This document shows, in pieces, positions 1 through 37,085 of a stretch of 37,085 nucleotides of DNA. Position 1 is the first letter of the stretch. Each line of letters starts with the position of its first letter. The translations under genes were made by a program, and so were the position numbers. Below the pieces are notes generated by a model that saw only the letters and a list, made by a program, of their open reading frames with translations, searched no databases and was not told where the DNA came from. The DNA is taken from contig NW_003129358.1 in NCBI RefSeq assembly GCF_000003605.2, positions 664,017 through 701,101 on the forward strand. The letters are read 5' to 3'. The DNA is from Saccoglossus kowalevskii. Taxonomy: Eukaryota; Hemichordata; Enteropneusta; Harrimaniidae.

Positions 1-855
1 AACAGTATATAGTTCAGTAATCGATTCTGTAGATGCTCTTGTCATGGGTTGTGTAATTCCTTTATCAGTGATAGATGTGATATCATTAGTGGTTGTCCAG
101 TCTGCAGTTTGTTCTGTTATTGAATCAGTTTCAACAGTATACAGTTCAGTAATCCATTCTGTAGATGCTCCTGTCATGGGTTGAGTTATTCTTTGATGAG
201 TTACAGAAGGTGTATCATTAGTGGTTGTTGAGTCTGCAGTTTGTTCTATTATTGAATCCGTTTCTGCAGTATATAGTTCAGTAATCCATTCTGTGGATGC
301 TCTTGTCATGGGTTGTGTAATTCCTTGATCAGTGACAAAAGTGATATCATTAGTGGTTGTCGAGTCTTCAGTTTGTTCTGTTATTGAATCAGTTTCAGCA
401 GTATATAGTTCAGTAATCCATTCTGTAGATACTCTTGTCATGGGTTGTGTAATTTTTTGATCAGTGACAGAAGTGATATCATTAGTGGTTGTCGAGTCTG
501 CAGTTTGTTCTGTTATTGCATCAGTTTCTGCAGTATATAGTTCAGTAATCCATTCTGTAGATGCTCTTTTCATGGGTTGAGTAATTCCTGGATCAGTGAT
601 AGATGTGATATCATTAGTGGTTGTCGAGTCTGCAGTTTGTTCTGTTATTGCATCAGTTTCTGCAGTATATAGTTCAGTAATCCATTCTGTAGATGCTCTT
701 TTCATAGGTTGAGTAATTCCTGGATCAGTGAGAGAAGTTATATCATTAGTGGTTGTCGAGTCTGCAGTGTGTTCTGTTATTGATTCAGTTTCTGCAGTAT
801 ATAGTTCTGTAATCCGTGTTTCTGTCACGAGTTCAGTGAGAGAAATGACTTTATC
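1..855 (-). repeat. 132-bp (44-codon) coding tandem repeat
   Basis: Equivalent points recur at about 63, 195, 327, 459, 591 and 723, exactly 132 bases apart, so each unit encodes 44 residues and preserves frame. Units differ by only a few substitutions. The array is cut by the left window edge. Units above about 855 (to around 1500) are recognisable but shortened and diverged, suggesting that recent homogenisation acted mainly on the distal copies. Confidence 0.9.
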
Positions 856-2302
856 AGTGATTTCTTCAGTTTGTTCTGTTATTAAATCAGTTTCTATGGT
901 AAACAGTTCTGTAATCCATTGTGTAGATGCTCCAGTCATAGGTTTAATGACAAAAGTGGCTTTATCAGTAATTACTGTTTCTTCAGTTTGTTCTGTTATT
1001 GAATCGGTTTCTGTATTATACACTTTTGTTCCCCATTCTGTAAACTTTCTAGTCACAAGTTGAGTTGTCTCTTTATCAGTGGCGGAATTGACTGTCTCGT
1101 CTGCAGTTTGTTCTGTTATTGAAGTTTCTGCAGTGTAAAATCCTTCCGTCCATTCTGTTGATTTTTCTGTCATAGGTTTAATTGTATCTGTATCAGTGAC
1201 CTTATACGTGAGTGTTTCTTCTGTAGTTTGTTCTTTTTTTATTGACACAGTTTCTGTAGTATTATGTTCTGCAATCCAGTCCGTAGATGGCCCAGGCATA
1301 GTTTGAGTTGATGCTTCTTCAACAACTGAAGTAGCTTCATGAGTGATGGTCATTTCTGTGGTTTGATCAGTTATTAATACTGTTATTGTGTCTGTTGATA
1401 TTATCATCATTGGTTGAGTTGTTGCTTCATCAATAACAGAAATGGTATCATGACTGATTGTCTCATCTGACGTATGGTATGTTGGCTTAGTTCCTATGGT
1501 ATAGAGAACTTCTATCGATTTTGCAGATGTGTCAGTCATAGGTTGAGTTATTGTAAAAGTAGTTTCAGAAGGGTTTGTCGAACCAACTGTATGTTGTATT
1601 GTTGGTTCATCTGTAATAAAAATAGAGTCATCAGTGATTGTATCATCTGTTGCTTGGCTTGATGTAATAATTGCTGTTTCTATAGTATGCACATTTGTAA
1701 TCAAATCAGGAGATATTTGAATTGGTGTTGTTGTCTCATCTAAATTTGGTTTAGAGATGTTTATTTGATATGTCATTTTTTCTGTTGTTACTGTCTCACT
1801 TATTTCAATTATTGTTTGTGTTGTTTCTTCACTAGTAGCAATTTCAGAAGTAGTTGTGTTGTCATTTGTGGTGTCATTTGTTGTGTGACTTCTGTTTCTG
1901 TTGGGTGGAGTTTTGTAATAATGTCTGTAAATATTGCACTGGTACGTTCTGGCATAGCTAATGATGTCTCAGAAATTATTGTCATATCTGCAATCTGGGT
2001 TGGGAAATACATACCTGTAATCTTTTCTGTTGCTTCTTTAGTATTCAAAGTTACTTGAGAAATTGTCTCAATTTCTGTTGTTGTAAAAGTTGCAACAGAT
2101 CCATCTTCCATTTCTGCTGTAGATGCATCAGTGATTGACGAAGTTAGGTTACCGTCGACAGAGTGTGTTCTGGCAACAGTTGGTTGTATTGTTGTAATCA
2201 ATCTTTTTGGAGTAGTTGATATAGCTGTAAAAGTATAGTTTATCGTCATCATCTCGAACACATGCAGTTTTATATCAGGGTGCGTCATAGAGCAGGGGTT
2301 TT
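1..2302 (-). CDS. Thr/Ser/Glu-rich mucin-like exon of the sushi gene (partial, one frame break)
   Basis: Downstream part of the minus-strand sushi protein, running off the left edge. Read from about 2302, one frame is open to a stop at 1809-1811. A second frame is open from 1968 to base 1. Both give the same low-complexity Thr/Ser/Glu/Ile-rich, Cys-poor composition, so the coding region probably changes frame once between 1968 and 1812, as if one base were missing. The last part consists of 44-residue repeats with motifs such as STEWITELYTAETDSITEQT. Such regions are typically O-glycosylated extracellular stalks; that role is inferred. No transmembrane segment or stop is reached. The acceptor is placed after CAGAG at 2307-2303 because it gives a phase-1 junction like the upstream exons; an AG two bases earlier would give phase 2. 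The composition and repeats are clear; the exact start and frame transition are uncertain. Confidence 0.7.
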
Positions 2303-2773
2303 CTCTGTCATTGATAAGCAAACAAATTAACAACATGTTGCACGTGTTTTACCCGCAACCAAATATATGATTTTTGAGCTGACTGATTAAATGGTGTGTA
2401 ACATTTGTTCTTGGCGAGTTTTGGCACAAGAGTGATGGATTTTGTTAGCACTCCTCTAAATTGATAAGCATCTTGCTTAATGTAACAAACGTATGCAATG
2501 AAATTGACTAAGCAAGATGTTGTTTTACATAAAATATTATAAATCTTCTTTCAAATGATGGTAGAATACAACTGTACCAATCACAATGCTGATTACCACT
2601 CATATAAAATTCCCCTATCGATCATGGAATTTTACCTGCTACCTGAAAATGAATATGTTCGGCAAGCTAAAATTTTGTGTACAGGAATTATTTATGTTTA
2701 ATTATTTAATTATATTTGAATTTGGGACATCTTGCAATGAACAATATATTTATTGATTCAAGTAATTGCATAC
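2303..2773 (-). other. Intron between the candidate 30-bp exon and the Thr-rich exon
   Basis: AT-rich sequence with no sushi motif and no long ORF in either strand. If the candidate exon at 2774-2803 is not used, the intron extends to 2889. I see no repeat or regulatory signal to annotate. Confidence 0.5.
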
Positions 2774-2803
2774 CACTTGTTGAACATGTTGGAGGCGCCT
2801 CTT
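2774..2803 (-). CDS. Candidate 30-bp micro-exon of the sushi gene
   Basis: On the minus strand an acceptor (CCTTTCGTAG) is followed by exactly 30 bases and then a donor (GTATGC). Both junctions are phase 1, matching the flanking exons, so inclusion adds ten residues (about EAPPTCSTS after the split codon) between the last sushi domain and the Thr-rich region. The Pro/Thr/Ser content suits a linker. The evidence is only splice-site shape and phase; it could be an optional exon or chance. Confidence 0.35.
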
Positions 2804-2889
2804 CTACGAAAGGTTTAAGATCTTTTATTTTTTGAGTCATTGTCTAATGCGTACTTATAACATAAGTACGTACAGATTATGCATTTTAC

Positions 2890-3093
2890 CTAGTATACAT
2901 TGAGTAGACCTATCTGTCCAAGATCCATCATTGCAGAAGGAACTACCAGAACCAATTTGACCATATCCAGCATTGCAGGTGATGATGATGGCACTGCCGT
3001 GGTGATAGAGTGTTATTGTACCATTCATTGACACAACATCATTAAAGCTCACTAGTCTTGTAATACTGTTCTCTGAATATGAATGACATGGTG
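2890..3093 (-). CDS. Sushi/CCP domain exon 7 (last in the protein)
   Basis: A 204-bp phase 1-1 exon between an acceptor ending TGCGCAG and a donor GTAAAA. It encodes one complete complement-control (sushi) module: first Cys in PCHS, second in ITCNAGYG, third in SFCNDGSW with the conserved Trp, fourth in TQC. This four-Cys plus Trp pattern is the family signature; the module forms disulfides 1-3 and 2-4 and serves in extracellular binding. A long first loop (about 34 residues between Cys1 and Cys2) makes this one of the larger modules in the gene. It is followed by the candidate micro-exon or directly by the Thr-rich exon. Confidence 0.9.
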
Positions 3094-3390
3094 CTGCGCA
3101 GATAAAAACAATAGAGTTATGATTGAAATTTATTCATTCTGCCCTCTTTTCTTCATTCTTTCTTTCCTTTACCCGTACTTAAATTGGTGGTGTTGAAAGA
3201 CAAGAAATAACAAATTTTTAAATTTGTAATATCTAATTGTTTAATATGTTTCTATATTGTCGTTGAGTAGCGGGGGCGTTGTTCATTATTAATTGCGAGA
3301 ATTGTATTGATTTATTGTCATCTATTGATCAAATTGATATTTGCGATCTTTGTTTTCACTGTGTTGTGTCGTGTTATGATGTGATGTAAT
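3094..3390 (-). other. Part of the intron between sushi exons 6 and 7
   Basis: Single-copy AT-rich intron sequence next to the 51-bp array. No ORF or repeat is recognised. Confidence 0.5.
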
Positions 3391-3789
3391 ACATCTGACA
3401 CGTACTTACCAAGACAAGTCTGTAGGTCGTTATCTCATAATGCACTGACACTTACTTACCAAGACAAGTCGGCATGTCGTTATCCCATAATGCATCTGAC
3501 ACGTACTTACCAAGACAAGTCGGTATGTCGTTATCCCATAATGCATCTGACACGTACTTACCAAGACAAGTCGGTATGTCGTTATGCCATAATGCATCTG
3601 ACACGTACATACCAAGACAAATCGGTATGTCGTTATCCCATAATGCATCTGACACGTACTTACCAAGACAAGTCGGCATGTCGTTTCCCCATAATGCATC
3701 TGACACGTACTTAACAAGACAAGTCGGTATGTCGTTATCCCATAATGCATCTGACACGTACTTACCAAGACAAGTCGGTATGTCGTTAT
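3391..3789 (-). repeat. 51-bp tandem array duplicating an exon 3' end with its splice donor
   Basis: About eight copies of a 51-bp unit. Each carries the end of sushi exon 6 (encoding WDNDIPTC) and the following donor GTAAGT. Plus-strand donor complements lie at 3760-3765, 3709-3714, 3658-3663, 3607-3612, 3556-3561, 3505-3510, 3454-3459 and 3404-3409. The copy at 3709-3714 has lost the GT; the copy at 3607-3612 reads GTATGT. Because 51 is a multiple of three, the minus strand stays open from the exon through six further 17-residue units (LGKYVSDALWDNDIPTC-like) until a TAA at 3452-3454. The copy nearest 3391 is offset by one base. ORFs on the plus strand here are by-products of the periodicity. 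Confidence 0.95.
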
Positions 3790-3939
3790 CCCATTTTCCG
3801 TCGTAGCATGTAGCGGACTTACTACCTGATAACTCATAACCTTCATCGCATCTGAAAGTTATGACGCTGTATGACGTATATGGGTCCCCTAGTCCATCAT
3901 TTAACCCGTTAGCAGGCATCCCCGGATCTTCACACATAG
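3766..3939 (-). CDS. Sushi/CCP domain exon 6, with several candidate 3' ends
   Basis: A phase-1 exon after an acceptor ending GTTACAG. It encodes a full sushi module: MCEDPGMPANG, then ITFRCDEGYELSGSKSATCYDGKW, then IPTC. Cys1-Cys4 and the Trp are all present. The end given uses the first donor (GTAAGT at 3765-3760), which gives a normal-length 174-bp module. The exon runs into the 51-bp array. Use of a donor in a later copy would end the exon at 3664, 3613, 3562 or 3511, always in phase 1, adding 2 to 5 seventeen-residue units. Each unit carries one Trp and one extra Cys. Which donors are used cannot be seen from DNA. Confidence 0.9.
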
Positions 3940-4349
3940 CTGTAACGGTATTTCAACACTATTAAAATGGCGCATCTCGAGAAATCAACGTTTAATAAAC
4001 CTTCTTAAAAATGTAGTTGTTGGTTGAGAGTGGTGTTGTGAGAGGATAGAACATGTGAGTTGATAGAAATGTTTGTCTTTTCTTATATTGAAAACTTTGA
4101 ACCTACGGGTTCCTTACTTTGAAAATATGCCAGTGATTGGCTAATTTTATCAATTTCTTATTCAGGCCGAAAATACTTCCTTACAGAGCAAAAACGTTTC
4201 CTGGTTGTTAGACAGTATTATGTATAGAAATATCTCGTCAACACAGTTTGGTCGACATAAAAAAAAAAACGCCTTGGTTGCAGCACGCCAATGGTGTATA
4301 TAATCTTCTGAAAAGAGAATGAAAGAACGACAAAGACGCGGATACTTAC
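3940..4349 (-). other. Intron between sushi exons 5 and 6
   Basis: AT-rich, with a short A run at 4259-4269. No ORF continues a domain here. An open frame extends past the exon-5 donor down to 4162, but it has no sushi pattern and is treated as intron read-through. Confidence 0.6.
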
Positions 4350-4541
4350 ATAAGCACGGAGGCTGAATGCTCACAAGAGGGTACCACGAACCATCAGGTT
4401 GACACGTGATACTGTCAGGTCCAAATAAGGTTTTACCAATTGGGCAATTGAAGTACAGAACGTCATAATGTGCAAAACCCTGAACTGGTGGGGTTTTCAT
4501 CGGTGCGTCGCCATGTAGTGGCACGCCGGGCAACTCACAAC
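4350..4541 (-). CDS. Sushi/CCP domain exon 5
   Basis: A 192-bp phase 1-1 exon; acceptor ...GACTATCAG, donor GTAAGT after CTTAT. It encodes CELPGVPLHG, then LYFNCPIGKTLFGPDSITCQPDGSW, then PPC, giving the four cysteines and Trp of a sushi module. The Cys2 region has PIGK where GY is more usual, a mild divergence from the consensus. The insertion between Trp and Cys4 (YPLVSIQPP) is slightly long. Confidence 0.9.
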
Positions 4542-4555
4542 CTGATAGTCGAACA

Positions 4556-4584
4556 AATATAAATAAATAAATAAATAAATAAAT
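4556..4584. repeat. (AAAT)n microsatellite
   Basis: About seven AAAT units in the 238-bp intron between sushi exons 4 and 5, close to the acceptor of exon 5 and therefore near its branch-point region. Confidence 0.9.
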
Positions 4585-4779
4585 CGTTTGTTTGTCCGTG
4601 CGTACTATAATTTCTCATTGCATGTGCGTTTACGTAGTTCATGATTAATTTCATCAAACAAGTACTTCTCCGTGTGCCGCCAAAATTAAACTTCAGTAAA
4701 TCAATAAATTTAGTCTGTAAATCAATATGCAACACAACTACCAAACAATGCTCAAGTTATGCAAATTGAACGGCGATAC

Positions 4780-4980
4780 CTTTGCAGTGAGAGGCCGTCT
4801 GCGTCCACGCTCCATCGTTACACTGTGACATAGTCAGTCCATATAAAGTATATCCATTGTCACATGACATCGTAATTATGCTTCCGTGTATGTATACTAC
4901 GTCATCTCCACTGGTGTACTTGTCGTTTGGGTCATTGATAGTTGTAATACCATTATCTATGTCATAGTTATAGCACGGTG
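4780..4980 (-). CDS. Sushi/CCP domain exon 4
   Basis: A 201-bp phase 1-1 exon; acceptor GTCTTCACAG, donor GTATCG (weaker than the others). It encodes PCYNYDIDNG, then ITMSCDNGYTLYGLTMSQCNDGAW, then SHC. All four cysteines and the Trp are present. The Cys1-Cys2 loop contains a polar Asp/Asn-rich stretch (NDPNDKYTSGDD). Confidence 0.9.
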
Positions 4981-5542
4981 CTGTGAAGACAACGTTGTTG
5001 TCAGTTATTCTGGTATGTGTACGCACCGACGAATGACATTACAGTGCTTGACAATAATTGCACATAATGGTGGTTACATGTAGATATTATATCTGTGACT
5101 GTGTACTACGTCATTTATTCAGCTATTGCAAATATTTCCTTATCCGGTAAAGAGAATAACAGTTTGCTCGCCAATTTCCATTTGCCCTCCCCATTTTACA
5201 AAAAAATAATGGAGGAGTCTAATATGCGCATATGTATGCATTGTAATCTTGAGCATTGCAATTGGTTGGTTCTTTCATTCACGCGTTGCGCATACCGACC
5301 ATTCAAAACAAAATTACATGTGTGTCGTAGAGAGATACTGTTGCGGTGTGAGATAAGCCAATCAGAAGTTGGTGACTTATTATTGTTGGAAAATAGCGAC
5401 GCAAGAATATTCTTATGTTCGTTTGTTATTAACATATTGCATAAACACTGTCCTCTATGTTGGTTTAACTTTTAAAAATTAACTCACGTCAACAATTCGA
5501 TACAATTACGTTTGTTAAAACCATTTTTTCCGGAAAACTCAC
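4981..5542 (-). other. Intron between sushi exons 3 and 4
   Basis: No repeat or domain recognised. Overlapping plus- and minus-strand ORFs around 5095-5475 have no recognisable motif or matching splice sites and look like chance open frames. Confidence 0.5.
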
Positions 5543-5725
5543 ATAGGCATCTTGGTTGAGGATCGGACCAGTTCCCGAACGTAGAACACGTGATTTCCGA
5601 ACGTGGTGACACCGTATATCCGTCATCACAATGAAAGGTTACTATGGTACCGGCTTCGTAGTAACCGTCTCTGGGGTTGGGTGAGACCTCGCCATGGGTC
5701 GGCGGAGTAACTTGACCACATGCAA
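5543..5725 (-). CDS. Sushi/CCP domain exon 3
   Basis: A 183-bp phase 1-1 exon; acceptor CACTCTTTCAG, donor GTGAGT. It encodes ACGQVTPPTHG, then VTFHCDDGYTVSPRSEITCSTFGNWSD, then PRC. This is a textbook sushi module with four cysteines, the GY after Cys2 and the Trp between Cys3 and Cys4. It is GC-richer than its introns, as expected for a real exon. Confidence 0.93.
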
Positions 5726-6347
5726 CTGAAAGAGTGACAGGCTTCCTAAATCATTGCCAACTTAGACATGAATGTGATACAAAACAATGAAACAAACATC
5801 CGGAATAATTTCTGAAGACCCGTTTCAACCTTGTGAGATACTGCCCATTGTAAATTGCTATTTTTCTTTTATTTTTTGGACAAAAGATTTGGGCGTTTAT
5901 GCTGCGTGACACAGTGTTTTTAATTACGTCAGAAAATCGCAAAGGCTCGTTCGCATTTCTGTCATGGTGACAAACTCAGTGTAGCAGCATTCCACCAAGT
6001 GACTTATAACGACCTCAGAACTGCAGTAATTGGGTGTATAGAAATAGGGAGTACTGTTTTATAGATTATTGCACGACGAACCGGCCAGACTGAATAAAAT
6101 AAACTCGAACAATCACGTAACATTGAAACCCACAGATAGTAAAGCTATTAATATTTACCAAGATATTTATCATTTGTTTATTGGCCAACTATCAACCAAC
6201 AAGTTTGAATAGCGTTTATAATTAGTAAATATGGGAACTTCCCGAAATGTAGCGGTAGTTTCGAGATAAATGCTGACGCCAGGATTCATTTTTGTCCATA
6301 TTGTTTCTCTTCAAGAAAGCAATCAACTGTTACAAATACATGCTTAC
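5726..6347 (-). other. Intron between sushi exons 2 and 3
   Basis: AT-rich with no gene-like ORF beyond a motif-less 63-codon frame at 5751-5942. I see nothing to annotate. Confidence 0.5.
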
Positions 6348-6518
6348 GTCGACATGATGGGTTGGCACCGTCCCACATTCCATTGGTACACGTACGGGAA
6401 CTACTGCCAACCATAGTATACCCAGTGTTACAGTTAAAATTGACCGTTGTATATGACGTATATGGATAGCTTCCGTCGTGCCCGCCATTTTCTGGTGATT
6501 CAGGGTCATTACACTGTC
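6348..6518 (-). CDS. Sushi/CCP domain exon 2
   Basis: A 171-bp phase 1-1 exon; acceptor CTCGCTGCACAG, donor GTAAGC. It encodes QCNDPESPENGG, then VNFNCNTGYTMVGSSSRTCTNGMWDG, then PSC. All four cysteines and the Trp are present. It is the shortest module in the gene (57 codons). It was not in a long ATG-initiated ORF; it was found by reading the splice frame. Confidence 0.93.
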
Positions 6519-6658
6519 CTGTGCAGCGAGAGAATAATAATAATTTGATTAATAAACCGATCTTTATAATAATTGATTATATTGCGTATAATGGTTCCCG
6601 TATTTTGTTTACTTATAGATATAACCGAAATAATGTTATTCTTTGTATGTAAACTCAT

Positions 6659-6921
6659 TTAAAGCGGGAGAGTCGTCACTTGCGCACGTGCGGGTATTGA
6701 GTCTCAGGCGACGATAACAATAGTCTGATCCCCTGCCCCAATTTCAACGCTGAGGGCGGTTAAATTTTCTTAACCGCCCTCAGCGGTGAAATTGGGGCAG
6801 GGGACCAGACTACGATAACAAAACACGCAAAAAACGCAAAGTCTCATGGGTAGACGATTGTTTGTAAACGACACGCTATGCCTATCTGACGCATGCGCAG
6901 GTGACGACTCCCCCGCTTTAA
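6659..6921. mobile_element. TTAA-flanked MITE with internal foldback
   Basis: In the intron between sushi exons 1 and 2. The ends are inverted repeats beginning TTAAAGCGGG(G)GAGTCGTCAC and reading inward to TGCGCA, about 26 bases with few mismatches. TTAA lies at both ends, consistent with a TTAA target duplication. The termini resemble those of six other elements in this window (AGCG..GG..GTCGTC). There is no coding capacity, so it would be non-autonomous. A nearly perfect internal hairpin occupies 6722-6811. Confidence 0.7.
6722..6811. repeat. 42-bp inverted repeat (hairpin)
   Basis: Arms 6722-6763 and 6770-6811 are reverse complements with only about two mismatches, separated by six bases. 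The arms begin AGTCTG and end GGTTAA. A transcript through this intron could form a long stem here. Confidence 0.9.
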
Positions 6922-7223
6922 TGACGGTGACGAAATAAACAGGACGTCTTTGTTTGTAACTGACGTTTCCAGTTTCGCATGGTCGTGGTGCAAGTAACAA
7001 GGGGACTAAAAGTGTATCGGGTATTTGTGATCGTTCAACACATACATAATCTCCCGCAGACGGTAACAAATAGAGATGAGTTGAAACGATATGTGATTGG
7101 ATGCTATGGCGTTACGACAACACGTGAAGTGATGACGTGACGCAATGTGATTTGACATTTAATACAAACATATACAAATTAAAATTTAAAGTGATCTAGA
7201 TAAAATGGATTTTTTTTCCTTAC

Positions 7224-7415
7224 GCTGACACGTTGGGGTGTAGGGAATATCCGGGTCCCATCCACCGTTTGATTGACAGGTCAGTTCACTGGGACCAATC
7301 AATGAATAACCATCGTAGCAGGTAAACGTAACCGTATCATCGGTGTCATAAGGCATGTCATGTGATGTAATAGAAGCGTCCCCGGGTAGCGTCATTATGT
7401 TCGGTAAACTGCATC
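7224..7415 (-). CDS. Sushi/CCP domain exon 1
   Basis: A 192-bp phase 1-1 exon; acceptor TACATTTTCAG, donor GTAAGG. It encodes [12 protein letters not shown], then [25 protein letters not shown], then PTC. The four cysteines and the Trp are all present. It is the first sushi module after the signal-peptide exon: joining the final G of that exon (14145) to GA here makes a Gly codon and leaves the frame open. Confidence 0.92.
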
Positions 7416-9680
7416 CTGAAAATGTAATCTGTCATTAATCTGTCTTAATCCGAATACACAAGATTACGGCTTGTCAATGAGATTAGTACCACATTCATCG
7501 TTCAGTTCACATTCGAATTTCACTGTCAAGTCTAACGTGAATATTTGCAATACATAATTATTCCCATTGATCAACCGCAATTTATAACAAATAAATATAG
7601 TCTGTAAGTCGACGCCAGCTTTGTGGGAATGACATTATTGTGAGACGATAATAAGATAATAACTGCGGTAACCAAATGGAAAATCCAACGACTCATCCTT
7701 GACTTCCACATTTGATTTTAATGGTAATATTTTATTCCATACTTCAAAACAAAATTACAATGAGAAATGGTTTAACAAATTAATTACAGCAACTTGTGCA
7801 ATTTATAAAAAAGGTGGACAAAAAAACTTTTTTCTGAATGATGCTCATGATTATTTCGAGATTGGATCAATGTCCACCCGCCCCACCCCAACCCCATTCC
7901 ACCCCATTCCACCCCAATTCACCCCACTCCAACACCATTTCACCCCACTCCAACACCATTCCACCCCACTCCAACACCATTCCACCCCACTCCAACACCA
8001 TTCCACCCACCTCATCCCTGATATCGTGTACATCAGAATATCCATCCACCACACTCCAACACCATTTCACCCCACTCCAACATCATTTTACCCCACTTCA
8101 ACCCCATTCCAGCCCACTCCAACACCATTTCACCCCACTCCAACACCATTTCACCCCACTCCAACACCATTTCACCCCACGCCAACACCATTGCACCTCA
8201 CTTCAACACCATCTCACCCCACTTCAACCCCATTCCACCCCACTCCAACACCATTTCACCCCACTCCAACACCATTTCACCCCACTCCAACACCATTGCA
8301 CCCCATTCCAACACCATTCCACCCACCTCATCCCTGATATCGTGTACATCAGAATATTCATCCACCACACTCCAACCCCATTCCACCCCACTCCAACACC
8401 ATTTCACCCCACTCCAACATCATTTCACCCCACTCCAACACCATTTCACCCCACGCCAACACCATTGCACCTCACTTCAACACCATTTCACCCCACTCCA
8501 ACACCATTGCACCGGCCCCATTCCTGATATCGTGTACATCAGAATATCCATCCACCACACTTCAACACCTTTTCACCCCACGCCAACACCATTTCACCTC
8601 ACTTCAACCCCATTCCACCCCACTCCAACACCATTTCACCCCACTCCAACACCATTTCACCCCACTCCAACACCATTTCACTCCACGCCAACACCATTGC
8701 ACCTCACTTCAACACCATTTCACCCCACTCCAACACCATTTCATCCCACTTCAACACCATTCCACCCCACTCCAACACCATTTCACCCCACTCCAACACC
8801 ATTTCACCCCACTCCAACACCATTTCACCCCACGCCAACACCATTGCACCTCACTTCAACACCATTTCACCCCACTCCAACACCATTTCATCCCACTTCA
8901 ACACCATTCCACTCCAATCCAACACCATTTCACCCCACTGGAACACCATTTCACCCCACTCCAACACCATTTCACCCACTCCAACACCATTTCACCCCAC
9001 TCCAACTCCATTTCACCCCACTTCAACACCATTCCACCCCACTCCAACACCATTTCACCCCACTGGAACACCATTTCACCCCACTCCAACACCATTTCAC
9101 CCCACTCCAACACCATTTCACCCCACTCCAACACCATTTCACCCCACTCCAACACCATTTCACCCCACGCCAACACCATTGCACCTCACTACAACACCAT
9201 TTCACCCCACTCCAACACCATTCCACCCACCTCATCCCTGATATCGTGTACATCAGAATATCCACCCACCTCACTCCAACCCCATTCCACCCCACTCCAA
9301 CACCATTCCACCCCACTCCAACACCATTTCACCCCACGCCAACACCATTGCACCTCACTTCAACACCATTTCACCCCACGCCAACACCATTGCACCTCAC
9401 TTCAACCCCATTTCACCCCACTCCAACACCATTTCACCCCACGCCAACACCATTGCACCTCACTTCAACACCATTTCACCCCACTCCAACATCATTCCAC
9501 CCACCTCATCCCTGATATCGTGTACATCAGAATATTCATCCACCCCACTCCAACACCATTTCACCCCACTCCAACACCATTTCACCCCACTTCAACACCA
9601 TTCCACCCCACTCCAACACCATTTCACCCCACTCCAACACCATTGCACCCCACTCCAACACCATTGCACCCAGCCCCATT

Positions 9681-10190
9681 CCTGATATCGTGTACATCAG
9701 AATATTCATCCACCCCACTTCAACACCATTTCACCCCACTCCAACACCATTTCACCCCACTTCAACACCATGCCACCCCACTCCAACACCATTTCACCCC
9801 ACTCCAACACCATTTCACCCCACTCCAACACCATTGCACCCCGCCCCATTCCTGATATCGTGTACATCAGAATATCCATCCACCACACTCCAACACCATT
9901 TCACCACACTCCAACACCATTTCACCCCACTTCAATACCATTCCACCCCACTCCAACACCATTTCACCCCACTCCAACACCATTGCACCCCACTCCAACA
10001 CCATTGCACCCAGCCCCATTCCTGATATCGTGTACATCAGAATATTCATCCACCCCACTTCAACACCATTTCACCCCACTCCAACACCATTTCACCCCAC
10101 TTCAACACCATTCCACCCCACTCCAACACCATTTCACCCCACTCCAACACCATTTCACCCCACTCCAACACCATTGCACCCCGCCCCATT
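9681..10190. repeat. 170-bp higher-order repeats within the minisatellite
   Basis: The spacer start CCTGATATCG recurs at 9681, 9851, 10021 and 10191, exactly 170 bases apart. Alternate blocks resemble each other more closely than neighbours do (for example 9690 onward versus 10030 onward), indicating a 340-bp duplication. Confidence 0.85.
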
Positions 10191-11090
10191 CCTGATATCG
10201 TGTACATCAGAATATCCATCCACCACACTCCAACACCATTTCACCACACTCCAACACCATTTCACCCCACGCCAACACCATTTCACCTCACTTCAACACC
10301 ATTCCACCCCACTTCAACACCATTTCACCCCACTCCAACACCATTTCACCCCACGCCAACACCATTTCACCTCACTTCAACACCATTCCACCCCACTTCA
10401 ACACCATTTCACCCCACTCCAACACCATTTCACCCCACTCCAACACCATTTCACCCCACTCCAACACCATTTCACCCCACTCCAACACCATTTCACCCCA
10501 CGCCAACACCATTGCACCTCACTTCAACACCATTTCACCCCACTCCAACACCATTTCACCCCACTCCAACACCATTGCACCCCGCCCCATTCCTGATATC
10601 GTGTACATCAGAATATCCACCCACCACACTCCAACACCATTTCACCCCACTCCAACACCATTTCACCCCACTCCAACACCATTGCACCCCGCCCCATTCC
10701 TGATATCGTGTACATCAGAATATCCATCCACCACACTCCAACACCATTTCACCCCACTCCAACACCATTTCACCCCACTCCAACACCATTTCACCCCACT
10801 TCAACCCCATTCCACCCCACTCCAACACCATTTCACCCCACTCCAACACCATTGCACCCGCCCCATTCCTGATATCGTGTACATCAGAATATCCATCCAC
10901 CACACTCCAACACCATTTCACCCCACGCCAACACCATTTCACCTCACTTCAACACCATTCCACCCCACTCCAACACCATTTCAGCCCACTCCAACACCAT
11001 TGCACCCCGCCCCATCCCTGATATCGTGTACATCAGAATATCCATCCACCACACTCCAACCCCAATCCACCCACCTCATCCCTGATATCA

Positions 11091-11400
11091 CGTACATTAG
11101 AATATCCACCCACCCCACTCCAACCCTTTACACCCACCTCATCCCTGATATCATGTACATCAGAATATCCACCCACCCAACTCCAACCCTTTACACCCAC
11201 TTCATCCCTGATATCATGAACATCAGAATATCCACTCACCCCACTCCAACCTTTTACACCCACCTCATTCCTGATATCATGTACATCAGAATATCCACCC
11301 ACCCCACTCCAACCCTTTACACCCACCTCATCCCTGATATCGTGTACGTCAGAATATCCACCCACCCGATCACTGATATCGTGTACGTCAGAATATCCAC
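11091..11400. repeat. 63-bp spacer-rich end of the minisatellite
   Basis: At this edge the spacer recurs at 11144, 11207, 11270 and 11333, 63 bases apart, with the 21-bp units almost gone and the spacer reading GATATCATGTACATC. This looks like an older or separately amplified form of the array. Confidence 0.8.
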
Positions 11401-12101
11401 CCACCCCACTCCAACCCCATTAGACCCCATCTCATGATATCATCCCAGGTATCGTGCACATCAGAATTCGCAATATCAAATGTTATTCAGAAGCATCGTA
11501 AGATGTCCCAAGAATTGATTTTCAGTTTGTATTTCGTTTCATGGTGAAATACATTTTGCCTTCCATTTTTTAGTTATATTGGAGAGCAGTATGCTACAAT
11601 TGAAATAGCGGGATCGTCGTGGCGATATAGAGCGGTCGTCGATTTGCCCAACCTGTTTTAATGCATTGACTTAGTAAAGGTTTCTTCAAAACCGAAAACC
11701 AAAGATTGGCAAGACTCAGTTTAAAAAACACGCTTTAAAATTATGTTATGGTAGAATCATCATGACTAATATATAGTGATATCAAATATTTGAATTAAAC
11801 CGTTTTCCTACTCCAACATATTTCAAAATAGCTAAAAGTATTTATAATATCAGTATTCAGAACGACATATTCGGGCAATTGCAGTGCTGCTCTATGTTGC
11901 ATAGAGAATGGGTTTGGTTCACCCAAATCCTAGTTTAAACGCGCAGTCAACGAGAAGCTAGTTACAAGACTGTGTCGGATTAACTACCAAACAATCTAAC
12001 AATCAGACCAATCAGAGAGCAGGTTGTTTTTGAATTTTTTCGACGTATCAGATGCTGTCTTACATATATTCTTTGACTCAACTAGCAAGTTTTAACGTGT
12101 G

Positions 12102-12203
12102 ATGAGTGTCAGTCACGTATTTACGTTTGTTTTATTAATCCATGCTACAGTGACTCAGGACAACGAATCGTGCACAGGTTTTCCATGCAAGTGGAAAGGG
12201 TAG
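12102..12203 (+). CDS. Candidate small ORF with a signal-peptide-like start
   Basis: A 33-codon ORF starting at ATG 12102 (G at -3) and ending at TAG 12201-12203. Residues 1-17 (MSVSHVFTFVLLIHATV) have a hydrophobic core like a signal peptide. The rest, TQDNESCTGFPCKWKG, has two cysteines four residues apart. It lies antisense within intron 1 of the sushi gene. Only a weak possible donor (GTAGAC) is visible near the end, so it would be either a tiny secreted peptide, a first exon, or chance. No family is recognised. Confidence 0.15.
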   Translation: MSVSHVFTFVLLIHATVTQDNESCTGFPCKWKG

Positions 12204-12617
12204 ACAAGGGTCACGATAGAGGAAGAAATGTTCCCACGAGAAATACGCCACCACAAAACTCATTTACTAAATCGGTTTATCTCTAACTAAGCAACAGATG
12301 ATATAACATAGTTGTTTTTATTGACGTGCCTGGCAGTGTAATCAAGTTATTAAAGTAATAGGTGGCATACTAGTATTTGAATATTTAACCATTTTGTTTT
12401 TTCCATTGTTCTATTTTTTCAGTTATTTACATTTCTATTACCCGGGTGTAGCGTCACGACACATATATGAATCGGTCTGTGATTCGTTCCGCAATATTGT
12501 TTCTGACACAATTTACTCAGGATGTTACTAGCCCTGGTCTCGTTCACGACTATATAGCATTCGCTCAGTCACAATCCATTACACTGACGTCAATTTCATA
12601 AACAAAGAGTGTGTCAG

Positions 12618-12706
12618 CCTGGTTATCTTTCTATTATTTTCTGGGTCCCTCGTCCTTGTCCATAAATGCCCAGGGAACCACGAAATAATAGGAAGTTAAC
12701 CAGGCT
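12618..12706. mobile_element. 89-bp foldback element with 13-bp flanking direct repeats
   Basis: Ends begin CCTGGTTA and finish TAACCAGGCTA; the arms pair over about 33 bases with some mismatches around a short loop. Identical 13-base direct repeats (AAGAGTGTGTCAG) sit at 12605-12617 and 12707-12719. The structure looks like a small non-autonomous insertion with a target-site duplication. Confidence 0.65.
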
Positions 12707-13032
12707 AAGAGTGTGTCAGATATAAAATAGCATTTTCTTTTTCGAAATAAAGGTATCACACCACATTTATATAACGTATCCATGCTCAGGTCACAATGGT
12801 TATTATTATGATTTTTTTATAAATCTCTAACGGATTGCAAACTTGAGTTTAAACTGCTATCTTAATATGATATCAGAATGACCAAGATGGTGTGTGTACG
12901 CTTTGAATTTAGAAATCAGAGAAAGTTCTTCTTTCAGTTCTGCCATATTCTATGTATTAATGGTTATGCAGTGTAAAAATATCCCTGCAATGGCATTATA
13001 TTCTATCACAGTTATAGAACGATGATTCTATA

Positions 13033-13165
13033 TTAAAGGGTGGCAGTCGTCCTGCCGCGTCCTGTTCGATATGGGACTCATAGCGACGTATACAACGCGT
13101 GTAAAATACATTGTTTATTTACATGAAATTCGAATACGCGCCGCGCGACGACCACCGCGCTTCAA
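13033..13165. mobile_element. TTAA-flanked MITE copy (short form)
   Basis: Starts TTAAAGGGTGGCAGTCGTC and ends with the reverse-complement type GACGACCACCGCGCTTCAA. The core is shared with the copies at 33975 and 36683: CTGTTCGATATGGGACTCAT, then ACATTGTTTATTTACATGAA. The right flank is TTCAA, one base away from TTTAA. Confidence 0.8.
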
Positions 13166-14144
13166 ATTTGGCACCAGGAGTTTATTCGTACATGACAAAC
13201 GCTTCAAGTAGGTAACGTGAAAGTCAAGGGGGCAGAGTTCAAGGGTTTTTTGAGAGAATGTTATCTCGATGAGTTCCTCTAAGACACGTGTTCCTCCGAA
13301 TCACACAAAATATGATGTCGTTAATTGCCGTGATTTAAATTATTGTCGACAAGATGCTGGGATACATATCTATAAATCTTAATAATGAAACGGTGCTTAA
13401 AAAGAAAATCTTTGTTTGTTAGTTTAGCGTATACTCTCATAAGTATAGTTTTCTTTTTGATTGTTTTAATGTCATATCATTGACATGGCTTTGATATGTA
13501 CGAATCATTTTATTTTTGGGATAGCACAATTGCGTAGATATCCGGATATTTGTTTTGAGAACAACGGATTTGCTAGATATGTGTCTGTATTTGATGTTGC
13601 TTTTGTGTGGAGTCGGTCGACGCCTTTGTGGAGAGTTGGCCCGACAAGTCCAAGTAGATTTCAATAGTTTGTCCGATGCACACGCGTCTTTTTTCGTTTA
13701 CAAAGTCTTTTTCATGTATAATAAACTGACGTCTTTGTTATGGCACATTATTTTAACTTCACTGTTTAGTTATATTACATTCATACAGAAAAGCAAAAAT
13801 GTACCGCAGTTTGCTTCCATGGTTATTTAAAATAGGTTTAAAATAATTTTCACGAAGAAGTTATTTTCTCCTGGCTAAACCCATAGTATATGTACATGTT
13901 GCTTAGCGACGCATTACATATCCATTGTTTGGGTCTGTGTCAGTCCATACCAAGAAAGCAATGTGCAAAACAAAAAGATCATTGTAGGATCAGATCTCTA
14001 AAAACCCAAGCTGGCCATGCCTGTTTCTATAGTAACGTAATTTGTGTGTGTTTTAAGTCTGCAGTAGTATTACTCGTTGGCTCAATACACGCAATACAAT
14101 GATGAGTTTTACAATGGAGAAGACTCAATCTAAACTTTGCTCAC

Positions 14145-14205
14145 CTTCAATTTTTCCACAAATAGCTGTAAAAACCAACATCGTCATCAGTGCCAGGTAA
14201 ACCAT
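14145..14205 (-). CDS. First coding exon of the sushi gene: signal peptide
   Basis: On the minus strand an ATG at 14205-14203 (G at -3 and +4) opens a frame encoding MVYLALMTMLVFTAICG followed by KIE and a split Gly codon. It ends in a strong donor, AG|GTGAGC. The hydrophobic core with a small-residue cleavage region (around AICG) is a classic signal peptide, so the protein enters the secretory pathway. The exon ends in phase 1, as all the sushi exons begin, and splicing to 7415 keeps the frame open. A longer overlapping ORF in another frame (14419-14147) has no recognisable domain and stops just before the donor. A 5' UTR exon further upstream is possible. Assignment to this gene is inferred from strand, phase and signal peptide. 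Confidence 0.65.
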
Positions 14206-17200
14206 TACCACGATCATCGCAGAAATATCTGCCGTTGTATAGGACTGTTACATGGTTGATGTTAACAACAGGCGGGAGAAAGGACCAAATGAAACTTCGA
14301 ACGTTTGGGGCTCCTCCCATTGTATTTTCCGGATGATGGTGCAGGGGGTCTAGTCTTAAACGTTTGATTCGCCCGACAACAGAGTGGTGCATTCTATTTG
14401 CGTAATCTGATTTACACAAACGTTCACGTGTAGAACTGAAGTGGCCAATGACATCAGCGATACCAACATATATGGGGATGTGAGCAGTGCATTATGGTTA
14501 CCTATACAAAGACTGAATAACGGTTAGCTTTAATTACTTGTTTTTTGAAATGTGTCGTTGTTATGTGTCGCGAAAAATGCCGATGTAAAAGATATATAAT
14601 ATAATGCGGTGTGTTTTTTTTTAAAGTAAAACGCCAAAGTTATGAAAGAATATCTTCCAACGCGATTTTTCCAGCTGGATTGACACGTCTCCTACATTTG
14701 TTGTCGGACACATTGCGAAAAAAAAGTCTGGCTCCGTCTACCTACCGGGTATTCAGGACGCTGTCCTTAAGTTGTTACGATGAACAGATGCAAAACGAAA
14801 TCCCTGCAAAAAACAGATATTATTGTCTCCTAACTGAAAGTGGGCCAGTTGTCATATTAACTGTACCATGTAAATTATAATCTCGTTTTTACATCATTTT
14901 AGAAAAAAAACACTTGGTATTCTGGTTCAAATGCATTTCACTGATTGCAGCTAAACAGTTGCTACAAGGAGAACAAATTAATACTACGGAAATTGGAAAG
15001 GAAATTCGTTTGTAATAATTCTGTTTACCAACAAAATCTTGCATTTGTCAGATATTTAAAATATTTTAGGTGTTTTATAAGATTCGGACATGAATTTATA
15101 ATGTTCAGCCATGTCAGTTTGTTCATACCGTAATTCAGAAAAAACGGATTGACGTGGGATATCCTACATACTCTCAAATGTCAGGTCTTGTCAGGTAATT
15201 ATTTTAGCTGTTGTGTTGTGATAGGCATGTTCGACTCGAGTAAGCGTGCATGTCTGAACACAGTAACTGTGAAATCAGGTCTATGACTAGTTCTTGTGAT
15301 GAGTAATCATAATCGCAAAAGTTACAAAAACGTTGCTAAAAATATCAAAATACGAAATGAATTCAAGTAAATATAAATTCTATATACAGAAAATAAATTT
15401 ATAAAATTAACGAAATGTAATCATACAATAAACAATCGATTAACAATGGTAATATTCGTAATTTAAAATCCAATTAAACCAAAATTTATTCACAGTAGTT
15501 TTATATTTTGTAGATGAGTTGGTATTCAGTCGGTGAGGATCAGGACGTCTTAGTACATTCCCGCTAAATGTTACAACAGCATCATTAATGAACCGCAGTG
15601 CCTCAAACACATTCAGAGAATTAGTGAGTAGATGGTAGTTGTACTCGTTTGTAATTCAGTGTACGTATATTGCGCTATGAACAGATACGATAGATAGCAC
15701 AAAATTCGATGAGTTTGTATCATAACGTTGCTTTTTGGTGGCCCAAGAATCGTGAGATAACGTATACTAACCATAATGACATCAACTAGTTTATGAATAA
15801 CTGAATTAATGGCACTAAATAAAACATATTAATATTTGACATTCAGTAACAAATATGGACTATATATTTTTGTTCTTGACATAACTGAGAGTTGTCGGTA
15901 CTTTGAAGACATTTGCGTAAATAGTCACCAGTGGAGCAGGCATGATACAAGGGACGTCGTTACAAATCGAGACATACTTGGCATAGGCACCACTTTCGTT
16001 ACATCACATCATAGCCAGAATATCTTTTATCCAGCGTCGTAAAATACTAACTCACACGACTACTGTTTTTCTAAAATGCCGTAGCACGTATTACCAGTCG
16101 TTCAGGCAATTTGAACACGTCAAACCAGTACTTACACTGCCCTCCCCTCTCCCAAGTTGAAGCTCGCATTCAGTTCAAGATGTTGTCGATCGCATCACCA
16201 TGGAACTGCTCTACAATATATGGCGACTCTAGTAAACTTGTATGGCCCGGGACGATATTTTCGCTCAGCCAAAAATTTAAGGTTCGTTCCCGCGTGTCGT
16301 ATATTCAATAAATCATACTATTAAATGCTAGAAGCATTTTCTGTGTGCGCACCACAGTTGTGGAACCAGTTACCGATTTGTAATTCTGAGAATATCGACG
16401 AAATTTGAAGACTTATCATTTTACTAAACATTACCTGTTGTGATTTTTAACTTTTGTGACAACATTTTTATGGTTAACGTGCAACGCACCGTTGTGCGTT
16501 TTTGTAAATACAGATATCGACTAATGGCAAGCATATAACTGTGACTTTAGGAGGAAAGGTAAGGTTAATTTACTCATCATTCATTTTGTGTCGCTGCTCC
16601 ATCAAAACGTAATGTCCTTCAAAATGTTGTTATCACGTGATCACAACTAAACAGTATAATTTTTTTTTGACGTTAGAGAAAAAAAACACTGCAAAGGAAT
16701 CAAGCTCGTTCTCATTAAATGTGACCATCCACTTCCAGTCGGTGTAATCTGGTGCGCCCTCATTCGGAAAAAAATAGTGGATACAAAAAAAAGAGGGCGC
16801 TCGTGGTTCATATGTCGATGATAATCAATATATTTCAAACTATTTTACTTGAAGAGATATCCCGGGTGTTTGTATAGAGTTTATTGTCACTGATTCTTGA
16901 TGAGTAAATTATAGAAGAAAAGGTATACTCGCTGGATTTTATTTTCACTGAACCATCTTTTAAAAAATGAACCCACGCAGAAATAAAGTATGTTACAGTA
17001 ATTTGAAAAGAGTAAAACGATCTTTTTATTTGAAAATAGCACTGGGCTGCGCCAATATTGGATGTAGGTATACTATCCACTTCATTAATATTTGTTTTGT
17101 TTTCAGCTTTGTTCTCTGTATCGTATGTCGTATGGTTGCTTAACTAGGTTAGTCGACCCACATAAACTATGGAAAATGTACTAAATACAAATACATCATA

Positions 17201-17388
17201 CGGAGGGAAACAGAGTACAATTGGATTCTATCCAATACATTAGATAGATGCTTCCCCGCTCAGAAATGATTAATGCAGCTCGTTGAACTTGAAAACGTTG
17301 AATCTGTGTATTTGATTTTTATTTACTCGATGTGTTAAAATCGAAGCTTATCCGAGAAGTTTGGGTTCATTTAGAAAGTTAGGTTTGC

Positions 17389-17489
17389 TTAAAGGACGGT
17401 GGTCGTCGTGACGCACCCTGTTCGACATATCATAGGACTCATCGCGACCTAATAAACAACATGTGTAAATTAACAGGACAGCCCTTTAA
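17389..17489. mobile_element. Diverged, shortened TTAA-flanked MITE
   Basis: Begins TTAAAGGACGGTGGTCGTCG and ends GCCCTTTAA, with a degraded core (CTGTTCGACATATC, then GGACTCATCGCGAC). At about 101 bp it is shorter than the 130-bp copies, with a partly deleted right half. Confidence 0.7.
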
Positions 17490-17810
17490 TTTTGTTCGAG
17501 AACGAAAATGCAATCCATTGAATTGATGATATGCTGTATTTTAAATCAATATACAAATGACGTACTAGTAAATAGATGGCGTCACTGTCTCGAGTCACTG
17601 TGCTATATTTCGAGAGAATATTGGTTACAAATTCACTGAATCTAGAGAATGCTGGTTATTTTTTATTTATTTGTGGAAAGTTTGTCTTGGCTGTCACGGT
17701 ATGCCTCAAGCTGAGGATCGCTTGTCAATCCCTGATTCGACCATGTATTGCTGTTATTGCTATTTGCCGTTTTTTTCTTGTTCGTCTTCTGCTGGGTTGT
17801 GTTTTCTTAA

Positions 17811-17824
17811 CCCCCCCCCCCCCC
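17811..17824. repeat. C homopolymer (14 bases)
   Basis: An uninterrupted C run. Length may be unreliable in assembly. Confidence 0.9.
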
Positions 17825-18606
17825 ATGAACTGTAAATTGGTTACGTATCTAGTAAGTACATGGTGTTATTTCTCCCGTGAATATTTAAAAATATTGCCAT
17901 TGATTGATTGTAGACACGCGGAAGTTCTTATAACTGACTCAGAAATAAAATAAATACTAAAAAGTACTAAATACTGAACAGAATGCATAAATTACATTAA
18001 AAATACCAACACTAACAAAAGGACAGACACAGACGCCGGGAAAAATCATCAAATTCTATTTTAAAAACCTGGCGTAATTAAATCGGCTAAGTATGAAAAC
18101 ACCAACAGTGGCCTCGCCTGAATGCCGTTATTCGGACTTAATAGACTTTACTCAATAAAAATCATGAATTTGCGATGAAAACAGTGAAACGAGGCAAATA
18201 AAAATATAGTGTCATGAGTTATTATTGGAACGTGTATACTGCGGAAATTGTTTCCAATAAATTGTTGTGTGATGTGTTTTTTACAAAATTTACTGTTGAC
18301 AATTTTTTAATATGATCATTTATACACCCACGTGGGTTGTATCAATATATTATAAAATACTAGGATGCTATACGAATAGTATATTCTCACTTTGTTTGAT
18401 GAGCCTGTCTGTTATGAATCTTGTCAATATTATAGTGACTGTGACATGCTACGCGCACTTACACCCCAGAAGCGAATTCATTTCGGTCAAGTACCGTTAT
18501 GTATGCATCAGTTAACAACGATACGTCATCGTTGAAAATTCGGAATGACGATTTCAAAAATGTTTGGAATACTGTACTAGTATCCCCGGGGGTAAATGTA
18601 CCCGGA

Positions 18607-18618
18607 GGGGGGGGGGGG
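18607..18618. repeat. G homopolymer (12 bases)
   Basis: A run of 12 G next to CCCCGGGGG at 18584-18592. Confidence 0.9.
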
Positions 18619-19105
18619 TAAATGCGTGGGTACATGTCCGTCTTGCGACCAGGCACAGATTTAGATTTGCTGTAAATCACTTTGATTCAAGATTGATTTT
18701 TTGAAATTTAAAATTTTTATATTTGTAGGATTTGAAATCTGGGATTTTTCCCATATTTATATTGACAATATATTCACCTAAATTCAACCTCCGTCTGTAT
18801 ATGCATTTCGTGTGTGTCTACTCGTCAAATAATACAAGCAGCGGCGACTCTTTCAGCGACGCGCATTAACTTTCTTGTTAAATTGCACGGAGAGTTTGAA
18901 ACTTTTTGTCTGCTATCACACCACACAAATTGTATGTACGAGAATGGTGTATGCTATACTTACTTAATGCGTAGATACATATAGTTATCCCAGGAAAGTC
19001 TTTATTCCTCAGAGTAGGAATATTATAATTTAAATGTCATCCTTTATTTGTAAAGTTATATTATTTCTCGTTATTTAGTGTTTTAAAAAGGCATACTCTC
19101 AGCAT

Positions 19106-19284
19106 AACAAAGGTATTCCCTTCATTTTTATAAATATTTATAAATGTTAATGGCAGCCAATCAAAAAGCAACGACATCATTTGAAAACGTTCCAATATTA
19201 TTCAATTTGCCAATAGGAACCTCTCGTTTCAGTTTGAATTGTGAAATTTATAAATATTTATAAGATGAAGGGAATACCTTTGTT
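19106..19284. mobile_element. MITE-like element with about 38-bp terminal inverted repeats
   Basis: The left end AACAAAGGTATTCCCTTCAT continues into TTATAAATATTTATAAAT, and the right end is its near reverse complement, finishing ATGAAGGGAATACCTTTGTT. The interior is about 100 bp. The element is flanked by longer similar direct sequences (TTATTTAGTGTTTTAAA at about 19071 and 19336), so it may sit inside an older duplicated segment. Confidence 0.65.
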
Positions 19285-19944
19285 GCGCGTATAGTATTTG
19301 AAAAGTTGTATCATCTCTCGTTATTTATTCACTGTTATTTAGTGTTTTAAAGGGGCATGTCATTGAAAACGCCAACAAGCTTGTGTAGCCTACACGAGAA
19401 GTGGATACAAACCTTGTCAACAATCTGGAAACAAGCTTTTATTCAAATAACCAGTTGGGAGGGAAAATATGATCAGCTTTTTACTTTTCACCTTGGAATT
19501 TGAAGTGGCCAATTAGTAGTAGCAAAATAGTTATTCTTCATTTTCTCGTAGATTGCTTCTGTGTAATGTCCCCGGAGAGGGTATGATACAGGTCAATACA
19601 CGCCAATCAACTTATAAGCACCCGGGAACCAACATAATGTTGAATAAATGATGATATATTTATTTTGACCTCACTGTTGCCATAGACATTTTAGTCGAAT
19701 CTGGTATCTCTACGTGTAAGTGTCACCCGCTAAGTGAGTCACAGTTCCCCGAACACAACGCTAGTATTACGCGGTGACGCCGAGTGGTTTTGAAAGCTTA
19801 TCTTACCGACCTTATTTTGTAAAGTAAATAAATTATATGAAATGATGAGTTGAACACGATATGAATATAATTATGCAAAGTATATTATTTTACGGGGAAT
19901 TGTTATACAACGTTATGACGATGTGTATTATGTCATGATAATTC

Positions 19945-19952
19945 TATATAAA
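19945..19952 (+). promoter_or_regulatory. Possible TATA box of the FERM gene
   Basis: TATATAAA about 400 bases before the ATG at 20349. If it is used, transcription would start near 19975 and the 5' leader would be about 370 bases. AT-rich surroundings make chance matches likely. Confidence 0.25.
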
Positions 19953-20348
19953 GCAATACTATTGTTAGTTTAAATAGGGGTCAGATAAAGAATTTAAACG
20001 ATTTTCAAAAACAATCCTGGTTTCTAGTTTGATAATGACGAACATGATTATTCCAGTATTGCCACGATGATCAACAGGCGAATTAAATTATGTAAATGAG
20101 GCAGTATTTACAAGTATATGCAAATATGATCCAAAGAAGCCATATTGAAAACCACATCCCCGTGGCTGATTGATTGTCCAGCGAAGTCACCATCGTCATT
20201 ATCATCCAGAAAGGCAGACGCGTAGTTAGCTCCGTAAGCGCGGCTTTGTCATCGTTCAGTGCCAACAGAATAGCCGCGTGAAATTATGAAGTTGTAGTCT
20301 TGCTGAATTACGTATCTTTTTCTTTCCCTTGAGACGTCAAAATTCACC

Positions 20349-20471
20349 ATGTTAAGCAAAGTAAAGAGCTTAGGTCGCGAGAAGCGAATGATGAAGTTGA
20401 TGGAAGAAGAAACACGATGCACCACGATCGGTTTGCTGGACGATGGCGACCCTATAATATGCGATTTTAAC
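20349..20471 (+). CDS. FERM-domain protein (FRMD3/FRMD5-like), exon 1
   Basis: ATG at 20349 in a good context (CACCATG), 41 codons, ending at a strong phase-0 donor GTGAGT. It encodes a basic leader (MLSKVKSLGREKRMMKLMEE) and then the first strand of a FERM F1 lobe (CTTIGLLDDGDPIICDF), matching the CTVRLLDD-type start of band-4.1 family domains. FERM proteins link membrane proteins and phosphoinositides to cortical actin. The short basic N-terminus beginning MLS and the LLDD motif suggest the FRMD3/FRMD5 group, but only about 90 residues are in the window, so other 4.1-family members are possible. Confidence 0.8.
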
Positions 20472-22984
20472 GTGAGTAGTATCTTTTACTGAATAATCGA
20501 AATAGTTTGTGTGGACACAAAATACTGTCGAATATATTGTATGTCAAAATGATAATTTGATGGATGAGGTATGCCGCTCGTTCAGGAAATATGACGCCTT
20601 GTTCATATGCAAATTACTCATCGATTTTAACTTTAAGTTTATTAAACTTTAAACATGTTACCATTTCGTGGAAAAATAAACAATCAACGCAAATATGCGT
20701 GTTTAGCAGTAAATTCATGCACAGTATGGATATATCTTAACTACTCGTGAGAAATGCTTCGAATATTTTAGGTATTAAACACCACTCTTTGTCAGACGCA
20801 CAGCAGCTCGATAGGGCAAAGGTCACCGAGTCTTATAGCTCGGGATCTCCACTGAAACTCGCTGTGTTGCTCCAATGATATTACACCAAACCATCGCGAT
20901 ACATTCATTTATCCAACATTTAAAAAAAAGTTACTGTTGTATAAATAATAGATTAGGATAAAAATAATAATAAAATTGCCATCTATATATTGATGTGTTC
21001 TAAATATAAGGATAGATATCGGTAAAATCAATCAATATTTTCAAATAAATTTGTTGTTAAATTTATTGATTAAAAACCAATAAAACAATTCTTTACATAT
21101 TATATCCATGGATTTACCCAATAGCTTGAGATAGAATATATATTTTTTGAAGGCCAAAGTGGAACCGCTGTTATATTATAGTATAACGTTACTTCCAATA
21201 ATAACTTTAATCGTACCACATAATATTAAAATGAATTTTGAATACCCTCATTATTTGGTCTCAATCATAATGGATTTGAATTTTGCTGACAATTTATAAA
21301 TTGTATTAAACAATCAAACTAATGTCCTCTCACCTGTCCTTAGGTGATGGTCTAATGCTAAGTAACAGAAAAAAAATATTCATGTTTTCGTTCATATTCT
21401 ACGTTGGTTTGTAACACGTGTGCGTAACAGCTATTTCCTCAGAATTTTCAGAAAAAATGAAAGAAAATTCAGTTTTCATAAAAATATACAATTTTAAAAA
21501 ACAATTTCAGAATAAAAATGAAAAATAAAAAGTCGCATGAGTCAATTTAAAAACAAAACAAATTGACCTGAAACATTTTCTTTTGCTTTCTTGACCTAAC
21601 ATTACATAATGCAATTAATTGACAGTTGTGTATACTTGCATTGGATACTTCAAATTAAATTTTAAAAAAATTGGTCCTAGAATTAGCATTTTATGATTTT
21701 AAATACTGAAAGCTGGGTAATCTAACTAACCTGCTTGTATAGTTACAATCAAGAGTTGTTGTTTTTTTGCTGAGACATCAACATGTTTAAAAACCCACAT
21801 TTGTTATGTCGTCACATCGAACCAATATTTACCATATTTTATAACAAAGCACAATATTGAGAAAATTGAAGGTATGTGGCTAGGAAAAGTTAAATTTAAA
21901 AAATAAAAAAAGTTTAAAATCAGGTGGCCACAAAAAAAATTGTAGGAGTTTGCTTTTAAAATTAAAACTTAAAATTGTAAATGTGATTGATACTCTCAAA
22001 AGGAGCTTAAATTTTTGGAGTTCAGATACTGAAATCAATGGCAGAATTTAGGGTACCTAAACAATGTATTGACAAAGGAAACTTGTTATTATATGAAGTT
22101 TTATGGGAAGGCCCAGATAGAACAGCTAGGAAAAACATGGCTGGTGATACTGATAGTGGATGACTACATGTACCTGATATAACAGCTATATATATGGATC
22201 ACAAGGAATAACTTGGATGAAGAGGTTATGCAAAAGTAAAATTATCTAACCATGGACCTATTTAATTTTTATTAAAAAGTTTGAAACTGAAAAAAAAACA
22301 TGATGAAAAACATCAACTATGGCACTTTAAAACTGACCCACTTCTACAAAAAAACAAACGATGAATCATTGATGGCAACACTTACACCTCCAAACAGTTG
22401 TTGATTAACCTTTCCTTTTCACTCTAAAATACCTAAATATTATGATGTGTTTTTTAATAGCATTATATGTGATGCAAATGGTTCTGATGTGTGAATATTT
22501 TTTTCTTAGACTCAATTTAAAAGCGAAAATGTACAATTTCTGAAAATACTGAAAAATCATAATAGCAATTTCTCATTTACACTCATTAGACCTATAGATA
22601 TGATAGTGGAGTCCGTGTGTATTGGTTAACTGTGAATGCATATACTACTGATTTATATACCAGTGTATATTAGTACTACCAGTATCATATATTGTTTCAG
22701 AAATCATCAAACAATACTAAACAATTGAAAAAAAAAAGTAGACAAGAAAATTATAAAAGCATTTCAAAAATAGCTCTCAAGGGTAACAGATTTAAAACTT
22801 GTGGGAGGTGAAAATTAAAAAAAAAAATGTTGCAAGAAAACTATTAAAATATAAAAAAAATTGTAGTATCTGTAGATAGAAATGATATATTTGCAAAAAA
22901 ACTAATTTCTTCACGCCCCCAGTTTTCAAATGGCTCAACTATTACTCAGATAATATGTTGTTTTTGTTATTTTATGCCCATGGA

Positions 22985-23088
22985 GTGAATGAATGAATGA
23001 ATGAATGAATGAATGAATTAATAATTAATTAATTAATTAATTAATTAATTAATTAATTAATTAATTAATTAATTAATTAATTAATTAT
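22985..23088. repeat. (GAAT)n then (TTAA)n microsatellite
   Basis: About eight GAAT units pass into about 16 units of the self-complementary tetranucleotide TTAA. The latter can extrude as a cruciform. Confidence 0.95.
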
Positions 23089-23114
23089 ATTACTATATTT
23101 ATCTGAAACACAAA

Positions 23115-23401
23115 GTTGAAGAGCGGTGGTTGTCGAGCCACACATGCGGGAAATATGGGACTCATATCTACAAAGTTGGCTACTTTGCAGACCAATGAGT
23201 ATAAACTGAGACGTTACCAAGCTTTAACTAGTGTTGGTAAAAGGTATCAAAGGACTCACTGACGGTGATTAATGCATGTTGCACCCAGATCAAAACTCAT
23301 GCTTATGATTTCCATTAGAAGAGCGCATTGGATTGTGGGAAAATCAATGTTTATCAACACAAATGTCGCACATGCGCGGTGCATCGACCACCGCGCTTTA
23401 A
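23115..23401. mobile_element. Long-form TTAA-type MITE
   Basis: The left end TTGAAGAGCGGTGGTTGTCG and right end CGACCACCGCGCTTTAA share the terminal motif of the short family. The interior is about 290 bp and differs from the 130-bp copies. Inside is GCATTGGATTGTGGGAAAAT (23325-23344), whose reverse complement occurs in the element at 25130. Confidence 0.75.
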
Positions 23402-23985
23402 ATATTATTTGATGAATGCATAATAAATATTAATAAAAATATCCATCTATCTGATTAAAAAAAAATTAAATGTGCCAATTAAGTGATCTGGTGTACTGGA
23501 AATTAAAAGTGAGTGGAACTTATATTTTAACTGTTCACATAAATCCTTGGACAAATTGTTGGAATAACATTAAGATATGTAATTCTATCTTCCTAAACAA
23601 TGACTTCTTTCTCAGAATTTCAAATTTTCTTCTTAAAAAATATGCCCATGTTTTATTGTTTTTATTACTTAGTACTGCTACTGTAATTACTCTATTACAA
23701 ATGCATACATTGTGTAAAAATCTTTGTAACAAGTGACAGTGTTACTAGCTTGATGAACTTAATATTACAAAAACACGGTCACATAATCTTACTTTCAATA
23801 AATAATGTGCAGTATATTTACAGTCACTTGGAACTTTTAATTTTCCTGATATTACACTGGCTATTATAACTCTATAGAAAGGATTTATTAAGTTAATTTT
23901 ATAATATTGTGTTTTTTTTCTGGTTTATTTATTTTTTTTACCTAGAAACAAAATAAAGTGAAATAAATTCTGCATTCTATTCTGA

Positions 23986-24914
23986 ATATTAAGGTAGAGA
24001 TGCAGGTTCGTTGGAACTTTTTTTTTTTTTGCTTTTTATTATCCAAACAGTCTTGGCTATAGACTGTTAAAATTTTGTAGAATTGAGAATAGGGGAACAT
24101 ACTCAAAAACAATTTTAAAATGTAGATGACTGGTGCAAACATTCTCTCTTTTGAATGCTTAGCAAGATTTAGCAAGGCTGTACATAAATAATAAAAAAGA
24201 AACAAGGTGAAAAAAAGAAATGACGAGATCTCCATATTATGCACTATATTTAACTTTTAACAAAACGATAAATACATTTAATTTTGGAACTGTTACAGCC
24301 ATTTTAATTATGAGCATTAGCAAACTTCTTACTGAGTGAATTGTTATGCAAATTAGCAATTATCTGTGCTTCTTTTCAGTGCACATCCTAGAACTTTAAA
24401 AAAAAAGCTCCTAGACTCTTTGACCTTTTGTTTTGAAATTTTCACAAATGATTGACAATGTGTTTATCTTCAAAACGCCGTCGGGGCATTGTTTTTTGGT
24501 AAAATAGTGTTACAGCAATCGTACAGACAACTAGCCTGGGTGTTAATTTATGCATAAACTTGAAGTAGTGAAATTTGGGCTGCTGCCCTGCAACATTGAC
24601 AACTGGTAGACAGTTTTCAAGACGGCACTTTCTTCATAGTAAACAGAAATACCCATAAACCAATTTTGACAGGAAACAGAAGCATGGTTTAGGAGCTAAT
24701 TTTTTTAAAATCACTTTTGACCAAAAAAGCAAATTTTTGTGCATATTTCAAACTACAGTGACCATAAAAAAAAATACTAACAAAATTTTAAAATTCATAC
24801 AATAAGCTTTCCGAAAATATATAGTTTTGTGGACAAGGGAGGTCATCTTAGTTTCCTATTTAACTATATTTAATTAAAATAGCTGTCAGGTAAACTGCAT
24901 CTCTACCTTAATAT
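23986..24914. other. 0.93-kb segment bounded by perfect 20-bp inverted repeats
   Basis: ATATTAAGGTAGAGATGCAG at 23986-24005 is exactly reverse-complemented at 24895-24914. The interior has no ORF over about 100 codons and no recognised domain. It could be a non-autonomous DNA transposon; no convincing target duplication is visible. Confidence 0.45.
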
Positions 24915-25129
24915 AAGCTATCCATGGAATAATGCATTTATAGATTCCTATAGAAAAAGTTTGATAATAGCCACTTTTTGGATAATTCAGTATGTTTTCT
25001 TTAAAACACATCCTTCTATCTCCATAAAAACCCACACAGTGGTTTTTGAATAATTTATTGTTATAATTTGTTTCCATGTTTTCATGGTAATGTTACCTTA
25101 ATGTTACACTCATTATTAAAGAAAACGAT

Positions 25130-25333
25130 TTAAAGCTCGGTAGTTGATTTGATTTTCCCACAATCCAATGCACTGATTACTGCCGGTGACTCCTTCGATA
25201 CCTTCCAATCACATGAAAATTACCTAATTACAGCTTGGAAACGTGTTGATTCGTACTCGTTGATCTGTGCAACAGTCAAAGTCGCCATCTTTGTTTATAT
25301 GAGACCCATATATCGACGATTACCGCGCTTTAA
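25130..25333. mobile_element. Long-form TTAA-type MITE, opposite orientation
   Basis: TTAAAGCTCGG at the left and CCGCGCTTTAA at the right, both with TTAA. Its interior is a reverse-oriented, about 80-bp shorter relative of the element at 23115-23401, including a perfect 23-base match (25149-25171 against 23325-23347). Confidence 0.75.
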
Positions 25334-26119
25334 GTAAAAATATAAAATCAATTGTGAAGTGGTATTTTATTATTTGAACTTGTCAGCATGACAATACAAA
25401 GATGTCACAGTTCATGTAATTCACAGCTCCTTGAATACTAACGTGTGCGATTCTTAAGCATTGCATCATGGGTAAATACATGACAACATAGCTCATACTA
25501 TTAAACAATACATATGTAAAAAATGTCATGCATATTTAGGTTAATAGTTTTAAATTGACAAAAGCCAGATGTATTGACCCAGAAGTTCACATCATGTACA
25601 TACTTGCACCTCTAACATGTTGTACAATCATATTTGAAAAAAAATAAACATTGACAGTGTATTTTTTTTTGATCAATTGTTCACATTTATAATATTTTTA
25701 TTGATTTTAAGACCAGATTACCCAAATTTGACATTGAATGCAGGTTTGAGAATATCTTGTGTGTGGTTAACAAAAGTTACCAAATATGGTCTTAAAATGG
25801 GTAATCATTGTGACAGTAATTTAAACAAGTAAAACTTATTTTTGAAGTATCAACTTTCATACAACAGGTGAGAGACATCAACCTAGCTGCCATCCCATTA
25901 GCAGGAGGCACCACTAAGGTCTTTCAAAAGTCACTTGATTAATTGTATCACTGATATTACAAGGCTGAACTGGTTCTAATATGATCAGCTCTGCTGTCAT
26001 TACATTCATTATCATTCATAAAACATTCATATTTGTAACAAATTTTTAGCAAATTACAATTCAGTAAATAGTAATTACCAGAATAGCTGCAGAAATACAG
26101 TAGGAATGATAATTTGATG

Positions 26120-26945
26120 AAATAATGATGAACATGAATAATCAACATAAATGTCAATATGGACATGAATGGCATGACGATGAATATGAATGTTGCTATA
26201 TGAACATGAACGTTAATTTAAACATGAATAGTAAACAATCAACATGAATGACACTATAATGAACATGAATGACACTATAATGAACATGAATGACACTGAT
26301 GAACATAAATAAAACTGGCAAACATGAATGACACTATGTTGAACATAAATGACACTGATAAACATGAATAATATTATGATTAACATGGATGACAATATGA
26401 CAAATATGAATGACACTGATGAACATAAATGACACTGATAAATATGAATAATACTATGATAAACATGAACAATCAACATGAATGACTCAATGATGAATGT
26501 GAATGACACTATAATGAACATGAATGACACTATGTTGAACAGGAATGATACTATGATGAACATAAATGACACTGATAAATATGAATAAAACTATGATAAA
26601 CATGAACAATCAACATGAATGACTATATGATGAATGTGAATGACACTATAATGAACATGAATGACACTATGTTGAACAGGAATGATACTATGATGAACAT
26701 GAATGACACTGTTGAACATGAATGACACTGATGAACATGAATTACACTGATGAACATGAATTACACTATGTTTGACATGAATGGCACTATAATGAACATG
26801 AATGACACGATGACAAACATGAATGACACTGATGAACATAAATGACACTGATAAATATGAATAATACTATGATTAACATGGATGACAATAATATATGATG
26901 AACATGAATGATAATGAATATAAATTATGGTATGAATATAAATTA
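26120..26945. repeat. Diverged minisatellite (AACATGAATGACACT units)
   Basis: Irregular 18-21-bp units such as ATGAACATGAATGACACTAT. A higher-order copy about 137 bp long is repeated (starts near 26418 and 26555). Minus-strand ORFs rich in SFMFIIV and IHVHHSV across 26213-26988 are by-products of the repeat. Confidence 0.9.
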
Positions 26946-27080
26946 TAGTATGAATATACGATAATACAATTAAGTCATGTGATAACATAATATTCTAATA
27001 TGATAAACATGAAGCCAGACTAGATGTAGCTTTTGTTCGCTTGTCTTTTTGTTTAAATACAATTTTATTAAATTTTACAG

Positions 27081-27185
27081 AAAGACTCAAAGGGACAGTT
27101 TCTGATGGACAGAGTATGCAATATGCTGAATATCCTAGAAAGAGATTATTTTGGACTGCGCTTTATTGATGGTGAGAAACAAATG
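27081..27185 (+). CDS. FERM-domain protein, exon 2
   Basis: A 105-bp phase 0-0 exon; acceptor AAATTTTACAG, donor GTGAGT. It encodes KDSKGQFLMDRVCNMLNILE and then RDYFGLRFIDGEKQM. The KGQ..L.D.VC..LN..E.DYFGLR..D.EKQ pattern is the hallmark of the FERM F1 (ubiquitin-like) lobe. It joins exon 1 and exon 3 in frame with no gap relative to the family alignment. It is too short for a 60-codon ORF cutoff and was found from motif and splice sites. Confidence 0.92.
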
Positions 27186-27417
27186 GTGAGTTGCTATGAA
27201 AACAGCATTGTAGCTAGTATGTATTAGCCAATGCTATTTGGCAGGGTAAAATGTTTATTCATTTTGACTATATGTGGATTGCATTGGTTTAGGGTAGACA
27301 GAGACCTACATGTTGCATTTCAGTATATGTTTTTGTGTCATATATTTGCAAATATATATATATTATGAGTCTGATATAATGAAAATGAAACAGATATAAG
27401 ATAAATAAGCAGATATA

Positions 27418-27492
27418 TATGGCAAATGAGAAAGATATTATGCAAATGAGTTAGGTATAATGCAAATCAGTTAGATATTATGCAAATAAGTA
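27418..27492. repeat. 20-bp tandem repeat carrying octamer motifs
   Basis: About three and a half 20-bp units (GATATTATGCAAATGAGTTA type). Three intact ATGCAAAT octamers, a known POU-factor binding sequence, recur every 20 bases. Confidence 0.75.
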
Positions 27493-27600
27493 TATATTTT
27501 ACATTCAACTTCTCAAAAATCAATGAAAATAATTCTATACAAAACACCCAAAAGTCTTTTCAGCGAAAATCAATTCCAGCTAAAATAAAGTATTTTACAT
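27490..27600. mobile_element. Partial copy of the element at 33659-33876
   Basis: Shares the right half of that element: CTCAAAAATCA(A/G)TGAAAATAA, then ATACAAAAC, then TTTTCAGCGAAAAT and AATAAAGTATT. The left half and its terminus are missing. Confidence 0.6.
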
Positions 27601-27690
27601 TATTAAATTTTAATGAGAAACATGAATTCTTTATTGATAAAACATCATGAAAATAAAGCTTAGAAGGGGCACTTCAAATGTCTTCCTTGC

Positions 27691-28047
27691 ATACTGTAGA
27701 ACATGTTGAAAAAGCGAATTATGGTAAAATGACGTAATAGCGAAATGTTGATTTAGCGAATCTCTAATATCTTTGTTGATTTCCTGTTTTCACTATATTT
27801 GTCTGTCTCCTGCCATCCTGTTATCACCTCCATAAAAACAAAGAAAAACTATCAAGTGTAATAAGGAAGCACTCCAGATTATTACGTTTTTTTGTGTTGT
27901 TTACAAAGTGTGGAGAAAAAGACGTTTGGTCACCATTTTGAATTTATAATGAAGTCATTAGCGACATCTTAAATTAAATAGCGAATTAGTTCTCTCGCTA
28001 AATTCGTCAAAAAGACATGCTTGCAAAAAAGACATGTTTTACAGTAT
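27691..28047. mobile_element. MITE-like element with ATACTGTA ends
   Basis: ATACTGTAGAACATG at the left pairs with CATGTTTTACAGTAT at the right (15 bases, one mismatch). The interior of about 330 bp has repeated AGCGAA motifs and no coding potential. Confidence 0.55.
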
Positions 28048-29310
28048 ATCTTTGTCATACTGTTGACAGTTTTCGATTAGCATAGTCCCACAATGCAACT
28101 TGATGGGGTTCCAATTTTGCCATATTACATCTATGTGTATGAATGGAATGCATTGTTTGTTTGAACAAAAACAGTTTTTTTAACATTGACTACATTTTCA
28201 TCTTTAATAGTGAACTTACTCTCCAATTTTTAAGTGACAAATGTTCCCATCCTCTTAGTAAAATAGTCTTGCCGAATTCTGAATTTGAATTATACCGGTA
28301 GTTCTAGATAAATATATAAATATAACTCCAAAATGAACACAATTTCGCATTGGCAACACATCTCGATAAAAAAAAGAAGGTGAGAGTTGACTTCACTGTT
28401 CAACAATCAGATGACCTAATCCATCTGATGCATAATCCGGTCACTTTTAATATACATTGGAAGCCATACGGTCATATATGAAGACGAGAGTTGATACAAT
28501 ACGTCAGATTTTAATCACACTGAAGGATACATTATGCACGTAATGTTGAACAGTTGAATTTATCCAATTCTTACGAAATATAAAATTACATTTTCATTAA
28601 ATTGGTTCTGGAAATAAACTCATTTCTAGTCATGCTCATTGGCAGTCTTCAATGTAGAAAATAATTGAAGGTCGTCCTTATTTTTAAGACCCACTTTAAA
28701 TGTTCTATAAATAAGAGCGGTATTTGCCCCAAGGACCTTGCCTACTACGTGACACAGTTGTAGAGATCATTAATAATGCTGATCATCGGAGCAAGTCAAT
28801 GACAGGAAAATAATTGATACATCTATATACGAAATAACATATGCTTTGATAAATGAGAAAATTACAACCAATTGAATGTTTGTTTATTTGTAATTAGCAC
28901 CAGACTATATAAAGTACGTCATACAGTATATTCAGTCATATTAATTGTGCCTGATGTAATGTGGTTAATTTGAGGTATTTCTCAATACATTCCACCGAAG
29001 GGTGACTCCACCTCCAACCACACATGCAAGCACACATACTAAGCAAGAATATCATAAGCAATTTAAAATGTAAATGTTGGATGAAAAACTTTTTACTATA
29101 TTTGCTCTATTTGAAGCACAATCGATCTGTGCCAAAAATATTTATTTTGTTGGTATTTTGAATGTACAGAAATTACACTGATTCATTTATGGTAATTAAC
29201 ATTTTTACAGAACATTAAAATGCTAATTTCAAGTTGAGAAAATATGGTATTGTTAATTAGGGCCATTCAAAGATGGCAGCAAAACAGACCTGAAATGCAT
29301 ATGGTAGATC

Positions 29311-29350
29311 AGAACAGAACAGAACAGAACAGAACAGAACAGAATAGAAT
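29311..29350. repeat. (GAACA)n microsatellite
   Basis: Eight pentanucleotide units, the last ones degenerate. A short complementary (TGTTC)n run occurs at 32375-32393. Confidence 0.95.
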
Positions 29351-29792
29351 ATTTAGCTTGAAATAATGTAAGAAATTACTGTAACAAAATTTATGACCAA
29401 AAAAACGATCAAAAGAACAATGAAAGTGTCTTTTAAACTCAACATTTCTTCAACATGGTTGAAGTTTGGTTGGTTTATACCAAAGTACCATTTCTGTCAT
29501 CACTGTTTATTCTAAATAAAACAGTTACCGTATTTGCTCTATTAGAAGAGCATCTGTAATAGAAGCACATGTAAGCCAACAGATGCATTGTACAATGTAT
29601 ATTGATTTATTAAAATATGTATTTTGACCATAGAAACACCTCTGTCACTTTACATAAGTATACAAAATCAAAAAAATATTACCGATATTCATACCTATCT
29701 TGACCAGAAATAAGACCGATACTTATACCTAAAATCCAAAAAACGAGACCCATTTAAGGGGCACGTCCCCATTAGGCAAGTTCGATGTATTG

Positions 29793-29808
29793 CCCCCCCC
29801 CCCCCCCC
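29793..29808. repeat. C homopolymer (16 bases)
   Basis: An uninterrupted C run before GACGGGAGAG; assembly length is uncertain. Confidence 0.9.
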
Positions 29809-30219
29809 GACGGGAGAGAGTGTCATATGCAACATGTATTTATCCGTTAAATAATTTCCACTTTCTCCTGTCTTCCCATCTAATGTATGTATTAAACCAT
29901 GGTGATTGGATCTGTATATTCAATGATGGAAGCTTTAGAAGGGAGCACTAAGTTTTGGCAAAAACAAGTATCACGGCTCTTTTGCTCTCAATGAGAATTC
30001 AGCGTAAATTTTCGTCTGAAGTATTCATATATGGGAATCATATAAAAAGATGTCTTAGTATCATATCTGTCATGTTCTCGATAGGTGCTCACATAATTAC
30101 TTGAAAAAATCTGTAACACAGCACTAACATTATGCATATTCATGACAAACAAATTTGTTACGCACAATCCTGAGACTTGTATTTGTTCTTTCTGTGAATC
30201 TGATGTTAATTCAGTTTTT

Positions 30220-30878
30220 AGCTCCGCTGTCGACTTTGTCATATGAGTGATTGTCCCTCGTCGTCGTGCGTGTCAATGTTTTACTTTTTCGACTTCTTCT
30301 TGAAAACTACAAGCCTGAATGCTTCGATACTTGGTGTATATGTACCTTGGGTAGACCTCTCTCAGATTTGTTCATTGCATGATGATATCTTCAATTCTCT
30401 AATTTTGATGAATATTTTTGTCATTTTTGGTAAAAAGTGATATTTTCAACTTCTTGTTAAAAACCGCAAGTCCAATTGCTTTGATATCACATATATAGGT
30501 ACTACATGTGGTCCTCTCTCAGATTTGTTCATTTTGTGATGATATCTTTCATTCTCTAATTTTAGTGAATATTTTTTTAATTTTTGGTAGAAAGTGATAT
30601 TTTTGACTTCTTGTTGAAAACTGCAAGTCTGATTGCTTTTATATTACATATATAGGTACTACATGGGGACCTCTTTCAGATTTGTAATTTCGTGGTTATA
30701 TCTTCAATTATCTAATTTTGATGATTATTTTTGGCGAAAAGTGATATTTTTGAATTTTTGTTGAAAATAATCCTGTTGTTTTGATACTATACATATTGTT
30801 CATTTTCTAATAATGTCTTCTGTTCTTTAATTGCAATATTCATTGCATCAGCAGCAGAGCAGAGCTAACAGCAGAGCT
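30220..30878. repeat. 157-bp tandem array with possible transposon ends
   Basis: The segment GACTTCTTSTTGAAAAC recurs at 30291, 30448, 30605 and (diverged) 30752, so the period is 157. The array is preceded by AGCTCCGCTG at 30220 and followed by CAGCAGAGCT at 30869, near reverse complements with one mismatch. This suggests a non-autonomous element carrying internal tandem repeats. Confidence 0.65.
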
Positions 30879-31552
30879 ATCTCTGCCAACAGGCTGCTTG
30901 TTTTGTGAGAAATGGAATACAAACACTGTCATGGCAGCTAGCAAATACATTTTGAATTTTAGAAAAACCAAACAGCTGCTCTCTCTCTCCAGTTTACATT
31001 TGGTTCATCCCTAGTAAATATTTGTAAAACAAGTATCTGGAATTGGTAAACTAAGTAAAGTGAGCAGACAAATTCAATTGTTTGTTCATGTGTAAAAAAC
31101 AAATAACAGCATCTGCAGACAGTTGCTTACATAGCTGGTAATTGAGAAGAAAATAATTTGTGAAATCAACTTTATGTTTCAATGACTGATTTCTATAACT
31201 CATTAAATCAAGTATTTATTTAGCAAACTGAGCGATTTTTGAGTGCATTGAAACCTGTGACTGTCACTCACAGCTTTCCTGATTTAAAGCAATATACTTA
31301 GGCTTGATATTATGAATGGCTACATGTCTGCTATGTTTTTCTCGTCATGCAGTCACCACTTCCATTTTGTACATATAGGATCTCCTGCCAAATTTTATGG
31401 AGATTACCCCCTCTGTTCCCTTTTTAATTTCGCTGTCGACTTTGTTGAGCAGAGTTCATCATATTTGTCCATTGTCTGCGTTGTCCGAATCAACTTTTTA
31501 GTTTTTGACTCCTGTGTGCGAAGCACACAATGGAAGCCTTTGCAGTTACATG

Positions 31553-31554
31553 TA

Positions 31555-31585
<31 letters not shown>

Positions 31586-31602
31586 TATGTGTGTATGTGT
31601 GT
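31553..31602. repeat. (GT)n microsatellite
   Basis: A GT run interrupted by TATG three times. It lies immediately before the 155-bp tandem array. Confidence 0.95.
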
Positions 31603-31604
31603 CC

Positions 31605-32460
31605 ATCTGTTCCACTGATATCTCAAGAACCATACATTGTCTTTTGATGAAGCTTGGTGCATAGATGCTCTGGGTAAATGCGCAGATTTGATTAGGTTTT
31701 GGTAAAAATCCATGCCTATTAGTTACCTAATTTGCATGATAATTAGCTGATTTTCAGCTGTTCCATAACTGTGCCACTGATATCTAAAGAAACACTCATT
31801 GGATTTTGATGAAACTTGGCACATAGATGCTCCAAACTAATGCGCAGATTTGATTAGTTTTGGGTGCAATCTATGCAATATTAATTACCTAATTTGCATA
31901 ATGATTAATCAATTTTCGGCTTTTCACACTGATATCTCAAGCACTAATCATCACATTTCAATAAAACTTGGTACATAGATGTCATAGGACACTGCAGAGA
32001 CCTGATTAGTTTTAGGGTAAATAATTGTGGATATTAATTACCTAATTTGCATAATTAGTTAATTGTTTCCATGAATGTTCCACTGATATATAAAGAACCA
32101 CAAATTAGATTTTAATGAAATTTTTAAAAGTACTCATCCTCACATTTCAATGAATCTAGAACTATGCAGAAACCCAATTAGTTTTTGGTAAATATTTATG
32201 CTTAATAATCACCTAATTAACATAATTAATTAACACTGATATCTCAATTACTGATCAACACATTTGAATAAAATTTGGTACATAAATAAAGGACAATAGA
32301 CAGGCCCGATTAATTTTGGGTTAAAATTTGTTCATATTAATACTCTAATTAGCATAATAATTCATAATTTTTTTGTTCTGTTCTGTTCTGTTCATATTAG
32401 TTACCTGATTTACATAATTAGTTTTCAGTTTTTCCATCAATATCTCAGGTACAAGTAGTT
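31605..32460. repeat. About 155-bp tandem array, five to six diverged copies
   Basis: The landmark CACTGATATCT-like sequence recurs at about 31613, 31775, 31926, 32081 and 32234, with a last remnant near 32437. Each unit also contains TTTGATGAAACTTGG, then GATTTGATTAGTTTTGG and TTACCTAATTTGCATAAT. Copies diverge and shorten toward the right. A sequence resembling the 30220 head (GCTGTCGACTTTGT) lies upstream at about 31432. Confidence 0.8.
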
Positions 32461-32521
32461 TTGAATTAATTTTTAATGTGTCTTCTCTCTTCTCCAGCAC
32501 ACTGGAGTTCTTTCTAAGCTT

Positions 32522-32660
32522 TCTTTGATTTAACTTCTTTTTGAAAACTATAAGCCTGATTGCTTGGGTGGGCAGATTTGTTCTTTTCATGATGATATCT
32601 TCAATCCAATTTTGGTGACTATTTTTGTCATTTTTGGTAAAAAGTGGTATTTTCATTAAA
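32522..32660. repeat. Dispersed single copy of the 157-bp unit
   Basis: Matches the 30291-30750 array: AACTTCTTTTTGAAAACTAT, then AGCCTGATTGCTT, then TGATGATATCTTCAAT and TTTTTGGTAAAAAGTG. Confidence 0.75.
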
Positions 32661-32745
32661 GTGTTAACGTAGTGTGAATTATTAAAACAAACATTGTATT
32701 TTACATGTGTTGTATACATCACTATGACCCCATAGTTGAAATGCT
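32656..32745. mobile_element. TTAA MITE relic next to the exon-3 acceptor
   Basis: Carries the reverse-oriented core ACATTGTATTTTACATGTGTTGTATACATCACTATGA..CCCAT of the short TTAA family, with eroded ends (TTAAAGTG at the left). It ends about 20 bases before exon 3 and so overlaps the probable branch-point region. Confidence 0.6.
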
Positions 32746-32765
32746 TTGTTCTTTGTTCTCCACAG

Positions 32766-32808
32766 CATTGGTTAGACCCATGTAAATTGATAAGTAGACA
32801 ACTAAAAG
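32766..32808 (+). CDS. FERM-domain protein, exon 3
   Basis: A 43-bp exon; acceptor TTGTTCTCCACAG, donor G|GTAAGT in phase 1. It encodes HWLDPCKLISRQLK plus the first base of the next codon. The HWLDP.K.I..Q.K motif directly follows DYFGLR..D.EKQ in FERM F1 lobes, so the order confirms exons 1-2-3. The Cys in HWLDPCK replaces a residue that is often Thr, Asn or Ser in relatives. The next exon would start the F1-F2 linker and is not found in the window. Confidence 0.9.
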
Positions 32809-32941
32809 GTAAGTGATATAAAGATTGGTGATTATTGTGAAGTGCACTTTCAAATTTTTTGTGAATTAAGAAACAATGTATGACCAAATGACAGCCATTT
32901 TTTCATGAAACCCAGTGTATCTCATTTCATTATACCGTCTT

Positions 32942-33310
32942 TGCTCTGTTAGAAGTACATCAATATTAGAAGTGCATCTCTGTTAGAAATGCATTAATAT
33001 TAGAAGCGCATCTCCATTAGAAGTGCATCTCAGTTAGAAGTGCATCAATATTAGAAGCGCATCTCCATTAGAAACGCATCACCATTAGAAGTGCCTCTCT
33101 GTTAGAAATGCATTAATATTAGAAGCGCATCTCCATTAAAAATGCATCACCATTAGAAGCGCATCTTTTTTAGAAATGCATCAATATTAGAAGCGCATCT
33201 TTATTAAAAACGCATCGCTATTTAGAGGCATACCTCTATAGGAAATGCATCAATATTAGAAGCGCATGAAAATGCATCGCCATTAGTAGTGCATTGCCAT
33301 TAGAAGCACA
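32942..33310. repeat. 17-18-bp minisatellite (ATTAGAAGYGCATCNCC)
   Basis: About twenty units of ATTAGAAGCGCATCTCC and variants (GTTAGAAGTGCATCAAT). A short related stretch occurs at 29531-29575, each preceded by TTTGCTCT. Confidence 0.9.
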
Positions 33311-33658
33311 GGTGTGTCCATATATGGTCATAAGAAGTCATATTTTGCTGCACAGTATTTTTGTTTTTTAGTGATAGCGTAAAGTAATCAAAAACATAGA
33401 AATGTGTTGAAGGTTCGTGGAACACATGATTATTATGCTTTGCACAATTGCATTTTTGAACTCTGCACGCAAACTGCTGCATACTTACTCTATTTGATTT
33501 AACCAAGGTGTTTAATTTATGACATGCTCAGTAAATTTTCATATTCTTCACAAGTGGATATATATAGGTAGGACAATGTACACGTACAATGTACAATGAT
33601 TTATGTTATTACAGAGCAGAGTATCTTGTTGCCATAGTAATTGCTCTAGACTTAAAAT

Positions 33659-33876
33659 GATACACTGTAGAATACTTTATTTTCGCTTGGAATTTATTTT
33701 TGCTATTTTCGCTGGAGGGATGATTCAATGAAAATAAAATCCAGCGAATATACCTTTTTTCCTATATTTCACATTAAACTCATCAAAAATCAGTGAAAAT
33801 AAATTCCATACAAAACGTCCAAAAAGCCTTTTCAGCGAAAATTAATTCCAGCGAAAATAAAGTATTCCACAGTATC
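33659..33876. mobile_element. MITE-like element with about 36-bp terminal inverted repeats
   Basis: The left end GATACACTGTAGAATACTTT and the right end AAAGTATTCCACAGTATC are near reverse complements, extending inward through TATTTTCGCT and GGAATT. It is 218 bp long with no ORF. A partial copy lies at 27490-27600. Confidence 0.75.
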
Positions 33877-33974
33877 AGAATTGTGAACTCAAGGGAGATA
33901 TATTTTGTTGATAATCCATCTGTGGATTGAGAAGACCATCCAGATCATATCATTTATGTGTTACACAGTGTAAC

Positions 33975-34104
33975 TTAAAGCGCGGTGGTCGTCACGCAGC
34001 GCGTTATCGATTTTCATGTAAATAAACAATGTATTTTACATGCGTTGGATGTGCTATGAGTCCCATATCGAACAGGACGCGGCGCGACGACTGCCGCCCT
34101 TTAA
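33975..34104. mobile_element. TTAA-flanked MITE (short form, reverse orientation)
   Basis: TTAAAGCGCGGTGGTCGTC at the left and GACGACTGCCGCCCTTTAA at the right give a near-perfect 19-base inverted pair including TTAA. At 130 bp, this and 36683-36816 are the best-preserved copies. Confidence 0.88.
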
Positions 34105-34474
34105 ATAATCTTTACAATGATTATATATAGTAGTCTTTCTTTCTTTGCCTTTAACATAGATTATGGCAAATCTGTATGAATACAACATGTCTTTTTTTAA
34201 GTTGTAAATTTTTGTGGTTATATTTAATTCAAAAATTATTTAACACTTTTTCAAACTGTTATCGATCTTTATTTATATATATATATATCACTTGTATTAG
34301 TTGTTGCAAATTGTATATCTGTATTATTCAAAAAGTGGCTTCTATGCCCGAATTACCCATAAATGTTACAATTTTTAGCTTCTTTATAATGTAGATTTAA
34401 ATTTAAACAAGAGTTTTTGATTTGCTATTGGGATGCTCTTTTGTAGTGCCATCTATGCATAAAGCCGATTGCGA

Positions 34475-34500
34475 GGGGGGAAAGAGGGGGGCAAGAGGGG
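34475..34500 (+). other. G-rich tract, possible G-quadruplex
   Basis: Three G runs of 6, 6 and 4 separated by AAAGA and CAAGA on the coding strand of intron 3. Splitting a six-G run could supply a fourth tract. Structure is inferred only. Confidence 0.4.
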
Positions 34501-36682
34501 TAGCTGGTACAGTTTTACGGGAAATAAAAAGGGCTTTTTACAATTTACAAGGGAAAAAAAGACGTTTTTACAGTGAAAATTTAATTTTGTAGTGAATTGT
34601 GTCATCTAGTCGTTTTACAGTTTCGAAAATGTAATTTCCCTGGATTATTCTTTACGACTTTTTTTATTTGGATGTAAATTCTTGTACATACCGAGAAAAA
34701 TGACACATTTTTACAGTGTACGAAAAAAATATTTGATTGATTGTGATGTACGTCTAGCCTGTGATTACAGAATTACGGATTTTTTTTTCAATTTATGTTG
34801 TACAAACAAAAAAATATTACAATATTATTATTATTATTATTGAACGAAAATAACCCTTGCCCCCCTTTGATTGCTGATTGGATGCTGGGGTCAGTTTGTA
34901 CTTCTAATTATCTGCATCTTTCAAAATCACTGTTGCTGCGATTGGTGGAATGGTTTTCAACTGCCATTTTGAATTTCTAAAATTTATTTAAATATTTATA
35001 AATTAACAATAAATCTCATCCATGGGTAATCAGAAAAGTGTGTACAATATATGCAAAATACATTGTTTACACAAAATTCAAACTCATACTGCGCAATAAC
35101 TGTGCTGCTTTTAGTAACGGCAAAATTAAAGATTTTGATATACAATAGTTTTACTATGTATGAAACTTAGAGATGTCTTAATTGAAAAATATCCTGACAT
35201 ATACCACTATAAAATATGACATAAGGTATCATTTCAACTTGTTGCTTTCTTCTGTAATTGAGAAAATAAATATAAATATTTTTACAGTTTATGATCAAAA
35301 ATTTCCATACGCCAAAAAGTCACAGTAACTTTTCAAGAAATTACCTACTCAACCATTTTACACACCATCATTTTTTCTCAATACAATTTTGATTCCAATT
35401 TTGCAAATTTTTTCAATTTTATTTTTCAATTTTGAATTGAACATAATTTCCTATTTGTTACAGAAATTGATCAACATTTTTGGGAAAAAAATTTAGATGA
35501 AATTATTGAAATGTGCATGATGAAAGTTAACTTACATGTTCAAAATATTAAGTCTTCAAATCGTGAGTGTATATAAATGCATCAATATAACATAATTGAT
35601 GTTGTATAATTTCATATCAATGGAAAAGATAATTTATGTACATAGTTAATAGCACCTGCTACTGCAGTAATTACACACACTCTATGATCTATCTTTAAGT
35701 GTAATCGTTTCTGCAGCCCTATTAATGGCTGATTTAGTCTGGTCTCTTTTAATAGTTTCTGGTTAAATAAACTCAGGCTTATATCTTATTATAATATTAC
35801 ATGGCATATACATCTTTAAGTGTTCTAAACTGCACACCATTATTTTTCTAGGCAAAATTTCGGTGAAATATTTTGCAAACTTTTGTTTTCGTTAGTTAGT
35901 TTGGTTAGTTTTAGACCAAATGAAAGATAATTTCCTGTGATCGTATGACTGATTTAAATTTTGAAAAAAAATATGGATTCTGTGGATTTGTGAAAGATGA
36001 TTAAAAGCAGACATTGTCATTTTAACAGAAATGCAATAATTGGAAAGTTACAGAAAATTATATTTTATTTCTGTGTTTTGTTTCCCTGTAATTTTATGAA
36101 CGCTGAATCATGCAAATATTCTGAGGCCATGTTTCAAATTGTTTACGTACTCAAAATATTGTTTTAATATTTAAGTGTTAATATGACATTACATTGAGTA
36201 TAGAATATGACACGTATCAAAACTAATATTACATATCTTATTCGTCAACAATTGAAATAATAATCCATACACAGCTACTTAAGTTTAAAATACTCAGACG
36301 ATGTACATATTGTACAAAGTTATCAACATCATTGTATTGCCTCCATGTAAAAAAAATTAAATTGAGTATTAAAATAAAAAAACAAAAAATATACATGTAC
36401 TGGTATAGGGTGAATATTAATATTGTTGATTAATAATTAGTATGCTTCATTGAATCCAATATAGGATTGATTAATCTATAAAAATAGAACACAAAACAAT
36501 GAACGATGGCAGTAATCGATGTGTGACATTATATTGGTTGTGTGTCTATACAGTGCAGGGGAGATTGAGGGTTCAGTGGCTTGTCAGCTGCTGCTTAGCA
36601 TAGAAGAGTCACCTGGTCTTTCCTTCTCAGGATGACAGCAAATAATTCTTTGACGGGAAATGAGATGTTTCTGTATCATCTG

Positions 36683-36816
36683 TTAAATGGGCCGCAGTCG
36701 TCTCGCCGCGTCCTGTTCGATATGGGACTCATAGCGATGTATACAACGTGTGTAAAATACATTGTTTATTTACATGAAACTCGTACACACTCTACGCGAC
36801 GACCGCCGCGCTTTAA
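36683..36816. mobile_element. TTAA-flanked MITE (short form, forward orientation)
   Basis: TTAAATGGGCCGCAGTCGTC at the left and GACGACCGCCGCGCTTTAA at the right. The core is nearly identical to the copies at 13033 and 33975 (CTGTTCGATATGGGACTCAT; ACATTGTTTATTTACATGAA). A chance 76-codon ORF spans it. Confidence 0.88.
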
Positions 36817-37085
36817 TTATGCACGTAAAAGAACACAGTCACAATGGCGTCAAATATCATAGATTACCGCAGATTATCTGGAACTTTATTTGAAATGCAA
36901 AGCTGTATTTAGAGCAACAGTAGAATACTAATTAAATGTTATTTACGATTTATTGGCGTTTGCAAAAATAAAATTTCTAAATAGTCATTGTGATTTTAGG
37001 ACCCCTGAGTGAATTTGTTATTGCTACAAAAGTTTATAATTTTCACCGACGGTATTTGGATACTATTAAAACTTATCACTAGATT

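Follow-up and report, generated by a model that had tools for sequence, protein, structure and literature searches.

Within the 37,085 nucleotides of Saccoglossus kowalevskii DNA analyzed here (the window), a 51-bp minisatellite repeats the end of a sushi-domain exon together with its splice donor on the minus strand, and the reading frame stays open behind the first donor through six further units. We propose that this first donor, at 3765, is probably the one in use and that the rest of the array is redundant and neutral, with some in-frame leakage possible.

The array repeats an exon end and its donor

TRF delimited a single array with a period of 51, 93% matches, 0% indels and a score of 718, in agreement with the sequence-only reading, which had described about eight copies of a 51-bp unit holding the end of sushi exon 6 and its donor.

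3387-3794, minus strand: 51-bp tandem array, 8.0 copies; in each unit, 28 bp belong to the exon end and 23 bp to the intron start

These values are those of a minisatellite, that is, a head-to-tail repeat with a unit of about 10-100 bp. On the minus strand, the 28 bases of exon end, TGGGATAACGACATACCGACTTGTCTTG, are followed by the 23 bases of intron start, GTAAGTACGTGTCAGATGCATTA. The exon-end 28-mer has eight matches with at most three mismatches in the window, every one inside the array, and none in 100 shuffles.

A search of the 572.1-Mb genome (4,830 contigs) with the DNA of the exon plus the array returned one match, in a search that skips very common words, and on this basis a dispersed satellite was dropped as an explanation. 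The single match also means that there is no second allele for comparison, and tandem arrays are often misassembled; the true copy number might therefore differ from eight, or copies might have been misjoined. We nevertheless regard such an artifact as very improbable, because several copies carry private changes, which mechanical duplication would not be expected to produce, and because 408 bp is a modest length.

The host gene encodes tandem sushi modules

Seven sushi exons, of which the sixth carries the array at its end, belong to what looks like a minus-strand gene coding for a mucin-like protein with sushi domains. The exons, whose borders were inferred from the sequence, are arranged as follows.

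7415-7224, 6518-6348, 5725-5543, 4980-4780 and 4541-4350, minus strand: sushi exons 1-5, phase 1-1, together spanning 4350-7415
3766-3939, minus strand: sushi exon 6 in its basic form, 174 nt, phase 1-1, four Cys, ending TTG/GTAAGT
2890-3093, minus strand: sushi exon 7, 204 nt, phase 1-1; its acceptor, TTTTTATCTGCGCAG, would serve all donors of the array
1-2224, minus strand: Thr/Ser-rich, mucin-like exon after exon 7; it is still open where the window ends and changes frame internally

All seven sushi exons are symmetric (phase 1-1), encode one module each and have lengths that are multiples of three (171-204 nt). Six of them reach the cutoff of the Pfam Sushi profile (PF00084), exon 5 scoring 20.5 against 20.7 bits, and the extended frame of exon 6 matches at an E value of 2.9e-10 over residues 7-61. 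The residues C, C, G, C, G, W and C are invariant in eight aligned rows (the seven exons, exon 6 being entered in both its lengths), and the modules have the four Cys and, between the third and the fourth of these, the Trp that, together with the profile match, define a sushi domain. The sushi profile detected no eighth module in the window, and no further exons were found upstream of exon 1 outside the long open reading frames at 11.5-37 kb. Two other profiles touched the extended frame of exon 6, namely, Mastoparan_2 (37.1 bits, with no stretch passing alone) and SHMOOSE (25.3 against a cutoff of 27), and both were set aside as chance scores summed over the repeats. Rfam gave no match in the window.

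Among the matches listed for the exon 6 protein (at least 61, including itself), the best-scoring relative is exon 2 of the same gene, with 50% identity, and the other sushi modules listed share 35-52% identity with it, which does not support a paralogous copy of exon 6. At nine related loci, taken from the 60 others listed, no TRF array touches the matched module; at least three of the nine (L039, L041 and L043) lie in longer multimodule open frames and thus provide no test of exon ends. At one related module elsewhere in the genome, L038, a 29-bp minisatellite (687-1263, 19.8 copies) ends about 240 bp before the matched stretch.

Several additional features of this region were recorded. In the mucin-like exon (1809-1968, minus strand), the frame carried over from exon 7 ends in a stop at 1809, and the Thr/Ser-rich reading shifts near a 12-bp repeat (1854-1886) and proceeds in another frame to base 1, a change that would fit a small intron, an assembly indel or a broken allele. 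The same exon contains a 132-bp unit in 6.2 copies (3-815) that is open on the minus strand and encodes 44-residue Thr-rich repeats, so that the sushi-mucin gene carries a second open array. Beyond sushi exon 1 lies a long C-rich minisatellite (7881-11408) of 21-bp units with further periods of 63 and 316 and a GC skew of -0.86 to -0.89 over 8-11 kb. The stretch from sushi exon 1 to sushi exon 2 holds inverted repeats nested one inside the other (6659-6921), with inner arms at 6721-6763 and 6770-6812 (43 nt, 95%) and outer arms at 6659-6686 and 6894-6921 (28 nt, 93%); these perhaps represent a small palindromic mobile element.

The intact donors are nearly equal in U1 pairing

The eight donors of the array were read from the sequence and, except for the destroyed donor 2, also rated by U1 pairing.

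3760-3765, minus strand: donor 1, GTAAGT, predicted main donor by the rule of PMC6783452
3709-3714, minus strand: donor 2, TTAAGT, destroyed
3658-3663, minus strand: donor 3, GTAAGT, +2 units
3607-3612, minus strand: donor 4, GTATGT, weaker, +3 units
3556-3561, minus strand: donor 5, GTAAGT, +4 units
3505-3510, minus strand: donor 6, GTAAGT, +5 units
3454-3459, minus strand: donor 7, GTAAGTAAG, +6 units, with an in-frame TAA stop just behind
3404-3409, minus strand: donor 8, GTAAGT, use of which would lead to a stop and a shifted frame

Six donors are thus intact GTAAGT sites, one is weak (3612) and one is dead (3714); the loss at 3709-3714 had been noticed in the sequence-only reading, as had the common phase, which holds for donors 1 and 3-7 (five intact, one weaker). 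The arrangement has the sequence layout of alternative tandem 5' splice sites, in that at least two intact donors precede a single acceptor, which ends at 3094.

Duplex energies with the U1 5' end were calculated for all 350 GTs of the minus strand from 7500 to 2100, 45 of which were listed. The intact array donors occupy ranks 1-6 (-10.5 to -10.7 kcal/mol), and donor 3612 is at rank 16 (-6.7 kcal/mol). The remaining inferred donors rank 13 (exon 5), 15 (exon 7), 20 (exon 1), 21 (exon 4) and 24 (exon 3), that of exon 2 being absent among the 45 GTs listed. Since the intact donors are nearly equal in U1 pairing, strength alone cannot choose between them, and position or context must do so.

Local folds of the array donors alone gave a low unpaired probability at all eight. 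Against shuffles, the eight stretches had z values of -1.72 to 1.32, only that of 3612 falling below -1, and one of six control donors had a z of -1.69. Donor-masking hairpins were accordingly dropped, seven of the eight donor stretches being not clearly below shuffle energies. Separately, a hairpin with a 9-bp stem (CGUACUUAU / AUAAGUACG; 2835-2894, minus strand; z -1.69) lies behind the donor of exon 7.

Position points to probable use of the first donor

Competition between donors has been studied in a designed splice-site reporter library, reportedly in human cells. When both tandem donors of a pair were consensus sites, the first was predominantly used, and the first of equally strong donors was preferred in general, a result that, according to the authors, settles earlier conflicting evidence (PMC6783452). 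That library consisted of donor pairs in a reporter and not of eight donors in S. kowalevskii; applied to the array, its first-donor rule predicts use of 3765, which is also the only donor that gives an exon of ordinary size (174 nt). Exon 6 ending at 3765 is a complete four-Cys sushi module, in phase 1-1 like the other six.

Our current working hypothesis is that a 51-bp stretch straddling the junction between sushi exon 6 and its intron was duplicated locally and grew, in the manner of a minisatellite, to eight copies, each of which would have taken along the exon end and a strong donor. The frame would have been kept because 51 is divisible by three and the 23 bases of intron, by chance, contain no stop. 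Donor 3765 would be transcribed first, would pair with U1 as well as the others and would close the normal 174-nt exon, and for these reasons we propose that it is used in most transcripts, the remaining array being spliced out as intron. The other intact donors would be spare and may leak low amounts of in-frame messages with +2 to +6 units. Alternatively, the spare donors may help to define exon 6 through U1 recruitment. The acceptor of exon 6 (3940-3959, minus strand), GTGTTGAAATACCGTTACAG, has a pyrimidine share of 0.50 at -20 to -5, the lowest of the seven, tied with that of exon 1, which makes such help from a cluster of strong donors conceivable.

The opposite preference would lead to use of the donors nearest the intron, with either 3409 giving a stop-bearing, degraded message or 3459 giving a constitutive six-unit form. 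Indeed, SRSF1 is reported to favor intron-near donors in several systems, and hnRNP A1 far ones (PMC5585400); furthermore, among the 350 GTs, donor 3459 pairs best with U1, by a margin of 0.2 kcal/mol, and the open frame ends exactly behind it. Nevertheless, we consider it hardly likely that the intron-nearest donors prevail, given that the designed library (PMC6783452) favors the first of equal tandem donors and that the resulting exons of 480-530 nt would far exceed the other six sushi exons.

The frame allows longer forms of exon 6

Starting at the final exonic base ahead of donor 1, the minus strand is open as follows.

3461-3766, minus strand: open stretch of six 17-residue units of the type GKYVSDALWDNDIPTCL

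The six extra units, each with one Trp and one Cys, are as the sequence-only reading had seen them. Donors 3765, 3663, 3612, 3561, 3510 and 3459 would add 0, 2, 3, 4, 5 and 6 units, giving in-frame exon 6 lengths of 174, 276, 327, 378, 429 and 480 nt; in each case the frame runs on into exon 7 without a stop. The range of zero to five added units suggested earlier must be amended to these values: a form with one unit is missing because only donor 3714 could give it and that donor is dead. Directly after donor 3459 stands a TAA stop, and the next copy is one base short, so that an exon ending at donor 3409 would be 530 nt long, with a shifted frame and a stop inside.

These forms would be of consequence if several donors were used at real levels, placing 0 or 2-6 Cys-bearing units between two sushi modules in a ladder of isoforms whose range would be set by allele length. 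The DNA provides what such a ladder needs: strong donors lie in one phase (five intact and one weaker), the frame is open, the exon is symmetric, and the acceptor preceding 3093 has a good tract, with a pyrimidine share of 0.75. This part of the original proposal stands, whereas no sign of selection on the downstream donors was found (see below), and an intronic array fits better. Moreover, the first of equal tandem donors was favored in the designed library (PMC6783452); the extra units align only to the last positions of the sushi profile, with scores (2.0-3.7 bits) that are not significant; adding an odd number of units would make the Cys count odd; and no coding constraint between copies is apparent. 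Taken together, these points make the ladder unlikely. It is more doubtful still that the array serves as a length dial, in which donor choice and heritable copy number would jointly set 0 or 2-6 Cys-bearing spacers of 17 residues, over a range that would end at the stop behind the seventh donor.

Differences between copies reveal no constraint

Compared with their consensus, the six in-frame units differ in seven codons through eight base changes, and all seven codons alter the residue. Given an expected synonymous share between units of 0.21-0.26, finding none among seven has a p value of 0.12-0.19; if the Ile to Met change common to two units, which may be one event, is counted once, none among six has a p value of 0.16-0.25. 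One codon carries two changes, and one order of these includes a synonymous step. That none of the eight changes creates a stop has a probability of 0.58-0.65.

Changed positions are spread over the exon part (9/224) and the intron part (5/184) of the units (p 0.59), and the donor 9-mers are not spared (2/72 versus 12/336 elsewhere, p 1.0). We thus see no sign of purifying selection on the 17-residue units, in data too few to show more: with only seven changed codons and p values of 0.12-0.19, no constraint is visible and little is ruled out. Against neutrality, one may cite the open frame without indels through six units and the fact that a stop and a deletion occur behind donor 7. The sequence behind donor 7 is also more diverged (6/74 versus 8/306, p 0.036, from a hand count, uncorrected and with a boundary set post hoc), which decay at the array edge explains as well as constraint before donor 7 does.

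Repeats bearing donor motifs are common in the genome

Three GGTAAGT motifs at gaps of 30-60 gave 4,257 matches in the genome versus 7,065 for the reversed pattern, these being counts of matches, which overlap within arrays, and not of arrays. Donor-bearing repeats are therefore common in this genome and not enriched over the reversed control, and the first matches, which were the ones listed, can be seen to be repeats. From those listed, 30 loci on nine contigs were taken, and TRF found a central motif-bearing array in five contigs. By eye, the open tails before these arrays showed no clear exon in the parts of the loci inspected, an observation to which we give no weight.

Under random placement, the probability that at least one of the 11 arrays of the window (unit of at least 12 bp, the 51-mer included) falls across one of seven donors is 0.097, and that for the single 51-mer is 0.008. 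Periods that are multiples of three make up one in three. Some arrays of this kind are expected by chance genome-wide.

These comparisons bear on the alternative that accompanied the ladder from the outset, namely, an intronic array with redundant donors. We find it the better fit because of the first-donor rule (PMC6783452) and the seven of seven codons that change the residue, as well as the unspared donor 9-mers and the abundance of spaced donor motifs.

Discussion

In alternative tandem 5' splice sites, such as the pairs of PMC6783452 and intron 4 of DOK7 (PMC5585400), donors compete for one acceptor and, at equal strength, position decides, as proposed for S. kowalevskii. The array differs from these systems in presenting up to eight near-identical candidate donors that belong to a minisatellite, in steps of 51 nt, with the frame kept up to donor 7.

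A second relative is the gain of introns through tandem duplication, described by Lehmann et al. (2010, PMC2891723), in which duplication likewise multiplies splice signals and multiple-of-three sizes permit alternative forms. The cases described there arose by duplication of an AG/GY proto-splice site within an exon, which created a new intron, whereas the S. kowalevskii array repeats a TTG/GT junction at an existing exon end. No duplicated AG/GY is present, the only YAG of the common unit being that of GTGTCAG, with a pyrimidine share of 0.50-0.60 versus 0.75 at the acceptor of exon 7. A new intron inside the array was rejected, as there is one YAG per common unit, with a weak pyrimidine tract and too near its own donor.

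Two further systems share single features with the array. VNTR6-1 of TERT is also an in-gene minisatellite linked to splicing; it is a 38-bp repeat within intron 6 (PMC11830802), whereas the S. kowalevskii repeat includes an authentic exon end and donor. In SMN2, donor-like sites that U1 can bind lie downstream of the real donor of exon 7, and engineered U1 directed to such cryptic sites promotes inclusion of the exon (PMC11289892). There, U1 was engineered, whereas the S. kowalevskii sites are natural copies, for which such an effect is hypothetical. Sushi (CCP/SCR) genes of family PF00084 typically have one module per exon in phase 1-1, with four Cys and one Trp; exon 6 is unlike the usual sushi exon in that its last residues recur seven more times beyond the first donor. 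Among the open-license papers listed, judged by their titles and the opening lines of their abstracts, we found no case of a minisatellite that repeats an authentic exon end together with its donor, and PMC7556508 and PMC12776774 are not precedents.

The array looks more like a neat natural experiment in splice choice than a proven protein-length switch. With donors that are near-identical, evenly stepped and mostly in one phase, it constitutes a natural counterpart of the tandem-donor experiments and bears on how the spliceosome picks among equal sites. If several donors are used, the length of the minisatellite would set isoform length in a heritable way. Exclusive use of the first would instead make the array a clean in vivo example both of first-donor preference and of a repeat tolerated at a splice border.
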